DNA of 64,000 nt from Thermoproteota archaeon. Its GTDB lineage: Archaea > Korarchaeota > Korarchaeia > Korarchaeales > Korarchaeaceae. The position numbers were made by a program, and so were the translations under genes. The stretch lies in contig JALSOH010000004.1 of NCBI GenBank assembly GCA_026986575.1, positions 434,001-498,000 on the forward strand, written 5' to 3'. The notes beneath the pieces are model-generated. The model was not told the origin of the DNA and did not search any database. It saw only the letters and a list, made by a program, of their open reading frames with translations. Every line of letters begins with the position of its first letter. The first letter of the stretch is position 1. This document shows, one piece after another, positions 1 through 64,000 of the stretch.

Positions 1-37
1 AAGTTCACTTGGAATAAATGGAGAGGTGTTATTAATT

Positions 38-202
38 ATGGCGAGGAGAGTAAGAATTAGCAAATTGGTATCGCTACTACTGAGGCATAGACCGGACTTA
101 GGTGGATTGTTGCCAAATGAGAGAGGGTTTGTCCCACTAGACGATCTCCTAGACTCCGTAGTTAAAATCATGAGGGAAGAATGCTCTAAGGAGGAGTCCT
201 AG
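38..202 (+). pseudogene. kptA: RNA 2'-phosphotransferase, N-terminal fragment (frameshifted)
   Basis: This 54-codon reading frame encodes the winged-helix N-terminal lobe of Tpt1/KptA, which removes the 2'-phosphate from spliced tRNA using NAD+. The motif SLLLRHRP carries the Arg-His pair that the family uses in catalysis. A GGAGAGGTG ribosome site lies 9 nt before the ATG. The frame ends in TAG at 200-202 just where the protein should run on into the ADP-ribosyltransferase lobe, which continues 9 nt later in the -1 frame. Restoring one base near 198-200 would fuse the two parts into a protein of about 184 residues, the usual family size. A real split into two subunits is possible but less likely than an indel. 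Confidence 0.7.
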
Positions 203-210
203 ATGTCATA

Positions 211-591
211 ATGAGCGATGAGGAGAGATTCGAGATAGTGGACGGGATGGTGAGGGCCAGATACGGCCACAGTTTTACGGTCAAATACAATAGGCCCCTC
301 CAGCCGGAGGAGGTCCCTGAGATACTATATCACGGGACCACCCTCGACTCCCTAGGATCGATACTGAGGGAGGGGCTCAAGCCGATGGGTAGGAGATATG
401 TCCACCTCTCCCTCACCAAGGAGAGAGCCTTGAAAGTGGCAAAAAGGAGAAAAGGACCTCACGTCATTCTCAGAATAAGGGCTAGAGATCTCGCCAATGA
501 TGTGCCGCTATACAGACCATCGCGCCTTACCTTCTTGGTGGAGAGGGTTCCCTCGGAATATATAGAAGTGGAGGAGGTAGTCAGGGGGTAA
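211..591 (+). CDS. kptA: RNA 2'-phosphotransferase, C-terminal ADP-ribosyltransferase lobe
   Basis: The 126 residues are the catalytic lobe of the Tpt1/KptA tRNA 2'-phosphotransferase, with the family signatures VRARYGHS (about residues 14-21), LYHGT and the RRYVHLS strand, and a C-terminal PSEYIEV region. Alone it lacks the Arg-His pair supplied by the fragment at 38-202. The ATG at 211 has no well-placed ribosome site of its own: the nearest GGAGG, at 190-194, lies 16 nt upstream. The sequence just upstream in this frame (LDVIMSDEERFEI) reads as natural linker. I therefore take it as the second half of one frameshifted gene. The asparaginase start follows 1 nt after its stop. Confidence 0.8.
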   Translation: MSDEERFEIVDGMVRARYGHSFTVKYNRPLQPEEVPEILYHGTTLDSLGSILREGLKPMGRRYVHLSLTKERALKVAKRRKGPHVILRIRARDLANDVPLYRPSRLTFLVERVPSEYIEVEEVVRG

Positions 592-592
592 T

Positions 593-1351
593 TTGGATCC
601 GGCCATAATAGTGCACGGTGGGGCTTGGGACATACCTCCAGACCTTTTGGAACCCAGCGTTCTCGGTGTGGAGAGGGCAGCTCGTGAGGGATTCAAGTTA
701 CTGCAGGAAGGATATTCGGCCTTAGATGCTGTTGAGCAAGCAGTTGCGATAATGGAGGACGATCCAACGTTCGATGCAGGTGTGGGGTCAGTTCTCAACT
801 TGGAGGGATACGTCGAACTGGATGCCATAATAGTGGACGGGGCTTCCCTTAGGTTCGGTTCTGTCGCGGCTGTTAGGCGCATTAGGAACCCCGTCTCTTT
901 AGCTAGAGCCGTAATGGAGGAGATGAAGGAGATGATGTTCGTCTCCGAGGGCGCCGAGAGAGTTGCCTTGGAGTTGGGGTTCGAACTGATAGATCCCGAG
1001 GAGTTAATCGTGGAGAGAGAGCGCGAGGCTTGGAAGAGGAGGATATCTAGGGCAAGGGGGACCGTTGGCGCCGTCGCCCTAGATACAAATGGCAGGATAG
1101 CGGCTGCCACCTCCACAGGAGGCGTGCCCCTCAAGAGGCCAGGCAGGGTGGGGGATACTCCACTCATAGGGTGTGGGGCCTACGCTAACGAGCTAGGTGG
1201 GGCAAGCTCCACTGGGCAGGGGGAACCAATAATGAGGGTAATGCTGTCCAAACTCGCTGTGGATTTTCTGGCTAGGGGGTTACACCCCACAGAGGCCGCT
1301 CAGAGGCCCTCTCCTTCATGGCCGATAGGACGGGAGGTTGGGGTGGCTTAA
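593..1351 (+). CDS. isoaspartyl peptidase / L-asparaginase (Ntn hydrolase), frameshifted near its 3' end
   Basis: An Ntn-hydrolase of the plant-type asparaginase family, which cleaves asparagine or isoaspartyl dipeptides after self-cleavage before a threonine. The autocleavage site is visible as SRARGTVGAVALD (about residues 153-165), the new N-terminal Thr being in RGTVG. Other family motifs are VHGGAW at the N-terminus, GVGSVLN, TSTGGVPLKRPGRVGDTPLIGCG and STGQGE. The start is TTG at 593, one base after the upstream stop, with a purine-rich site at 571-588. Family identity is lost after EAAQ (about residue 236): the true C-terminus continues in the -1 frame to 1461. One missing G in the run AGAGGCCC near 1303-1309 would restore a protein of about 289 residues. 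Confidence 0.85.
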   Translation: MDPAIIVHGGAWDIPPDLLEPSVLGVERAAREGFKLLQEGYSALDAVEQAVAIMEDDPTFDAGVGSVLNLEGYVELDAIIVDGASLRFGSVAAVRRIRNPVSLARAVMEEMKEMMFVSEGAERVALELGFELIDPEELIVEREREAWKRRISRARGTVGAVALDTNGRIAAATSTGGVPLKRPGRVGDTPLIGCGAYANELGGASSTGQGEPIMRVMLSKLAVDFLARGLHPTEAAQRPSPSWPIGREVGVA

Positions 1352-1461
1352 TAGTCCTAGATAATAAGGGGAGAGTAGGATACGCTCACACCTCGAGGAG
1401 GATGGCGGTCGCCTACTCCATAGACGGGGATGTAGTGGCGAAGATCAGCTCACTCGAGTGA
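1306..1461 (+). pseudogene. C-terminal segment of the same asparaginase, in the -1 frame
   Basis: In the -1 frame, 1306-1461 reads ALSFMADRTGGWGGLIVLD, then KGRVGYAHTSRRMAVAY and a TGA at 1459-1461. This is the expected C-terminal GG-x-GG strand and 'M..A' end of the asparaginase beta subunit. It shows that the gene at 593 was built as one frame ending at 1461, overlapping the convergent AIR-synthase-fold gene by 17 nt. It is the same kind of one-base loss as in kptA 1.1 kb upstream, which points either to assembly indels near this contig position or to genuine decay of both genes. Confidence 0.75.
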
Positions 1462-2440
1462 GATCAGGATAGGGATCCCTAACCTCCTCAGGGCTTGGAA
1501 ATTCCTTCACTTCCCCTCCTACGACAAGCTCCCTCCCCTCTTTCTTGAGCTCACCTATCATACTCACGGAGAATCCGTGGGATTCCATGAGGTCTTTGAG
1601 GAAACCCAAGGGTAGGTTGCCCGGAATGGCGGCCAGCACCACGCCTGAGCTGGAGGCAGCCATAGGATCGAACCCCATCTCCCGGCCCAGTCTCAGGAGC
1701 TCCGGTGGGAAGGGAATAAGGTCCTTGTTCACGGTGAAGCCTAGCTCAGCAGCATCTGCAAAGTCGTTCAGGAGCCTTATAAGTCCGCCTTCTGCCCCGT
1801 CCTTCATTCCATTTACTCTAGAGAATAGAGCTAGATCCCTAGCCGAATCAACGGCTGTTAACATCCACCTAGCCCTTCTCCATCTCTTCACAGTTCTCTT
1901 ACCGAACCTCTCCTCTAGGAGCGTCGGATTGAAGTGAGCAACGCCGTAAAGTAACTCAGCTCCAGGTATGCCCACTAAGAGGAGCCTATCTCCGATCCTC
2001 GCTAGCTTGGGCGTCACCGGCTCCCTGACCTCTCCGATCACTGTTGTGACGACGATGGGCTCCTTCACCGACTCATACCAACCAGTGTGTCCAGTTATCA
2101 CGGTTACGCCGTACCTATAAGCCTCCCAGTCTATCCCTTTGGCTATCCTCAGAGCTAGATCGTCGCTAGCGTCTGATGGCAGGAGTATGGTGCTACTCAT
2201 TAGCTTAGGCTCGGCCCCCAAGACCGCCACATCCGATGCGGAGAAGTGGAAAGCGAAGTAGCCAAGATCTTCTCCGGGCACTCCCAATGCTGGATCGGTG
2301 GCGTACACTCTCGTCAGGCCCATTAGCCTCTCTGCCCCAGCATCTATGCTGGGATGCGGAGGAATAGCTATATTCCTGCCGAGTCTTCCAACGTACTTCG
2401 TTATTTCCTTTAGTAAGGATCTCCCAGCTTTTCCCTCCAT
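1445..2440 (-). CDS. AIR synthase-related protein (PurM/HypE/SelD fold)
   Basis: A protein of 331 residues with the two-domain ATP-binding fold of PurM, ThiL, HypE and SelD. Visible features are a glycine-rich start, the segment FSASDVAVLGAEPKLMSSTI typical of the metal/ATP-binding loop, a conserved GHTG, and a C-terminal domain with DGAEGGLIRLLND and ASSSGVVLAAI. The closest archaeal relatives are uncharacterised 'AIR synthase related' proteins, so no substrate is claimed. An ATG at 2440 is preferred: a TATA-like ATTAAAG lies about 22-28 nt upstream, which suits a leaderless message, and the longer frame to 2557 would run into pheA. It is divergent from pheA and convergent with the asparaginase. 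Confidence 0.7.
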   Translation of the reverse strand: MEGKAGRSLLKEITKYVGRLGRNIAIPPHPSIDAGAERLMGLTRVYATDPALGVPGEDLGYFAFHFSASDVAVLGAEPKLMSSTILLPSDASDDLALRIAKGIDWEAYRYGVTVITGHTGWYESVKEPIVVTTVIGEVREPVTPKLARIGDRLLLVGIPGAELLYGVAHFNPTLLEERFGKRTVKRWRRARWMLTAVDSARDLALFSRVNGMKDGAEGGLIRLLNDFADAAELGFTVNKDLIPFPPELLRLGREMGFDPMAASSSGVVLAAIPGNLPLGFLKDLMESHGFSVSMIGELKKEGRELVVGGEVKEFPSPEEVRDPYPDLTRVS

Positions 2441-2504
2441 TTCTCGAGGTGTGCGGATGGCTTTAATGATAACATTTTTGAACGCTCTTCCCAGTTGTGG
2501 AGGG

Positions 2505-3326
2505 ATGAAGGTAGCCATCCAAGGAGAGAGAGGATCGTACAGCGATGAAGCGGCCAAAAGATTCTTTGAGGATAGGGAATACGAACCTCTGTCTAAAAGA
2601 TTTTTGGAGGAGGTGTTCGATTCAATAGAGTCCGAGGAGGCTGACTACGGTGTCATCCCTATTGAGAATTCCAGTACGGGGAGTATTAGGAAATCCTTAG
2701 ACCTCCTACTGGAAAGGGACATTAGGGTCGTGGGCGAGATAAAGATCCGGGTGAGGCACGCCCTACTTGGGGTGAAGGGCGCCAGATTAGAGGATGTTGA
2801 GGTGGTGTACTCTCATCCGGAGGCAATATCTCAGTGCGAGGGATTCCTCAAGTCTTGGGGATGGAGGGTAATCCCGAGCTTCGACACCGCAGGAGCCGCT
2901 AGGGAAGTGGCCGAGCAGGAGGATAGGAGAAAGGCCGCGATAGCTAGCGAGAGGGTGGCTGAGCTTTATGAATTAGAGGTGCTCGCTAGGGACATTCAGG
3001 ACTTGCCCCACAACACCACTAGGTTCTTCGTGATCACTAAAGAAGGGGAGTGGCCTAGGGACGCCGACACCACATCAGCCTTCTTCGCCACGAGGCACGT
3101 GCCAGGCGCCCTGTGGAGGGCACTTGGAGTGTTCGCTAGGAGAAACATCAACCTCTTATGGCTTGAATCCCGCCCTATAAGGAGGGAACCTTGGAATTAC
3201 TCGTTCTTCGTGGAATTCGAGGGATCTCTATGGGAAAAGTACGTAAGGGACGCTCTCGAGGAGCTGGAGAGCGAGTCGATATGGGTGAAGGTGCTCGGGA
3301 CCTATAGGAGGACCTCGGTTTTCTAG
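2505..3326 (+). CDS. pheA: prephenate dehydratase
   Basis: Converts prephenate to phenylpyruvate in phenylalanine synthesis. The 273 residues contain the PDT domain, from MKVAIQGERGSYSDEAA to the catalytic NTTRFFVI near residue 170, followed by an ACT domain with PGALWRALGVFARRNINL and the ESRP motif that binds phenylalanine for feedback inhibition. No chorismate mutase domain is fused. The start at 2505 follows directly on GTGGAGGG; the longer open frame upstream is antisense to the AIR-synthase-fold gene. AroA lies 53 kb away in the same window, so the aromatic pathway is dispersed here. Confidence 0.92.
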   Translation: MKVAIQGERGSYSDEAAKRFFEDREYEPLSKRFLEEVFDSIESEEADYGVIPIENSSTGSIRKSLDLLLERDIRVVGEIKIRVRHALLGVKGARLEDVEVVYSHPEAISQCEGFLKSWGWRVIPSFDTAGAAREVAEQEDRRKAAIASERVAELYELEVLARDIQDLPHNTTRFFVITKEGEWPRDADTTSAFFATRHVPGALWRALGVFARRNINLLWLESRPIRREPWNYSFFVEFEGSLWEKYVRDALEELESESIWVKVLGTYRRTSVF

Positions 3327-3367
3327 TCTTGAAACCATAAATTTGGCCTCTGTAGTGAACACTGGTG

Positions 3368-3880
3368 ATGAGCATGGCGAGGATAGCTATACTAGTACAC
3401 GATAGGGTGGAGGATGACGAGTTCACCTTCCCGCTCTATTACTTCAAGTGGAGGGGTCACGAGGTGGTGGTGGCATCTCCGCTAGAAGAGTTCGGAAGCA
3501 AGCACGGCTGCAGGAGGTGGAAGCCTGATGTAAAGACATCGGACCTGAGGGCCAACGACTTCGATGCTTGCATAATCCCAGGAGGTTACAGCCCCGATAA
3601 GCTCAGGCTCGATGTACACACGCTAATGTTTGTTAGGGAGATGCTTATGGCGGGGAAGGTCGTCGCTGCTATATGCCACGGTCCTCAAGTGCTCATCTCG
3701 GCCAAGGTCGTGAGAGGGAGGAAACTAACCTCAGCTAGGCAGGTCAGAGACGACTTGGTGAATGCTGGCGCCGAGTGGGTGGATGAACCGGTAGTAGTGG
3801 ATGGAAACCTGATCACTTCCAGATATCCCATCGACCTGCCAGGCTTTGTTGAGGCTATAGAGAGGACCCTAACCCGCTAA
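3368..3880 (+). CDS. DJ-1/PfpI family protein
   Basis: A 170-residue class I glutamine-amidotransferase-like protein of the DJ-1/PfpI superfamily. The nucleophile elbow AICHGPQ places Cys103-His104, and Glu15 is the family's conserved acid. IIPGGYSPDKLR is the neighbouring loop typical of PfpI. Family members are described as intracellular peptidases or glyoxalase/deglycase-like enzymes; the substrate here is unknown. A TATA-like ATAAATT at 3334-3340 suggests transcription starts next to the codons at 3365-3374, so GTG 3365, ATG 3368 and ATG 3374 are all possible starts. The 3' end overlaps tsr3 by 12 nt. Confidence 0.85.
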   Translation: MSMARIAILVHDRVEDDEFTFPLYYFKWRGHEVVVASPLEEFGSKHGCRRWKPDVKTSDLRANDFDACIIPGGYSPDKLRLDVHTLMFVREMLMAGKVVAAICHGPQVLISAKVVRGRKLTSARQVRDDLVNAGAEWVDEPVVVDGNLITSRYPIDLPGFVEAIERTLTR

Positions 3881-4384
3881 CTCTTTCCTAAACCTGTCGT
3901 CCAAGGCTCTCACATCCTCCTCATTATTTTCTCCGCGAGAGTATGCCTCCAACCTCTCATAGTTCAGGTGAATGAACTCAGGACCCCATTTGAACGGATC
4001 GAGTAACTCCAAGGCCTGCTCCTTGTAGCCCAGTATGTAGAGACTCGCGGCCAAGGCTTCCACCGTGGATAGTCTCTCAGGCACCCCGTAATTTATGGGG
4101 TTAGCTGCCACTAAGAAGGGTAGTCTCCTCTGTTTCCCGTGAGGCCATCTAACCGACTCTACCTTACGCCAAGAGGCATCCACAGCTACTATGCCCTTGG
4201 TCCCCTCCTTGTCGACGGGTGACAGGAACCTACGGGAGAGCGGATTCAGCACAACTAAGGAAAATCCTTTACTGGGTCTATACCTCTCGGCAAGCCCCAG
4301 CCTAAGGAGCTTCGAACCTGTAGCCCTCTTGGGATCGTCTTGATGGAGCCTGAGGACTATTACCTTGATCCTCTTGGGGCTCAC
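3869..4384 (-). CDS. tsr3: rRNA aminocarboxypropyltransferase Tsr3 (DUF367)
   Basis: Tsr3 transfers the 3-amino-3-carboxypropyl group of SAM to a modified uridine in the decoding region of small-subunit rRNA. The 171 residues show the family's ATGSKLLRLGLA, VVLNPLSRRFLSP, VAVDASW, LPFLVAANPINYG and STVEALAASLYILGY segments, then KWGPEFIHLNYERLEAY near the end. The length is normal for archaeal Tsr3. Its ATG overlaps the stop of the upstream Lrp-type gene by 4 nt, so the two are co-transcribed from a promoter near 4670. Confidence 0.92.
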   Translation of the reverse strand: MSPKRIKVIVLRLHQDDPKRATGSKLLRLGLAERYRPSKGFSLVVLNPLSRRFLSPVDKEGTKGIVAVDASWRKVESVRWPHGKQRRLPFLVAANPINYGVPERLSTVEALAASLYILGYKEQALELLDPFKWGPEFIHLNYERLEAYSRGENNEEDVRALDDRFRKELAG

Positions 4385-4623
4385 TTCAGCTTCTCCAGTA
4401 CGATGAACGTAACCGTGTTCTCCACACCCTCCTGACTCCTCAGGCTCTCTATTATCCTAGCCAGCTCGAAAGTGTTAGCTGCCTCCACTCTTAGGAGGAA
4501 ATCGAACTCACCTGTAACGTAGAAGACCTCCTTGACCTTCTCGTTCTCTGGGAATACCTTCTTCAGATCGGTAGTGCTAGAAGGCTTGACGCTTATGGCT
4601 ATAAACGCCTCCAACATACCCAT
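4381..4623 (-). CDS. stand-alone Lrp/AsnC ligand-binding (RAM) domain protein
   Basis: An 80-residue protein made only of the RAM/ACT-like effector domain of Lrp/AsnC regulators, without the helix-turn-helix: AFIAISVKPSS, KVKEVFYVTGEFDFLLRVEA and the C-terminal beta strand TVTFIVLEKLK are typical. Such stand-alone domains form oligomers that bind amino acids and can modulate full-length Lrp proteins; that role here is inferred. GAGGGG sits just before the start, and a TATA-like AGTTTATTTA (minus strand, 4667-4677) lies upstream. It is translationally coupled to tsr3. Confidence 0.85.
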   Translation of the reverse strand: MGMLEAFIAISVKPSSTTDLKKVFPENEKVKEVFYVTGEFDFLLRVEAANTFELARIIESLRSQEGVENTVTFIVLEKLK

Positions 4624-4689
4624 CCCAGACCCCTCTTTTCCCCCTTCGGGATTAGTGTATAGGCTCCTAAATAAACTATACTCCGGTGG

Positions 4690-4746
4690 TCTCAGGGGGC
4701 GCGGGAGGCGGAGCGTGTACCTCGCGGCTTCGGATTGAACTTTTTA
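4690..4746 (+). ncRNA. candidate small RNA: GC-rich island with TATA box and T-run
   Basis: Within an otherwise AT-rich intergenic region, 4690-4735 is strongly GC-rich and can form a stem (GAGG 4705-4708 with CCTC 4720-4723, extended by CGC/GCG across a short bulge). On the plus strand a TATA-like AAATAAACT lies about 25 nt upstream and TTTTTAA at 4740-4746 would end transcription. GC-rich islands in thermophile intergenic DNA are often structured RNAs. No family was recognised, and no tRNA or C/D-box pattern fits. Confidence 0.25.
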
Positions 4747-4795
4747 AGTCAGCCCACCGCGGTCCTATAAGCTGATAATGGATCCGACTTATGTT

Positions 4796-4807
4796 CGACA
4801 TATGTCG
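4796..4807. promoter_or_regulatory. perfect 12-bp palindrome, likely operator of the RHH gene
   Basis: CGACATATGTCG is a perfect palindrome 24 nt upstream of the TATA box (TTATATAG, 4831-4838) that serves the ribbon-helix-helix gene at 4870. A related half-site, CGACTTATG, precedes it at 4785-4793. RHH proteins bind short palindromes as dimers of dimers, so autoregulation is a reasonable inference. Confidence 0.45.
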
Positions 4808-4830
4808 TTTCGAATTTCTACAATAATCGC

Positions 4831-4838
4831 TTATATAG
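4831..4838 (+). promoter_or_regulatory. TATA box of the RHH gene
   Basis: TTATATAG is 32-39 nt before the ATG at 4870, leaving room for a short leader that carries the AAGGTGAGAG ribosome site at about 4858-4868. Confidence 0.55.
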
Positions 4839-4869
4839 AGGAGCTGTTCTGAACAGGTAAGGTGAGAGA

Positions 4870-5070
4870 ATGAGCCAGCAAGTATCGCTGCAGGTTGACA
4901 AGGAACTCATCGATGCCATCGATGCCCTCGTATCGGAAGGCATGTTCAAGAGCAGGTCCGAGGCCATTAAGGCGGCCCTTATGGGCTTCATAAGGACGAA
5001 GAATGCCGAGAGAGTGAGAGAGGTATACGAGGAGTTCATATCAGAAGCTATATCCCACTTCAGAAGGTGA
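4870..5070 (+). CDS. ribbon-helix-helix transcriptional regulator
   Basis: A 66-residue protein with the full RHH pattern: a short basic-polar strand (VSLQVDKELIDAID) that pairs across the dimer, then two helices with SRSEAIKAAL. The C-terminal 20 residues form a charged helix. RHH proteins of this size are DNA-binding regulators or antitoxins; no toxin-like gene lies within 100 nt, so a regulator is more likely. The start has an AAGGTGAG site 4 nt upstream. The palindrome at 4796-4807 is its probable operator. Confidence 0.85.
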   Translation: MSQQVSLQVDKELIDAIDALVSEGMFKSRSEAIKAALMGFIRTKNAERVREVYEEFISEAISHFRR

Positions 5071-5173
5071 TTTTTGAACCGAGGCACTGATCCTCATCTA
5101 TATTAACGATCATCTTGATGCTTCCCCGCTGTTTTTATCATTCCATCTCCCCACTAGGAGAGGGGTTATCGCT

Positions 5174-5821
5174 GTGATCGCCGCCAAACTGTTCAAAATT
5201 CCAGACTACAATCCGAGCAAGCTAATTGAAGCACTCTCAAACTGGAGGGAAGAGATAGAGAGGGAAGGGAGGACCCTTCTAACAACCTTCGAGTCCTTGG
5301 AGTCCTCCGGAGACGAGGTCTCAGGAACCTTGGCTAGGGACAGGTTGGTCAGGAGGAGATCTAGGAGGGGTATCTCACTGACGGTGGAAACTCAGTACGC
5401 AGACTTCCTGACCTTTAAGGTTGAAAGCTCATTCATTATGGTGTTCGGAGGGAGGAGACTGGCTGAATTCGTGGCATTCAAGGTCACTGAAGCCCTTAAG
5501 GGGGAGGGGGAGTTCGAGCACTGCGTACTCCCGGAGGAGGTCTTCGAATCCCTCAGCGAGGGGACCAAGGTGGCTCACTTCGAGGACCTCAGGAGCTCGG
5601 GGATCAGGAAGATAGCCATCTACGGAGAGAATCTCGAGGATCTAAATCTTTACAAGGAGATGAAACGTCTAGGGAGACTTTCCTACGTACAATTCTACTC
5701 TCCAGAGCTGGGCGGGTCCGTAGGACTGTCCAGAGACTTCTCCATAATAGCTTACGGGGGAGTGGATAGGAGGTCGCTGGTAGAGTACGTGAGATCCCTG
5801 CTTACCGAGGCGATCTGTTGA
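5174..5821 (+). CDS. hypothetical protein, 215 residues
   Basis: Not recognised. It is a soluble, charged protein with no signal peptide or membrane segment. The N-terminal third has a helix rich in Glu/Arg (SNWREEIEREGRTLL), followed by a basic stretch RLVRRRSRR and a mixed alpha/beta C-terminal part. It starts with GTG at 5174 behind a good AGGAGAGGGG site, and has a TATA-like CTATATTA near 5097-5104, so it is probably its own transcription unit. It is convergent with nurA, with only 5 nt between stops. Confidence 0.7.
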   Translation: MIAAKLFKIPDYNPSKLIEALSNWREEIEREGRTLLTTFESLESSGDEVSGTLARDRLVRRRSRRGISLTVETQYADFLTFKVESSFIMVFGGRRLAEFVAFKVTEALKGEGEFEHCVLPEEVFESLSEGTKVAHFEDLRSSGIRKIAIYGENLEDLNLYKEMKRLGRLSYVQFYSPELGGSVGLSRDFSIIAYGGVDRRSLVEYVRSLLTEAIC

Positions 5822-5826
5822 CCGCA

Positions 5827-7011
5827 TCACTCCCTCCTGTAAAATAGATGTAGCTTCTGAACGTTCTGCAAGGACACCAAGTCCGCTCTCCTACCCCTGA
5901 ACTTCAGCCTACTTAGTCCTTCAGATTCGGAAGCCACCCTCAGGGCATCCAGCATGACCATCTCCGGTCTGATAGATCTGGCGTGCTCTATACAGGCGGT
6001 ATCAGCTAGGTTAATGAAATCCGGATAGGACGGACCTCGGGTGCTGCCAGCGGAGAAGGAGGAGAACCCCCACATGTCCACATTGAATCCTGTCAGCTTG
6101 ACCACAGGAGCGCCGCTGGCCCTCGGCCTGTAAAACGACACCTCCACCTCGTTGAAGAGGGGATATTCCTCTAGCCTCTTATTCATCCTCTTTATGTACT
6201 TCTCCTTCCCTCTAACCATGGACGAGAAGTAGGAGACGATGAATCTCATACCATCGAACTCTTCCCCGTACTTCCCAACTGAGAGGAACTCTCCCGGATC
6301 GAGCATGAGCCAGGCTAGGACAGGGTCTGATAAAAGGTCCCAAGCCACGCCCTGAGGTACCCCCTCAGGCCGGGAGTTCATTATCTCGAGGAGCTCCATC
6401 CCTAAATACCTGTAGGCGATGAGAGAGGTGCTTATCCTCTTTACAAGCCCCACCAAACCCTTATCCTTCTTCTTAGCTAGTTCCAGCACCTCGTGAGACA
6501 GACTAGTTATCCCAGTACGCCTCCTAAGTTCAAGTACGGCATCCGCTGGTGGAAGGTCGCCATCCCTCACCACCACATCGTAATCACCCCTATGGATCAG
6601 GATGTCCCTGATCAGGAGCAATTCCTCCTTCTTCGCCCTGACCGAGACTATGGCATCGCTGGGATCCTCATCCTCGTCCCTCAGGCCACTCCTCACGGGT
6701 TTCAATCGGAATATGGGACGCGAGGGTTTGGGGTAGGTCACGGCAGCGAGGAGGATGAATCCCGCTCTCAACCCTCTCAGTGAGAGGGTTGGTGAGAAGG
6801 TGGAATCTACGGCGATGACCCCGTACTCCTTGTGGGACTCGCTCAGCTCGCGGACATCTCTCCTGACGACAGATGCGAGCCTCTCGTACACGGGTAGTAG
6901 GTATTCCCAAGCCTCCCTCATGCTACCAGCAATTTTCCTAGCCTTCTCCAACGCCACAGAATACACATCCGGGTCTAGGAGGTCCTCACCCCATTCCTCC
7001 CTCTCATTCAT
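5827..7011 (-). CDS. nurA: NurA 5'-3' nuclease
   Basis: NurA is the nuclease that works with the HerA hexameric translocase to resect DNA ends for homologous recombination in archaea. The 394 residues show the N-terminal VIAVDST strand with the metal-binding aspartate, a central helical region, a second metal site around VVVRDGDLPPADAVLE, and the C-terminal PSYPDFINLADTACIE segment typical of NurA. The ATG at 7011 overlaps the herA stop by 8 nt, and a GTG 9 nt further up is an alternative. The herA-nurA order fits a two-gene operon. Mre11 and Rad50, often next to this pair, are absent from the window. Confidence 0.85.
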   Translation of the reverse strand: MNEREEWGEDLLDPDVYSVALEKARKIAGSMREAWEYLLPVYERLASVVRRDVRELSESHKEYGVIAVDSTFSPTLSLRGLRAGFILLAAVTYPKPSRPIFRLKPVRSGLRDEDEDPSDAIVSVRAKKEELLLIRDILIHRGDYDVVVRDGDLPPADAVLELRRRTGITSLSHEVLELAKKKDKGLVGLVKRISTSLIAYRYLGMELLEIMNSRPEGVPQGVAWDLLSDPVLAWLMLDPGEFLSVGKYGEEFDGMRFIVSYFSSMVRGKEKYIKRMNKRLEEYPLFNEVEVSFYRPRASGAPVVKLTGFNVDMWGFSSFSAGSTRGPSYPDFINLADTACIEHARSIRPEMVMLDALRVASESEGLSRLKFRGRRADLVSLQNVQKLHLFYRRE

Positions 7012-8425
7012 GGTACTCACCGAACGTGTGCACCAGTATCGGTCTCCTGAATGGGGACAGTAGGCCAGTAATGTAGAAGTCTCCGGTCCCTAGGACCCCG
7101 ATGTCTATGCTGCCCAGGCTGACGACTTTCCCTATGTCCTCGAGGTCGCTGGACGACTGCAGCGAGCTGAACACCACGCTATTTATGTTCGCCCTGATGT
7201 TCATGTCTAGGTCGGATACCCACCTCTGGCTCACGAGTATCAGCCCGATCCCCCACTTCCTGCCCCTCCTTGCCACATCTGAGAGGGCCTCCGTGGGCGG
7301 CTGTCCCCTAGCGTAAACTTGGGCCTCGTCGACCACTATAGCGACATCCAATCTTTCACCGCTCCGTTCTGCCCTCTCCATGAGCCCGGAAACCACGCCC
7401 CTCATTATACCGTATCTGATGGGCAGGGTCTCCGAGCTTATGTCTAGGACCGTGAGGTCTCTGTTGAGTATCAGATCCACCAGATCATCTATACCGTACC
7501 TCCTCCCATTGAACGATCCCAAGCTGATGCCTGACTTAACTAGTCTGAACAGGGACTTGGCAACAGTGTGCTCCCTCCTCTTGAGGTACCCCATGACGAG
7601 CCTCAAGATCGCTATGAAGGACTCATCGTCCCACCCGATCCCCATAGGGCTCTTATCCCTCAACTCAAGGATGGTCGACATGTCGAACTGCCCGTTCCCG
7701 AAGCCAAGGGACTCCATGAATTCCCTAGCTTTTCCGACGTCTCCCTCGCTGTAAAGGTAAGCGTAGAGGGCTACTTCAACGTCATCTAGGTACTCCTTCC
7801 CCAGCACCTTGTTAGCCATCACCTCCGCTAGGGAGAGCATATCTGGGAACACGTCAGTGTCGGGTACGGTCTCCTCTTTGAAGAAAGGTGCGTAGTCTGC
7901 GCCGGTGTGGTCGAATATCACGACTTTCCTACCCACCTTCACGAGCTCCCTTACCAAGATCCTCACCAGATGCGACTTGCCTGATCCTGTGGAGCCGACC
8001 ACGGCTATGTGGTAATCTACGGCCCTAGGATCGAGCGGGAGGGGCCATCCGGAGGAGGGATGCTCTCCAATGAATATCGGATCTTCAATGAACCTGAGAT
8101 TCTCCAGATCCCCTTTCTCCACTTTGTAGACGGGAGTGCCCGTTGGAGTGGCCGTCAGGACCCTCGGATCGAATCTGCCACTCACGAGGGACCCGTACAG
8201 CTCTACACTAGCGTTCAGGTACTCGTAAGCCCGGACAGCTTCTACATTCGTGGGAGTGAAGGGCGAATAGGGGGACATGGTGGGATTGGCGTAGGATACC
8301 CCTCTGACCACACCAAGGAGCTCGTCGCCCACCAACACCAGGTCGTTAATCAGGACCTCCTCCTCAAGCCTCACCGTGACCCACTTGGTGGAGGTCCTAC
8401 CGACAACGAATCCGACTTCCCTCAT
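7004..8425 (-). CDS. herA: HerA DNA translocase/helicase
   Basis: A hexameric FtsK/HerA-type ATPase that drives DNA end resection with NurA. The 473 residues begin with a HAS-barrel (MREVGFVVGR to about residue 130), then the RecA-like core with Walker A GSTGSGKSHL (about 148-157), Walker B VAIVVDEAQVYA, and the C-terminal sensor region ARRGRKWGIGLILVSQRW. The size is typical. The ATG at 8425 lies about 25 nt after a TTTTTATC box on the minus strand (8448-8457), so the message is probably leaderless. Confidence 0.92.
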   Translation of the reverse strand: MREVGFVVGRTSTKWVTVRLEEEVLINDLVLVGDELLGVVRGVSYANPTMSPYSPFTPTNVEAVRAYEYLNASVELYGSLVSGRFDPRVLTATPTGTPVYKVEKGDLENLRFIEDPIFIGEHPSSGWPLPLDPRAVDYHIAVVGSTGSGKSHLVRILVRELVKVGRKVVIFDHTGADYAPFFKEETVPDTDVFPDMLSLAEVMANKVLGKEYLDDVEVALYAYLYSEGDVGKAREFMESLGFGNGQFDMSTILELRDKSPMGIGWDDESFIAILRLVMGYLKRREHTVAKSLFRLVKSGISLGSFNGRRYGIDDLVDLILNRDLTVLDISSETLPIRYGIMRGVVSGLMERAERSGERLDVAIVVDEAQVYARGQPPTEALSDVARRGRKWGIGLILVSQRWVSDLDMNIRANINSVVFSSLQSSSDLEDIGKVVSLGSIDIGVLGTGDFYITGLLSPFRRPILVHTFGEYHE

Positions 8426-8494
8426 TTGAGGGAAGCCTAGGCCTAGCGCGATAAAAATCTATGGACACTCGCTTGGAGGAGCCCTATCCGACAC

Positions 8495-8502
8495 ATATTT
8501 AT
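8495..8502 (+). promoter_or_regulatory. TATA box of the prenyl synthase gene
   Basis: TATTTATG follows ACA and lies about 25-30 nt before the GTG at 8526, which fits a leaderless or very short-leader message. It faces away from the herA promoter 40 nt to the left. Confidence 0.4.
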
Positions 8503-8525
8503 GCAAGGGAGAGATACTGGGAGCG

Positions 8526-9593
8526 GTGTACTTAATGGACATTGAAAGGGAGCTTAAGGAGAACAGGAAGATCGTTGACTCCCTAATAGAGGGAAGGTTC
8601 CCCAAGAACATCGATGCGGACTACCTGACATGGCTGGCCGGTGAGGCCTCCTACTCCTACGATCCTGACGTCATCCAGAAGACCATATTCGAGCCTATGT
8701 GGGATCTCCTCTCTAGGGGTGGCAAGAGGTGGAGGCCTTGGCTCTTCCTTATACTGGCCAAGAACCTCAATGTAGACTTGGAGAGGTACCAGGAGCTAGC
8801 CATCATAGTGGAGCTCCTGCACAACGGCTCCCTGATCGCCGACGATATAGAGGATGGGGCCGAGGTCAGGAGAGGCGATAAAGCCATTCACGTCAAGTAT
8901 GGCCTCGATATAGCCGTGAACTTGTCCTCAGCCATGTACTTCATGCCCCTGCGCATTCTCATGGAGATGGATGTGGACGACTCGACCTTCAGGAGACTGA
9001 TCAACGCATACTTGGAGGACATGATAAGGATACACTTGGGCCAGGCGACTGACATAGGGTGGCATCGCGGGCTCAAGGACCCGGAGGAGATAACGGTTGG
9101 CCACTACCTCCAGATGTGCGCCAATAAAACCGGGGTACTCCCGAGGCTCGCGGCCAGGTTCGCGGCCATAGCAGCTGGTCTCAACGAGGAAGAGGAGAAG
9201 AAGCTGGGGAGATTCGCCGAGACCATAGGCGTGGCCTTCCAGATACAGGACGACATAATGAATGTGACCGGCGCCGAGAAGCTGGGTAAGGCCTTCGGTG
9301 AGGACATAACCGAGGGCAAGGTAACTCTCATGGTTATACATGCGCTCTCAAAGGCGAGCGATGAGGATAAGAGGAGGCTGAAGTACATCCTCTCACTACA
9401 CACTAGGGACAGAGAGCTCATAGAGGAGGCCATATCCATCCTCAAGAAATACGGGTCGATAGAGTACGCTAAGGAGTTCGCAAGGAAAATGATAAGGGAA
9501 TCGTGGTCCAGCGTGGAGAAGCTCCTCCCTGACAACGAGTACAAAGAGAAGTTAAGGGATCTCGCCAACTTCCTAGTTGAAAGAGAGTTTTGA
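8526..9593 (+). CDS. all-E polyprenyl diphosphate synthase (geranylgeranyl-type)
   Basis: Condenses isopentenyl diphosphate with allylic diphosphates to make the isoprenoid chains of archaeal ether lipids. The 355 residues carry the first aspartate-rich motif DDIEDG (Asp106, 107, 110), GGKRWRPWL upstream of it, and the second motif FQIQDDIMNVTG, with the usual LGKAFGEDITEGKVTL after it. The second motif ends DDIMN rather than DDxxD, which is common. Product length (C20 or C25) cannot be read safely. GTG at 8526 fits the TATA spacing; ATG at 8535 is an alternative. It complements the mevalonate kinase 20 kb away. Confidence 0.9.
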   Translation: MYLMDIERELKENRKIVDSLIEGRFPKNIDADYLTWLAGEASYSYDPDVIQKTIFEPMWDLLSRGGKRWRPWLFLILAKNLNVDLERYQELAIIVELLHNGSLIADDIEDGAEVRRGDKAIHVKYGLDIAVNLSSAMYFMPLRILMEMDVDDSTFRRLINAYLEDMIRIHLGQATDIGWHRGLKDPEEITVGHYLQMCANKTGVLPRLAARFAAIAAGLNEEEEKKLGRFAETIGVAFQIQDDIMNVTGAEKLGKAFGEDITEGKVTLMVIHALSKASDEDKRRLKYILSLHTRDRELIEEAISILKKYGSIEYAKEFARKMIRESWSSVEKLLPDNEYKEKLRDLANFLVEREF

Positions 9594-10868
9594 TCATTTT
9601 TGAATGAGGAGGCTCCTCCTCACCTCATGTTCCAGCTTCTTGGTCTTTATCATAGATGCTAACATCACCAGCACAGCAGATGCCCCGTAGAGGGCAGTCA
9701 ACCCAGCGTAGCTCGCCACGAAACCGCCCAAGAGAGCACCGATTGACCAACCAAGCGATCTCACGAAGTTTACCTGTCCGAGGTATTCCAGTGAGACCTT
9801 CAAGCCTCTCTTGGATATAGAGACCATGATGAAGGACCAAGTTGCCCCATCAAGCATCATGAACGCGATGAAGTACTCAAGTGGGGAGAAAATACCAAGC
9901 AAGACTGTTGGGACGCTGAAGAGCATGGCCGATCTTGCGAGCAGGGAGAGGTCCAAGTTCCTTATCTCGTCTCCCCTCCCAGCCCTCTTGTAGAGCATGC
10001 TGGAGACGAGGGAGCTCAGGGCTGACAGCAGGTAGATGCGGGAGTTGTTCAGGCCCAAAGCCTTCTGGACCCCAACAAGCTGCGGGTAAGCCAGTCCTAA
10101 GCCGATGAACGCCAAAAAGACCTTCAAACTGAAGGGAACTCCCACCTTGGGCAGGCTCAGCAGTATGTAGGCCGGCTTCTGGAAGAGGGTCCCCCTCGCC
10201 ACCCTAGAGATGAGGGCCATGGTCCATTCTAAGGCCTCCTCCTCCACGCGGTGAACTGCTTCAATGCCCTCCTCTATTATGGGGAGGAGGCCTATCTCCT
10301 CCTCGTAGGCCCTTCTCAATATGCTCAGGACGGGTATCCTCAGGGAGACCACGATGAGGGGCATCAGGAGGAGATCGATCAGGACGCTGAGTAGGGCCAG
10401 CCCCTCTATGTCCATCGAGTGAAGGATGAAAGCCCCTAGGAAGAGTCCGGCGAGCCAGGCCCATCCAGATACAGATTCATATGATGAGGAGGCCTCTGAT
10501 GGGTCCTTAAGCTGATCGTAGGCATAGAAGAGTCCCGAGAAGTATGAGATGGGGGAGAGGAAAGCAACCAAGAACGAGGCAAGGAGGGCAGCATAAACGT
10601 CTGGATAGCTGACTATCAGTCCGGGCACCACGAGAGAAAGATGTCCCAAGGCTATCCCAGGCACATGCCTGTCCTTTGGGGCTAAAGCCTTGGTCCACGC
10701 GAGGTTGCCGATCATAAGTCCCAAGTACATCAGGAAGAAGGAGAGTGAGAGGTGTTCAGGCCCTCCCCCGTACTCTAGGACTGCGAGCGGCGCTAGCTGG
10801 TAGAGTATGGAGGAGAGGAGCCTATGGGGGATAGAGGCCGTTTTCCACCTCTCCATTCTTCCTCTCAC
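9594..10868 (-). CDS. multispanning membrane protein, MFS-like
   Basis: A 424-residue hydrophobic protein with about twelve predicted membrane segments, in two halves separated by a charged loop (RRAYEEEIGLLPIIEEGIEAVHRVEEEALEW, about residues 185-215). The layout is that of a major facilitator superfamily transporter, but I see no specific substrate signature. Its start overlaps the end of the upstream channel-like gene by up to 47 nt in another frame, so the two are co-transcribed; a start a few codons downstream (Met5) is possible. Stops of this gene and the prenyl synthase abut at 9593/9594. Confidence 0.65.
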   Translation of the reverse strand: MRGRMERWKTASIPHRLLSSILYQLAPLAVLEYGGGPEHLSLSFFLMYLGLMIGNLAWTKALAPKDRHVPGIALGHLSLVVPGLIVSYPDVYAALLASFLVAFLSPISYFSGLFYAYDQLKDPSEASSSYESVSGWAWLAGLFLGAFILHSMDIEGLALLSVLIDLLLMPLIVVSLRIPVLSILRRAYEEEIGLLPIIEEGIEAVHRVEEEALEWTMALISRVARGTLFQKPAYILLSLPKVGVPFSLKVFLAFIGLGLAYPQLVGVQKALGLNNSRIYLLSALSSLVSSMLYKRAGRGDEIRNLDLSLLARSAMLFSVPTVLLGIFSPLEYFIAFMMLDGATWSFIMVSISKRGLKVSLEYLGQVNFVRSLGWSIGALLGGFVASYAGLTALYGASAVLVMLASMIKTKKLEHEVRRSLLIQK

Positions 10869-11535
10869 TTTCCTTTCCCAAGATCTCCCTTAATATTGAT
10901 TTGATGTATGGTCTCAGCTCGTCCTTGAGCACCAAGCCTAGGGCTATGCCCACCGCCACTCCTATGGAAATGGTGATAGCCGCTACAGCTATCACCACGG
11001 TCTGGACGAGCAAGCTGACATCTATCCCCATCGTAGAGAGGGCGGCTATTGTGAATACGGCGATGCTCGCGAACTTGAACAAGGACCCGAAGAACTCCTT
11101 TCCGGCTAAGGTGGAACCGAGTATGTGCTTCTTCACCATGCCTCCGACGATCATTCCGATGAACACTAGAAAGAGACCAGCTAGTATCTTGGGTGAGTGC
11201 TCCACTAGGGCCTTGGCCGAGTCGGCTAGGACGCCTGAGCCCAAGTTCTCGGCAGCGACTCCTATGAACAGGAGGTAGATGTACCACTTGACTAGCCCAG
11301 CGAGGAGACCGGAGGGACTTATGCCGTACAGTTCGTCCATGAGGCCCTTCCTACGTACCCATTTGTCCAGTCCAAGGAACTTCCTTAACAGTCCACTGAT
11401 GACTATGCCCACGAGTCTCCCTATCACGTATCCCACTAGCAAAATCACGGCAGCGGATAGCAGCTTGGGAGCGGTCACTTTGAACAGCATCCAGAGCTGC
11501 TCCAGCGCCACGACCACGTCCTGTAGGCCCTGCAT
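10822..11535 (-). CDS. conserved TM-helix (MscS-related) membrane protein
   Basis: A 237-residue protein with repeated 'conserved TM helix' units seen in small mechanosensitive-channel relatives: VGYVIGRLVGIVISGLLRKF near residue 40, a second copy with IGMIVGGMVKKHIL, and a third glycine/alanine-rich helix IAVAAITISIGVAVGIALGL resembling the pore helix. It lacks the beta-domain of full MscS. A TATA-like TTTATAAA on the minus strand (11566-11573) is 31-38 nt before the start. It leads a two-gene unit with the MFS-like protein. Confidence 0.7.
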   Translation of the reverse strand: MQGLQDVVVALEQLWMLFKVTAPKLLSAAVILLVGYVIGRLVGIVISGLLRKFLGLDKWVRRKGLMDELYGISPSGLLAGLVKWYIYLLFIGVAAENLGSGVLADSAKALVEHSPKILAGLFLVFIGMIVGGMVKKHILGSTLAGKEFFGSLFKFASIAVFTIAALSTMGIDVSLLVQTVVIAVAAITISIGVAVGIALGLVLKDELRPYIKSILREILGKESERKNGEVENGLYPP

Positions 11536-11600
11536 TCCTACCAGCCGGCAGTCGGCTCAAACCCGTTTATAAATGTTTCTGGTCAAAAATAGGAGGTTAT

Positions 11601-13040
11601 TCAGGCTGAAAACTTCTCCATGGGCTTGACGTCGTGAGGAGCTATCTCTCTAGCACCTACTGATGATAGGAGGGCTATCCTGGCCCTCTCCTTCATTTCC
11701 CCTATGTTGGCAGCGCCCACATAGCCGAAGGCTGCCTTCAAGCCCGCGACGAACTTATCTATGACCGTCGCGACATCTCCCCTGTACGGGACCAGACCCT
11801 CTATCCCCTCGGCTATGTCCTTGGACGGCTTGCTGTACCTGTCCAGAGCGAACCTCTTGGACCTGGCCGATGGGCTGCCCATCCCTCTGTAAACCTTGTA
11901 CATCTTTCCACCCACTATCAGGGGAGATCCTGGGGACTCCTTGGTTCCAGCCAAGGCAAAGCCGAGCATGACAGCATCTGCACCGGCTGCAAAGGCTTTA
12001 GCAGCTTCAGCGGGACCTCTAACCCCTCCATCAGCGATAACAGCCACATCAGAGCCGTATTTAGCTACCGCTTCGGAGGCCTTGGCCACGGCGAAGAGGG
12101 TTGGTGCGGCGACACCGGTTACCTCTCCCGTGGTGCATATGCTCCCGCTGGCTATGCCGACCCTCAGACCAACGACATCCAGCCTGGTGATGATCTCCTC
12201 AGCAGCCTCGTAGGTCCCGATGTTTCCCGCCACTAAGGGAACGTTGACCTCCTCAGTTATCCTCTTAGCAGCCCTCATCACGTTCTCATTATGGAAGTGT
12301 GCCACATCAGTGACCAGCAGATCCACATAAGGTTCAAGGGTCTTCGCCCTCTCCAAATCGAAGGGAGATATGGCCGCAGCTACTCTCAGCCTTCCCTCCT
12401 CATCTCTGGTGGCAAACGGATGTGACTCCCTATAAAAGACGTCCTTGGCAGTTATAAGACCGACTAGCCGACCAGAATCGTCGACCACAGGAAGCTTCTC
12501 TATTTTATAGCGGGACATGATCTTCCTAGCCTCTTGAGGAGTGATGTCCGGACTGACCGTGATCACATCTTTCGTCATCACCTCCTTAACCACCTGATTA
12601 CCGTCCTCAGCGAAGTAAACATCTCTCCTAGTTATTATGCCCACCAGCCTCCCCTCAGCCACGACAGGGAGGCCCGATATGTTCATCTCCTTCATTATCG
12701 CTCGAGCGGCTTCGACGGTATCATCGGGAGTAACAGTCACCACATCCCTTATTATGAAAGATTCCGCCCTCTTAACAGCTTTAGCCATGTTAACTTGCTC
12801 TTCCACTGTACAATTCCTGTGCAGTACACCCAAAGCGCCCATCCTAGCGACGGCTATGGCCATCTCTGCCTCCGTCACTGTATCCATCGGAGAGGATAGT
12901 ATGGGGACGTGAAGCCCGATTTCCCCCAGCCGAGTGGATAGATCCACCTCGGAAGGTTCTACTTGGGTCTTTCCGGGCAGGAGAATGACGTCTCCGAAGG
13001 TGAAGGCCATCTCTATGTTAGCGAACTTATCCCAAGGCAT
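11601..13040 (-). CDS. guaB: IMP dehydrogenase
   Basis: Oxidises IMP to XMP, the committed step to GMP. The 479 residues form a TIM barrel interrupted by two CBS domains (about 95-205), with the catalytic Cys302 in GSICTTGEVTG, FGDVILLPG and SSPMDTVTE at the N-terminus, and ADGGVRGPAEAAKAFAAGADAVMLG. The C-terminal flap has MGSPSARSKRF. The usual 'AHG' loop reads DVAHFHN here. The start ATG at 13040 lies about 25 nt after AAAGTTTATC on the minus strand, suggesting a leaderless transcript. Confidence 0.95.
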   Translation of the reverse strand: MPWDKFANIEMAFTFGDVILLPGKTQVEPSEVDLSTRLGEIGLHVPILSSPMDTVTEAEMAIAVARMGALGVLHRNCTVEEQVNMAKAVKRAESFIIRDVVTVTPDDTVEAARAIMKEMNISGLPVVAEGRLVGIITRRDVYFAEDGNQVVKEVMTKDVITVSPDITPQEARKIMSRYKIEKLPVVDDSGRLVGLITAKDVFYRESHPFATRDEEGRLRVAAAISPFDLERAKTLEPYVDLLVTDVAHFHNENVMRAAKRITEEVNVPLVAGNIGTYEAAEEIITRLDVVGLRVGIASGSICTTGEVTGVAAPTLFAVAKASEAVAKYGSDVAVIADGGVRGPAEAAKAFAAGADAVMLGFALAGTKESPGSPLIVGGKMYKVYRGMGSPSARSKRFALDRYSKPSKDIAEGIEGLVPYRGDVATVIDKFVAGLKAAFGYVGAANIGEMKERARIALLSSVGAREIAPHDVKPMEKFSA

Positions 13041-13083
13041 ATCTAGAGTGGATAGATGGTTGGATAAACTTTTCGCCCCCGTG

Positions 13084-13488
13084 TCAGGGCTCGACAGTCC
13101 TGCTCTTGGGGACTAGGTTGCGGAGCACCTTCCCATTGTAGTACCCTGAGCCAGCGAAAACCGGGCCGAACTTTACCAAGTAAACGCCCCTCTCCGGCAG
13201 CTCTACTGCTATATCCTCTCCCCTCATCCATCTCCTGAACTCCTCCTCGGTGAGCTCCACCACATGCCTCGAAGCCCCCCTGCCGATTATGTAAGATCCC
13301 TCCACGCTAATTATGTAACCGTAAGGGGCCTTCTTGGCCAGATAGACCCCTCTTATCACATCTTTCACATAGAATTCGGCAGCCTCCTTGGTCAGGAGCC
13401 TTATCCTCTTCTTACCTGACCTGACTAGGGAGAAGCCAGAGAGATCGACACCGAACCACTCCCTGATCCAGGCGAGGAACTCGCTCAC
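13084..13488 (-). CDS. PUA-like RNA-binding partner of an m5C methyltransferase (COG3270-type)
   Basis: A 134-residue basic protein resembling the NOL1/NOP2/Fmu family ribosome-biogenesis proteins, which in bacteria form the C-terminal domain of RsmF-type enzymes. FLAWIREWFG and a beta-rich C-terminal half with YIISVEGSYIIGRGA and GVYLVKFGPVFAGSGYYNG suggest a PUA-like fold. The start is GTG at 13488, whose GTGA overlaps the stop of the methyltransferase by 4 nt; the longer open frame upstream is the methyltransferase gene read out of frame. The pair therefore looks like a split methyltransferase plus its RNA-binding domain. Confidence 0.75.
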   Translation of the reverse strand: MSEFLAWIREWFGVDLSGFSLVRSGKKRIRLLTKEAAEFYVKDVIRGVYLAKKAPYGYIISVEGSYIIGRGASRHVVELTEEEFRRWMRGEDIAVELPERGVYLVKFGPVFAGSGYYNGKVLRNLVPKSRTVEP

Positions 13489-14432
13489 ATAGGCTTCCTT
13501 AGTAGGGCCACGAAGAAGCCTATCGTGTCGTTGTCCTGCGGGTATATCCTCATGGTTTTCCTCAGCTCGCCTCCGAACTCCCAATCCATCCACCTCTCCA
13601 ATCCTGGCCTCCACCTGAGCCCCTCCAACTGGGGCTCCTCCAATACGGCACCTAGCTTCAGGAGGTTATAAACGACCCACTCGTTCTCCTTCGGTTCCAA
13701 CGTGCATGTGGAGTACACCATGACTCCTCCTTTCTTGAGGACGCGGTAGGCCGCCTTAGCAAGGGAGAGTTGGAGCTTGGCTATCTTGTTGACGGACTTG
13801 GGGCTCCACCTAGCCAGAGCACCCCAAGACCTCCTGACCTCTCCTAGAGAACTGCAGGGAGCATCTAACAGCACTTTATCAAATTTCTCCTCCCCGAAGA
13901 ATTGAGGAGCCCTCCTTCCGTCGGACAGAGTAACTATTACGTTGATGGATCCCATCCTCTGGATGTTGGCTATCAAGGCGTCTACCCGATCGGGAGTCAC
14001 ATCATTGGCCACCAAAACCCCCTCGTACCTCATCATCTCGGATAGCTGGGTGGTCTTGGATCCTGGGGAGGCAGCCAGATCCAATACCCTCTCACCTGGA
14101 CCGGGCGAGAGGACAACCGGGGGGATCATGGAAGCCGCTTCCTGAACGTAATATAGACCTAGCTGGTGCCATTCAGTATTTCCCAGTCTTTCCGGACCCT
14201 TCCTCACCCTGTAGCCGTACTCGTACCACGGTATTGGCTCCAACACCCACCCACTCTCCTCAAGCTTCGCCACCAGCCAGTCAGGATCTACTTTCATCGG
14301 ATTGAGCCTGATGCTTGGAATTGGCTTCCTTGCCATGAAGGACAGGAGTATGTCGTACTCCTCTCCAAGGAGTTTCCTGTACCTCCTCTCAAACTCCGGT
14401 TTTATCAGCCCCTCCGGGATGCCATCGCTCAT
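13485..14432 (-). CDS. NSUN/NOP2/RsmB-family RNA (cytosine-5) methyltransferase
   Basis: A SAM-dependent methyltransferase that makes m5C in tRNA or rRNA. The 315 residues carry the SAM site LDLAASPGSKTTQLSE (about 117-132) and both catalytic cysteines of the family, Cys193 in DAPCSS and Cys243 in YSTCTLEPKENE. An N-terminal region with IRLNPMKV is the usual RNA-binding part. Whether tRNA or rRNA is modified cannot be decided. The ATG at 14432 and the divergent gltX appear to share an AT-rich promoter at 14448-14462. Confidence 0.9.
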   Translation of the reverse strand: MSDGIPEGLIKPEFERRYRKLLGEEYDILLSFMARKPIPSIRLNPMKVDPDWLVAKLEESGWVLEPIPWYEYGYRVRKGPERLGNTEWHQLGLYYVQEAASMIPPVVLSPGPGERVLDLAASPGSKTTQLSEMMRYEGVLVANDVTPDRVDALIANIQRMGSINVIVTLSDGRRAPQFFGEEKFDKVLLDAPCSSLGEVRRSWGALARWSPKSVNKIAKLQLSLAKAAYRVLKKGGVMVYSTCTLEPKENEWVVYNLLKLGAVLEEPQLEGLRWRPGLERWMDWEFGGELRKTMRIYPQDNDTIGFFVALLRKPM

Positions 14433-14484
14433 CTCGCCAGATGAGACCCCTAGCTTTATCTAGGTTTTGGATAGATGGAGCCTG

Positions 14485-16206
14485 ATGGGTGTTAACTTGG
14501 AGGAGCTGAGGGACCTGATACTCAAGTTGGCTGCTGAAAACGCTCTCAAGTACGGTAAGGCCAATCCAAAGGCTGTCCTAGGTAAGCTCATGGCATCTCG
14601 ACCGGATCTTAGACCGAAAGCTAGGGAACTGGCTTCTCTGGTGGAGGAAGTGGTCTCTCAGGTCAATGAGATGCCTCCTGAAGCCCTGAAAGAGATAGCC
14701 ACTCCACCTAAGAGGGAGAGAAAGCCACAGGGGAGAGTATGGCCACCCCTAGAGGGGGCTGAGGAGGGTAACGTCGTGACGAGGGTGGCACCGGAACCCA
14801 ACGGTTATCCGACGCTGGGGCACGCTAAGGGGCTGTTAGTCCCCTTCATATACGCTAGGATATACAAGGGGAAGTTCCTGCTCAGATTCGAGGACACCAA
14901 CCCTAGGGTGGAGAGGCTGGAGTTCTACGATGCCATAAGGGAGGAGTTTTCCAGACTACTCGAGGCTGCTGAGAGGGAACTCGGGCTGTCACCGGGTAAA
15001 TGGGACGAGGAGATTATTGAGTCCTATCACATCCCTAAAATGTACGAGCTGGCGGAGAGGCTGATAAAGCAGGGAGACGCATATGTATGCACATGCCCAG
15101 CTGAGAAGGTCCGTCAGTGGAGGAGAGAGGGAAGGGAATGCGAGCACAGGGATCAGCCGGTGGAAGTCAACTTGGAGTTGTGGGAAAGAATGCTTGAGGG
15201 AGATTTCAAGGAGGGAGAGGCTCATCTCAGGCTCAAGACGGACATGAGGCATCCCAACATAACCATGAGGGATCCAGGCATCTGCAGGATAGTGGAGGCG
15301 CCTCACCCGATCCACGGGGACAGGTTCAGGGTGTACCCAGTGTACGACTTCTCGGTCAGCGTCATGGACTCTCTAACTGGGGTAACTCATGCGTTCCGTA
15401 GCAAGGAGTTCGAACCACATGTAGAGGTTCAGAGGACGATAATCAGGAAGCTGGGCCTGAGGGAATATCACATGGTGCAGTTCGGCAGGATAACAGTGGA
15501 AGGGATCCCCCTCTCCAAGAGGTACATAAGGCCTCTTGTGGAGAGCGGGATCTTGGAAGGGTGGGACGATCCTAGGATACCGACCCTTAGGGGGCTGTTC
15601 AGGAGGGGCATCCTCCCAGAGGCGATAGTGAGGTTCTTCCACGAGCTCGGACCAAGTAAGGTGGATGCCACGGTCAACATGGACATGCTAGCAGCCATTA
15701 ACAGGAAGTTACTCGACCCCAAAGTGCCCCGCTACATGTTCGTCCCGGATCCAGTCAGGGCAGTTATAGAGGGGATAGACACTCCTGTAGAGGCGAGGGT
15801 GCAGATCCATCCAGATTCAAAGGAGTACAGAACGATAGTCGTGGAGGAACCGATCGTCTACATATCAAAGAGCGATGTGGAGGGTTTGAAGGCTGGAGAT
15901 GAATTCAGGCTGAGGGGTCTAGCTACAGTGAGGGTGAGGAGCGTGAACCCCGACGAGGTATCCCTGATCCTCAGCCAAGAGCAGAAGATCAAGGGGGTCA
16001 AGATCATACAGTGGGCGCCGCTCAAGGGAGGTGTCCCAGCTAGGGTATTCATCCCTCTGTCCCCCTACTCTTACGAGATGCTGGGAGGTTATGGAGAACC
16101 CGCATTGGCCGAGATGAGGGAGGGCGATATGGCCCAGATGCTGAGGATGGGGTTCGTCAGACTGGATAAGCGGAAGCCCCTGACCTTCATCTTATCGCAC
16201 AGGTAA
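14485..16206 (+). CDS. gltX: glutamyl-tRNA synthetase (archaeal type)
   Basis: Charges tRNA-Glu, and in organisms without GlnRS also tRNA-Gln. The 573 residues have the class I signature in the form PEPNGYPTLGHAKG (about 103-116), FLLRFEDTNPRVE after it, the KMSKS equivalent PLSKRYI near residue 343, and a beta-barrel anticodon domain typical of the archaeal/eukaryotic GlnRS-like branch. The N-terminal 90 residues are a helical domain (ENALKYGKANPKAVLGKLM) common in archaeal enzymes. ATG 14485 is preferred to TTG 14467 because GGAG sits 5 nt before it. Confidence 0.95.
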   Translation: MGVNLEELRDLILKLAAENALKYGKANPKAVLGKLMASRPDLRPKARELASLVEEVVSQVNEMPPEALKEIATPPKRERKPQGRVWPPLEGAEEGNVVTRVAPEPNGYPTLGHAKGLLVPFIYARIYKGKFLLRFEDTNPRVERLEFYDAIREEFSRLLEAAERELGLSPGKWDEEIIESYHIPKMYELAERLIKQGDAYVCTCPAEKVRQWRREGRECEHRDQPVEVNLELWERMLEGDFKEGEAHLRLKTDMRHPNITMRDPGICRIVEAPHPIHGDRFRVYPVYDFSVSVMDSLTGVTHAFRSKEFEPHVEVQRTIIRKLGLREYHMVQFGRITVEGIPLSKRYIRPLVESGILEGWDDPRIPTLRGLFRRGILPEAIVRFFHELGPSKVDATVNMDMLAAINRKLLDPKVPRYMFVPDPVRAVIEGIDTPVEARVQIHPDSKEYRTIVVEEPIVYISKSDVEGLKAGDEFRLRGLATVRVRSVNPDEVSLILSQEQKIKGVKIIQWAPLKGGVPARVFIPLSPYSYEMLGGYGEPALAEMREGDMAQMLRMGFVRLDKRKPLTFILSHR

Positions 16207-16332
16207 TTATCCTCATCATTTTTCCCAAGCGGAGGTATTAGGGGCTCGATACCTCCTTCATACAGCACTATTAATTGACGAGAGTTCCATTTAAAAGGGG
16301 GCAAGCTTGACTATGCGTGAAGGGATGAATGG

Positions 16333-19239
16333 ATGAGATGGAAACTAGCGGCCCTCCTGATAGTCCTATCGATGAGCCTTGTCGCCGCTTCTTCTCACGA
16401 TCTGACGCCAAATGAGGTATCAAAGATTAAAGTGTACGATTCCAAGCCGTTATACAGGGTCCCCCAACCTGTCATACATGGGGATAGGCTATACACGATA
16501 GGAGGTCAGGGAGACACCTTGATTGCCATGAATCTGAACGGAGAAAAGCTCTGGAGCGTCAGGATAGGCGCTAAAGTATCTACCCCTCCTCTAGTAATCC
16601 CTGAAGCATACTACGGCCATGCGAAGAAGGAGTCATGGGTCATAGTGGCAACGGACTCTTTTGAGCTGAGGGCTTACAACTCGGTCGCCGGTGAATTGAG
16701 GATAGAGAGGCTCAGATTACCTTCAGCACCCTCCGGATCTCCCATGACCTACTTGAATGATGGTAGAACAATAGTGGTTCCCCTCACCAGCTCCCTCCAA
16801 GCTGTGGACTTGAGGTCCAAGTCAACTGGCTGGTCCGTGGATTTGGGATTCAGGATAAGGCATGTGCACTACGTAAATGGTGGTGCTGTAATTTACGGAG
16901 ATTATCAGATCGCATACTTCGATCTAAATTCACGCAAGCTGGTCTGGAATCTGGAACTGGGAGAGAAGATACTAGTTGCTGGTGATGATTCCTCCTTCAT
17001 CGGGGTGATGCTTCAGAACGGTACTGTGGTATCAATAAACACCTCTACAGGCGAACCGGTTGCTAGGAGGGATATGACCGATATCTTGGGGTACGAGTTC
17101 CCCTACGGGATGTTCCCAGTATTGGACGGCATAGGTGCGCTGACCAGCTCGAACGAAGCCATACTCTTCATAAATCTATCGGATCTCAGCGTATCTAGAC
17201 CCATAAAGACGTGGATGCCCCCGGCCTCCCAACCGGTCGCGGCGGGCAAAGCTCTTCTCTACTTCTCAAAGTTCGGTGAGGTCAGAGTCTATCACTACAC
17301 CCACAGATTCCTGCTTTCAGAGTTTAAAGTATCCAACCCACCGTTCAGCTTGGTTACGGTCTCTGCGAGCGGTAATCACACAACTTCTATCTCATACATA
17401 GACGGAAACGGTGATCTCCACCTCCTCAGGCTACCCGACCACTGGATAAAGATCCAAAGGACCGAGCCCAAGGATGGAGGTTACTTGGTCGAGGGATTTG
17501 TCTGCAGCACGGCGCTGGGTGGCGAGAGGAGCAAGATCGTGCTGTATGTGATGTCTCAACAGGGAGAAGTAATCGGAGAGAAGACAATCGGGTTCCTAAC
17601 TCCCGGTCGCTGTGGGGCTAGGTTCTCCACCATGTTACAGGGCAAGGGAGCCCTAGGACTGATCGTGGGAGAGGAAGCTCTTTCTCCCAATGTCCCCATA
17701 GGTCTAACTAGGGAGGAATGGATCTCCCTAAAAGGCGGCGCGTCGGTCACCACCACGACAGCGCCCGCGACCACGACCACTACGAAACCCGCTGGGCAAC
17801 CCAAACTGGAAGTTCGAGCACCATCCCAGCTGGTTGTAGGGGACGTTTTCAAACTGAATGTTTCCGGAATAAACTCGTGGGGCGTAGAAGAACTCACATT
17901 CGTAATCAAGGGGCCAACTATCCAGGGCGATGAGGTCGCAGAAAAGGTGGGCCCCGGATCCGAATTCTCCGTATCAATAGAGGGCCGGGCTCTCAATCCG
18001 GGGACGAGCGCGATTCTCTATATAAAACACGGTGATGAGGTGCTCTACAAGAAGGAAATATCCGTGAGAGTAGAGCAGGGCAGGGTAATAGATGAGGTGA
18101 GGGCCCCAAAGGAGGCGAAGGTCAACAGCTCCATCATAGTGACGGTGAAGCTCGTCAACAGGTTCCGGGATAACGCTCAATTCATCTTAGTCACATCTCT
18201 GGATGGCTCCCTCATCGAGAGGAAGGTCGGCCCCTTGAGGGCGGGAGGAAGTGCCGAGGTACATGTTAAAGTCACTCCCAGAAAGACGGGCGATCTTCAA
18301 CTAAGAGTTCAAGCTCTGGCTGGAGGCAAGGTCGTCGATAAGAGGGTCTCCACGATCACGGTGACTGTCGCACCACCGTCCACGCCACCGGTCGTTACAA
18401 CCCAGCAATCCGCTCTCCCCATACCACTGGAGTACTTGGTGGGTGGGATAATAGGCGCAGTTCTCATTTTGATTGCGATCGCACTCTTGCTAGGATCTAG
18501 GAAGCCTAAGGAGGTGAAGATGGAGGAGATAAAGCCAATCATCGCGCCAGCAATAGAGGAAGCAGCGGCGAAAGGGATCCCGGAGACCAGACCACCCTCT
18601 ATCATTCCGCCGGAGATCGAACAGGAGGAGATAGGGATAGAGGTACCTAGGATTCACAGGATAGAGATGGAAGAGGCTCCTAAGCCTGAGATAGAGGAGG
18701 AAGAGGAAGGGAGGGTGACTCCTCCGGAGATGGAGGAGGAGATCCCAGCCATAGGTCCAGAAGTCAAGGAGGAAAGGGTGATCTCCGAGGAGGCAAGGGA
18801 ATCGGTAGAGAGTGAACTGGAGTCCGTGAAGAAGAGGCTAGAGGATGTGAGGAGGGCCATATCAAAGTTAGAGGAGATAGTAGGATTTGAGCTCTCACCG
18901 TACAGGCTCGTGGATGCGGAGACCATGCTGGTCTCGGCGGAGCTGAAACTGAAGGAAGGGGACGTGAGCGAAGCGGAGAAGATCGTTAACTCTGTAAAGG
19001 AGTCGCTTGACGTGCTGGAGGCGGAGGTCTCCGAGGCGGAGAAGGTCTTTCTTGAGAACTGGAGCGCGGTGGAGAACAGGATCGACATAATGCTCAGGGT
19101 CTGGGGGAAGGCTCCCGCCAACATGCTCACCATGGTTCCGGCCGGCTTCAGGATACACGCGTTGGAGAGATTCAGAAAGCTGCATCCGGATAGAAAATTG
19201 GAGCTGAGGGGAGACGAACTCATTTCGCTGGAGGAGTGA
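16333..19239 (+). CDS. surface-anchored beta-propeller protein with cytoplasmic coiled coil
   Basis: A 968-residue membrane-anchored protein. Residues 1-22 form a signal peptide (KLAALLIVLSMSLVAAS). About 25-370 is a PQQ/quinoprotein-like beta-propeller (GDRLYTIGGQGDTLIAMNLNGEKLW). A Thr-rich linker lies at about 473-486, then two beta-sandwich domains to about 690. A single membrane helix at about 700-722 precedes an acidic, Pro/Glu-rich stretch and a cytoplasmic coiled coil (about 815-905) with a small C-terminal domain. No cofactor-binding or catalytic residues are evident, so a sensing, adhesion or scaffold role is inferred. A TATA-like CATTTAAAAG at 16287-16296 precedes it. Its 3' end overlaps reverse gyrase by 20 nt. 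Confidence 0.75.
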   Translation: MRWKLAALLIVLSMSLVAASSHDLTPNEVSKIKVYDSKPLYRVPQPVIHGDRLYTIGGQGDTLIAMNLNGEKLWSVRIGAKVSTPPLVIPEAYYGHAKKESWVIVATDSFELRAYNSVAGELRIERLRLPSAPSGSPMTYLNDGRTIVVPLTSSLQAVDLRSKSTGWSVDLGFRIRHVHYVNGGAVIYGDYQIAYFDLNSRKLVWNLELGEKILVAGDDSSFIGVMLQNGTVVSINTSTGEPVARRDMTDILGYEFPYGMFPVLDGIGALTSSNEAILFINLSDLSVSRPIKTWMPPASQPVAAGKALLYFSKFGEVRVYHYTHRFLLSEFKVSNPPFSLVTVSASGNHTTSISYIDGNGDLHLLRLPDHWIKIQRTEPKDGGYLVEGFVCSTALGGERSKIVLYVMSQQGEVIGEKTIGFLTPGRCGARFSTMLQGKGALGLIVGEEALSPNVPIGLTREEWISLKGGASVTTTTAPATTTTTKPAGQPKLEVRAPSQLVVGDVFKLNVSGINSWGVEELTFVIKGPTIQGDEVAEKVGPGSEFSVSIEGRALNPGTSAILYIKHGDEVLYKKEISVRVEQGRVIDEVRAPKEAKVNSSIIVTVKLVNRFRDNAQFILVTSLDGSLIERKVGPLRAGGSAEVHVKVTPRKTGDLQLRVQALAGGKVVDKRVSTITVTVAPPSTPPVVTTQQSALPIPLEYLVGGIIGAVLILIAIALLLGSRKPKEVKMEEIKPIIAPAIEEAAAKGIPETRPPSIIPPEIEQEEIGIEVPRIHRIEMEEAPKPEIEEEEEGRVTPPEMEEEIPAIGPEVKEERVISEEARESVESELESVKKRLEDVRRAISKLEEIVGFELSPYRLVDAETMLVSAELKLKEGDVSEAEKIVNSVKESLDVLEAEVSEAEKVFLENWSAVENRIDIMLRVWGKAPANMLTMVPAGFRIHALERFRKLHPDRKLELRGDELISLEE

Positions 19240-22200
19240 ACCCTTCTCCCCATATTCTCTTTCTAACCACCTTTTCCTGTATCTCGTGATAAAGCTCATC
19301 GATCAGCTCTTGGTAATCGGCTCTTCCCTCCTCGACCGCTGTCATCTTCTCCTCCAGCACTCTCGTCCTCTCCTCGCTGATCAGATCCGGGTACTCCGAT
19401 GTCAGGAAGTTGTACACTTGGACGCCCAGTCTCGTTGGAATCAGTTTGTTATTCTTCTCGAGGACATATTTCCTCTGCAGCAGCTTGTCTATTATGGCAG
19501 CATAGGTGGAGGGCCTTCCTATACCCTTCTCCTTCATAAGAGCTACGACATCTCCTTGCGTGTACAAGGGTACAGAGGGGACCTGAAGGTGCTTTATCTC
19601 GACTTTGACCGTCCCCACCGAAAGAGGAGCTTTCTTCCGGTAGAGGAACGGGTATATGAGCGCCCAACCCCCTCTGACATCTACAACTCTCTCATCGGTA
19701 ACCTCATCGCCGTTCAAGACAAGCTTGTACTTCTGCTTTACGATGATGCTCTCCTTGGTCTGCGAGGCCATGAATCTCCTGAATATCAGGTCATACAGCC
19801 TCACATGGTCCTTTGAGAATCCTTCGGGAGCGGCTATCAGTCCCTCTCTTACATAATCAAGCAGCTCCTTAGCTGATAGGGGCTTAGTAGGCCTTATACA
19901 CTCGTGAGCCCCTCCTTCACCCCATCTCCTCGGGACGAAATCATCGCCGAGGACCTCAGCTGCTACTCTCAAACCAGCGTCGCTCACCCTAACACTATCC
20001 GTCCTGTGGTATGTGATTAGGCCAGCTTCGAAGAGGGACTGAGCTATCTCCATCACTCTCTTAGCGCCCAGCCTCAGTATCCTGCTAGCCTCCCTTATCA
20101 TCTCGTCGGTGGTGAAAGGAGGCGGAGGCTTAACTGCGCCCTCCTCCAATTCTATCGACGAGATCCGGGCCTCTACGATTCCAGGAGATCCTATCCTACC
20201 CTCTACCTTGAGGAAGATGTCTTCTCCACTGATGATGGTGAGGTTCTTCCTCTTCTTGTGCTCTTCGTACCTCTCGATTATCCAACCTAGCGTGGGGGTC
20301 TGAGCCCTTCCGGCAGACAGGTTCTTCCTGTTGAACTTCCTCTGTACCTCATAACTGAGCTCGAATCCTATCCACCTATCTTCTATCCTCCTCACCACCT
20401 GAGCCTTCACTCTCGACTCGTTGGTCTCTGAAAGCTTCCTCAGGGCCTCCAAGATCGCCCTTTTGGTGACCTCATGGAATTCGGCCCTGTATATCTCCTC
20501 AGCCGCATCTTTGATCAGCTGATAAATGTCCCAAGCTATTTTCTCTCCTTCCGTGTCAGGATCCGTCCCTATTATGACCCGAGACGCCTCGAATCCGAGC
20601 CTCCTCATGGAGACTATGTTGCTCCTGCTGTCCCTCAGATTAGTGGAACCGCATCTCGGACATCTCTCGCCATCTGTGAACTGGTAACCGCAGTCCAGAC
20701 ACCTCTTGATGGAGGCATAAACGGGTATGTAGGTTCTACGATCGCCTTCCTCTATGAGAACCCCATGGTACCCTCCCTGCGTCGAGAGGTCCACTACATG
20801 ACCCCCGCTGGCCATTATCGTCAGCACATAGTCGCCGGTGGTCACCTCGTAAGCGACCACCCCATTTACAACCCTTCTCCCCGGCCTACCGAAGAATCTA
20901 GCTATTGTCCGGGCCTTATTAGGGCTTTCCACTATGAAGAGCGCGGTTTTGAGTAGACCGGCCATCTCGAAACCCGTCTTCAGCGAGGAGTATCTCTCCC
21001 TACTTTCGTCGATCTCCCTCCTCAGAGCCTCCAAATACACTTCCTCTAGCGGGGACAGTTCTATGTCGTAAGCGCTGGCCCTCTTTATGAAGGAAGAGAG
21101 TAGTGGCTTCGTGTCCCAGACGAGACTAGCCCCTCTAGTCATTCCCCCAGGATAGAGCCTGGAAGAACGGCCAGATCCCTGTATGTACGTCCTAACATCG
21201 GGGATTATCACCCTACCCTCCTCGGGGATAACCGTTATGTCCCCGGTGCCAGCCAACTCTTTCAGTCTGCTCTCGCTGGATAGCAGGTCCTTCAGTCGCT
21301 CTCTAGCTCTCAGGATATCCTTCTCCGTTGGTCGCCTCCTCAGCCTCATGATGAACTTCTTAGTCTGGGGATCTAGGCCTTTGGCCAGCGCGGACAGTAT
21401 TGCCACAACGGCCCGGTCGCTCATCTCATCCACATCCTTCAGGGTCATCTCGAAGCGGGGAACTCCGTAGAAGACCACGTACCTGATCCTCTGAGGCAGA
21501 TCCACTCCCCTAACTAGGACCCCATAGGGCTTAGCGGCTCCAATTAGACCGTCTAACTCTCCTGACTTGAAAGCCTCAACTAGTTTCTCGTCGTAACCGT
21601 GCAACACCTCTACCTTGTAGCCAGCATCCTCCGCCAATGCCTTCGCCTCATCAGCCAACTCCATCCTCGGGACGAAGAGGAGGAATCCATCCCCCATGAA
21701 CTTCAGGAACTCTTTCAGTCGAACTTTCTTCCTCACGTAGAGATCAGCTATATTCCTCAGCAGCTCCTGCCTCAACACCCCGACATCGAAGCCTAGCAAC
21801 CTTCTGAATAGGATCGCTCGGGGGCCCGGCTTACCGGTTGCAGTTGAGACTATTAGGACGCTATCCGTGCTCTTGGTTACCTCCTTGCCAGCCAGAGCAT
21901 CCTTTACATCAGCCTCGGTGAACCCCATGAGAGTGAGAACCCTATCGACGTTCCTCGAGTTCTTGAGGAAAGAGTCCACGTCGTCTACGAATAAGAAGGA
22001 GAACCGGTCCACGGAGCGCCTTATCCTCTCATGGTTCTTCGAGAGGTACTGGGAAGTCGTGACCAAGATGTCGAAATCACCGCTTTCTAGCTTCTCTAGG
22101 AACTCCCTCCTCTGCTTGCTTCCCATCCCGCTCCTGTAGGCCAGAATCCTGAGAGGCTCCCCAGCAGACCTCTCATACTTGGCAAGAATCTCCACGGCTT

Positions 22201-22522
22201 GATCAACGAGGAGCGATGTGGGGAAGAGGAGGTAGGAACGACCCCTTCCCCTCACAGCGAAGTAATAGCTGGTAACGAGCCCAAAGGCAGTCTTACCAAC
22301 CCCTGTGGGAGCTATGGCAGCGAAGCTACGTCCGGCTAAGGCTCGCCGGGCCCACATCCTCTGAATCTCCCAAGGAGGAGAACCTAAACATGATTTGAAG
22401 AATTTAACATAGTCTTTGAACTCAGAACCTACCTTAGAGATCTCATCTTCGATACAAAGGGATCTGTGGTGGGTTTCCAAGTCACCTTCGGGACACAGAT
22501 CCCTGAAAACCGCTGGTATCAT
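19220..22522 (-). CDS. rgy: reverse gyrase
   Basis: An ATP-dependent type IA topoisomerase that introduces positive supercoils; it is the hallmark of hyperthermophiles. The 1100 residues hold an N-terminal helicase module with Walker A APTGVGKT (71-78) and FVDDVDSFL, then a topoisomerase module with the TOPRIM start FIVESPNKARTIARFFG (about 529), a second zinc finger CLDCGYQFTDGERCPRCG (about 606-625), GTDPDTEGEKIAWD, GRAQTPTLGWI and the catalytic Tyr in ITYHRTDS (about 837). The first zinc finger is degenerate: only Cys10 and Cys23 remain. ATG 22522 follows GGTGAG by 6 nt. Confidence 0.95.
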   Translation of the reverse strand: MIPAVFRDLCPEGDLETHHRSLCIEDEISKVGSEFKDYVKFFKSCLGSPPWEIQRMWARRALAGRSFAAIAPTGVGKTAFGLVTSYYFAVRGRGRSYLLFPTSLLVDQAVEILAKYERSAGEPLRILAYRSGMGSKQRREFLEKLESGDFDILVTTSQYLSKNHERIRRSVDRFSFLFVDDVDSFLKNSRNVDRVLTLMGFTEADVKDALAGKEVTKSTDSVLIVSTATGKPGPRAILFRRLLGFDVGVLRQELLRNIADLYVRKKVRLKEFLKFMGDGFLLFVPRMELADEAKALAEDAGYKVEVLHGYDEKLVEAFKSGELDGLIGAAKPYGVLVRGVDLPQRIRYVVFYGVPRFEMTLKDVDEMSDRAVVAILSALAKGLDPQTKKFIMRLRRRPTEKDILRARERLKDLLSSESRLKELAGTGDITVIPEEGRVIIPDVRTYIQGSGRSSRLYPGGMTRGASLVWDTKPLLSSFIKRASAYDIELSPLEEVYLEALRREIDESRERYSSLKTGFEMAGLLKTALFIVESPNKARTIARFFGRPGRRVVNGVVAYEVTTGDYVLTIMASGGHVVDLSTQGGYHGVLIEEGDRRTYIPVYASIKRCLDCGYQFTDGERCPRCGSTNLRDSRSNIVSMRRLGFEASRVIIGTDPDTEGEKIAWDIYQLIKDAAEEIYRAEFHEVTKRAILEALRKLSETNESRVKAQVVRRIEDRWIGFELSYEVQRKFNRKNLSAGRAQTPTLGWIIERYEEHKKRKNLTIISGEDIFLKVEGRIGSPGIVEARISSIELEEGAVKPPPPFTTDEMIREASRILRLGAKRVMEIAQSLFEAGLITYHRTDSVRVSDAGLRVAAEVLGDDFVPRRWGEGGAHECIRPTKPLSAKELLDYVREGLIAAPEGFSKDHVRLYDLIFRRFMASQTKESIIVKQKYKLVLNGDEVTDERVVDVRGGWALIYPFLYRKKAPLSVGTVKVEIKHLQVPSVPLYTQGDVVALMKEKGIGRPSTYAAIIDKLLQRKYVLEKNNKLIPTRLGVQVYNFLTSEYPDLISEERTRVLEEKMTAVEEGRADYQELIDELYHEIQEKVVRKRIWGEGFTPPAK

Positions 22523-22616
22523 TTCCACTCACCGCGCATTACTTGGACAATATCTCGATCCAACATGCAGTCTGGAGGCTTTATATCATTGGGTGAAGGA
22601 AATACACAGGATCGAA

Positions 22617-22988
22617 ATGACTCGGCTAGTTGTCCCTATTGAGGAGACGGACGGAAACGTGAAGTTTAACCGCATATCAAAAGGCTTCAGCCTGGCTAAA
22701 GGGCTGATGGTCATAGACCTGAGTGATTTCGGTGTCGTCATGGACGCCTTCTCCCTAGAGGTGGGTCAGGTTCAAGGGGAGACCATGCTGGACATATTGG
22801 TGGGGCTGGAGGCGGACATGGTGTTGAGCGAGGACATCGAACCGGAACTCAGTGAACTCCTGCTGAACAACAATGTGAATGTGGCACTGACTAAGTCGAA
22901 ATACGTCAAAGACGCCCTGAGGGACCTCCTAGCTGGAAAGGCCTTCGTCATACCAGGAAAGGAAATACCCATAAGGTATGCCAACTAG
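22617..22988 (+). CDS. NifX/dinitrogenase FeMo-cofactor-like domain protein
   Basis: A 123-residue alpha/beta protein with the layout of the NifX/NifB C-terminal (DiNase_FeMo-co) fold: a first strand RLVVPIEE, a GFSLAKGLMVIDL segment where the family has FGRA..F, then alternating strands and helices ending in KAFVIPG. Similarity is weak, and archaeal members usually have unknown roles in metal-cluster handling. The ATG at 22617 is about 30 nt after a TTTATATC box (22580-22587). It overlaps the next gene by 11 nt. Confidence 0.5.
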   Translation: MTRLVVPIEETDGNVKFNRISKGFSLAKGLMVIDLSDFGVVMDAFSLEVGQVQGETMLDILVGLEADMVLSEDIEPELSELLLNNNVNVALTKSKYVKDALRDLLAGKAFVIPGKEIPIRYAN

Positions 22989-23202
22989 TTATGTTATGCC
23001 CTATGTGAAGCTGAGGGTAAAGAGGTGGGAAAGAAACGGGAGGAAGTACCTGAGCTATCAAGTAACTGCTCCTAAATCCTTAGTGGAGGAGCTCGGTTGG
23101 GAGAGGGGTGACACTTTATACGTCTACGTTAGGAATGGGGAATTGATTTACAGACACAGAGAAAGACCCAAAAGGGGAAAACAAACCAGACTGGAACTAT
23201 AG
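22978..23202 (+). CDS. small AbrB/SpoVT-like protein
   Basis: A 74-residue basic protein whose core, LSYQVTAPKSLVEELGWERGDTLYVYV, has the pattern of the swapped-hairpin AbrB/SpoVT DNA-binding fold (I-P-K-x-hydrophobic, then L-G-W-x-x-G-D). The C-terminus is a basic tail (RHRERPKRGKQTR). It may be a regulator or an RNA- or DNA-binding accessory. ATG 22978 overlaps the upstream stop by 11 nt, so it belongs to a two-gene operon; ATG 22996 is the alternative. Its stop abuts the convergent rlmI-like stop. Confidence 0.6.
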   Translation: MPTSYVMPYVKLRVKRWERNGRKYLSYQVTAPKSLVEELGWERGDTLYVYVRNGELIYRHRERPKRGKQTRLEL

Positions 23203-24366
23203 TCACTCAACTCTCAAGAGGAGGCCTTTGAGGTATCTCGTCCAAGGATGCACGGGATCTATTGGATGATCGGGAGAAGCCCCCCTCTCACCTAGAATCG
23301 TGATCTCCCGATTGGAGAGGATAGCTGACCTGACCACGATCTTTTTGAATTCCTCCTTGGTGATGAATTGGCTACAGCTGCTTGTGAACATGAGGCCACC
23401 ACTTACCACCCTCTCCATAGCGGCGGCATTGACTGCTGCGTAGGTCTTCCTAGCTCTGGGGACCATGTCCCTGCTTGGAGCTAGGGCTGGTGGATCTACG
23501 ATAACCAGATCGTAGGCGGAGGAGTCTCTCTCCAGAAACTCCTTGACCCTAGATTGAACGGTCACTAACTCAATCGAGTTGAGTCTCACATTAGACTTCA
23601 TTTCCGTGACGGCGTACTCCGACTCATCGACAGCAACGACCTCGGCGCCGGAGAGAGCGGCGTGTATCGCGAAACCGCCTGTGTAGCTGTAGAGATCCAA
23701 GACCCTGTCACTAGGACCAGCAAGGTAGCCAATTTCAATCCTGTTCAACCTTTGATCTATGAAGAAGCCCGTTTTCTGGCCCTTGATCGTATCCACGTGA
23801 AAGAGAGCCCCGCTCTCCCTCACTACAGCTCTAGTTTTACCTCCTGAGAGGATCCTCCTCTCCGAGGGCAGTCCGACTTCCCTCCTCGGCCTACTATCGT
23901 TCTTAAGAACTATGGAACTGGGCTTGAATAAGTCCTCCACCATGGCCGAGATCTCCTCCACTCGCCTATCTATTCCTATTGAGGTGGAGGAGATGACGAC
24001 GATATCGTCGTATACATCTATTATCAACCCTGGAAGGGCATCAGCCTCGCTGTGCACCCATCGAAAGAAATTGTCCAGCTTAAGTTTCTCCCTCAACCTC
24101 AAGGCCTCCTCTAACCTACGATAAAGTAGAGAAGAGGGATTCTCCAGCTCCGTGGAGAGGACCCTCACTGCCATAGCCCCTATTCCCTCGAAGAAGCCCA
24201 AACCCAGCGTGTCTCCTCTCTCATCCTTTATTACGACTAAGTCTCCCTCCTCCACGGGTCCCCTTAGGGAGATGAGCCACTTGACGTAGATATTCCGCTG
24301 CCCCTTTCTCAGCCTAGAAGCCCCTTCCTCAGCGAGCACGGCTTCCCCAACGGGGCTCCAGATCAA
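23203..24366 (-). CDS. RlmI-like 23S rRNA m5C methyltransferase (PUA-EEHD-Rossmann)
   Basis: A SAM-dependent methyltransferase of the COG1092/RlmI family, which modifies large-subunit rRNA. The 387 residues contain an N-terminal PUA domain (GDLVVIKDERGDTLGLGFF), a central domain with WVHSEADALPGLIIDVYDD, and a Rossmann fold with VLDLYSYTGGFAIHAA as the SAM site, VIVDPPALAPS as motif IV, and SSCSQ with the catalytic cysteine. The HPIDPVHPWTRYLKGLLL end is typical. The start is TTG at 24366, with AGGAGGT 11 nt before it and 8 nt after the pepQ stop, so the two form an operon. Confidence 0.88.
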   Translation of the reverse strand: MIWSPVGEAVLAEEGASRLRKGQRNIYVKWLISLRGPVEEGDLVVIKDERGDTLGLGFFEGIGAMAVRVLSTELENPSSLLYRRLEEALRLREKLKLDNFFRWVHSEADALPGLIIDVYDDIVVISSTSIGIDRRVEEISAMVEDLFKPSSIVLKNDSRPRREVGLPSERRILSGGKTRAVVRESGALFHVDTIKGQKTGFFIDQRLNRIEIGYLAGPSDRVLDLYSYTGGFAIHAALSGAEVVAVDESEYAVTEMKSNVRLNSIELVTVQSRVKEFLERDSSAYDLVIVDPPALAPSRDMVPRARKTYAAVNAAAMERVVSGGLMFTSSCSQFITKEEFKKIVVRSAILSNREITILGERGASPDHPIDPVHPWTRYLKGLLLRVE

Positions 24367-24374
24367 GGGTTGTT

Positions 24375-25502
24375 CTACCTCCTAAGGTAGTCTGGGTCCT
24401 TGGAGAGCTTCTCGGTGAGGGGAATGCCTCTATTCCTCCCGACCACCACGGTATCCTCTATTCTTATGCCTCCCCATCCCCTAATGTAGATTCCTGGCTC
24501 ATCAGTCACTGTCATCCCTTCTTGGAGCCTTCCTCCTCTCCCCACTAGGAGCCTGAAGAACTCGTGGATGTCGATGCCAATCCCATGCCCCAGAGAATGA
24601 ACGAAGTACTCTAAAAGGTCCAATTCCTTCAATACCTTCCTAGCCTCTATATCTGGTCTCTCCATGGGAACTCCGTCCCTTATGAAATCCAATGCTCTCA
24701 ACTGTGCGTTGAGAACGGCCTCGTACTTGTCTAAAAAGCCCTCCGGCGGGCTACCGATGTAGAAGGTACGGGTCATATCGCTGCAGTACCCCATATACTT
24801 GGAGCCAAAGTCGATGAGCAATATCTCCCCCTCGCTGACCCTCCGCTCGGTGTTAATGTGATGAGCATTGAATGAGTTGGCCCCACTCGCCACTATCGTC
24901 GGAAAGCTGGGTTCCTCAGCACCTAACTCCTTCATCTTAAACTCAAGCATGTTAGCTATCTCCCTCTCAGTCATTCCAATCCTTATCTCCAGAGATTCGA
25001 AGGCCCTCATCGCTATCGATGCGCTCTCCTTCATGAGTCCCAACTCATACTCGCTCTTGATGATCCTCATCCTCCTCAGCTGATCGTCCAAGCTCACTAT
25101 AGCCGCGCTCTTTTTCCCCCTCTTGAACCTCTTCCTCACTTTCTCCACCTGCTCTTGAGATGACAGGAAGTCTACAGCTATCCTCCTAGCACCTCCGTGC
25201 CTCTCAGCTACCAGATCGTAGACGCTGGGGTTAATCACTTCCTTACCGCTGGTCCCGTAGAAAGGCTTCTGAACCTCCACATGATAAGGCGTCTTCTCCC
25301 GAGCGATCTCGTCTCCGAAAGCATATCTCGCGACCAAATAGGGATCGTCATCTAGGGGAACGACAAGCAGCTGGGCTTCGGCTGTCCCTGCTAAGTATAG
25401 CATGTTGCTTGGGGAGTTCACGAGGGAGAGGTCTATATCCCTCCTTCCCATCCACCTCTTCAGCCTGCGGATCCTAGAGTCCAACTCACTCCTTGGATAC
25501 AT
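24375..25502 (-). CDS. pepQ: M24 family Xaa-Pro dipeptidase
   Basis: A metal-dependent peptidase that releases residues in front of proline, useful in recycling peptides. The 375 residues have a creatinase-like N-terminal domain and a pita-bread catalytic domain with all five metal ligands visible: two Asp in LIDFGSKYMGYCSDMTRTF, His in HSLGHGIGIDIHE, Glu in TDEPGIYI and Glu in GIRIEDTVVV. GGGTGACC precedes the ATG. It may act downstream of peptide import by the Dpp-type transporter at 33-41 kb; that link is inferred. Confidence 0.9.
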   Translation of the reverse strand: MYPRSELDSRIRRLKRWMGRRDIDLSLVNSPSNMLYLAGTAEAQLLVVPLDDDPYLVARYAFGDEIAREKTPYHVEVQKPFYGTSGKEVINPSVYDLVAERHGGARRIAVDFLSSQEQVEKVRKRFKRGKKSAAIVSLDDQLRRMRIIKSEYELGLMKESASIAMRAFESLEIRIGMTEREIANMLEFKMKELGAEEPSFPTIVASGANSFNAHHINTERRVSEGEILLIDFGSKYMGYCSDMTRTFYIGSPPEGFLDKYEAVLNAQLRALDFIRDGVPMERPDIEARKVLKELDLLEYFVHSLGHGIGIDIHEFFRLLVGRGGRLQEGMTVTDEPGIYIRGWGGIRIEDTVVVGRNRGIPLTEKLSKDPDYLRR

Positions 25503-25559
25503 TGCGGGTCACCCAAATGCCAGCATGATAGGCGGGCCAGAGGGGATAAAGTTGAGTCG

Positions 25560-27023
25560 TTAGACGTTTATGAGCTCCCCAACTTCTGGCAGTAATACTC
25601 GATCTCTCATGCCCTTAGGCACATACAGATCGAATAGATCCGGGTGCTCGGTGTGAATGGGAACAATCCTGTCGGGATTAACTCTATCTAAGACATCAGC
25701 TATCTGCTTCGGGGAAAGGTGCCCGGACACGTGGATTCGATAGTAACGGTGAACCCCATATATAAGGAGCCAGTTCATGAGTCTGTCCATTGAGAGGGCG
25801 CTCTCTTCACTGAAGGGCTCGGATCTACTCATCACGAAGTCTATGTGGGGTTTCACGCCCAGAGGAATCTCGTATAGGAACCTCGTGGCATTACTGGTGA
25901 CCACGAAGTAAGAGCTCTCGTCTTTGAGTATCTCCCTCCTTAGGTCACCCCATATTACAGATCCGGATCCTTTCTTATCCTCCACCCTTTCGATGAATTC
26001 TACGAGGGGTCTGGGCTCCCTCGACCCTAACTTCACCTCTCTCCCCCCTTTCCTCCTCTTCCTTCTCCACAGCAAGTAATCTCCAGGTAATGGAAGACCA
26101 CTAATCCCCGCACCGCTCAACGTTTCCGCCATGAAACCGATCCTCTCGTCGACTACTAGTTCCCTGCCCATCTTCTCAGCCACCTTGCATACGGTCCTGA
26201 CCCTGTCAACATCCGTGGGCGAGACCTCCACGAGCGCGAGTCGGGAACTGCCCTCCAATATCTCCATCATCCTCTCTCCAACCTCCCTCTCGGAGGAGAC
26301 CTCGAAGTTTACCCTCTTGGGTGGCTCTCGCTTCCATCTGTACCAGATTCTATTCTCCAATACCTTGACCAGAGAGGCCTCAGGGTCATTCTCGGGCGCC
26401 ACCTTAGTGGCCTCCATGAGGAGCAGATCAACCCCCTCCTCCGCTAGCATATTTAGGAAATCCATGGTCATGTCACTCCTAGGACCGTGCATCCTGAGAT
26501 CTCCTGTGTAGGCAATCTTCTTCGAGCAGCATTCGATCAGGAATCCGTATGCCCCAGGTACAGAGTGATCCACATGAGTGGGGATAACCTTCAGGCCCTC
26601 CATGTCCAGTACATCTCCTGTCCTGAAGGTGTGCATCTCGAACTTATCTAGGACCGACAGGTCCTTGAACCCCATAGACCTGTAAGCCTCCAATATCACT
26701 CTACTGGCCTCTCCCAAGTGGACAGCTATCTCCCTGTGAACTAGGGGGAGATAACCCCAATGATCCAAGTGAGCGTGACTTACGAGTAGGCCGGTGATGT
26801 CGTAGCCCTCCATCTTCCACTCGGGTCCCTGAGAGGGGGGAAGGAGGCCTGTCTTGAAGTAGTCCTCAGGGAACATGGGGGACATGAAGGGATACTGGAA
26901 GAAGGCTTCCTCGCGGGAAAAGCTCTTTCCGAAATCGAGCATGATTGCGAGCCTGTCGGGGGAGGACACCAGCACCTTATTGCCTCCGATCTCCCCAATA
27001 CCACCGAATATCCTGACTTCCAC
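25560..27023 (-). CDS. RNase J-like metallo-beta-lactamase (beta-CASP) protein
   Basis: A 487-residue metallo-beta-lactamase fold nuclease related to RNase J and archaeal aRNase J, which degrade RNA 5'-3'. The zinc motif HAHLDH is at residues 83-88, later ligands lie in THVDHSVPGAYGF and YTGDLRMHG, the beta-CASP region includes YFVVTSNATRF, and the C-terminal HVSGHLSPKQIADVL with VPIHTEHPD closes the site. The gap between the last lactamase motif and the C-terminal motifs is long and basic (LLWRRKRRKGGREVK). It starts with GTG at 27023, about 20-30 nt after a minus-strand AAATTGATAAAGG box. Confidence 0.8.
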   Translation of the reverse strand: MEVRIFGGIGEIGGNKVLVSSPDRLAIMLDFGKSFSREEAFFQYPFMSPMFPEDYFKTGLLPPSQGPEWKMEGYDITGLLVSHAHLDHWGYLPLVHREIAVHLGEASRVILEAYRSMGFKDLSVLDKFEMHTFRTGDVLDMEGLKVIPTHVDHSVPGAYGFLIECCSKKIAYTGDLRMHGPRSDMTMDFLNMLAEEGVDLLLMEATKVAPENDPEASLVKVLENRIWYRWKREPPKRVNFEVSSEREVGERMMEILEGSSRLALVEVSPTDVDRVRTVCKVAEKMGRELVVDERIGFMAETLSGAGISGLPLPGDYLLWRRKRRKGGREVKLGSREPRPLVEFIERVEDKKGSGSVIWGDLRREILKDESSYFVVTSNATRFLYEIPLGVKPHIDFVMSRSEPFSEESALSMDRLMNWLLIYGVHRYYRIHVSGHLSPKQIADVLDRVNPDRIVPIHTEHPDLFDLYVPKGMRDRVLLPEVGELINV

Positions 27024-27074
27024 AGGTCGAATGCCGTGGTTACCTTTATCAATTTTTTATGAGGGAGGCGCCGG

Positions 27075-27314
27075 GTGATCACTCTGGCCGTAGTGCAAGT
27101 GGACTTCCACGTTATACTCAATATAGATGAGGCCAAGTGTATCGGATGCGGCATCTGTGTTGATGTCTGTCCATCTAACATATGGCGCCTAAATGAGAAC
27201 AAGAAAGCCTATCCGAGGGAGAACTATGAGCCTGACTGCTTCATATGCCATGCCTGTGCAGTGTCTTGTCCCGTGGGAGCGATAGTCGTTCAGGAGGAGG
27301 TATGGGAGAAGTAG
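27075..27314 (+). CDS. 2[4Fe-4S] ferredoxin
   Basis: A 79-residue electron carrier with two classical cluster motifs, CIGCGICVDVCPSN and CFICHACAVSCPVGA; each supplies three cysteines for one cluster and the fourth for the other. About 18 residues precede the first motif. The GTG at 27075 follows GAGGGAGG by 6 nt. It stands alone and divergent from the RNase J-like gene, so its redox partner cannot be named; the length and motif spacing resemble ferredoxin-like subunits as well. Confidence 0.88.
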   Translation: MITLAVVQVDFHVILNIDEAKCIGCGICVDVCPSNIWRLNENKKAYPRENYEPDCFICHACAVSCPVGAIVVQEEVWEK

Positions 27315-27322
27315 TCAAGCGA

Positions 27323-28036
27323 TCATATGACCTCTTTATACTCCTCTATCCTCCCCTCAGCCCTCCTGAATATAAGGAGAGTCCAATTTTCCATTTCCTC
27401 CCAGTTTCCATCATCTAAAGGCTCCGATGCTAGAATGACTATCCCCTCCCCCCTCTTCACGTAGAGGTTGAAGTAATCTGGCCTCTCCTTGGCACCCTTT
27501 AGCGCGTAGATCTCATCATCACTTACCATCAGGAAGGTCATGGATGACAGACCCTCCCAGAACTTCTCTCTTATCTCCCTCACGCCCTCCACCAACTTAG
27601 AGGGATCGACACCGTTGTGGGTCAGCCCCAACATCATTGCCTCGCTGTCCGTCTTACCTAGAGCATTCCCCTCCTCTATCCCCTTGACCGATCCATTGTG
27701 AGCAAAGAACCATACCTTGCCCCCGACGATCACCGAGAAGGGGTGGGTGTTCTCGAAGCTGACCTCACCTACTGACGCGGCCCTCGCGTGAGCTAAGACG
27801 ACATCAGCTCTAAAGCGCGCGTAAAAGCCCCTCCTCCACATGGGGAAGGTCTCCCTCACGTAGAGAACGGGCCTACCCTTGGAGAAGGCGGCTAACCCCC
27901 ATCCGTGAGGGTGGCCCATCCCGCTCTCCTTGGAAGACCTACCCCGGCTGGCCATGTGGGCCACAGCCTCTAGGAAATCTTCAACCTCGTAACCCTTCAC
28001 CGGCTCTAGGGACATGAAGGCGGCCATTCTACACAT
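27323..28036 (-). CDS. class II glutamine amidotransferase
   Basis: A 237-residue Ntn-type glutamine amidotransferase domain (GATase type 4, YafJ-like) with the nucleophile Cys2 exposed after Met removal (MCRMAAF). Conserved features are HGWGLAAF, a VVLAHARAAS strand, NTHPF and FFAHNGSV. No acceptor-enzyme domain is attached, so the ammonia acceptor is unknown. ATG 28036 is chosen because only this start leaves a N-terminal Cys. It shares a bidirectional TATA region (28062-28078) with tRNA-Asn. Confidence 0.85.
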   Translation of the reverse strand: MCRMAAFMSLEPVKGYEVEDFLEAVAHMASRGRSSKESGMGHPHGWGLAAFSKGRPVLYVRETFPMWRRGFYARFRADVVLAHARAASVGEVSFENTHPFSVIVGGKVWFFAHNGSVKGIEEGNALGKTDSEAMMLGLTHNGVDPSKLVEGVREIREKFWEGLSSMTFLMVSDDEIYALKGAKERPDYFNLYVKRGEGIVILASEPLDDGNWEEMENWTLLIFRRAEGRIEEYKEVI

Positions 28037-28061
28037 GCTAATCCAACTGGAGGAGCGAGCC

Positions 28062-28078
28062 AACCTTTTTATACTATT
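28062..28078. promoter_or_regulatory. shared TATA region between amidotransferase and tRNA-Asn
   Basis: The minus strand reads AGTATAAAAAGG about 33 nt before the amidotransferase ATG, and the plus strand reads CCTTTTTATACTA about 35-45 nt before tRNA-Asn. One AT-rich core therefore seems to serve two divergent units. Confidence 0.45.
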
Positions 28079-28109
28079 TCCAAGTTCCATGTCGTGGCCC
28101 GTCGCTAGG

Positions 28110-28186
28110 GGCGGGGTAGCTTAGCCAGGTAGAGCGCCCGGCTGTTAACCGGGAGGTCGTGGGTTCGAATCCCACCCCCGCCGCCA
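28110..28186 (+). tRNA. tRNA-Asn (anticodon GTT), CCA encoded
   Basis: A complete cloverleaf: acceptor stem GGCGGGG (28110-28116) pairs with CCCCGCC (28176-28182), the anticodon arm CCCGG-CTGTTAA-CCGGG has GTT at 28144-28146, and the T arm is GTGGG-TTCGAAT-CCCAC (28159-28175). The discriminator is G (28183) and the CCA end is encoded (28184-28186). There is no intron. All stems are nearly pure G-C, as expected for a hyperthermophile. Confidence 0.97.
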
Positions 28187-28217
28187 TCTCGATTTTAAGC
28201 TCATCCGTGCCTCTTCC

Positions 28218-29423
28218 ATGGTGCTCCTAATGAGAAGGGAGGATGAGTTCTTCGTAGTGTCAGGGAGGGAGATCAAGGAGGGAAAGGTCACCGATATCTA
28301 CTTCATCAGAACCATGAAGGTCCTCAGGGCCAAGGGACTGGCGGACAAACATGTCGTCATGGAGATAGCAGCCAGATCCCTACCGAACGGCGCCCCTTGG
28401 GGGATACTGGCAGGAGTGGAGGAAGTGGCTAGGCTCCTTGAGGGCGGGAATTTGGATGTGTATGCTCTCCCCGATGGCAGCCTCTTGAGACCTTGGATAC
28501 CCATCATGAGAATAGAGGGAGCCTACTCGGAGATAGGACCCTTGGAGACCTCGATACTCGGGTTCCTATGCAGCCTCTCCGGGATAGCCACGATGGCGGC
28601 TAGGGTAAAGTTCGCGGCCGGGGAGAAACCAGTGGTCAACTTCGGGATAAGGAGACAGCATCCCGCTGTAAGTCTGGCGTACGAGAGAGCCAGCCTCATA
28701 GGCGGGCTCGACGGATCTTCTGGCATTCTACTGGAGGAGATCGGTTTCAAACCTGTAGGTACGATGCCCCACGCTATGATCATACTCTTCGGGGACCAGG
28801 TTGCCGCTTGGAAATCATTCGACGAGGTCCTGCCGGATGAGGTTCCTAGGATAGCCTTGGTGGACACTTTCTATGATGAGAAGACAGAAGCAATAATGGC
28901 CGCGGAGGCATTGAAGGATAGACTCGAGGGGGTCAGGCTCGACACTCCAAGCTCTAGGAGAGGGAGGATGTCCGACATAATCAAGGAGGTGAGGTGGGAG
29001 CTGGATGTGAGGGGCTTTAAACACGTGAAGATATTCGTCTCTGGGGGACTAAACGAATATACTGTTAAGGAGTACTCCGAGGCCGGTGCCGATGCATTTG
29101 GAGTAGGTTCTCACATAATGGGAGCTAAACCAGTAGACTTCGGCATGGACATAGTGGAAGTTGAGGGAGAACCGAGGGCCAAGAGAGGGATAAAGTCAGG
29201 GGCCAAAGACCTCTACATCTGTGAGGAGCATCTCATCTACAAATATGTGCCGAAGGGATCCGAACCGCCGAAGTGCCCCGTCTGCGGTAAGGAGATGTCC
29301 TACGCCTACAGAAAGATACTGGATGGAGGAAGGCTGGTCTACAGGATAGAAGACCTCAAAGCGATCAACGAGGCCACTAAGGATCTACTGAGAAAACTCA
29401 GGGATTTGGGAGAGGGCCTCTGA
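28218..29423 (+). CDS. pncB: nicotinate phosphoribosyltransferase
   Basis: Makes nicotinate mononucleotide from nicotinate and PRPP in NAD salvage. The 401 residues have the N-terminal TDIYFIRT typical of the archaeal branch, NFGIRRQHPAVSLAYERA for the phosphoribosyl site, GTMPHAMI, LVDTFYDE and the C-terminal IFVSGGLNEYTVKEYSEAGADAFGVGSHI phosphate-binding barrel. A zinc-ribbon-like tail (CEEH about residue 335, CPVC about 355) follows. Met at 28218 or 28230 may start it. It lies 31 nt after the tRNA and may be read from the same promoter. Confidence 0.9.
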   Translation: MVLLMRREDEFFVVSGREIKEGKVTDIYFIRTMKVLRAKGLADKHVVMEIAARSLPNGAPWGILAGVEEVARLLEGGNLDVYALPDGSLLRPWIPIMRIEGAYSEIGPLETSILGFLCSLSGIATMAARVKFAAGEKPVVNFGIRRQHPAVSLAYERASLIGGLDGSSGILLEEIGFKPVGTMPHAMIILFGDQVAAWKSFDEVLPDEVPRIALVDTFYDEKTEAIMAAEALKDRLEGVRLDTPSSRRGRMSDIIKEVRWELDVRGFKHVKIFVSGGLNEYTVKEYSEAGADAFGVGSHIMGAKPVDFGMDIVEVEGEPRAKRGIKSGAKDLYICEEHLIYKYVPKGSEPPKCPVCGKEMSYAYRKILDGGRLVYRIEDLKAINEATKDLLRKLRDLGEGL

Positions 29424-29427
29424 TGGA

Positions 29428-30393
29428 TTAACCCACCTCTATCCTCGCCCCCTCCCCGGCGACCCTCGCTGTGAACACCATCTCTGCGACAGGTTCCAGC
29501 TCCCTAATTAGGGAGGATGGTCGGGGATGCAAGATAACGACGCAGCCTCCTCCTCCCGCTCCGGATAGCTTGGCTCCATAGGAGCCGCTCTCTCTCGCCT
29601 TCCAGACTATTCTCTCTATCTCCCAGCTACTCACTCCTAGGGAGTAGAGCAGGCCTTGATCGACATTCATAAGGGTTCCTAGGAGCTCATAATCCTCGGC
29701 CATAATAGCCTCCCTTCCCCTGACAACCAGCTCAGATATAGCCCTGACCACGGAGTCCCTCACTCCGGGCAACATAGATCCCAAGGTGCTTACCCTCTCG
29801 ATCATCTCCTTGGTCGGGCTAGGCTTTCCAGTACAAGCCATAACTAGGGGGACATCCTTGAATCCCAAGCTGCTAGCCGTCATGACATCGCCCGTCCACT
29901 CCACCCATATGATCCCGCCCATGACTGCGCATGCCGGTCCCGTCTTGCTGGCCTTGCCGTGTATGATCCTTTCAAAGAGATACACGGATTCTAAGAGCTC
30001 TTCCTCACTCATTCCCAGCTCAAATAGGCCATCGATCGATTTGGAGATGGATGCCGCTACTGAGGCGGAGGAAGCCATTCCACTCCCAATGGGGACCTCA
30101 GATCTTATCTCCAGCTCGACCCCCGACCTCACATCATATCTTTCTAGGATGCCCTTGACACCTCTCGCTACCCTCTCCAGTTCTGGATTAATCGTCAAAA
30201 TGGAACGATCCCTCTCCTCGTAGACTCCTAGGAGATGAGACTTTATCCTCAGATGCCCCTTTTCCAACTCCTTAGCGGTAGAGAATGATCTCCTATCAAC
30301 GCTCAAGGCTAAAGCAGGGGATCTATATAACACCGCATGCTCTCCCATGAGGAAAGCTTGGGAAGGGGCTGATGCTGTTACCGTTCCTCTCAT
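29428..30393 (-). CDS. mvk: mevalonate kinase
   Basis: A GHMP kinase that phosphorylates mevalonate on the way to isopentenyl diphosphate. The 321 residues have the N-terminal APSQAFLMGEHAVLY, the ATP loop VPIGSGMASSASV near residue 90, a helix with HGKASKTGPACAVMGG containing the catalytic Asp/Lys region seen in this family, and the C-terminal AKLSGAGGGGCVV. The length is typical of archaeal MVK. It is convergent with pncB with 4 nt between stops. Together with the prenyl synthase it represents lipid biosynthesis. Confidence 0.92.
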   Translation of the reverse strand: MRGTVTASAPSQAFLMGEHAVLYRSPALALSVDRRSFSTAKELEKGHLRIKSHLLGVYEERDRSILTINPELERVARGVKGILERYDVRSGVELEIRSEVPIGSGMASSASVAASISKSIDGLFELGMSEEELLESVYLFERIIHGKASKTGPACAVMGGIIWVEWTGDVMTASSLGFKDVPLVMACTGKPSPTKEMIERVSTLGSMLPGVRDSVVRAISELVVRGREAIMAEDYELLGTLMNVDQGLLYSLGVSSWEIERIVWKARESGSYGAKLSGAGGGGCVVILHPRPSSLIRELEPVAEMVFTARVAGEGARIEVG

Positions 30394-30855
30394 CTGGGGA
30401 GGAGTCTAGTACATCGTAATTATCGTTATGCTTTTAATGAAAAGTTCAACACATAAGACCGCTCCTCGGCCGCTCACATATCTTCGTACGTACAACGACT
30501 ATCACACAAATTACATTGATACACACCTCACAATAATCAGAACTTTTCTAAATTTAGACATCTCGAATAAAATTATGTTCTAAATATACTCGCTATAAAT
30601 CATATAAAGAGATATACGTAATATTATAAATCAATTTTAACTATATAATTCGTAGAAACTGGAGTAAAGATCATGTATTTTTAATTATACAGTTACATAA
30701 TAAAAGCAATTATTAGCAGGAATCGACGTTTATTGATATATTATTTATATTATTTGGATAAAAAACATCTATTTACCTCAAGAAACGCGGTTAAAGGAGC
30801 TAAAATTCCCAGTATAGACTTATATTTGCAAGGAGGTGGATAACTGGGTGAGAGA
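30394..30855. other. gene-free AT-rich stretch of 460 bp
   Basis: I see no credible gene here. From about 30530 to 30800 the sequence is roughly three-quarters A+T, with many TATA-like words (TATAAATCATATAAAG, TTATTTATATTATTT). The left end carries the mvk promoter and the right end the promoter and leader of ino1 (TATATTTG at 30821-30828, GGAGGTGG at 30831-30838). It marks the start of a more AT-rich segment that runs to about 42.1 kb. It could be an unwinding element or relic DNA; no origin-recognition-box repeats were seen. Confidence 0.6.
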
Positions 30856-31965
30856 ATGCCGAAGGTGAAAGTGGCAATTGCCGGTGTAGGTAATGTGGCC
30901 TCCGCCTTAGTTCAAGGCGTATTCAAATACAGAGATGTCGACGACGATATGGATGTCCCTGGGCTGATGCACGTCAGGTTCGGACCGTACCACATTGCAG
31001 ACATAGAGTTCGTGGCCGCCTTCGATGTGGACGAGAGGAAGATAGGGAAAGACCTCTCCGAGGCCATATTTTCTAAGCCGAACAACTTGGAGAAGTTCGC
31101 TGATGTTCCGAGACTTGGAGTCGAGGTCTTGAAGGGAACGGTACTCGACGGCGTGGCTCCCCACATGAGGGACTTCAGATACGGGGAGGGCTTCCTCGTT
31201 GATGACTCTAGGCCGAGCGTAAGTGTGGCTGATGTGCTCAAGGAGACTGGTGCCGATGTCTTAGTTAACCTCATACCCGTAGGCAGCTACGAGGCGAGCA
31301 GGGCCTATGCCTCAGCAGCTCTGGAAGCCGGGACGGGATTCATAAACGGGATACCCGAGTTTATAGTCAGCGATCCGGAGTGGGCAGCGAAGTTCAGGGG
31401 CAGGGGAATACCAGCAGCTGGAGACGACTTCAAGAGCCAGTTAGGGGCTACGATACTTCACAGGACCATCGCGAGGCTCGCTGTGGAAAGGGGCCTGAGG
31501 GTGCTCAATACGTACCAGCTCAATATCGGAGGAAACACGGACTTCCTGAACATGATAGAAGAGTCTAGATTGAAGACCAAGAGAGTCAGCAAGACCGAGG
31601 CTGTCACGAGCATGGTGCCATACGAAATCGGTGCTAGAGTGGGACCGAGCGACTATGTTCCCTTCTTAGGGGACAGGAAGGTGATGTACATGTTCATGGA
31701 GGCTGAACAGTTTGGCGGGTTCAAGGTGTACATAGATGTGAAACTGAGCGTGATGGATTCGCCTAACGCAGCGGGTGTGGCCATAGACGCTATAAGGGCA
31801 GTAAAGCTTGCCATGGACAGGGGGATAGCGGGTCCTCTCGAAGGGGTCAGCGCGTACTTCTTCAAGCACCCGCCGAAGCAGCTCCCCGACTATGTGGCTA
31901 GGGAACTGGTGGAGGCATTCATAAGGGGTGAGGAGGTTAAGCTTAAGGAGATCACTAGAAAGTAG
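30856..31965 (+). CDS. ino1: myo-inositol-1-phosphate synthase (archaeal type)
   Basis: An NAD-dependent cyclase converting glucose-6-phosphate to inositol-1-phosphate, used for archaeal phosphatidylinositol lipids and, in hyperthermophiles, the solute di-myo-inositol phosphate. The 369 residues begin with the nucleotide-binding VAIAGVGNVASALVQG, and contain VNLIPVGSYEASRAYA, FINGIPEFI, GDDFKSQLGATILHR and LNIGGNTDFLNM, all family landmarks. ATG 30856 follows GGTGAG by 5 nt; a stronger GGAGGTGG lies 18 nt upstream. Base composition is closer to the window average than its neighbours. Confidence 0.93.
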   Translation: MPKVKVAIAGVGNVASALVQGVFKYRDVDDDMDVPGLMHVRFGPYHIADIEFVAAFDVDERKIGKDLSEAIFSKPNNLEKFADVPRLGVEVLKGTVLDGVAPHMRDFRYGEGFLVDDSRPSVSVADVLKETGADVLVNLIPVGSYEASRAYASAALEAGTGFINGIPEFIVSDPEWAAKFRGRGIPAAGDDFKSQLGATILHRTIARLAVERGLRVLNTYQLNIGGNTDFLNMIEESRLKTKRVSKTEAVTSMVPYEIGARVGPSDYVPFLGDRKVMYMFMEAEQFGGFKVYIDVKLSVMDSPNAAGVAIDAIRAVKLAMDRGIAGPLEGVSAYFFKHPPKQLPDYVARELVEAFIRGEEVKLKEITRK

Positions 31966-32197
31966 AGCCCCTCACCTCATCCAACTTCTCCCTTATTCCC
32001 TCCAACGAAAAAAACGCCCTCGCATAGACAGATCTACCTTCTCCCCTCATGTACATCCAAGAGTTATTCAAAGGGTCTATTATCACCCTTTCGTCTTCCA
32101 TCTCGGCATCTATCCTTCCATCTTTATATCTCTTTATCAAGAACCCTCTCTTCATTAAGAGATCCACGATATATTCTATATCTACCATCGAGTTCAC
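31955..32197 (-). CDS. hypothetical protein, 80 residues
   Basis: Not recognised. A small soluble protein with an N-terminal helix (VDIEYIVDLLMKRGFLIKRY) like the start of a winged helix, then a beta hairpin (RIDAEMEDERVIIDP) and a C-terminal helix. It overlaps the ino1 stop by 11 nt. Met4 at 32188 is an alternative start. It could be a small regulator or an accessory of the following minus-strand cluster, but nothing in the sequence proves either. Confidence 0.55.
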   Translation of the reverse strand: MNSMVDIEYIVDLLMKRGFLIKRYKDGRIDAEMEDERVIIDPLNNSWMYMRGEGRSVYARAFFSLEGIREKLDEVRGSTF

Positions 32198-32242
32198 CCC
32201 CTCCTAAACCTCCGAACGCACCCTAGGCTGCTCTATCCTAGA

Positions 32243-32884
32243 TCATTCAAACCGCCCTCTACCCTTAAAAATTCCCTCCAGGACCCCCTTTATATCAACG
32301 TATCTCTCGATTAATATTTCAAATGCCCTGTCTCTCTCACCAGTATCGACTACGAAGATCTCACCCTCCTTCATGAAGGAATAAGCAAGATATACCCTCT
32401 CCCCGATATCGAATCCCTCTTCTAATCCGAACCTCTTGGTTAGGAGCTGTAATGCTACCCTCAAGTCAGCTTTTGCCGCGCTCCTCCTAAAGGAATCGCT
32501 TTTTCCCCTTAAAACGTCTATCATCTCCCGTACAGATAATGATAGCGTCGACAGCCTAACCCTAATCTCCCTAATAGATTTCTCAAACAGGTATCTCAAT
32601 TCCTCCTGAGATAGCATATTCACGGGTAGGAGATAAGGCAAGCTAATGGGCTCATGATCAATTAAATGAGCAGGTAATGGCCTGAATAGGGCCGCGACGT
32701 GAACTACATCCTTTATGTACGATAATAGAAATTCATTCAGCAGATAATTGCCCTTCTTCGTAGAGATTACTCTAAAAGATACCCAATAACAACTCTCCCT
32801 TGGAAACTTATTCAAATGAGCGCTATTTATAGCTACCCACCACTCTGGGGCCCTCATCCTCATAAAATCAAGCACTACCTTCAC
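32243..32884 (-). CDS. hypothetical protein, 213 residues
   Basis: Not recognised. It is a soluble protein without signal or membrane segment. A central helical part (FEKSIREIRVRLSTLSLSVREMIDVLRGKS, split by short turns) follows a hydrophobic N-terminal half, and the C-terminus has YVDIKGVLEGIFKGRG. It sits downstream of the Dpp-type ABC operon on the same strand, 35 nt after the last ATPase gene, so it may be its last member. Codon use is AT-rich, like that of the transporter genes. Confidence 0.6.
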   Translation of the reverse strand: MKVVLDFMRMRAPEWWVAINSAHLNKFPRESCYWVSFRVISTKKGNYLLNEFLLSYIKDVVHVAALFRPLPAHLIDHEPISLPYLLPVNMLSQEELRYLFEKSIREIRVRLSTLSLSVREMIDVLRGKSDSFRRSAAKADLRVALQLLTKRFGLEEGFDIGERVYLAYSFMKEGEIFVVDTGERDRAFEILIERYVDIKGVLEGIFKGRGRFE

Positions 32885-32919
32885 TCCTACTAAATAAAAT
32901 AAAGATTACAGAAAATTAT

Positions 32920-33918
32920 TTAATATAAATGGCAAGCTACGAAATGATGCGGCTCGATCTCCATTAGTTCAGGTACTTTTTTATCACAAAGTTCGAATGC
33001 CTTCACACATCTTGGATGGAAACGGCATCCCGGGGGTATATTTATTGGGGATGGTACTTCGCCTTTTATTGGAATGTCTCCTATTTTGTGCCTTGGATCG
33101 GGCACCGGAACTGCACTTATCAAAGCTTGTGTGTAGGGGTGCAATGGGTTATCTATAATCTCCGTCGCGGGGCCCATCTCCACTATTTTACCTAGGTACA
33201 TTATAGCCAACCTATCGGCCACGTACTTGGCTGTGGCGAGGTCGTGTGTTATGAATAGATAGGAGAGACCCCTTTTATCCCTGAGATCCAGCATGAGATT
33301 TAGTATGGAAGCCCTTATAGACATGTCCAGCATGCTTACAGGCTCGTCAGCCACTATGAACTCGGGCTCCAGTACGAGTGCGCGGGCTATTGCAACCCTC
33401 TGCCTCTGCCCACCGCTTAACTCGTGGGGGAACCTGAATATGAAGTCTTCCGGAGGAGTTAGCCCAACTTCCTCCAAATACTTAGAGACGATCTCTCTTT
33501 TCTCGGCCTTGGTCTCTACTAGCCCATGAACTTCCAAAGGCTCGCCTACTATATCCTCCACAGTTTTTCTAGGATTTAGAGATTCATAGGGATCTTGAAA
33601 GATTATCTGAGCTTTTCTCCTGAGGAATTCCTTCATCTCTTTCTTGTCTAGCCTAGTCACATCTCTCCCTAAGAATTCAACCCTGCCTTCTGTGGGCTCT
33701 ATCAATCTGAGTATAGCTCTCCCAGTAGTCGTCTTCCCGCAACCTGATTCTCCCGCTAACGCGAAAATCTCTCCCCTCTTTATTTCGAAGTTTACTCCAT
33801 CCACAGCTTTAACGTATCTCCTCGGTCTTCTAAATGTGATATCAGATAAACTCCTTCTCAGGGGAAACCACTTTTTCAGATTCTCGACTTTAATAATTAC
33901 TTCATCACTCTGAGGCAT
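32920..33918 (-). CDS. peptide/oligosaccharide ABC transporter ATPase (DppF/OppF-like)
   Basis: One of two nucleotide-binding subunits of a Dpp/Opp-type importer. The 332 residues show Walker A GESGCGKTT, the Q-loop FQDPYESLNPR, signature LSGGQRQRVAIARA, Walker B FIVADEPVSMLD and the H-loop FITHDLATAKYVADR. The C-terminal extension has PPGCRFHPRCVKAFELCDKK, the cysteine-rich tail of this subfamily. The start overlaps the end of the DppD-like gene by 14 nt. The operon order is binding protein, permease B, permease C, small membrane protein, D, F. Confidence 0.92.
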   Translation of the reverse strand: MPQSDEVIIKVENLKKWFPLRRSLSDITFRRPRRYVKAVDGVNFEIKRGEIFALAGESGCGKTTTGRAILRLIEPTEGRVEFLGRDVTRLDKKEMKEFLRRKAQIIFQDPYESLNPRKTVEDIVGEPLEVHGLVETKAEKREIVSKYLEEVGLTPPEDFIFRFPHELSGGQRQRVAIARALVLEPEFIVADEPVSMLDMSIRASILNLMLDLRDKRGLSYLFITHDLATAKYVADRLAIMYLGKIVEMGPATEIIDNPLHPYTQALISAVPVPDPRHKIGDIPIKGEVPSPINIPPGCRFHPRCVKAFELCDKKVPELMEIEPHHFVACHLY

Positions 33919-34897
33919 CCCAAGGTACCTCCCTTAATTCTTCAGCAAAATGGCATCTCACATAGTGCTCGTCTTCTATCTCCATGAGTTCTGGCTCCTC
34001 CTCAAAACACTTCTCTTTAGCGAAGGGGCATCTCGGAGCAAATCTACAGCCTCTCGGGGGATTAAGTAGGTTGGGAGGTGCGCCAGGTATGGACTTAAGT
34101 CTCCTAGGTTTTCCTTTTACGCTAGGAACTCCTGATAATAAGCCCTTAGTATAGGGATGTAGTGGATTTAAAAAAACATCTAATGCGCTTCCGAACTCTT
34201 GGAACCTGCCAGCATACATTACCGCGACCTTGTCACTCATTTCAGCGATTACTGAGACGTCATGAGAGATCAATATAAGAGATATACCAAATTTCCTCTG
34301 GAGGTCCTTTATGAGCTTCAATATTTGAGCTTGAACTATCACATCTAGAGCGGTAGTTGGTTCATCAGCAAGTAGTACGTCTGGGTTTAGTGCTAACGCC
34401 ATAGCAATCATGGCTCTCTGCCTCATTCCACCACTGAACTCAAATGGATAGTTGTTCAGCCTAGACCTGTCGATCCCAACTAGTTCTAGGAGATCTCCTG
34501 CCCTTTTCCAAGCCTCTTCCTTAGATACATCCTCGTGAAGCATTATAGCCTCTACTATCTGATCTCCTACCTTTATAATCGGATGCAGGGCATTCATTGC
34601 GCCTTGGAATACCATAGATATTCTTTTCCACCTAATTTCCTTCCTTAATCTGTCCTCAGGAAGCTTGTATATATTAATTCCATCCAGTACAACTTTGCCC
34701 TTCAATATCTTTGCGTTCTTGGGCAGGAGACGCATGAGTGTTATCGCTAGACTCGATTTACCACATCCAGACTCACCGACTATTCCCAAGCTCTCCCCTT
34801 TCTCCAAGGAGAAAGAGATACCATCAACTGCTCTGACAAATCCCCTAAAGGGAATCTCGTAATACATAGTTAAATCCTCAACCTCAAGCGCTGGCAT
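33905..34897 (-). CDS. peptide/oligosaccharide ABC transporter ATPase (DppD/OppD-like)
   Basis: The partner nucleotide-binding subunit. The 330 residues have Walker A GESGCGKSS, FQGAMNALHPI at the Q-loop, signature FSGGMRQRAMIAMAL, Walker B VLLADEPTTALD and LISHDVSVIAEM. The C-terminus carries RGCRFAPRCPFAKEKC and HYVRCHF, four cysteines that in this family may hold an Fe-S cluster. ATG 34897 is preferred to GTG 34906 because AGAGGTGG lies 6 nt upstream. The start lies inside the end of the small membrane-protein gene. Confidence 0.92.
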   Translation of the reverse strand: MPALEVEDLTMYYEIPFRGFVRAVDGISFSLEKGESLGIVGESGCGKSSLAITLMRLLPKNAKILKGKVVLDGINIYKLPEDRLRKEIRWKRISMVFQGAMNALHPIIKVGDQIVEAIMLHEDVSKEEAWKRAGDLLELVGIDRSRLNNYPFEFSGGMRQRAMIAMALALNPDVLLADEPTTALDVIVQAQILKLIKDLQRKFGISLILISHDVSVIAEMSDKVAVMYAGRFQEFGSALDVFLNPLHPYTKGLLSGVPSVKGKPRRLKSIPGAPPNLLNPPRGCRFAPRCPFAKEKCFEEEPELMEIEDEHYVRCHFAEELREVPWDASE

Positions 34898-35336
34898 GAG
34901 AACCACCTCTACCAGATAGAAATATGATACCCACGGAGCGAAGAGCTATGCTCGCACCTACTACGGTGATAAGGAAAGCTGGAATTGAGAGTATTAAGTA
35001 AGGCTGCTTGGTAAAGCCTTCTTCTACCTTAATTAGGTAGTCTGTGCCGTTAACTTTCAGACGATAATTTCCCTTAGGTAATTTAAGGAATAAACTTCTA
35101 CTAATACCTGAGGTCATATTCTCATTAGTTAATGCGTAAGTCACGTAGCCCTTTCTCGACATTATCAAGAGACTACCCTCCCCCCTAAGAGTGAAATCAA
35201 TCACCTTTTCCCTGTGATACTCCCCCGCTATTATCTTCTTGGCCGTTGAAGTCGGTATCATAGATAGGAAAGCTAGGATCATTCCCGATAATATGAGGCC
35301 GAGCCCTGTAAAGAAAATCTTCCTCCCTTCATGCAC
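34884..35336 (-). CDS. small two-helix membrane protein in the ABC operon
   Basis: A 150-residue protein with a membrane helix at each end (about 8-30, TGLGLILSGMILAFLSMI; about 110-135, YLILSIPAFLITVVGASIAL) and an external beta-rich domain of about 75 residues between them (GEGSLLIMSRKGYVTYAL). No known family was recognised. It lies between permease C and ATPase D, 2 nt after the permease stop with an AAGGGTG site, so it is part of the transporter operon. A role as an accessory or assembly subunit is inferred only from position. Confidence 0.6.
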   Translation of the reverse strand: MHEGRKIFFTGLGLILSGMILAFLSMIPTSTAKKIIAGEYHREKVIDFTLRGEGSLLIMSRKGYVTYALTNENMTSGISRSLFLKLPKGNYRLKVNGTDYLIKVEEGFTKQPYLILSIPAFLITVVGASIALRSVGIIFLSGRGGSHASA

Positions 35337-35338
35337 CC

Positions 35339-36742
35339 TTATCTCCTCCTAAGCCTCGGATTCACTATCTCGTCTACTGCATATCCTATAAACACGAAAG
35401 CCATCGAGACAACGGCTATAGCTAGCCCTGGCGGGATAAACCACCACCACATACCCGAACCCAAAGCCCCTCCAGTCTGAGCCTGATTGAGTATCGCGCC
35501 CCATGTGGGAAGAGATGGATCTCCTAATCCTAAGAAGCTAAGAGCTGCTTCAGTTAATATGGCGTCCGGTATACCAAGTGCAAGGGCCGCAACTGTATAA
35601 GGCACTATGTTGGGTATTATGTGGACCAATATTATCCTCTTCCTGCTCGCCCCTATAGCCCTAGCTGCCTCCACGAAAGCCGATTCTTTAAGCTGGAGGG
35701 CTATACTCCGTGAAACCCTTGCTATACCCATCCATCCAAATATCGTAAGGAAGAGTATTATCAGCCATATAGTGGGCCTGTAAGCTATGGCAAGCACTAT
35801 CAGTATGGGTAGCTTCGGTAGAGACATTAGAATGTCCACAACTCTCATCATTGCTTCATCGGACCATCCGCCTATGTACCCTGAAGTAACTCCATATAGC
35901 AAACCGATCGCCACTCCAAGCACTGATGTCAGGACGCCTATCAGGAGAGCTATAGGCGTTCCCCAAACAAGCCCTTTAAAGAGATCTCGGCCGCTCTTAT
36001 CGGTGCCTAATAATCCGTATGCGGTGGCCCCTAATATCACCCTGAACTGCGTCACGTTAATGTTTTTACCTTGAGCAATCGCTCTCACTGTAAAGACGTA
36101 CTTACCTTTGAGGGGAACCACCTTGTTCTTCTTTAAGAGTTTCAAATCAGCGAAGGCTATTTGTATAGGAGCAGCTACCTGTATCTTATTGATATCCAAT
36201 CCCACACTGCTCAACCATTCACCAATCCTCCTCTCTACATCTGGATGCCTAGTCGCATCAATTTCTATTACAGTCCATCCCTGACTGGCATTAGAAGTAG
36301 TTGCTGTCCCAGTATAAAGCGTTATCTTCTTCCTATCTGGTCTCATAATGTAAATCTCATAGAAGGCACCCGCTCCCACAAAAGTGAGGTTGATCTTCCA
36401 CTTGACCATCGTAGGAAACTCCGTGTAACTATAGTTTATCGGTAGGAAGACTTGGATCATCGGATATCCTGATATCTTAGTGAGTTTAGTTTTGTAATTC
36501 TCTAAATATAGCTGTGGAATGGGTACTTTGCCTTGCAAGTAATAAGCCCAAGTAGGTGGAACTCCCTTAGGATTGTTGGTCCAGTAATTTACATCACTCC
36601 ATCTAGTTGGGTCCATGGGAGCTATTACAGGGGCCAATACCGATATAGAGACTATCACAACCAGTATGCCGAGTCCGAGTATTCCTATCTTTCTGTGTTT
36701 AAATTCATTCCAAAAATCCCTAATCCTTGCAGCAAATTTCAT
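35339..36742 (-). CDS. ABC transporter permease (DppC-like) with large external insert
   Basis: A membrane subunit of the importer. The conserved part, from LLGTDKSGRDLFKGLVWG (about residue 243) to the end, matches DppC/OppC, including the EAA loop EAARAIGASRKRIILVHIIPN and the end PRLRRR. Between the first membrane helix (about 18-42) and this core is an insert of about 190 residues that must face outwards; in bacterial DppC this gap is only about 40. The insert is beta-rich with Tyr/Thr/Asn and may contact the binding protein or S-layer. The ATG overlaps the dppB-like stop by 4 nt. Confidence 0.88.
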   Translation of the reverse strand: MKFAARIRDFWNEFKHRKIGILGLGILVVIVSISVLAPVIAPMDPTRWSDVNYWTNNPKGVPPTWAYYLQGKVPIPQLYLENYKTKLTKISGYPMIQVFLPINYSYTEFPTMVKWKINLTFVGAGAFYEIYIMRPDRKKITLYTGTATTSNASQGWTVIEIDATRHPDVERRIGEWLSSVGLDINKIQVAAPIQIAFADLKLLKKNKVVPLKGKYVFTVRAIAQGKNINVTQFRVILGATAYGLLGTDKSGRDLFKGLVWGTPIALLIGVLTSVLGVAIGLLYGVTSGYIGGWSDEAMMRVVDILMSLPKLPILIVLAIAYRPTIWLIILFLTIFGWMGIARVSRSIALQLKESAFVEAARAIGASRKRIILVHIIPNIVPYTVAALALGIPDAILTEAALSFLGLGDPSLPTWGAILNQAQTGGALGSGMWWWFIPPGLAIAVVSMAFVFIGYAVDEIVNPRLRRR

Positions 36743-37818
36743 AAAGTAGCACCTCCTGCACCGAGTCTTATCCTTGGATCCACTATACCGTATAACAGAT
36801 CTGCAGTGAGATTAGCAAGCACTATCAGGATCGTAGTGAAGTACACATCTCCCATGATGACCGGTATATCTAGGGACAGTATAGCGTCCCAGTACAGTAA
36901 ACCCATTCCAGGCCAGCTGAAGACGATCTCTGTCAGTAATCCTCCAGTGAATATGCTGGCTATTGCCAATGTAACCTGCGTTAGAATGGGCGGGGCTGCC
37001 ATCTTAAGTGCATGATAGTAGATAACTTTTCTCTCAGGTACTCCCTTGGCCCGGCTTGTTGTTATGTAATCCTCCGTTAGAATGCCTATCATCAGGTTTC
37101 TAGTGACGTATGCCCAACCTCCTAGGGCCACTATTAGTATGGTCAAGACCGGTAAGAACATATGCCAAGCAAGATCCAAGGCATAACGTAGAGGCTCCTG
37201 CGGTGGTGGGACAGAAACCATTCCACCCGCCGGAAATATGGGTATCAGGTAAGCGAACAAGTAAAGAAGGACCATTCCTACCCACCAAGTTGCGAATGCA
37301 TATCCTAACAAACCTGAGAGGACTACCACCCTATCGAAGAGAGATCCCGGAGTGGCAGCAGCTTTCGCTCCTAGCAGTAACTGTAGGACAAGCAGGATGA
37401 TTGTGGAAGTACCGAACAATAAGACAGTACGCGGTATTCTTTCCAACAGTATATTAACGACCTTAGAGGATCCGCTATCACTTTTTATCACCCAGCTCGT
37501 CCCGAGATCAAAGGTCAATGTCCTCCAGAGATCACCCCATATCCTGATATACCACGGCTTATCCAACCCAAGGGCTTTGATTCTTTCCTCGATTGCTTTC
37601 TGCATGGCTCTCTTTGCTTCCTCTGGGGTTTTGTACTTTCCAAATGCCCCCCCTTTTAGTATTTGCTGCCTTACCTCCATCTCTATTTGAGCCTTGAGCT
37701 GCTGATCAACAAGAGGGCCGAACATTATCAGAGTGAGCAAAACGACTGCAATGATCACTATTACGGAGTTAACTGCTCTCAATGCTAAGTATCTTCCCAA
37801 GCCTGATGCCAACGACAC
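36739..37818 (-). CDS. ABC transporter permease (DppB-like)
   Basis: The other membrane subunit: 359 residues with an N-terminal helix (VNSVIVIIAVVLLTLIMFG), an external region containing a charged helix (EEAKRAMQKAIEERIKALG), and the BPD-transporter core with the EAA loop TTSRAKGVPERKVIYYHALKMA and the end WDAILSLDIPVIMGDVYFTTILIVLANLTADLLYGIVDPRIR split over the last helices. The start is GTG at 37818 directly after GGAGGGT. An own promoter (minus-strand TATTTTTATTG near 37883-37893) lies downstream of the T-rich terminator, so it may be transcribed apart from the binding protein. Confidence 0.9.
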   Translation of the reverse strand: MSLASGLGRYLALRAVNSVIVIIAVVLLTLIMFGPLVDQQLKAQIEMEVRQQILKGGAFGKYKTPEEAKRAMQKAIEERIKALGLDKPWYIRIWGDLWRTLTFDLGTSWVIKSDSGSSKVVNILLERIPRTVLLFGTSTIILLVLQLLLGAKAAATPGSLFDRVVVLSGLLGYAFATWWVGMVLLYLFAYLIPIFPAGGMVSVPPPQEPLRYALDLAWHMFLPVLTILIVALGGWAYVTRNLMIGILTEDYITTSRAKGVPERKVIYYHALKMAAPPILTQVTLAIASIFTGGLLTEIVFSWPGMGLLYWDAILSLDIPVIMGDVYFTTILIVLANLTADLLYGIVDPRIRLGAGGATL

Positions 37819-37956
37819 ACCCTCCCATCTAGCTCACGAGCAAAGGGTTATGCGCTACCTAGATACAGCTCTTTGCTTCAATAAAAATAGTAATCACTGA
37901 TCAGTAAATCTCTTGGCTCTACAGGAAAAATGCCTTCAAAAAGGGAAATTATGGAC

Positions 37957-37975
37957 AAATCAAAAAAAGAAAAAG
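37957..37975 (-). terminator. poly-T terminator after the binding-protein gene
   Basis: Read on the minus strand, CTTTTTCTTTTTTTGATTT follows the stop of the solute-binding gene by 12 nt. Archaeal RNA polymerase stops at such T-rich runs. Its position between binding protein and permeases would keep binding-protein message in excess, as is usual in these importers. Confidence 0.6.
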
Positions 37976-37986
37976 GGAGATCTAAT

Positions 37987-40941
37987 CTAACCACTGTACT
38001 TTACGGCGATCTCATCCAGCTGAATCTTGCCGTCTCCATTCTGGTCTGCCCACTGGATTATCGCCCAAGTCGAACCGGTGAGCTGTGCCACGTTCTTGGC
38101 TAGGAAGAGGGCCGCAGCCTCGGTTCCATATCTTGTGCCTCCTTCTATCAGCACTACTTTCCTACCCGATATCTCGCCGATTGCTATCACTGCAATGTCT
38201 GCCTTACCGAAATCAGAGCGCTTTATTGAAAGACTCTTCCCGTTGACGCTTATGGTTATAGTCGGATATGTCTTTATCTCTATTCCGAGAGGCTTGTTAT
38301 AAGTAGCCGCTAAGATGTTCACCTTGGGACCACCTATTACGAAGAGGTCTCCATCAGGCTGATCAGAGAGTGACTTCACGAGAACAGCGTCGTTAAGGCC
38401 AAATGCGTCCCTAAGTATATTAGCAGCAGCCCTATCGTTCTCACTACCTATGACTGGAGTCCCGCTTATAGTCTCAGCGGCAGACAGGTCTAGAGAGCTC
38501 TGACCCGTTATGAAGAAGCTTGCCTTGGCATAAGCCCATGCGCTGGAGTACCTGCTGGCAGCCCTCACCTGTATCTCTGCAGGCCCGCTTATCCAAGCAG
38601 CCATCATACCAGGGGTCAAGTTAACTACGAAGATCCCAGGAGTTTCAGATGGTTTCGCCACTCCCTTAGCAAGCACTCTACCGGAAGTCAGCAGACCCCT
38701 TGATACTATCTTGTAGTGAACTTCTGCCTCGTTAGACGGTTCTCCACCAACCAAGACCCTTATCTTTATCACAGATCCCTGGGCCTTGTCTATTATCGGT
38801 TCCACCATTATACCAGCTATCTCAGCCATCTTAGCGTACTTGAAGTCAGCCCACTTCTCAGGACTGAACGGGTAGTCCCTGTTAGCTACTAGGTGTATGA
38901 ACCTGTTAGTAGGATCGAACTTATCGAGTATGTAGGGCCCATTCGAGATCACGGCATGTCCATGCTTGTCGATGAACTGTATGGCCTTATCGTAGTCGCT
39001 GAGAATTGAATCCGCCGATATCTTGTATCCTGGTATCTTGAGAATCTCCTCGGGTACATAACCTTTCTGCTTGAGCTCCTGAAGCTTAGCTTTTATGTCC
39101 ATTGCTATATTCTTACTGAGAGGATCTAGCTGGTCGACTCCCTTATAGGAAGACACAGCCTCGGAGAAAGCGTACTTACCCTCGGCCACAAGCTGCTCTA
39201 ATGCTATCGAGAGGTGCATCGGAAAGTCTGGCCAGTAGAGCGCGGTAGCAGCTATCTCCTTATCATCGAAGTGCCAATAATCCAAGTAAACCTCTATTGC
39301 GGTGGAGTTTATCACTTTTATCCCCTTTATCAGGCGTATTGAGTCCCCTAGGTAGGAAGCTATCGTGGAGTCGTAGTACGGGTCTGGATGGCCTGGCGTG
39401 CTATCATCAGAGGTCCATTCCCACAGCCAGTAGTACAAATACAGGACATCCGCCAAGGTGACATCAGCACCGTCGTGCCACTTGCCAAGCACGTAATTAG
39501 CAATAACCTTTGCCTTTGCCTTCACACCACTGCCCACCTCCTTCCACTGGTTGGCTTTAGAGTCCCACACGAAGGCATCGTTAGGGACATCTATCTCCTT
39601 AGGACCTGTGGCTGGATCGTAGTTATAGGATACGGTGAATGTGGCTCTCCACGGGTAGATCTCGCCGGTAAACGGGTGACGCGTTACCGCTCCTGGATCG
39701 GTTATAGCATTCCAGACTGCATCCGAGTAGAACCCAGTTGGGCCTAGGTATCTAGTGTAGGCGCTCATGGCCGTCCTAGGCATGTACTTGGCTCCCACGT
39801 AGAGCACATCGGATCCGGGCTTGTAAGCTGACATGTAATTGAATCTAGTTATCATCCCTGAACCAGGACCACAGACTATATCCTTCACATCCTTTCTAGC
39901 TGCGTAAGACTCGGCAGTGGTGGCGACGAATACCCTTATGGACTCTTCCAGCCCTATAAGGGTGAGCTTCCTCATTGCCTCATCTCTGTCATACTTGGAG
40001 ATGAATTTGCCTAGAGCAAGTTTGTCTCCCAGCTTATCGGCCGTGGCGTTCTGGTAATTCCACCATGCTGGATTACCCAGTCCAGGGAAGTATCCCCACT
40101 TTGGTGAGTAGAAGAATGCTATGTCTCCCTCATTATACTTCGAGAATGTACCGAATCCCCAACCTTCTGTGTAAACATGCCATTTGCCGTCCATAGGATC
40201 AGTTAGATACACGGTGGGTATGGCGAAGTCGAAATTAGCATATACCCTGTCGACCTCGATACCGAAGTCCTCTAAGGTGTTAGCAAAGAAGTCTCCCAAT
40301 AACTTTCTTTCATCTTCTACCCTTATTATGACCTTGACCTTGATGGGCTCGCCGTTGTAGTACCACTTACCCCCTTTCTTCACTGCACCAGCATCTAACA
40401 AGGCCTTAGCCATAAGAGCCCTTCCCTTGGTTTCATCGTACCTTATGCCCAGCTGATCCACTATATCACCAATTACACCGTAATCGTACTGCACTGGTAC
40501 TATCGGAGCGACCATAGGTATTCCTTGGCCTTTCAGCTGCTCGTTAACATAGGCCTCTCTGTCAACCAAGTATTGTAGGCCGAACCTGAACTCTCTCAGG
40601 GCGAAGGGATTGAAGTGCCCTCCAGCATTGGGTGCGGGGTTGAAATATAGGTCGTGTATTCCTGATAGTGGGTTGAAGTATATCTTGATATTAGGATCTT
40701 TCTTCAGATCCTCTACTAACTCGTATGGGATTCTCCAGTAGTGCCAATCTATCTCTCCTTTCCTCACGGCGAGCATAGCGGCTTGGTCATCTATGTACTC
40801 CTTGAAGTAGATCTCATTGGTGACTGGACCCTTGCCAGGCGCAGCTAATACGTTAGCGAAAGGAACCACTAGAAGCACAAGCAGTAGGAGAGCTGCCGTT
40901 CTCACTAGGACTTTTCTCCGTAACATCATGAGTTCATACAA
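37987..40941 (-). CDS. extracellular solute-binding protein, family 5, with C-terminal EF-hand-like motif
   Basis: The substrate receptor of the ABC importer. Residues 8-34 are a signal sequence (RRKVLVRTAALLLLVLLV). Residues 40-760 are an SBP family 5 domain (peptides or oligosaccharides), with LREFRFGLQYLVDREAYV and a late VISNGPYILDKFDPTNRFIHL. The last 220 residues add beta-sandwich and S-layer-like segments, ending in DQNGDGKIQLDE, a calcium-loop signature. At 984 residues it is far longer than the usual 500-600. The start TTG 40941 is chosen from a GGGTGATC site 5 nt upstream and a TTTAAAT box near 40981; ATG 40929 is possible. Confidence 0.88.
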   Translation of the reverse strand: MYELMMLRRKVLVRTAALLLLVLLVVPFANVLAAPGKGPVTNEIYFKEYIDDQAAMLAVRKGEIDWHYWRIPYELVEDLKKDPNIKIYFNPLSGIHDLYFNPAPNAGGHFNPFALREFRFGLQYLVDREAYVNEQLKGQGIPMVAPIVPVQYDYGVIGDIVDQLGIRYDETKGRALMAKALLDAGAVKKGGKWYYNGEPIKVKVIIRVEDERKLLGDFFANTLEDFGIEVDRVYANFDFAIPTVYLTDPMDGKWHVYTEGWGFGTFSKYNEGDIAFFYSPKWGYFPGLGNPAWWNYQNATADKLGDKLALGKFISKYDRDEAMRKLTLIGLEESIRVFVATTAESYAARKDVKDIVCGPGSGMITRFNYMSAYKPGSDVLYVGAKYMPRTAMSAYTRYLGPTGFYSDAVWNAITDPGAVTRHPFTGEIYPWRATFTVSYNYDPATGPKEIDVPNDAFVWDSKANQWKEVGSGVKAKAKVIANYVLGKWHDGADVTLADVLYLYYWLWEWTSDDSTPGHPDPYYDSTIASYLGDSIRLIKGIKVINSTAIEVYLDYWHFDDKEIAATALYWPDFPMHLSIALEQLVAEGKYAFSEAVSSYKGVDQLDPLSKNIAMDIKAKLQELKQKGYVPEEILKIPGYKISADSILSDYDKAIQFIDKHGHAVISNGPYILDKFDPTNRFIHLVANRDYPFSPEKWADFKYAKMAEIAGIMVEPIIDKAQGSVIKIRVLVGGEPSNEAEVHYKIVSRGLLTSGRVLAKGVAKPSETPGIFVVNLTPGMMAAWISGPAEIQVRAASRYSSAWAYAKASFFITGQSSLDLSAAETISGTPVIGSENDRAAANILRDAFGLNDAVLVKSLSDQPDGDLFVIGGPKVNILAATYNKPLGIEIKTYPTITISVNGKSLSIKRSDFGKADIAVIAIGEISGRKVVLIEGGTRYGTEAAALFLAKNVAQLTGSTWAIIQWADQNGDGKIQLDEIAVKYSG

Positions 40942-41257
40942 AGGGGATCACCCTAGTTAGATCCAGTCTATCAGACTAATTTAAAAATTCACCGAGTGAG
41001 ACCGTTCCTCAAAAACCCACTTCTTCCTTATACATAGATAGCCCGCTTACTAAAGTGAGGTGAGAATATCTGCTCTTAAAATAGAGGATTGTAAAGCCAT
41101 AGGGAGATTTATTTCCGCAGGAAAAAACACCGTATTCACAGCTATACTCATAGAGAAATTAATGAGAAATTAATGAGAAATTAGAAGAAAATAAATGAAA
41201 TCTTTCCCATAGAAGACAAAGAACACTAGATTTACCGAGCATATCGGGATCACCTCT
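40942..41257. repeat. intergenic region with an 11-nt tandem repeat
   Basis: AT-rich spacer between two minus-strand genes. It holds the binding-protein promoter (TTTAAAT on the minus strand near 40981), a short plus-strand reading frame at 41060-41173, and a tandem repeat in which GAGAAATTAAT occurs twice and a third time partially at 41153-41183. Nothing else was recognised. Confidence 0.5.
41060..41173 (+). pseudogene. 37-residue fragment resembling the start of an SMC/AAA-type ATPase
   Basis: A short frame with a good GTGAGGTGAG start region, GTG at 41060 and TAA at 41171-41173. It reads VRISALKIEDCKAIGRFIS then AGKNTVFTAILIEKLM. The beginning looks like the first strand-helix of RecF/SMC/OLD ATPases (LKIENFKSIG), and the end like the helix after a P-loop, but the P-loop itself is missing. 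It may be a remnant of a deleted gene or a coincidental small peptide. Confidence is low. Confidence 0.3.
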
Positions 41258-42055
41258 TCATTTTTCTCGCTTCCGAGAGCGTTTCTTCTTGGAACGGACC
41301 CTAAAGTACAAAATAACCCCGCTAACTGCAATAAAAGATATAGAGATAACAGCAATAACGGTATAACTATTTATCTCGGTTTTACCAACGACTGGGGCAT
41401 TGGTTTGCGTTCCGCTATCTTTCAAAGCCTCTATTATCTCTTTCAAAGAACTTTCATTTTTCTCTGAAAATCTCTTTTCTAGTTTAATAATATTGGTATC
41501 TATAAGAGTATACATATATCTACTGAGCTGTATGGCCTTTCCACCAAAAGCAGCCTCTCTAGCCATGGCTATCTCTCCTAGAACAAGGCCACTATTTGTC
41601 TCTACCCATTTGACCACGTTATATTCACCCATCTGATTTCTCAATGTGTACTTCCATCTATACGCAGAGAATGTACCCACCTGTAGCCTAAGAGCTTCAG
41701 ATGAAAGGAACTTAGAGAGATTCCTCAACTGGGACGGTGTAGCATAGAATGAAAAAACGCTGGGGAGCTCTCTGCATGCATTGTAGGAGAATTCTACTGT
41801 AAAGTTGCTCGTGCCTGTAGATCTATATCTACCCTTTACCATTCCTTTCTCATCGATACGATCTATTGAAATACTTATGACGTTCCGTTCAATAAGTACG
41901 TCTCCCCTAGTTACCGTAAACAAGTACCTGGCGTAAACTCCAGATTTTAACCATGCAGGGGCGTCGCAATCAGTTCCATACGCAGAAATCTCTACATAAG
42001 CTAGAATCGAAAATGCAACCAGAGCTATTAAGATGGTGAATCTCACCTTCTTCAT
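41258..42055 (-). CDS. hypothetical secreted, membrane-anchored protein
   Basis: Not recognised. The 265 residues start with a signal sequence (FTILIALVAFSILAYV), have an external beta-rich domain with two cysteines (CDAPAWL, YNACREL; possibly a disulfide), and end with a membrane helix (YTVIAVISISFIAVSGVILYF split) and a strongly basic cytoplasmic tail (RSKKKRSRKREK). The layout is of a surface protein held by its C-terminus. It is AT-rich like the ABC operon downstream and may belong with it. Confidence 0.65.
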   Translation of the reverse strand: MKKVRFTILIALVAFSILAYVEISAYGTDCDAPAWLKSGVYARYLFTVTRGDVLIERNVISISIDRIDEKGMVKGRYRSTGTSNFTVEFSYNACRELPSVFSFYATPSQLRNLSKFLSSEALRLQVGTFSAYRWKYTLRNQMGEYNVVKWVETNSGLVLGEIAMAREAAFGGKAIQLSRYMYTLIDTNIIKLEKRFSEKNESSLKEIIEALKDSGTQTNAPVVGKTEINSYTVIAVISISFIAVSGVILYFRVRSKKKRSRKREK

Positions 42056-42163
42056 CAGAATGTCAGATCACCTCCAGCAATTTAAGCACGAGGAGCTCTG
42101 CTAACTGCGTGAATTACACCAAACATTTTAACATATTAAGTCGACCCTCGTGAGGTGAGTGCG

Positions 42164-43498
42164 ATGGATGTCCCAAGGATAGTTGTACCTCCTCCAGGCC
42201 CAAACGCTAGGAAAATATTAGAGAGGGACTCTAAGGTCATCTCTCCATCCTATGTTCGGTTTTATCCTCTCGTAGTAGACAAGGGTCAGGGCTCGCTACT
42301 CTTCGATGTTGATGGGAACATCTATATAGACCTGAACTCCGGGCTTGGAGTGATGAACATAGGCCATTCTCATCCTGAAGTGGTGGAAGCGATTAAAAGA
42401 CAGGCCGAAAAACTCCTTCACTACTCGAACACGGACTTTTATTACGAGGAATCGGTAATCTTTGCTGAGAAGCTTATCTCGATATCACCGGGGAACTACA
42501 ACAAGAAAATCTTTTTCTCCAACAGTGGAACTGAGTCTGTCGAAGCGGCCATAAAGCTAGCTAGATGGCGTACGAGAAGGCAATATATTATAGGTTTCAT
42601 AGGAGCCTTCCATGGAAGGACTTATGGATCCCTAAGCATCACCTCCAGCAAGCCAGTTCAACGCGCTGGCTTCTCTCCTTTGGTGCCGGGCATAGTGCAC
42701 GTACCCTACCCATATCCCTACAGGTGCCCCTTCGGAGCGCCGCCTGATGACCCAGAGGAATGCGCCAATCGTGCTATCGCCTTTATAGAGGACTGGGTCT
42801 TCGGGAAGTTCGTCCCGCCTGAGGAAGTCGCAGCATTCATATTCGAACCAATTCAGGGGGAGGGAGGTTATATTGTCCCTCCAGACAACTTCATTCCCCA
42901 ACTCAGAAAGCTCGCTGACGAGTATGGTATACTGCTGATAGACGACGAGGTTCAGGCCGGCATGGGCAGGACTGGGAAGTGGTGGGCCATCCAGCACTTC
43001 GGAGTCGATCCCGATATCCTTACCAGCGCCAAGGCTTTGGGTGGTGGACTTCCAATAGGGGCCACGATAGCGAGGGAGGATGTGATGATATGGCCGGGTG
43101 GATCTCACGCCTCCACATTCGGAGGTAATCCTGTATCCTGCGCTTCTGGCTTGGCCACGATAAACGTGATAGAGAGAGAGATGCTGGTGGAGAGGGCCGC
43201 AGTACTGGGTAAGAAGGTGATGAAGCTGCTTAACGAGTGGAGGGAGAAGTACGAGATAGTGGGTGATGTAAGGGGCAAGGGCCTCATGATAGGAATAGAG
43301 ATCGTGAAGGATAAGGCCAGCAGGAAGAAGGCCCCAGATCTGGCTCACGAGATAATGATGAGGGCTTGGAAGTCGGGTGTAGCGATAATAACTGCGGGAG
43401 TGAACGCTCTCAGGGTATTCCCACCACTGAACATAGAGGAAGAGTATCTGTTCAGGGCCCTAGAGATAGTGGAGGACAAGATAAAGGAGGTCTCATAA
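42164..43498 (+). CDS. class III aminotransferase (4-aminobutyrate aminotransferase-like)
   Basis: A PLP-dependent fold-type I enzyme of 444 residues. The PLP lysine lies in TSAKALGGGLP (about residue 291), the PLP-phosphate loop is SNSGTESVEAAIKLAR, FHGRTYG and EPIQGEGGYIVPP are conserved, and DDEVQAGMGRTG holds the Asp that binds the pyridine nitrogen. Family members in archaea act as GABA or ornithine transaminases or as amino-acid racemases, so the exact substrate is open. ATG 42164 follows GAGGTGAG closely; a TATA-like AACATATTAAG precedes it (42130-42140). Confidence 0.88.
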   Translation: MDVPRIVVPPPGPNARKILERDSKVISPSYVRFYPLVVDKGQGSLLFDVDGNIYIDLNSGLGVMNIGHSHPEVVEAIKRQAEKLLHYSNTDFYYEESVIFAEKLISISPGNYNKKIFFSNSGTESVEAAIKLARWRTRRQYIIGFIGAFHGRTYGSLSITSSKPVQRAGFSPLVPGIVHVPYPYPYRCPFGAPPDDPEECANRAIAFIEDWVFGKFVPPEEVAAFIFEPIQGEGGYIVPPDNFIPQLRKLADEYGILLIDDEVQAGMGRTGKWWAIQHFGVDPDILTSAKALGGGLPIGATIAREDVMIWPGGSHASTFGGNPVSCASGLATINVIEREMLVERAAVLGKKVMKLLNEWREKYEIVGDVRGKGLMIGIEIVKDKASRKKAPDLAHEIMMRAWKSGVAIITAGVNALRVFPPLNIEEEYLFRALEIVEDKIKEVS

Positions 43499-43540
43499 TT
43501 ACCTATGCGCCTTATCCTTCTTTCTTTCCCTCTAACTCCT

Positions 43541-43969
43541 TTATTCTCCGCCTGATCCTTGAAGTAGCTTATTGACTACATCCCTGAGTTCTCCCTTCTC
43601 CCTCGGGATATCGTACTCCATGCACATCAGGTCAGCAGCTTCCGCGTACTTACCTTGGATCCTCATGCCCGATTTGCAGTAGATCCTCTTCTTCCTAGCT
43701 TGGTAGCATATCTCGCAGATGAGGATGGAGAGGTCCTTCTTAGTGAGGTCCTTGTTTATCAGTCCGGTGGCTATCCTGTTGACTATCCTCATGATCTCCT
43801 TATCGTTCCTCAGATCTATTATGTTGCCCCTTGCCCCCCTCAGGTACTGGCTTATGGCAGCTTGGGTAACCCCAAGCATCTTAGCCACGTCTGTCTGTCT
43901 GAGCTTATACTTAGTTATGAGTTCCTTGGCTACTAGGGCCCTCACGGATGGGATGAGCGTTTTAACCAC
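43541..43969 (-). CDS. XRE-like HTH regulator with C-terminal cysteines
   Basis: A 142-residue archaeal transcription regulator (COG2522-like). The HTH is LRQTDVAKMLGVTQAAISQYLRG (about residues 23-45, split by a turn). The C-terminal part has ILICEICYQARKKRIYC and later MCMEYD, cysteines that could bind metal or sense redox. It starts with GTG at 43969. The promoter region contains two perfect palindromes, one covering the TATA box, which suggests self-repression. Confidence 0.85.
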   Translation of the reverse strand: MVKTLIPSVRALVAKELITKYKLRQTDVAKMLGVTQAAISQYLRGARGNIIDLRNDKEIMRIVNRIATGLINKDLTKKDLSILICEICYQARKKRIYCKSGMRIQGKYAEAADLMCMEYDIPREKGELRDVVNKLLQGSGGE

Positions 43970-44007
43970 GAGTTCGCACGGCTGTATCGTTCCCTATCAC
44001 CTACTAT

Positions 44008-44017
44008 AACATATGTT
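44008..44017. promoter_or_regulatory. 10-bp palindrome AACATATGTT near the HTH promoter
   Basis: AACATATGTT is a perfect palindrome just downstream of the TATA box of the minus-strand HTH gene, near the expected transcription start. It may be a second operator site of the same regulator. Confidence 0.4.
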
Positions 44018-44019
44018 TT

Positions 44020-44033
44020 CGTTATATATAACG
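44020..44033. promoter_or_regulatory. 14-bp palindrome over the TATA box of the HTH gene
   Basis: CGTTATATATAACG is perfectly self-complementary and contains the TATA element (TTATATATAA), about 52-65 nt before the GTG at 43969. A repressor bound here would block TBP, a standard archaeal way of autoregulation. Confidence 0.5.
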
Positions 44034-44090
44034 GTATCCGTTCAGTAAAATGGGACCTTTTGCTATTTATACCCCACGTCATAAAAAATA

Positions 44091-45197
44091 TTAGGACGTG
44101 GAAATGACCACCTTGCCATTCTTCTCGAGATCCCTCACCATCTGTGGCATTACCGCCCATGTGCTGTGAACAACTACCTCTCCCCATCCAGAGTCAATCA
44201 ATTCCCTCGACAGACTGAACATGAGCAGCTTGTCGAACTCGCTCTCGTTAGAGAGAGCTCTCTCATCGCTGAGCAGCTTAATCATCGTTGCTGCCACTAG
44301 GGAGTCCTCCAACCTCTCAGCGAGCTTGCCTTTACCCTTGGGATCTGCTGGAAGCCTAGCATTCCTGACGAACTCCCTATCTATCTCCTCCATGATCTCA
44401 CTGGCAATGAGGGATAACTTAGCCTCCGTTTCCTTGAGAGCGAGTCTCTCCTCGTCTATGGGCAGCTCTTTAGCGACTACTTCGGCCTCTCTGTCTAAGA
44501 GTTCCTGGATCTCCGCTCTCCTGATGTCTATATAGTCCAATGCCTCCAGCTTAACCTCATTAAATGTCCTCCACCTCAAGAGGTTAACCGGCTCCTCCGG
44601 TACTATCTCATCCGGATCGTATCTGACCTCCTCCGTGGAGTGCATCGCATCTAAGATCTCATCCAGATCGAAGAATACGCTGGCCTCCCTTATAGCGGCT
44701 GCGGGATCATCCGCAGCATGTATGATGTTAAGCACCCTGTTGGTGCCCTTCAAGTCATACCTCAGGTTCCCCGGTTTACCAGCATCTGGTGTCGTTGGAC
44801 CGATTATGTCTCTCAACTTGGCGCTCAGGTGCTCGAACTCCCCAGGGTCCCCAACTAGGATCATCGGGATCACAGGGGCCTGACTGAACACCTTGGGCAT
44901 GATCCACCAAGAATCGAAGTACTTCTGCTTCACGAACATGTAGAGCTCATCAATGAGGGTCTCATCCATCTCGGTGACCTTCATGGCAACGGGAATAAGT
45001 CCGGATTCCTTCAGCCTGCTTATGACCTCTGGAGCGAGACCTCGCACGAACGCATCTGGCTTCACCATGGCGAAGGTCATCTTGGGTAGTGAGGAGATGT
45101 GCTCATCGTCAGCCTCGGAGACGAACTTCTCCTTAAGCTCCGCGAAGACAGGCCTCTCGACCTCATCTTCCCTCTCGAAGTAGGCCAGTGGATCCAT
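44091..45197 (-). CDS. nucleoside diphosphate kinase-like protein with long C-terminal extension
   Basis: Residues 1-40 form an acidic leader; 41-185 are an NDK fold (MTFAMVKPDAFVRGL, then AVGIGPTTPDA-like DIIGPTTPDAGKPGNLRYD) with the catalytic His160 kept in NIIHAADDP. The usual NIIHGSDS has lost its Gly and Ser. Residues about 200-368 are a helical domain I cannot assign, ending in WGEVVVHSTWAVMPQMV. Normal archaeal NDK has 140-160 residues. ATG 45197 has GGGGTGATC upstream and is 4 nt after the STT3 stop, so the two are an operon. It may be an active NDK with a targeting domain or a divergent nucleotide-binding protein. Confidence 0.75.
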   Translation of the reverse strand: MDPLAYFEREDEVERPVFAELKEKFVSEADDEHISSLPKMTFAMVKPDAFVRGLAPEVISRLKESGLIPVAMKVTEMDETLIDELYMFVKQKYFDSWWIMPKVFSQAPVIPMILVGDPGEFEHLSAKLRDIIGPTTPDAGKPGNLRYDLKGTNRVLNIIHAADDPAAAIREASVFFDLDEILDAMHSTEEVRYDPDEIVPEEPVNLLRWRTFNEVKLEALDYIDIRRAEIQELLDREAEVVAKELPIDEERLALKETEAKLSLIASEIMEEIDREFVRNARLPADPKGKGKLAERLEDSLVAATMIKLLSDERALSNESEFDKLLMFSLSRELIDSGWGEVVVHSTWAVMPQMVRDLEKNGKVVISTS

Positions 45198-45201
45198 TAG
45201 A

Positions 45202-47226
45202 TCACCCCTTGACCTTAAATATGGCCACCTCGACATACCCTTTATTCTTACCCACGTGAACCAAGTCAAAGTAGTTCAGCTTGGCTCCACCTATCGCGTT
45301 CAGGGCCATCTTGTATAGAGTGGTATTCAGCGTGTAGTCCGTGGGAACGGAGCGTCCCGTAGTTCTGTCGTAGATGAAGAACTTCTGCAGATCCTGGGCG
45401 AACCACTTCCTGGCCTCGTCAGGTCTATAGGGGCTGTGCTGGAACTCTCCAGCTATCCAAGCCATGGCTACCCACTTACCCCCTCCTGAGAACTGCCCCA
45501 CTTCTCTGGGCACATCAACAACGACGTAGGTGGCGTTAAACCTACTTACTAGGTCTAACATTCTCTCCTCGGGACCGATGAAGGCCCTTGCCACTAACCT
45601 TATCTGGGTGGAGTTTATGGTGAGTCCGTCCACCATCGTTATCTTCCCCGCTCCGGTCTGCATCCAGTAACCGTAGTCCCACCAAGATACCACGACCTCA
45701 TCGGGCTTTGTATTCTGCTTCAACCACTCCAACGCATCCTTCCATCCCTCGGTGAAGCCGAGCGGGTACTCCATGGCCTCTTGGAAGGTAAGGACGTACT
45801 CTGAGTGTCCAGCGCCGTAATTCCTTATGTGGCCCTGGAAGGCAACTGGAAGCACTACTAGGAGGATCATCATCGTGACAGGAACCTTCATCATTCCCAG
45901 CTTCTTGGACATAGGAAGACTACCGCCCCTTCTCTTCTTAGCCCTCTCCAAGGATCTTATCTTTTTCATATAAGGTTCTGAGAACACCACTATCCTGTAA
46001 GCGAAGAAACCCGATACGAGCGCCACGAAAGGCGCGGCTAACGGGGGTAGCCTCACTATGCTGGTGGCGAAGTAGAGGGATATCAGGGTCATGAGGCTTA
46101 TCATAAGCTCGTCGTCGTTCCTCCACCTCTCCATCAGCAGGAAGAAGAGGCCCAGCACTCCGGGTATTAAGAGAGTGGTTAAAGTTTCCACAGTCGCTCC
46201 GGCACCGTGTTCAGCTACAGTCTCGACGACATTTCCCTGTGGAAGCTTCACTGACGGGAATAGGACCCTCATCAGCCTGCCCGTGAGGGGCTGGTATATG
46301 CCCAATGCGAAAAATGCAACGAGCAGGGCCAGTCCGACTCCAACGGATACTATCCTCCTCCGCTCGCTCAGGGCTCTCACGTTGATCTTGGGGAGGGAGA
46401 TGTAAACTAAGGCAGCTAGTAGAGAGGCCCAGACGAGCGTGCTCTCCACGCTTATGTAAAGCCTCCTGTAAGCTTGGTTGGAGAGGAACCCGAAGCTAGC
46501 CAGCAATACATAGAGAGGGGGCAACCCCAATGCCAGACCCTCACGCCAGTCCAACCTGTTCAGTAAGAGGAGGATCATGAGGAGCAACGCGTAACCGTCG
46601 TAGAGCGCCTTGAATCCCGCCCATACCCCTGCTGAGTACACCAAGAAGAGACCGCTAAGTCCAGAGTAAGCCAGTACCTTCCATTCTTCCTCACTCCTCA
46701 TGGCCTTTATCGTGAAGTACATTGAGGTCATGAGCAGGGGAATGGCGAACTGCTCGTGCCTGTACCATCCTGCTAGGGACCTGTTTATGTACGCCCAAGA
46801 TAGGGAGATGGCGAATGCGGATGTTATGGCCGCCGACCTATCCCACAGCTCCTTAGCCAGTAGATAGACTGGTATGACCACCAGCGGAGCGAATACGACC
46901 GGTATATACACTACAACCGTGTAAAGGTCGTTGAAACCGAAGAGAGACGCGATCTTATAGATCGCGGCACCGGTGTAGTAGTGAAGTATGGGCAGCACCT
47001 CGCTGGGATTGTAGCTCCAAGGATGCCAAGCTAGGGGATCGAACGTTGGAAGGTGCCCCGTCTTCACTAGGTACTCCGTTATCCTGTAGTGCAGCAACGG
47101 GTCGTCTGCAGTGAGGTGGGCTCCGTACTTGAAGGTCGGGAGGACCCTAATAATGGCACCCATTATGTAAGTGACTGCTATGACGAGAACATCGATTAAC
47201 CTGCCCTTCACGCCATCGTCGGGCAA
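45202..47226 (-). CDS. aglB: oligosaccharyltransferase STT3/AglB
   Basis: The catalytic subunit that transfers a lipid-linked glycan to Asn in N-x-S/T sequons on the outer face of the membrane. The 674 residues have about thirteen membrane helices, the first external-loop acid motif TADDPLLHYR (Asp41-Asp42) for metal binding, and WWDYGYWMQTGAGKITMVDG (about 512) with the WWDYG signature. The C-terminal globular domain is short. The start is TTG at 47226 with AAGGTGA 8 nt upstream. N-glycosylation would act on the surface proteins found elsewhere in the window. Confidence 0.93.
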   Translation of the reverse strand: MPDDGVKGRLIDVLVIAVTYIMGAIIRVLPTFKYGAHLTADDPLLHYRITEYLVKTGHLPTFDPLAWHPWSYNPSEVLPILHYYTGAAIYKIASLFGFNDLYTVVVYIPVVFAPLVVIPVYLLAKELWDRSAAITSAFAISLSWAYINRSLAGWYRHEQFAIPLLMTSMYFTIKAMRSEEEWKVLAYSGLSGLFLVYSAGVWAGFKALYDGYALLLMILLLLNRLDWREGLALGLPPLYVLLASFGFLSNQAYRRLYISVESTLVWASLLAALVYISLPKINVRALSERRRIVSVGVGLALLVAFFALGIYQPLTGRLMRVLFPSVKLPQGNVVETVAEHGAGATVETLTTLLIPGVLGLFFLLMERWRNDDELMISLMTLISLYFATSIVRLPPLAAPFVALVSGFFAYRIVVFSEPYMKKIRSLERAKKRRGGSLPMSKKLGMMKVPVTMMILLVVLPVAFQGHIRNYGAGHSEYVLTFQEAMEYPLGFTEGWKDALEWLKQNTKPDEVVVSWWDYGYWMQTGAGKITMVDGLTINSTQIRLVARAFIGPEERMLDLVSRFNATYVVVDVPREVGQFSGGGKWVAMAWIAGEFQHSPYRPDEARKWFAQDLQKFFIYDRTTGRSVPTDYTLNTTLYKMALNAIGGAKLNYFDLVHVGKNKGYVEVAIFKVKG

Positions 47227-47323
47227 ATTAGCTTCACCTTCGGGGATGTCTGACCCCCTCTTATAAAAATTGATCGAACGCCCGCGGCATCAATGTTATA
47301 AGAATGAGCCGAGATGAGGCCCG

Positions 47324-48214
47324 ATGGTGAGATCGGAACCGCCTCTAAACCCGAAACTAGCGCTGGCCGTAGGTATAGCTGCAGTATCCACTGCGAGCAT
47401 ACTGATAAGATTCAGCGAGAGCAACCCCCTAATCATAGCGGGTTATAGGATGGCATTCGCCTCCCTCCTCATGTCAATTCTCTCTGTAGGCTCCCTAAAT
47501 CAGATAAGGGGCCTCTCTGATGCGGAAAGGGCGGTCCTCATCTTGTCTGGGCTGAGTTTGGCGGTACACTTTGGCACATGGACGGCCAGCTTGGAGTACA
47601 CTTCTGTAGCTGCGAGCACGGTCATAGTTGACTCCTCACCGATATTCGTCGTCCTCCTCTCCTATCTGGTGTTGGGTGAGGGAGTCAACACCAGAGAGGC
47701 GGCAGGCATAGCGATATCCTTTCTGGGAGCCTCGATAATCGCGATGGGCCACTTAGATATGAGCTCCAATCTATTCGGAGACTTTCTCGCGCTAGTAGGA
47801 TCGATATCCTTGGCTGTTTACCTAGTGGCCGGGAGGAGGTTGAGGGGGAAGCTCGACCTCGCACCGTACACAGCGTCAGTGTACGGGATATCCGGGATAA
47901 TCCTTCTCCTTGCAGCTAGCGCGGCAGGCATCCCCCTCGCAGGGTACCCATTAAGGGAGTGGACGATATTCCTGGCGCTGGCTCTCATTCCGAGCGGGCT
48001 AGGCCACAACTCCTACAACTACGCACTCAAGTACCTGAAGGCCTCCGTCGTTAGCGTATCCATACTGGGAGAGCCTATCGGTGCATCTATACTGGCTGCG
48101 ATTCTGCTGAGGGAGCTACCCCGCGTTACTACGGTCATCGGGGGCGCTCTAGTTTTAGGTGGGATTTACGCAGCTGTTACCTCGCAGAAAGGTGTTCCCA
48201 ATGGGAATCGTTGA
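47324..48214 (+). CDS. EamA/DMT family transporter
   Basis: A 296-residue membrane protein with ten helices in two EamA repeats, each ending with the repeat signature (LSGLSLAVHFGTWTASLEYTSVAAS; LIPSGLGHNSYNYALKYLKASVVS). Typical substrates are amino acids or other metabolites; none can be named. It overlaps the nucleotidyltransferase gene by 14 nt. The ATG at 47324 follows the divergent aglB promoter region, with a TATA-like TTATAAGAAT near 47297-47306. Confidence 0.85.
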   Translation: MVRSEPPLNPKLALAVGIAAVSTASILIRFSESNPLIIAGYRMAFASLLMSILSVGSLNQIRGLSDAERAVLILSGLSLAVHFGTWTASLEYTSVAASTVIVDSSPIFVVLLSYLVLGEGVNTREAAGIAISFLGASIIAMGHLDMSSNLFGDFLALVGSISLAVYLVAGRRLRGKLDLAPYTASVYGISGIILLLAASAAGIPLAGYPLREWTIFLALALIPSGLGHNSYNYALKYLKASVVSVSILGEPIGASILAAILLRELPRVTTVIGGALVLGGIYAAVTSQKGVPNGNR

Positions 48215-49007
48215 GGAGGCAGTCATTCTAGCCGGAGGAAAGAGCACTAGGTTCGGGAGAGATAAGCTGACCTACAAGGTTAACGGTAGAGAAATGCTAG
48301 TTAGGGTGGCTGAAGCAGCTCTGGCAGTAGCAGAGAAGGTCATTCTCTCGGTTAGAAGTGAGGAAGATGGTGAGAGACTATCTAAACTAACTGGACTGGA
48401 CTACAGGATCGATGAACAATTACCCTGCACGGGGCCCATCAGGGGCGCGCTCTCCTCGGTCAAAGAGGAGTATACTCTGCTTCTCCCTGCTGACCTGCCT
48501 TGGGTGAATGGTGATGTGTTGAAGTCCTTTCTGGGGATGTGCGGGGACTCCTCAGTCCAGATATGTGGTCTCCTGTGGTCCACCCAAGGGAGGTACTTGG
48601 ATCCAATGATCGCTCACATTCATTCCTTGGAACCGCTGATCCACGTGAAAAAGGCTTGCCCTTTGAAGAACATGAGAGTGACCGATATCCATAGAGCCGC
48701 TTCCTCTCTCCTGATGATCTCAGCCGGTCTTCTGGATGAACCTTGGAGGCTCTTAGATGTAGACAGACCAGAAGATCTCGTGAGAAGGGAGGGAAAATGG
48801 GAGAAGGGGCTCCTGTACATCGCTCCTAGAACCTTAGGGAATCCCTACAGGAGGGCCATTGAGGAGCTAGAGACGGGATCCCTCAATGGAGCCCGTGAGA
48901 TGTTTAATTTGGAGTTATCTATATTCTGGGATGTGGAAAACATCCGCGATCATGTGAACAAGGACCTGAGGTCGCTGGGTGGGAAGGATGGAGGTAGTGA
49001 TAAATAA
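48201..49007 (+). CDS. MobA-like nucleotidyltransferase
   Basis: Residues 1-190 form a MobA/GlmU-type NTP transferase domain: the signature AVILAGGKSTRFGRDKL binds the nucleotide and LLLPADLPWV carries the metal-binding Asp. MobA attaches GMP to molybdopterin; related proteins act on other cofactors. Residues 190-268 are an extra domain (LGNPYRRAIEELETG) not found in plain MobA. ATG 48201 is chosen since AAAGGTG precedes it and the family motif begins 9 residues later. It overlaps its neighbours at both ends, so three genes are coupled. Confidence 0.8.
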   Translation: MGIVEEAVILAGGKSTRFGRDKLTYKVNGREMLVRVAEAALAVAEKVILSVRSEEDGERLSKLTGLDYRIDEQLPCTGPIRGALSSVKEEYTLLLPADLPWVNGDVLKSFLGMCGDSSVQICGLLWSTQGRYLDPMIAHIHSLEPLIHVKKACPLKNMRVTDIHRAASSLLMISAGLLDEPWRLLDVDRPEDLVRREGKWEKGLLYIAPRTLGNPYRRAIEELETGSLNGAREMFNLELSIFWDVENIRDHVNKDLRSLGGKDGGSDK

Positions 49008-50007
49008 GAACGAGACCTTCGAGCCAGCTGGGAGGTACGACAGGGTCGAGTGCCGGGGGTCAGCGAGGATAAAGGGGGCCCTAGAAGCCACTGAGGTCGT
49101 GTGTAAGGGAAAGCTCGAGGCTGAGGAGTTATTCGTGGTAAGGGTGGAGGCAAGGGGTCTGAAATGCAGGAGAATCAGGGCAAGGGAACTGATCACGGAC
49201 TTCTTGGAGGCAGGAACGGTGGAGGTAGAAAGGGCGTACATCCGCGGTCCAGCTAGGGTTAGCAGCTCCATCAAGGCGGTTGAGGTGAGGGTGGAGGGTT
49301 CCCTGTCCTGCGCCGCACTCGAGGCGAAGGAGGCGATGATCTCAGGCAGTTTCAGGGCCCTGAAAGTGGATGTCAAGCATCTGGAGGTAAAAGGATCCCT
49401 TGAGGTAGACGAGGGGCGTATAGATCGAGCCTCAGTCGGAGGATCAGCTAAGCTTGGAAACTGCGAGATACTCGGAATCAGAGTGGGAGGGACATTAAGA
49501 GTAACTGGGAGCACCAACATCGGAGAAGCAGAAACGGGAATGGCAGAGGTGACTGGGCGCTTAACAGGAGGACTGCTGAAGGTAGATGAGGTTTTGAAGG
49601 TAGGGGGCGATGTTAGAGTAAGGACCTTGAAGGTAGGGGGAGCCCTCAAAGTATCAGGATCCCTTTCCGCGGAGGAAGCTCATGTATCCGTGAAGGGGAA
49701 GGGCAGATTGGCGGGCGGAAGGATCATAGTGGTTGGGGAGGCCACCGAGGTTGAGGGGGAGGAGATCCAACTGATAAACGCTAGAGTATCGAAGGTGATC
49801 GGAGGGAGGGTGAGGGTAAGGGATTCCTCCGTTAGAGTCATTAATGCGGTGGAGGTCGAAGTGATGGGAAGATCTAGGGTATCACAAATAGCGGCAGAGA
49901 AGGTTTACGTGGCTGGCGGGATGGTAGAAAAGGTGTACTACACGGAGAGGTTATTTGTATCACCGGAAGCCCAGGTGAAGTGGGAAAAGAAGGTGGCCAG
50001 CTTATGA
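48988..50007 (+). CDS. bactofilin-like / polymer-forming beta-helix protein
   Basis: A 339-residue soluble protein built of short repeated strands with alternating hydrophobic and glycine residues (VEGSLSCAALEAKEAMISG; VGGSAKLGNCEILGIRVGG; VGGALKVSGSLSAEEAHV), the pattern of bactofilins and DUF583 'polymer-forming cytoskeletal' proteins, which fold as beta-helices and form filaments. It is about twice as long as bacterial bactofilins. There is no signal or membrane segment, so it is cytoplasmic. The start ATG 48988 lies inside the end of the nucleotidyltransferase gene. Confidence 0.7.
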   Translation: MEVVINKNETFEPAGRYDRVECRGSARIKGALEATEVVCKGKLEAEELFVVRVEARGLKCRRIRARELITDFLEAGTVEVERAYIRGPARVSSSIKAVEVRVEGSLSCAALEAKEAMISGSFRALKVDVKHLEVKGSLEVDEGRIDRASVGGSAKLGNCEILGIRVGGTLRVTGSTNIGEAETGMAEVTGRLTGGLLKVDEVLKVGGDVRVRTLKVGGALKVSGSLSAEEAHVSVKGKGRLAGGRIIVVGEATEVEGEEIQLINARVSKVIGGRVRVRDSSVRVINAVEVEVMGRSRVSQIAAEKVYVAGGMVEKVYYTERLFVSPEAQVKWEKKVASL

Positions 50008-50475
50008 TCACCCGAGCTTCTCTACCGCCTCCTTTAGATTCCTGACAGCCTCCTCTAACAGGCTTGATGCCTTCTTCAGTAGTTCCTTGGCTTCATTCAG
50101 TCCCTCAACCTTCTTGAGGCCCAAAATCACACTTAGGGTATCATCTATCTCTCCCTTCTCCAACTTCTTGTAAGCCTCCAACACTATCTTGCCTGCCTCG
50201 GTCTCACCCCTAAGGTGCTTCTTTATGGTGGCCTCGGTCCTCCCAATATCCTCAGCTATTTCAGAGAGGGTCATTCCCGCCTTATCCCTCGCGAGGGCAG
50301 CGGCTGCGGTGGCTATGCTATCTATCCAGGTCAGCCTGTCCTTGGGATCCCTCAACTGCTCCACAAACTTCGGATCCGTGAGTACTTCGATCAGAGACGA
50401 GATGAGCAGGCTGTACTCCAGCTTGTGAATTTCCTCCTTACCCATCGGTTTGAGCGGTATTCCCATCTCGGCCAT
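50008..50475 (-). CDS. archaeal HTH regulator with C-terminal coiled helix (COG1318-like)
   Basis: A 155-residue predicted regulator. The HTH reads MTLSEIAEDIGRTEATIKKHLRG (about 66-88, in two parts), preceded by a helical dimerisation region and followed by a long C-terminal helix (EAKELLKKASSLLEEAVRNLKEAVEKL). AGGTGAT sits 4 nt before the ATG at 50475, and the TATA box is within the palindrome ATTTATAAAT (50509-50518). It is convergent with the bactofilin-like gene, with stops adjacent. Confidence 0.8.
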   Translation of the reverse strand: MAEMGIPLKPMGKEEIHKLEYSLLISSLIEVLTDPKFVEQLRDPKDRLTWIDSIATAAAALARDKAGMTLSEIAEDIGRTEATIKKHLRGETEAGKIVLEAYKKLEKGEIDDTLSVILGLKKVEGLNEAKELLKKASSLLEEAVRNLKEAVEKLG

Positions 50476-50508
50476 GATATCACCTCTAGGAAAAATGTAT
50501 TCAGGATA

Positions 50509-50518
50509 ATTTATAAAT
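50509..50518 (-). promoter_or_regulatory. TATA box of the COG1318-like HTH gene
   Basis: ATTTATAAAT, a palindromic TATA element 34-43 nt before the ATG at 50475, followed by a leader with AGAGGTGATATC. The rest of the 187-bp divergent gap to 50663 is AT-rich and shows no gene. Confidence 0.5.
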
Positions 50519-50662
50519 ATTTCACTAAGTAAATTCTATTAAAGCGGTATCTCATAAAAATAATCAGATATGTTTGACGCGAATATTAATCGTCCTTAAT
50601 TTAGGAAAAAGCTAACTTAGAAAAAATCTTTTATTATTATACTGCATTGCACTAGCGGGGCA

Positions 50663-50953
50663 ATGGCCCGCCTAATGAAGGAGGAAATCGCACTGAGGGG
50701 AGGAAAGGCCACAATAATCTGCGTGGACGAGGAGGAGAGCGGGAACTTCAGGCTCTTGTACAGGAAAGACCGCTGGAGGGAGGATGAGTGGGTGAGGGTA
50801 GACTCAGAAGGAGACGGCGCTTATCTCCAAGTGAGGAGGAGGTTGGGTAAGCTGAAATGCGGGGACCTCAAGCGCTTGCTTGAGCTGATACTTGATAAAG
50901 TGGAGGAGCTGGGGGAATTTGGCGGTGGGGAGTTCGGGGAGAATGAAGACTAG
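50663..50953 (+). CDS. hypothetical small charged protein, partner of a winged-helix protein
   Basis: A 96-residue protein of unknown family. The first 65 residues look like a small beta-sheet (ATIICVDEEESGNFRLLYRKD, WVRVDSEGDGAYLQVRRR), then a helix LKRLLELILDKVEELG and a Gly/Glu tail. It overlaps the winged-helix gene by 11 nt. Size, order and coupling resemble archaeal TumE-like (DUF6516) toxin-HTH antitoxin pairs, but sequence similarity to those toxins is not convincing, so this is only a suggestion. Confidence 0.55.
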   Translation: MARLMKEEIALRGGKATIICVDEEESGNFRLLYRKDRWREDEWVRVDSEGDGAYLQVRRRLGKLKCGDLKRLLELILDKVEELGEFGGGEFGENED

Positions 50954-51410
50954 AAGGAAGGTGGAGGATCTATCTGAAGTGCCTCTATCCAAGCTATTAG
51001 GCGAGATCAGGAAGTTCGAGGCCAAGTACGGGAAGAGCTTCCAAGAATTCATTTCCTCATTGAAGGAGGATAGAGCGAGCATGGAGGAACTGGCTGACGG
51101 ATTCCTGTGGGAGCAGTACGTGAAAGAGGTCCTCAGGAGATCCTCCATGGGAAGGCTAGAACTTAGCGTTGAGGACGCCGTGGAGTTCACTGAGATCTTC
51201 ACTCCAGCTAGATTGGAGATAATGGGCTACCTAGCCAAGAAGAAGGAGGCCACGGTGTCAGAAATAGCTCGCTCCCTGAGGAGACCTGTGGGTTCCGTGT
51301 CTGAGATGTTGAAGATCCTCGAGTCCAAGGGACTGGTGAAGTCGGAGAGGAGGGGAAAGAGGAAGGTCTATAGCTTGCTGGTGAGGGAGATCCTACTCAG
51401 AATGGGATAG
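50943..51410 (+). CDS. winged-helix (MarR/ArsR-like) DNA-binding protein
   Basis: A 155-residue protein. An N-terminal helical domain (KLLGEIRKFEAKYGKSFQEF) precedes a C-terminal winged helix: FTPARLEIMGYLAKKKEATVSEIARSLRRPVGSVSEMLKILESKGLVK is the classic helix-turn-helix, followed by the wing ERRGKRKVYSL. ATG 50943 lies before the stop of the upstream small gene and follows GGGGAGA. It regulates its own unit or acts as antitoxin to the small protein; neither is proven. Confidence 0.8.
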   Translation: MKTRRKVEDLSEVPLSKLLGEIRKFEAKYGKSFQEFISSLKEDRASMEELADGFLWEQYVKEVLRRSSMGRLELSVEDAVEFTEIFTPARLEIMGYLAKKKEATVSEIARSLRRPVGSVSEMLKILESKGLVKSERRGKRKVYSLLVREILLRMG

Positions 51411-51418
51411 GTGCTATC

Positions 51419-52429
51419 ATGAGGTTCAGGGCAGTTACCCTACATGTGAGGGACCCAGAGGATTACCTCTCTTACTCGGACCTACTCAAGAAAGTTTCAT
51501 CCAAGCTGGAGTCCTTCACGACTAGGGTAGTATCACCTAAACCGGGAGATGAGCTAGACATCGATCTCAAAGCGGTGTACTCCGGTGAGGGATTAGAGGG
51601 TTTCGATATGGCGTGGGAACTGCTCAAGGAGGGATATTTCACCTCCGTGTCCCTTGGGAGAGATCCCTACACGGCTCATCTAGGGTACGCGGCTTCCTTC
51701 ATAAGGAGAGTGTCCGAAGAACTCGGTCCGGAGTACGGAACGATGCTCGCGGTTACGTCGGATCCGCCGCCGGAGGGGCCGTACTTCCCAGCATCCAAAT
51801 CCTCCTCCCTAGGATTGAGCGCCTCCCTTCTCTACCCCTCCGACCTTTACGGAGCTCTCTACGAGGCGGAGGAACCAGACACGACAGTAAGGCACATGCT
51901 TTCCCTCATATTCAATGAGGCCTATGGGGAATTCGTAGATGCTGTGGGAGAAGAGGCCCCGATACTTGGTATGGACTACTCTCTCAGTCCTTGGATGGAA
52001 GAGAGCTCGGCTCATGTTGTGAGCCTCATGGCTAGGGCTCCTTTCATGGCTCCAGGAACGGCAAGAGCAATATTGGAGCTCAACAGATCCATAGAGGAGG
52101 CCTCCGAGGGGCTGAAGCCCTTAGGCTACAACGAGGTAATGCTCCCAATGGCCGAGGACGACCTCCTCAAGCAGATGGCTCTTGAGGGATCCCTCACCGC
52201 TAGAGACCTGGTCTCCCTTACTCCTTACTGTATAACCGGATTGGACATGGTCATCCTGCCTAGGTCCACGCCCGACAGGGAGATAGCTGCGCTGATAGGT
52301 GACGTCCTAGCTTCGAGCTACGTGAAAAACAGAGTTCTCGGCGTCAGGATCATTTTAGTGGATGGGGAACCGGGGGAGGAGGCGGAGCTGGGCAGGTTCG
52401 GTAAGGTCCCGGTGATGAGGGTGGGCTAG
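51419..52429 (+). CDS. DUF711 (UPF0210-like) protein, short paralogue
   Basis: A 336-residue protein related to the UPF0210/DUF711 family found 1.4 kb downstream (456 residues). Shared landmarks are AGTARAILELN-like turns, the segment LVSLTPYCITGLDMVILPRSTPDREIAALIGDVLA, matched in the paralogue by AAVCSTGLDMIVLPGDVKEDVIAAIIGDVMA, and the C-terminal GKVPVMRVG (paralogue GKAPVMSVG). It lacks most of the N-terminal helices and the final 20 residues. The biochemical role is unknown. It starts 8 nt after the winged-helix gene, so it is probably in the same operon. Confidence 0.75.
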   Translation: MRFRAVTLHVRDPEDYLSYSDLLKKVSSKLESFTTRVVSPKPGDELDIDLKAVYSGEGLEGFDMAWELLKEGYFTSVSLGRDPYTAHLGYAASFIRRVSEELGPEYGTMLAVTSDPPPEGPYFPASKSSSLGLSASLLYPSDLYGALYEAEEPDTTVRHMLSLIFNEAYGEFVDAVGEEAPILGMDYSLSPWMEESSAHVVSLMARAPFMAPGTARAILELNRSIEEASEGLKPLGYNEVMLPMAEDDLLKQMALEGSLTARDLVSLTPYCITGLDMVILPRSTPDREIAALIGDVLASSYVKNRVLGVRIILVDGEPGEEAELGRFGKVPVMRVG

Positions 52430-53448
52430 TCCTCTGGGATGCAGGGGGTGGGGTGCCAAGAGGCTTTGGGCTCCCCGTAAGCGCCACCAAATATCCTGTC
52501 GTGTATGTCAGTGGCCGCTTTGACCCCATCTCCCACAGCCTTGGCTATCTGCATGGGCTCACCCGTAACATCACCCACCGCGTAGACGGCGAAGCAGTTG
52601 GTCCTCTGCCAGTAGTCCACCAAGATGAATCCCTTCTCATCCGTCTTGACTCCAGCCTGCTTGGCGATATGGCTCTGAGGAATGACTCCTACGAAGATGA
52701 AGACTCCCTCGGCCTCAACCAGTTCCTCCTCACCACTCTCCAAGTTCCTTATCCTAACTCCCCTCACTCTCTCATCACCAACTATCTCCGTTACCACGCT
52801 CTTCCACCTGAACTCGACGTTGGGAAGGACCATCACCTGATCCACCAGAGCTTGCTCGGCCCTCAACTTGTCCCTCCTATGTACCAAAATCACCTTACTA
52901 GCTAGCTTGGCTAGGTAGAGCGTGGAAACTGCTGCTGTGTTCCCCCCACCGACGACCACTATCTTCTTCCCCTTGAAGAGAGGTCCGTCGCAAACGGCGC
53001 AGTAGCTCACCCCCTTACCGTAGAACTCCATCTCCCCTGGAACCTCCAACCTCCTATCCTCGGCACCAGTCGCGATGATCAGGGCTCTAGCTGAGAACTC
53101 CTTACCGCTCCTCGTGTGCACTTTCTTCCAATCACCCTTCAAGTCTAGCCTCACCACCTCCTCAGGGAATAGGATCTTAACCCCCGCTTTACTGGCATGC
53201 TCGTGGAATATCTTGGAGAGCTCCTCTCCCGTGATGTAGGTGAAGCCCGGGTAATTCTCCACCACGGGATTTATAGACACCTTGCCGCCCGGCGTGTCCT
53301 TCTCTATGACTAGAGTTCTGAGTCCATACCTAGCTAGGTATATGCCAGCCGTCAATCCACCGGGCCCGCCGCCTACGATTATCACGTCCCAGTCCCGAGG
53401 AAGCTCCTCCTCACTCTTGGCAGGCATGAGAAACGCTCCGAAGCTCAT
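52426..53448 (-). CDS. trxB: thioredoxin reductase
   Basis: An FAD/NADPH disulfide reductase that recharges thioredoxin or glutaredoxin-like proteins. The 340 residues have VIIVGGGPGGLTAGIYLARYG (FAD), the redox pair in YCAVCDGPLF, the NADPH loop VVGGGNTAAVSTLYLAK with HRRDKLRA, and the C-terminal VYAVGDVTGEPMQIAKAVGDGVKAA. The extra 20-residue tail contains one cysteine (PTPCIPED). Its ATG overlaps the ASCH gene stop by 4 nt (ATGA), making it the last gene of the ACT-UPF0210-ASCH-trxB operon. Confidence 0.92.
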   Translation of the reverse strand: MSFGAFLMPAKSEEELPRDWDVIIVGGGPGGLTAGIYLARYGLRTLVIEKDTPGGKVSINPVVENYPGFTYITGEELSKIFHEHASKAGVKILFPEEVVRLDLKGDWKKVHTRSGKEFSARALIIATGAEDRRLEVPGEMEFYGKGVSYCAVCDGPLFKGKKIVVVGGGNTAAVSTLYLAKLASKVILVHRRDKLRAEQALVDQVMVLPNVEFRWKSVVTEIVGDERVRGVRIRNLESGEEELVEAEGVFIFVGVIPQSHIAKQAGVKTDEKGFILVDYWQRTNCFAVYAVGDVTGEPMQIAKAVGDGVKAATDIHDRIFGGAYGEPKASWHPTPCIPED

Positions 53449-53777
53449 TTTTCTCCCTCCACCTTGGGCCTCATGTCGAACTTTATCAACTTTAGTCTGG
53501 TCCCCTTGCTCAGGACCTCCTTCCCATAGATGGAGCTGAGCTCCCTCAACAACTCTTCTAGGTTGGAGAAACCGTCCTCCCTAGCGTGCTCATCGGTTAG
53601 CTCCTCCACTTTGATTTCTGAGATCTCCCTGATCACGGCCTCACCTATCTCCTCCTCGCCAGCCTCCACCACCACCCTATCGCCGGGCTTCAACTTAGTT
53701 TCCCGTCTCAATGTGGTCCTCTTTTCTCCGCTCAATATTCTACCCTTGTACTTCCCCCTGAACTTGAGCTTCTTCAT
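53445..53777 (-). CDS. ASCH domain protein
   Basis: A 110-residue beta-barrel protein of the ASCH family, which is related to PUA and thought to bind RNA. Visible are KLKFRGKYKGRILSGEKRTTLR (the family's GxKxxTLR), KPGDRVVVEAG and IREISEIKVEELTDEHAREDGF. It starts with GGTGATCC 3 nt before the ATG and lies 6 nt after the UPF0210 stop. Some ASCH proteins are nucleases or amidohydrolases; no role is claimed here. Confidence 0.85.
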   Translation of the reverse strand: MKKLKFRGKYKGRILSGEKRTTLRRETKLKPGDRVVVEAGEEEIGEAVIREISEIKVEELTDEHAREDGFSNLEELLRELSSIYGKEVLSKGTRLKLIKFDMRPKVEGEK

Positions 53778-53783
53778 GGAGGA

Positions 53784-55154
53784 TCACCCTTTCATCAGCC
53801 TAGACACGGTCGGAGGGACTATCCCTCCCCTCACCACCAGCGCCTCCGAGGAGAACCTGCCGACTGACATTACAGGGGCTTTACCCAGTAGCCCACCGAA
53901 ATCCACTTCATCCCCCTCTCGCGCCCCAGGAACCGGGATCAGCCTCACACCTAGGGACTTATCCAGCACTATGCCTAGGGCCATGACATCCCCTATTATG
54001 GCCGCTATCACATCCTCCTTCACATCTCCCGGCAGCACTATCATGTCCAAGCCAGTACTGCATACCGCTGCCATTGCTTCCAAGGAGCTGAGGGTTAACG
54101 CTCCCCTCCTAACCGCTTCGGCCATCCCCAAGTCCTCACTCACCGGTATGAAGGCTCCGCTTAGCCCCCCGACGGATGAGGTGGCCATCGCGCCGCCCTT
54201 CTTTACCGCGTCAGTTAGTATGGCAAGCGCTAGCACGCTACCGGGAGCCCCGGGCTCCTCCACTCCCATGGCCCTCAGCACATCCGCTACGCTATCTCCA
54301 ACCGCTGGCGAGGGAGCTAGAGAGAGATCCACGGATCCGAACCTCACCCCTAACCTCTTAGCGACCTCCCTACCTACGAGCTCACCCAGCCTCGTGATTT
54401 TGAACGCCGCTCTCTTCATAGCGTCGTGCAGCGTCCTTAGATCCGCATCCTGCAGAGATCTGACCACGTTCTCTATCACGCCTGGCCCGCTGACCGCCAC
54501 GTTGATCACGGGATCCTCCTCCCCCCTTCCATGATAAGCTCCGGGAACGAAGGGGGTGCCCTCGGGCGCGTTGGCGAAGACCCCAAGTCTTGTGCATCCC
54601 CTACCCTCAGTGAGATCCGCAGTTCTCTTCACTACTTCTCCCATCTCGTAGACCGCATCCATGTTTATTCCAGCGAGGGTTGAGGCTGCGTTCACCATGG
54701 CGGTGATCCTCTCCGTTGAGGACAGGGCCTCAGGTATCGATTTCACTACCCCTCTATCGCCGAGCGAGTAGCCCGATTCGACGAACGCGGCGTATCCCCC
54801 CATGTAGTCCACGGCCAGATCCTTGGCAGCTGAGTCCAGCGCTTCGGCAACGGAGATACCCAGCTTGAAGGCTTCCTCCAAGTCCCCTGCCCTAGCATCC
54901 AGCAACATGCTGATAGGAGTGACAGCCACCCTCTTGGTGACAATCTGCACCCCTAACCTGGACGATACCTCCTCCACAGCGTCTCTTAATTCCTCGGCCC
55001 TCTCCTTGACTATTTCATGCACTCCCTCCGCTAGGTTGTCGTATCTGAGAGCACCCATAATATTGATTCCCATGGTCACGGCCCTGATGTCCAGATGCTG
55101 AAATGACAGCATCTCAATTATTTCAGCAAGCTCGGAGGCATCGTATTTGGTCAT
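53784..55154 (-). CDS. UPF0210 (DUF711) protein
   Basis: A 456-residue member of the conserved UPF0210/DUF711 family, full length. The N-terminus YDASELAEIIEMLSFQHLDIRAVTMGIN is the family signature, followed by AVTPISMLLDARAGDLEE, GRGEEDPVINVAVSGPGVIE and the glycine-rich C-terminus ARAVVRGG-like EALVVRGGIVPP. The function is unknown, though genes of this family are almost always next to an ACT-domain gene, as here. ATG 55154 has GGGGTGAG 4 nt upstream; GTG 55163 is an alternative. Confidence 0.9.
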   Translation of the reverse strand: MTKYDASELAEIIEMLSFQHLDIRAVTMGINIMGALRYDNLAEGVHEIVKERAEELRDAVEEVSSRLGVQIVTKRVAVTPISMLLDARAGDLEEAFKLGISVAEALDSAAKDLAVDYMGGYAAFVESGYSLGDRGVVKSIPEALSSTERITAMVNAASTLAGINMDAVYEMGEVVKRTADLTEGRGCTRLGVFANAPEGTPFVPGAYHGRGEEDPVINVAVSGPGVIENVVRSLQDADLRTLHDAMKRAAFKITRLGELVGREVAKRLGVRFGSVDLSLAPSPAVGDSVADVLRAMGVEEPGAPGSVLALAILTDAVKKGGAMATSSVGGLSGAFIPVSEDLGMAEAVRRGALTLSSLEAMAAVCSTGLDMIVLPGDVKEDVIAAIIGDVMALGIVLDKSLGVRLIPVPGAREGDEVDFGGLLGKAPVMSVGRFSSEALVVRGGIVPPTVSRLMKG

Positions 55155-55168
55155 TCCACTCACCCCTA

Positions 55169-55444
55169 CTAAACCTTCTGCATGTACCTGAACACATCCT
55201 CGTGGAGGACCATCACCCTGACCCCTACCTCCTTCCCCCTCTCCTCTAATCGTTCCCTGAGCTCAGACAGATCGGAGACGGCTTCCGAGATGTCCACCAC
55301 CATTATCATTGAGAAGAAGCCCCTCAGGACGGTCATGGATATGTCGACGATGTTCGCCTTGGCCTCGGCGAGCACGGATGATATCGCAGCCACGATGCCA
55401 GGCTTATCAGCGCCGACGACCGTGACGACGATCATCTCCCCCAT
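55169..55444 (-). CDS. ACT domain protein (UPF0237)
   Basis: A 91-residue protein consisting of an ACT-type regulatory domain: VVTVVGADKPGIVAAISSVLAEAKANIVDISMTVLRGFFSMIMVVDI shows the GADKPGIV ligand turn. It would bind an amino acid and act with the UPF0210 protein 5 codons downstream of its stop (14 nt gap). ATG 55444 is taken; GTG 55450 and ATG 55435 are alternatives. Divergent from aroA. Confidence 0.88.
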   Translation of the reverse strand: MGEMIVVTVVGADKPGIVAAISSVLAEAKANIVDISMTVLRGFFSMIMVVDISEAVSDLSELRERLEERGKEVGVRVMVLHEDVFRYMQKV

Positions 55445-55504
55445 GGACACACCGAGGTGGTCGGAAGCATCCGCTTATAGGTGTGGTCCTCAGCGAGCAC
55501 CCCA

Positions 55505-55514
55505 GTTATATATG
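55505..55514 (+). promoter_or_regulatory. TATA box of aroA
   Basis: GTTATATATG lies 20-29 nt before the aroA ATG at 55534, fitting a very short leader that still contains AAAGGATGG. Confidence 0.6.
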
Positions 55515-55533
55515 CCCACCGCATAAAGGATGG

Positions 55534-56811
55534 ATGATCCTAGTAAGCCCCTCGCTAATAGGGGGGAAGCTCAACCCTCCACCGTCCAAGAGCTACTCCC
55601 ACAGAGCTATAGCAGTTGCTCATCTCTCAGATAAACGTTCGGTACTTAACGGTGTATCCTTAGCCAAGGACGTGCTTGCCACATTGAGGGCCGCGGAGAT
55701 GATGGGTGCTTCCCTCCAAGTAAGAAACGGTGAAGGGAGAGCAGACATCGTGGTAGAACCCCCAGAGCTTCCCACTAATCCCGAGGACGTGATCTACTGT
55801 GGGGGATCAGGAACTACCATGAGGTTCTACGCTGCTATCTCTACCTTGACTGAGAAGGGATATACGATCCTCACAGGGAATGAGGGACTTAGGAAGAGAC
55901 CGATGGGTCCTTTGATCGAGGCCATCAACTCCCTAGGTGGGTGGGCTGTCAGCGCCGGACTGAATGGCTTACCACCCATCATCGTGAGGGGAGGAGGGCT
56001 TAAGGGTGGAGAGATCGTCTTGCCGGGAAACGTGAGCTCTCAGTTCTTCTCCGCCCTACTAATAGCCGGGACAATGTCGGAAGGAGGTGTGAAGCTCAGG
56101 TATGAGGGAGAGCTGGTCTCGAAGCCTTATCTCGAGATGACCGCCTACGTGCTCGGAAAGGCCGGTTCCCGCGTGAAACTGGGAGATGTCCTCGAGGTCG
56201 AACCCGTCCGCCCCCAAGGGCTGGACATATCGATACCGAGGGATTTCGGTCTCGCGGCCCCGTTCATGGTCATGGCCTCAGTTACAGGAGGTAAGCTAGA
56301 GGTTGTTGGGTTGGACAGGAAGGTCCCGCAGGCAGATAAGTTAATCTTGGAGATCCTTAGGTCCTTCGGAGTCTCAGTTAAGTGGCAGAACGAGTCTTTG
56401 GTCGTCGAGGGGAGGCCCACGAGGCCAGCGACCTTGGATCTGAGGGACGCCCCAGATCTTCTGCCCCTCACCGCGGTATTAGCTGTCTTCGCTAGGGGTA
56501 GGAGCGTGATAAGGGGAGTAGCTCATGCCAGACTGAAGGAAAGCGATAGGATAAGGAACATGAGGGTGGAGCTGGAGAAGGCGGGAGTTGATGTCAAGGA
56601 GCTAGAGGACGGTATGATCGTTGATGGAACGGGAGGAGTTAGGAGGTGCCCTACACTTGAGTCCCACCGCGACCACAGGATCTTCATGGCCCTAACTGCC
56701 TTGGCGGCGGCGTCCGAGGAAGGATGCGAGGTCGAAGGAGAGGAGTGGGTGTCGGACTCCTACCCTAATTTCTTAAAGGATGCTCAGAATCTCGGCTTGG
56801 TGATCTCTTGA
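55534..56811 (+). CDS. aroA: 3-phosphoshikimate 1-carboxyvinyltransferase (EPSP synthase)
   Basis: Joins shikimate-3-phosphate and phosphoenolpyruvate in the shikimate pathway. The 425 residues have the N-terminal GKLNPPPSKSYSHRAIAVA, CGGSGTTMRFYAA, the loop LRKRPMGPLIEAINSLGG, GNVSSQFFSALLIAG, and the C-terminal RLKESDRIRNM and SHRDHRIFMALTALAA. The length is normal. The start at 55534 matches the TATA spacing; the longer frame to 55483 covers the promoter. The stop overlaps the next gene by 4 nt (TTGA). Confidence 0.95.
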   Translation: MILVSPSLIGGKLNPPPSKSYSHRAIAVAHLSDKRSVLNGVSLAKDVLATLRAAEMMGASLQVRNGEGRADIVVEPPELPTNPEDVIYCGGSGTTMRFYAAISTLTEKGYTILTGNEGLRKRPMGPLIEAINSLGGWAVSAGLNGLPPIIVRGGGLKGGEIVLPGNVSSQFFSALLIAGTMSEGGVKLRYEGELVSKPYLEMTAYVLGKAGSRVKLGDVLEVEPVRPQGLDISIPRDFGLAAPFMVMASVTGGKLEVVGLDRKVPQADKLILEILRSFGVSVKWQNESLVVEGRPTRPATLDLRDAPDLLPLTAVLAVFARGRSVIRGVAHARLKESDRIRNMRVELEKAGVDVKELEDGMIVDGTGGVRRCPTLESHRDHRIFMALTALAAASEEGCEVEGEEWVSDSYPNFLKDAQNLGLVIS

Positions 56812-57557
56812 AGCTTTATCACTTAGGGATCTCCGAGGGTACCCTTCCCCCTAGAGTACTCTTGGTGGGGTCCCGTAAGAGGGTCTCCCTCATCTCCGAG
56901 ATGGTAGGGGGAAAGTTGATGGAGGAGGGCAGACAGCTCATAGCGGTAGGTACCTACAATGGAAAGGAAGTGGCGGCCGTCGACACGGGAATGGGCCCCT
57001 CCTCAGCGTCGATAATAGTCAGGGAGGTAATAGAGGCAATGAACCGCGAAGGGATCCTCATAAGGGCCGGAACCTGCGGTAGCCTCCAGCCTCATGTTGA
57101 GGTGGGACATCTCGTAATATCGAAGGCTGTGATAGCGGATGAGCGGGTATCCAAGAGGATAGTTGGAGACTTACCGTTGATGTCCCATGAAGATGTTGTA
57201 AAGGCTCTAGAGACCGCAGCCGAGGAGCTGGGATACCGGAGGGGAAAAGACCTCCACACGGGGGTAACCCACACGAAAGACGCTCTGTACGAATTCGAGG
57301 GTCCTGAACTATCCGTAGATCCGGAGTCCGGAAGGAGGAGGATTGAGTTCCTGTCCAAGGTGGGTGTCTTGGCTACCGAGATGGAGATGTCCGTGATTCT
57401 CGCCCTTACCCACTGGTACAATCTACGGGGAGGGATGTTGAGGGCCGGTGGCGTACTCTTAGTAGTATCACCGCTCGTATCGCGCGGCCTGACATTCGCG
57501 CATCCAGATCAAGCAGACTTGGTGAAGGTCGCCCTCGAAGCCGTTACCTCCCTCTGA
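56808..57557 (+). CDS. nucleoside phosphorylase (PNP/UDP family)
   Basis: A 249-residue PNP/UDP-family enzyme that splits purine or uridine nucleosides with phosphate. The N-terminal LGISEGTLPPRVLLVGSRKR carries the phosphate loop, VDTGMGPSSASIIVREV and IRAGTCGSLQPHVEVGHLVIS are family signatures, and VLATEMEMSVILAL contains the ribose-binding Glu-Met-Glu. The base preference cannot be fixed. The start is TTG at 56808, overlapping the aroA stop by 4 nt, so translation is coupled. Confidence 0.85.
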   Translation: MKLYHLGISEGTLPPRVLLVGSRKRVSLISEMVGGKLMEEGRQLIAVGTYNGKEVAAVDTGMGPSSASIIVREVIEAMNREGILIRAGTCGSLQPHVEVGHLVISKAVIADERVSKRIVGDLPLMSHEDVVKALETAAEELGYRRGKDLHTGVTHTKDALYEFEGPELSVDPESGRRRIEFLSKVGVLATEMEMSVILALTHWYNLRGGMLRAGGVLLVVSPLVSRGLTFAHPDQADLVKVALEAVTSL

Positions 57558-58190
57558 TTAAGCGTACTCCCTCCAATAATTCAACTTTTCGAGAGTATTT
57601 TTCATAGTTTCTCATCTTTATCCATAAATATGAAGATGATCCAGAGTAATTAATCGGATTTTAATTTAAATTTCTTCTTGCCCCTACCTAATCATCTCCC
57701 ACGCGATAAACAGGCCTTTAGGTAGTGCTACCACCCCACTGCTCCACCTACCAAGGAACAATCCTGTTAGAAACAAACTCAGTGTAGAACAGAGTATTAT
57801 ATTCGGGCATATCTGGCCTGGATAACCTGGATAATCCCATCCTTAAATTTGAAGGCATGGTCTCTCTGCTACTAACCTAAGTTAGTATCAACCAGTCTGA
57901 AGCAGTACTACTATCCCATTATTCTACCTCATAGGGAACGCCACCACTTGCTACTATGCCACCTTCACTGGAATTACCATAGTTGTTTGGAGATGGGATG
58001 TGTCCATCGGTTATGATCACATTCCAGAGTGAGGATTGGGGATAACGTGGTCAAAGAGATGCTCGGTTCATTTGATAAGCCAGTCTCATGGGTCTTTGGG
58101 TATTGAGGTAGCAATAGCATTAGCTCGGGTGCATTTCTCTGGGGTGGGGTTAATGCCACCACTCTGGGAAGGCAAGCATTAATTGTTCCT
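57558..58190 (+). pseudogene. decayed coding remnant with diverged direct repeat
   Basis: No intact gene. On the plus strand, frame 1, 57901-58177 reads as protein-like text with one stop at about 58030 (SSTTIPLFYLIGNATTCYY, later GIEVAIALARVHFSGVGLMP). A 39-nt segment at 57721-57759 recurs at 57901-57939, exactly 180 nt later, 25 of 39 identical and 12 of the 14 changes being transitions. GCCACCACT also appears at 57940 and 58155. This looks like a relic of a mobile or repetitive gene; the family was not recognised. The left 130 nt are AT-rich with TTTTTCATAG-like runs that may end the aroA operon. Confidence 0.4.
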
Positions 58191-58889
58191 TTGCCCGTTA
58201 GGAGCGTGCATTACCTGTTCGTTGATGAGACGGGGGATCTCGGCTTTGACAAGAAATCCACACGGTACTTCGTTGTGGGATGCGTCTACACAACATCGGC
58301 AGCTAGACTGAGGAAGGAAATGCAGAGAATTAGGGAAAAGCTCAGGATGAAAGGCTATGCCGAAGATGAGATAAAATTCAGGTTGAGGAGGAAGGCCCAA
58401 AGAATCGAAGATGTGGCCAAACACGTCCTCAAGGAGATAGTTGAGAACGATAGGCTTGGGGATGTGAGGTTCGGAGGAATTGCATTGAATAAGGCAACAG
58501 TAAACGAGGATCTCAGGAGGAAGCCGCGGCATGTCCTAAGGAACTACATTCTAGTGCATCATGTGATATGGGGGTTGTATCGAGACGTCAACCTGAGGAT
58601 CAAGGAGGGAGACAAGTTAGTGATCATATATGACAAATCCATGGGCCCGAAATCCATATGGGAGTTCAATGAATACCTGAGGAGCAAGCACAGTTGGACG
58701 AAGGATATGCTTCACAAACCTCCAATCCACTTGGAGGTGAAACATGTGGACTCGAAGGCTGAGCTCGGGGTCCAGCTAGCTGATCTAGTGTCTGGCGCCA
58801 TATGGCAAGGTTACGAGAAGGGGAATTGGGAGTATTACGAGATCATAAGGGATAAAATCATGTTCTTAAGGCCCCTCTTTAAGAAGTAG
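58191..58889 (+). CDS. DUF3800 protein
   Basis: A 232-residue protein of the DUF3800 family, predicted to have an RNase H-like fold and often found in phages, plasmids and defence islands. The N-terminal HYLFVDETGDLGF has the family's first acidic motif, KLVIIYDKSMG a second strand, and KAELGVQLADLVSGAIWQGYEKG the C-terminal Asp motif. A nuclease role is inferred from the family. TTG 58191 and GTG 58206 are both possible starts; neither has a clear ribosome site. Its surroundings (decayed stretch left, GC-rich island right) suggest recent gene turnover. Confidence 0.8.
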   Translation: MPVRSVHYLFVDETGDLGFDKKSTRYFVVGCVYTTSAARLRKEMQRIREKLRMKGYAEDEIKFRLRRKAQRIEDVAKHVLKEIVENDRLGDVRFGGIALNKATVNEDLRRKPRHVLRNYILVHHVIWGLYRDVNLRIKEGDKLVIIYDKSMGPKSIWEFNEYLRSKHSWTKDMLHKPPIHLEVKHVDSKAELGVQLADLVSGAIWQGYEKGNWEYYEIIRDKIMFLRPLFKK

Positions 58890-58975
58890 CGGACGGCCCG
58901 GGTCCCACCCAGGGCTACCCCCGGCATCATCTCCCAAGCCGCTCCCCCCCATGAGGAGGATACCCGCATGCAAAT
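58890..58975 (-). ncRNA. GC-rich intergenic island, candidate structured RNA
   Basis: About 72% G+C over 83 nt, between the DUF3800 stop and the AT-rich tail of the tfs gene. Short hairpins are possible (CGGGT-CCC-ACCC; GGG-CTA-CCC). No rRNA, tRNA or known RNA family fits, and the strand is uncertain. In thermophile genomes such islands often mark RNA genes, hence the call, with low confidence. Confidence 0.2.
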
Positions 58976-59004
58976 CACACATATGTAAAATAAAATACTA
59001 GCGT

Positions 59005-59331
59005 TTAGGTGTACTCCCTCCAAGTGTATCCGCACTTGGTACAGGTGTATATCCTCGTGGGTGGTTCGTCAGCGGCCCTAGTCTGGACTATCTCCAAGTA
59101 GGCCTTGTCATTACCGCACTTGGGACACTTGGCCTCTACTATCGGCGCGGCCAGCTTCTTACCTCCTTCCGCTATTATCACGCCATCGCTGTCGGAGGCG
59201 ACCTTGGTAACTATGGCCGTTGACTTTCCCGGATTGCCCTTCATCTCGTATCCACAGCTGGGGCAGTAGTAGACGAGCTCCTTGCCCACTTTCTTGGGTC
59301 TCATGAGAGTTCCGCACTTGGGACAGAACAT
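59005..59331 (-). CDS. tfs: transcription factor S (TFIIS/RPB9-like)
   Basis: TFS induces RNA cleavage by stalled archaeal RNA polymerase. The 108 residues hold an N-terminal zinc ribbon (CPKCGTLM, then CPSCGYE), a linker, and a C-terminal ribbon CPKCGNDKAYLEIVQTRAADEPPTRIYTCTKCGYTW whose hairpin tip has the catalytic Asp-Glu (ADEP). The ATG at 59331 is about 27-35 nt from an AT-rich TATA element at 59358-59366, consistent with a leaderless message. Divergent from the NYN gene. Confidence 0.95.
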   Translation of the reverse strand: MFCPKCGTLMRPKKVGKELVYYCPSCGYEMKGNPGKSTAIVTKVASDSDGVIIAEGGKKLAAPIVEAKCPKCGNDKAYLEIVQTRAADEPPTRIYTCTKCGYTWREYT

Positions 59332-59357
59332 TTGGCCTCAGGGCATGAGGAAAGTAG

Positions 59358-59366
59358 TCTATTTAA
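59358..59366. promoter_or_regulatory. shared TATA region between tfs and the NYN gene
   Basis: CTATTTAAG can be read as a TATA element on both strands (TTTAAG and CTTAAATAG). On the minus strand it is spaced for a leaderless tfs start at 59331; on the plus strand for initiation near 59388 and the ATG at 59396. Confidence 0.4.
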
Positions 59367-59395
59367 GTTATGAGGTGGCGGACCATCCGATAGGA

Positions 59396-59884
59396 ATGAA
59401 GGTCCTCAGGAGTGTCAGGAAGAAGAAGGGAAAGCAGCTGGCGATTATCGTGGATGGCCCCAACATCCTGAGAAAGGAGCTGGGGATAGATCTTGAAGAG
59501 ATACGCAGACTGGCCGAGGAGGAGGGAAGGATCCGCGTCGCCACCGTGGTTCTGGATAGGAAGGCGCCCGAGAAGCTGGTGGAGGCGGTGGTCAACGCAG
59601 GCTTCAGAGCCATCATATCCACCGGAAAGGTCGAGGTGGACCTCACCATAGCAGCTATGGATGCCATCTACAACGAGAAGATAGATTCCTTGGTGCTAGT
59701 CGCCAGAAGTGCGGCCTATATGCCCATCGTCCACAGGGCCAAGGAGGAGGGGAAGGAGGTCATCGTGATCGGAGCAGAGCCAGGCTTCAGCACTGCGCTG
59801 AAGAAAGCTGCAGATCTGTACATATCACTTCCATCCTCTCTCCCTGAAGATCTTACCCAGCCTAAGGGTTATGAAGAACACTGA
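59396..59884 (+). CDS. NYN/PIN-like domain protein (TIGR00288 type)
   Basis: A 162-residue protein of the LabA-like NYN superfamily, with a PIN-related nuclease fold. Family motifs are LAIIVDGPNILRKEL, the central VEVDLTIAAMDAIYN with an acidic site, LVLVARSAAYMPIVHRA and VIVIGAEPGFSTALKKAADLYI. The usual Asp after ARS is replaced by Ala (SAAYMP versus typical SD-F-P), so catalysis may be impaired. ATG 59396 gives the normal family length and fits the TATA; ATG 59345 would add 17 residues. The 3' end overlaps the DUF373 gene by 60 nt. Confidence 0.75.
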   Translation: MKVLRSVRKKKGKQLAIIVDGPNILRKELGIDLEEIRRLAEEEGRIRVATVVLDRKAPEKLVEAVVNAGFRAIISTGKVEVDLTIAAMDAIYNEKIDSLVLVARSAAYMPIVHRAKEEGKEVIVIGAEPGFSTALKKAADLYISLPSSLPEDLTQPKGYEEH

Positions 59885-60922
59885 TATCGCGAATACCAGC
59901 GCTCCGAGCTGCATCGCTAGGAATCTGAGAAGACCTATGCTCCCCTCCATGTACTGGCCTATGAAGTAAAAGGACATCCAGAGGGAGAGCACGAGGCCGG
60001 CACCCATCAATTTCTCGAAGGCGTTCACATTTCTGTTGGCGAAACTCTCTATTGCACTACCGACGAACATCACGGTGAGGGAGAGAGCTATAAAGCCGCT
60101 CACCTCCTGAAAGAGCCTCGCCATTATGAGCTCCAGTGGGTAGTTCTGGGCCGCGAGGGAGGTTGCCCTACTGTAGGAGAAGAACAGGGAAATGAAGACA
60201 CCGAACATTCCCATTATGAAGGAGAGCAGACCTACCTGCTTCCCGAAGTAATTGACTCCCCTCTTGAGCTTGTCGGTCAGGTCGAACCCCTTATCCAAGA
60301 ATATCAGTCCAGCCACCACGGTGGCCCCGATGTATAGATACCTCTGTAGGTCCAGCAGGGAGAAGACCCCTGCTAGGAGCAGTAGCGCCCCGGGAAGGCC
60401 GAATAAGAGGGCCCTAGAAGTGGGAGACTTCATCAGCTTTTCGAAGTACCTCTTCATGAGTATGTAGGTGTGCTCGATCTCCCTGCTCTGTTGCACTATC
60501 ACTCTCCTAACGCTCCTTATAGGGGCGTACCTCATTAGGAGGGGAATGACCAGCTCGTCGTCAGCGCCATCAGAAACCAGTATTATGCTGTCTGGCTTGA
60601 ATTCCTCCACAACAATTTCTATCTGTCTCTTGATCTCCTCATCAGCTAGGAGCTCGCTCTTGGGATGACCTGTAATGGTGACCACTTCAACCTCCGCTGG
60701 AGAGTTGGAGAATATCTGCTTGACCTCCTCGTAGACCTTCACAGCCCCAAAGATGGCATTGGCATCCGCCTCCGTTGGGTCAGCGAGGGCCAGCTCGGAG
60801 GCCGCCCTTATATTTGCCTCTTTACCTATGACCGGGCCCTTAATGCCAGCTTTGACGCCCAGATCATCATCTCGGTCCACGCACACTACAAGTATCCTTT
60901 CGGGGGGCGACTTCTTTTCCAT
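59825..60922 (-). CDS. DUF373 membrane protein
   Basis: An archaeal DUF373 protein of 365 residues. Residues 1-150 are a soluble domain with the signature VVCVDRDDDLGVKAGIKGPVIG, EADANAIFGAVKVY and IILVSDGADDELVIPLL; the rest holds about six membrane helices (LLFGLPGALLLLAGVFSLL, FIALSLTVMFVGSAIE). The aspartate-rich start suggests metal or nucleotide binding, but the function is not known. It is preceded, 35 nt upstream, by the coiled-coil gene on the same strand. Confidence 0.88.
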   Translation of the reverse strand: MEKKSPPERILVVCVDRDDDLGVKAGIKGPVIGKEANIRAASELALADPTEADANAIFGAVKVYEEVKQIFSNSPAEVEVVTITGHPKSELLADEEIKRQIEIVVEEFKPDSIILVSDGADDELVIPLLMRYAPIRSVRRVIVQQSREIEHTYILMKRYFEKLMKSPTSRALLFGLPGALLLLAGVFSLLDLQRYLYIGATVVAGLIFLDKGFDLTDKLKRGVNYFGKQVGLLSFIMGMFGVFISLFFSYSRATSLAAQNYPLELIMARLFQEVSGFIALSLTVMFVGSAIESFANRNVNAFEKLMGAGLVLSLWMSFYFIGQYMEGSIGLLRFLAMQLGALVFAISVFFITLRLGKIFRERGWK

Positions 60923-60956
60923 CTCCGCGAGAGAAGACCTTCACAACATAAAAAGT

Positions 60957-61862
60957 TCAACTGCTGGCAGGCTTCTCAAGCAGCCCGAGCTCCATGAGGA
61001 CTTTCAGCTCCTCAATGGTGAGCTTTTCACCAGCCTTATACTTCTCCAACGCCTCCTCAGCTAGCTTCTCCTTGAGCTTCCTCTCGACCTCCTTATTGCT
61101 GGTAACTATCCTCTCGAACCTCTTCTTTATCTCCTCCTGTATCGTCCTCATCTCCTCTCTTATCTTATCCATCTCCTCCTTCATCCTGTCAACTTCCGAG
61201 CTCTTCTCATTTATTACATTGCTCAACTCGTCTATTTCACTCCTTATTTTATCCAGTTCCTCCTTCTCCTTAGTTATGTAACCGTAGATCTCCTTTAACT
61301 GTCCCTTTATCTCTCCTATCTTCTCCCCGGAGTCCCTTACAAAGAACCTCCATCTCTCGGCCTCGGCCATTATCTCTATGAATTTCCTCTTCAGGGACTT
61401 AGCCCTATTGAGTTCCTGAAGCATCGCCTCGTACTGGCTTATCTGCATGACTATGTCTCTCTCCTGATCCTTGGTTAGAGGAGAGGTCTCTATCCTCCTC
61501 TCCAATCTCGAGATTCTCCTCCTGAGAACCCTTTCGGGGACGCCCACGGAATTGACTATCTCCTCGTACTCCTCTTTTATCTTCAGGGCTTCGTCCCTCG
61601 CCTGCCTGAATCTCTCTAGGGCTTCCTTTCTTTCTTCCCTGAGCTTGACTAGCTCGCCTTGAAGTTTCCTCTTCTCCTCGATCTTCTCCCTTAACTTGGC
61701 TCTCCTCTCTCTTATCTTCTCAATCAGTTCCAACCTCTTAGATCTCAGTTCTTTAAGCTCCTCTATAAGAGATCTTCTCTGCTCACGGAGCTCGGATAAT
61801 TTCCGCCTCAGCTCCCTTTCTTTTTGCTTTAGGGTACCAATAGCCTCCTCTACTGCGGCCAT
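60957..61862 (-). CDS. coiled-coil protein (COG1340-like)
   Basis: A 301-residue, almost wholly alpha-helical protein: residues 5-115 and 150-280 are long coiled coils rich in Glu, Lys and Arg with regular leucines (LRRKLSELREQRRSLIEELKEL). It resembles the archaeal COG1340 'uncharacterised coiled-coil' proteins, possibly scaffold or chromosome-associated. ATG 61862 follows AGGAGGAG by 5-7 nt; the longer frame upstream is promoter and leader. A TATA-like CTTTTTAAG on the minus strand (61927-61935) lies about 65-73 nt upstream, leaving room for a leader. Confidence 0.8.
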   Translation of the reverse strand: MAAVEEAIGTLKQKERELRRKLSELREQRRSLIEELKELRSKRLELIEKIRERRAKLREKIEEKRKLQGELVKLREERKEALERFRQARDEALKIKEEYEEIVNSVGVPERVLRRRISRLERRIETSPLTKDQERDIVMQISQYEAMLQELNRAKSLKRKFIEIMAEAERWRFFVRDSGEKIGEIKGQLKEIYGYITKEKEELDKIRSEIDELSNVINEKSSEVDRMKEEMDKIREEMRTIQEEIKKRFERIVTSNKEVERKLKEKLAEEALEKYKAGEKLTIEELKVLMELGLLEKPASS

Positions 61863-61975
61863 GCGGTCTCCTCCTGCCATTTTTTGATGATTAGGCTGAT
61901 GTCCAACGATGCAACATGATCCCCTACTTAAAAAGTATTCGGTTGCTTTCGATGATCCGGCGACTTTCTGAGAAA

Positions 61976-62142
61976 CTTTATAAGCTCCAAGGGCTGCTCG
62001 CATCCTCTAACCCCCGGGCGAAGACGCACAATCGCATGCTCTTTTTTAGACATCCCTACCAAACAACATTATCTAGAAACGGGATGATTTATTCAAGCGC
62101 AAGCTCCATCATCCCGCTAACTATCACAGGGTGAGACCATTG
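61976..62142 (+). promoter_or_regulatory. promoter and structured leader of the MgtE-like gene
   Basis: CTTTATAAGC at 61976-61985 is a TATA box; transcription from about 62008 would give a leader of about 135 nt. It contains a GC-rich block (62010-62040), a run of six T (62042-62047), then a perfect 9-bp inverted repeat, CGGGATGAT (62080-62088) and ATCATCCCG (62108-62116), and a GGTGAG ribosome site at 62130-62135. The order resembles a regulated leader such as a metal-responsive riboswitch or attenuator. No known riboswitch consensus was matched. Confidence 0.4.
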
Positions 62143-63246
62143 ATGTGGAGTAGGGTAAAGAGGACAGCGCCGCAAGCGGTAATCTCTGCGTTCTATGGCC
62201 TGGGAGACATCGTGGCAGGTCTAATACTCTGGCTCTACTTTCCTACAGACATCAGATGGGCCGCCCTGCTATATCCTCCCCTGATAGGAGCTAGAGGAGC
62301 TATCTCCGGTTCCGTCGCGGGGAGATTAACCTCGGCTCTAAACTTGGGTACCGTAGACACTAACTTGAGGAGAGAGAACGAGAAACTCTGGGAAATACTA
62401 TCAACGGGTGTATCCGCCTCCCTCCTCGCATCCGTAATGATTGTGTTCCCTTTCCACCTGATGGAGATCGATGTCGGGTATCTCGATCTGCTGGCCATAT
62501 CGCTCATCACCGTGTGCGGCGTATCTCTCATTCTCCTCCCTCTCAAAATCGCTGTATCCTTCGAGTCCTTCAAGAGAGGGTTGGATCCCGATATAGTGGT
62601 CTATCCTCTCATTTCCACGGCCGCAGATATAGTGGTCACGGTCCTCTACATATACTCAATTAAGACTGCTGGTACCTTCATCAGCTTAGCACTAGCTTCG
62701 GCTGTAGCGGTGATCTCAGTCATACTGGTCCTGAAATGGTTTTCCAAGGAGTACCTGAGGATACTGGCCGAGGTACTGACTGCGACAGTCATAGTTATAG
62801 CGATAGAGAGTATCGCCGGCATATTCCTCAACGAAGCAGTTTCTATATCAGACACCAGCCTCTTATTCGTTTATCCAGCGATGCTTACCGAGTTGGGAGA
62901 TGCCAGCTCGATCTTAGGGTCTATTCTCACGACTAGGCTCTTCTTGGGCACCCTCAGGAGGAAGGTTCCCTTGGTAGATATACTTCCAGAACTCACAGGG
63001 GTGTTCGGGGTCTACTTGGGTTTCTTTTTCCTAATGGGTGGAATGCTCTGGGTCTTGGGAGGAAACCCTTGGGTGAGCGTTCTAACATTCCTGATCGCCT
63101 TCCCAATAATGCTGGTAGTGACCACATCCGTCGTCCTTCTTACTAGCAGGAAGCTGGATCCCGACAACTTCACGATCCCCATCGCCACATCTACCGCTGA
63201 TCTGGTAACCACCGCTACCGTAGCCCTAGTTCTCAGCCTACTATGA
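62143..63246 (+). CDS. MgtE/SLC41-like divalent cation transporter
   Basis: A 367-residue membrane protein with two tandem MgtE channel domains, as in eukaryotic SLC41 and archaeal homologues, and no cytoplasmic CBS sensor. Each half has the signature region: YPPLIGARGAISGSVAGRLTSALNLG then DPDIVVYPLISTAADIVVT in the first; MLTELGDASSILGSILTTRLFLG then DPDNFTIPIATSTADLVTT in the second. The conserved acidic residues of the DPD-N-x-x-x-P motifs line the ion path; magnesium is the likely ion. ATG 62143 is preferred to GTG 62131 since GGTGAG precedes it by 7 nt. Confidence 0.88.
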   Translation: MWSRVKRTAPQAVISAFYGLGDIVAGLILWLYFPTDIRWAALLYPPLIGARGAISGSVAGRLTSALNLGTVDTNLRRENEKLWEILSTGVSASLLASVMIVFPFHLMEIDVGYLDLLAISLITVCGVSLILLPLKIAVSFESFKRGLDPDIVVYPLISTAADIVVTVLYIYSIKTAGTFISLALASAVAVISVILVLKWFSKEYLRILAEVLTATVIVIAIESIAGIFLNEAVSISDTSLLFVYPAMLTELGDASSILGSILTTRLFLGTLRRKVPLVDILPELTGVFGVYLGFFFLMGGMLWVLGGNPWVSVLTFLIAFPIMLVVTTSVVLLTSRKLDPDNFTIPIATSTADLVTTATVALVLSLL

Positions 63247-63955
63247 GGCTGGAGATCACGCTGGAAACCTTGTCCGGATCGGGTATACCGTAAAGGGCTA
63301 GGAACGTCCTCGCCCTTGGGACATTCACTCCCCTACCGCCGGCAACTCCAACCTCGAACCTGTTTACCTTCACTGAGGTCCCCGCTAGAGCCAAATCCTC
63401 ACCGATCCCCAGACCCGAGGCCGTAAGTGGGGTGACCGTTCCGAAGTTGAATATCCTCCCGAGCAAGGGGATCTCCACAACCACGTCATTTATCTTACTG
63501 ATCGGAAGCTCTCTCTTCCTAACTGATAGGAACCGCTTCTCCATGACTATCCTCCTACTAGTTATGTAGTACCTGTGCCCCCTCCTGTAGAAGTCCACGC
63601 TGAGAATTCCCACTAGGCCAAAGGCCACCTCTGGCACCCAAGGAGGATAACTGCTGTAGTTCATGTAAGTCGAGATGGCGGCCAGTAAAACTGAGATGAA
63701 GGCCCATCTCCATGATATCTTGATTATCGAGGCGATTACTAAGGGCACCACCAGCAAAAGCCAGAGCAGCAGTAACTCCCCCTCAATTGGGAAGACGTCG
63801 GGGGGCTGAATACTGAGGACCTTCGACCAAAGCAGCAAACCTACGACTAACACGTACCCGTAGATAAGGTATAATCCGGCGAAAGCGAGAGGATGCGGCC
63901 TAGCGTCGACTAGAAGTTCCTCTCCTCTGGCCAGCTTCATTTCCAATCTCGGCAT
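63233..63955 (-). CDS. PH domain-containing membrane protein
   Basis: A 240-residue protein of the bacterial PH-domain (YdbS/YdbT-like) type. After about 40 residues come two pairs of membrane helices (FAGLYLIYGYVLVVGLLLW, LLLLWLLLVVPLVIASII, AFISVLLAAISTYMNY), then the PH-like domain with RRGHRYYITSRRIVMEKRFLSVRKRELPISKINDVVVEIPLLGRIFNFGTVTP, the family signature. The role is unknown. ATG 63955 is chosen since a minus-strand GTTTAAAT box (63971-63978) is about 20 nt upstream; it overlaps the transporter stop by 14 nt. Confidence 0.85.
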   Translation of the reverse strand: MPRLEMKLARGEELLVDARPHPLAFAGLYLIYGYVLVVGLLLWSKVLSIQPPDVFPIEGELLLLWLLLVVPLVIASIIKISWRWAFISVLLAAISTYMNYSSYPPWVPEVAFGLVGILSVDFYRRGHRYYITSRRIVMEKRFLSVRKRELPISKINDVVVEIPLLGRIFNFGTVTPLTASGLGIGEDLALAGTSVKVNRFEVGVAGGRGVNVPRARTFLALYGIPDPDKVSSVISSLIVG

Positions 63956-64000
63956 TTCCCCAACCTGCGGATTTAAACATAGCTCGAGAAGACTCACTGT

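Follow-up and report, generated by a model that had tools for sequence, protein, structure and literature searches.

The window (the whole 64,000-nt stretch of DNA analysed) carries on its minus strand a gene for an NDK-like protein that is probably the sole working NDP kinase of its clade, relocated and remodelled relative to the ordinary archaeal enzyme; we infer both the activity and the direction of the relocation. This reading is supported by the model fold, the catalytic residues, the presence of a single PF00334 copy, the restriction of the long form to one clade, the empty old site and the conserved adjacency to an STT3 gene. Against it stand a score under the NF001908 cut-off, the lack of a conserved equivalent of Phe60, the fixed Asp164 and Tyr147, and a long branch. 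The NDK enzyme is highly conserved, and the class in question appears to have lost the ndk gene of the ribosomal cluster and to rely on a remodelled NDK with an undescribed domain, paired with an oligosaccharyltransferase gene. If this pairing is functional, it would connect control of the nucleotide pool to N-glycosylation; if it is not, the gene still offers a clear example of a core enzyme that changed place and acquired a domain. The long forms make up a protein family of modest size, amenable to experiment, from a deeply branching lineage of archaea.

The NDK-like gene lies four nucleotides downstream of STT3/AglB

The NDK-like gene (44091..45197, minus strand) encodes 368 amino acids plus a stop codon and was recognised by its translation, its PF00334 match and its structural model. 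The gene upstream of it on the same strand (45202..47226) encodes an STT3/AglB oligosaccharyltransferase of 674 amino acids, with a TTG start that is the choice of the ORF caller. This protein is a member of the STT3/AglB family PF02516 (91.1 bits versus a cut-off of 24.5), also matches PF21436 over the cut-off (24.7 bits), and carries the WWDYG motif, read in the translation. It was the one STT3 match in a search of the genome, and its score against TIGR04154 (archaeosortase-associated STT3) of 101.7 bits falls below the subfamily cut-off of 450.

As originally predicted, only 4 nt separate the STT3 stop codon (TGA) from the ATG of the NDK-like gene, a spacing read directly from the ORF coordinates. 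A longer NDK-like ORF beginning at a TTG at 45269 was set aside as a mechanical ORF call, and the ATG at 45197 was used. A Shine-Dalgarno-like sequence, GGGGTGAT (45201..45208, minus strand), presumably serves the NDK-like gene, lying just before its ATG; because it overlaps the STT3 stop codon, translational coupling from STT3 to the NDK-like gene is likely. A candidate archaeal TATA box, TTTTTATAAGA (47259..47269, minus strand), precedes STT3. Since the EamA-like transporter gene beyond STT3 has the opposite orientation, the operon seems to begin at STT3 on that side, and the two genes likely form a two-gene operon.

On the other side, a gene for an HTH_3 regulator (43541-43969, minus strand) lies 121 nt beyond the stop codon of the NDK-like gene. 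An HTH_3 gene was matched at the same place in eight loci (L032-L039), whereas in L040-L044 none was matched close to the NDK-like gene.

An NDK core with a structured leader and a C-terminal helical domain

The NDK core (residues 39-185; 44643..45083, minus strand) matches PF00334 at 80.7 bits (cut-off 27), the match spanning residues 41-181. A whole-protein AlphaFold2 model, built from an alignment of 13 sequences, has a mean pLDDT of 95.1 and a pTM of 0.91, and structure comparison overlays its core on solved NDKs across their full length. Compared with the solved NDK 3vgu_A, the predicted core gives a Z of 19.1 and an rmsd of 1.6, with 140/140 residues aligned. Together with the presence of the active-site residue His160, these results bear out the expectation of an NDK fold that keeps its catalytic histidine. 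The NCBIfam equivalog model NF001908 scores the protein at 79.7 bits, below its cut-off of 155, and we have therefore filed it as a divergent member of the NDK family and not as an NF001908 equivalog.

The leader and the C-terminal domain are both conserved across the class and both confidently folded in models. The leader, predicted at about 40 residues, is 38 residues long (residues 1-38; 45084..45197, minus strand) and contains predicted helices at 3-7, 14-28 and 31-39. Its motif YFxREDxxE is invariant in the 13 aligned sequences; over the 20 long forms compared, the leader is invariant only at F7, D11, E14 and L37.

The C-terminal domain (residues 186-368; 44094..44642, minus strand) is, at 183 amino acids, somewhat longer than the roughly 170 residues first proposed, and it is helical as proposed: residues 196-368 modelled alone give helices only, with a mean pLDDT of 93.5. 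Residues 190-368 gave no Pfam match above cut-off, and the domain gave no NCBIfam match above cut-off, in line with its description as a domain of unknown type. A profile search of PDB sequences returned two matches and nothing better than their E-values of 0.31 and 0.72, while Foldseek with the domain alone found no match below E 0.69. With VIA-align 2 the top match (Z 8.2) was a designed protein and other helical bundles scored almost as high, a result that is uninformative for helical bundles. We thus found no support for a known domain in Pfam, NCBIfam, the PDB profile search or structure comparison, which does not imply a new fold.

Searched alone against 297 genomes, as the original prediction had proposed, the C-terminal domain profile proved restricted to the class, matching the 21 class genomes that carry the long form, apart from two weak, partial matches in other archaea (E 0.0016 and 0.0020, ORFs of 117-118 aa). 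We put these two down to helical composition. Substitutions accumulate faster in the domain than in the core, with a dN in four pairs of 0.13-0.32 versus 0.05-0.13; dN is quoted rather than dN/dS since dS was 0.8-3.0 where computable and mostly saturated otherwise. Judged from these substitution rates, both the domain and the core are under constraint. The last helix (HSTWAVMPQM) is strongly conserved, with a mean pairwise identity of 0.71 versus 0.50 for the whole domain, and E340, H344, W347, A348, Q352, M353 and D356 are invariant in 20/20 long forms.

The long form is the only NDK match in its class, and the old ndk site is empty in the four class genomes examined

The NDK-like gene is the only PF00334 match in its genome. 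The same search was positive in 12 of 14 control genomes, and at this sensitivity we rejected the presence of a second, normal NDK elsewhere in the genome. Among 26 genomes assigned to a single class, apparently Korarchaeia, 21 yielded the long form, in one copy each, that of G003 being split over two contigs, and no class genome gave a short NDK match. The five class genomes lacking a long-form match are 63-78% complete; the STT3 match runs off the contig end in three of them (G004, G017 and G023), and the other two also lack an STT3 match. True absence of the long form from these five is not supported, given their incompleteness and the cut or missing STT3 match. The window genome belongs to the same genus as G009, a one-contig genome.

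Outside the class, the three relatives from the same phylum (G026-G028) have one ordinary short NDK each. Of the 35 outside-class genomes searched, six gave no NDK match, five of these being 94-99% complete; NDK is not universal in archaea, and therefore an active NDK cannot be taken for granted in the clade. Two trees place the long forms in one clade among archaeal NDKs with a support of 1.00, on a branch of 1.29 in one tree and 1.42 in the other. Deeper nodes are weakly supported in the tree with the branch of 1.42, which omitted one ordinary NDK (row L021).

PMC10833476 gives the archaeal cluster order as L7Ae-S28e-L24e-ndk-infB and reports that ndk was not found in three Lokiarchaeote genomes. 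The phylum relative G026 has L7Ae (recognised by eye), S28e (Pfam), ndk and infB in that order. In the class genome G000, L7Ae, S28e and L24e (Pfam-checked) run into infB, which follows 30 nt after L24e with no ndk between them. The arrangement looks the same in G009, G016 and G025, where the small ribosomal genes were identified by eye, so that ndk was missing from the L24e-infB site in all four class genomes examined. The long form may be the old ndk gene itself at a new location, or it may be a divergent copy that took that gene's place.

STT3 adjacency is conserved and glycan genes lie nearby in distant relatives

The link to STT3 is conserved: in 19/19 genomes of the family that yielded both genes, STT3 is directly upstream of the NDK-like gene on the same strand, while the other neighbours of the pair vary. 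The gap between the aligned ends of the two genes is 7-28 nt in 18 of these genomes and 135 nt in one, in which the STT3 alignment ends 24 residues before the end of the query. To our knowledge, aglB in most archaea lies among glycosyltransferase genes and not beside ndk; in G026, outside the class, the NDK and STT3 genes are 102 kb apart.

The NDK-like and STT3 genes diverge in two more distant class genomes, 5.4 kb (f2) and 2.1 kb (f3) apart. Between them in f2 (L076 5176-10230) lie genes that match the TrmB (C-terminal part), O-antigen polymerase, PMT_2 and C5-epimerase families; the NDK-like gene diverges from the first three, and the C5-epimerase match follows on the other strand, then STT3. 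In f3, reading the NDK-like ORF from its first start codon gives an 11-nt overlap with the end of a PMT_2/ALG9-like membrane glycosyltransferase gene. The gene comes after this second membrane glycosyltransferase in the most distant genome of the class. These genomes have few PMT_2 matches (eight in f3, STT3 counted).

In three genomes from three genera (L094, L095 and L096), a gene recognised by eye as RpoL-like precedes STT3; L094 and L095 also have, further upstream, a Csl4-like gene that was likewise recognised by eye. The RpoL-like and Csl4-like genes ahead of STT3 suggest an older mixed operon.

A nucleotide-linked role of the long form in glycosylation is possible, and gene order makes a dedicated role plausible. 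In its strongest form, the protein would be a dedicated glycosylation-linked NDK whose C-terminal domain docks on AglB or other membrane glycosyltransferases, recycling UDP/GDP or supplying CTP/UTP and thus feeding the synthesis of lipid-linked oligosaccharides, whether in addition to the whole-cell supply or in its place. The constancy of the STT3 adjacency (19/19 in the family) among varying neighbours, the other glycan genes that border the NDK-like genes of f2 and f3, and the strong conservation of the last helix all favour such an arrangement. We nevertheless consider it unlikely. As the sole NDK match, the protein probably must serve the whole cell; the adjacency may persist without interaction; and the structure comparisons of the domain are uninformative and so give no sign of a fold suited to membranes or to partner binding. 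Moreover, the RpoL-like gene before STT3 in three genera means that the locus is not purely glycan-related and, because the locus adjoins a gene of this RNA-polymerase-subunit-like kind there, co-expression without physical coupling suffices to explain the gene order. It is quite unlikely that the two roles are combined, the class-specific C-terminal domain tethering a sole NDP kinase to AglB or the membrane and so tying nucleotide regeneration (or phosphohistidine phosphotransfer to a lipid-linked substrate) to glycan transfer.

The catalytic set is invariant while the base-binding hairpin has changed

Lys46, Tyr86, Arg129, Thr135, Arg146, Asn157, His160 and Glu171 are invariant both in 20/20 long forms and in 26/26 ordinary archaeal NDKs. 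The former are 20 of the 21 long forms, with the split gene of G003 omitted; the latter come from the 29 outside-class genomes with a match, with the fragmentary G034, G044 and G058 omitted. The roles of Thr135 and Glu171 in this set, as well as the match between this numbering and that of NME1, are our assumption. Lys46, Tyr86, Arg129, Arg146, Asn157 and His160 are the equivalents of Lys12, Tyr52, Arg88, Arg105, Asn115 and His118, which PMC10482350 gives as nucleotide contacts of NME1.

The original prediction had made much of the loss of the Gly and Ser of the HGSDS motif, a description that is literally true of this protein but misleading. The Gly position is Ala in 25/26 ordinary archaeal NDKs, so a missing Gly is normal in archaea. 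At the Ser position, the 20 long forms have Ala (11), Ser (7), Thr (1) or Gly (1), so that 7/20 keep the Ser, and the 26 ordinary NDKs have Ser (25) or Ala (1). With Ala ordinary at the first position, Ser varying within the clade at the second and the catalytic set invariant, we rejected the reading of the motif change as lost activity, and the argument from this motif for a special role falls away.

Further changes close to the active site are nevertheless fixed. Asp164, a Ser to Asp change in the motif, is present in 20/20 long forms and 0/26 ordinary NDKs (Ser 22, Gly 2, Glu 1, Thr 1), and the same is true of Tyr147, after the second Arg (Gly 25, His 1 in ordinary NDKs), and of Trp97-Trp98 in the base-binding hairpin (YxxSWW). 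Tyr93, inside a 2-residue insertion in the hairpin, is also invariant in the long forms. The base-stacking Phe60 of NME1 sits in this hairpin, according to PMC10482350, and is without a conserved equivalent in the long forms, being aligned to F94 or S96 by two alignments that place the insertion differently. Since the catalytic set is invariant while the hairpin changes are fixed, base binding may be altered and the chemistry kept. It is very improbable that the protein is a pseudo-kinase, its NDK fold binding a nucleotide or phosphorylated lipid and sensing or regulating AglB with little phosphotransfer: the lineage-specific fixed Asp164, Tyr147, Trp97 and Trp98 around the active site and the score below the NCBIfam cut-off would suit such a protein, but all eight catalytic or phosphate-binding residues are invariant in 20/20 long forms and the genome has no other PF00334 match.

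On the question of whether the protein is simply the housekeeping enzyme, also raised in the original prediction, the lack of another PF00334 match in the genome and the invariant catalytic set point to housekeeping, whereas the conserved STT3 link does not.

Proposed origin and comparison with known systems

For the clade's relocated and remodelled NDP kinase we propose that ndk left the L7Ae-S28e-L24e-ndk-infB cluster, gained the leader and the C-terminal helical domain, and settled behind STT3/AglB in a two-gene operon. The protein would most likely act as a normal ping-pong kinase, in which an NTP phosphorylates His160 and the phosphate is passed to another NDP. The YxxSWW hairpin and the extra domain would probably alter base stacking, oligomeric state or partner binding, not chemistry, and co-expression with AglB could help to supply UTP, GTP and CTP for nucleotide sugars and dolichyl phosphate.

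The long form shares with archaeal NDK (PF00334; PDB 2cwk and, from Halobacterium salinarum, 2az3) the fold, the catalytic His and the phosphate-binding Lys, Arg, Thr and Asn. It differs in the added leader and 183-aa C-terminal domain, in the 2-residue insertion and Trp-Trp of the hairpin, in having HAxDDP in place of HASDS, and in its gene neighbourhood. The eukaryotic NDK homolog 7 (9cpc_4V, 377 residues) is of similar length and likewise has an NDK core within a longer protein. NME7 has a second NDK domain, whereas the long form matches PF00334 in one stretch only, and the searches turned up no sequence relative of its C-terminal domain beyond the class. We found no description of this long-form protein in the openly accessible portion of the Korarchaeota and NDK literature.

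Elsewhere in the window, a MobA-like NTP transferase gene (48159-49007) lies ahead of a plus-strand gene (48979-50007) for a protein of 342 aa whose bactofilin match (PF04519), here in an archaeon, is weak but above the cut-off (29.0 bits versus 27.9).
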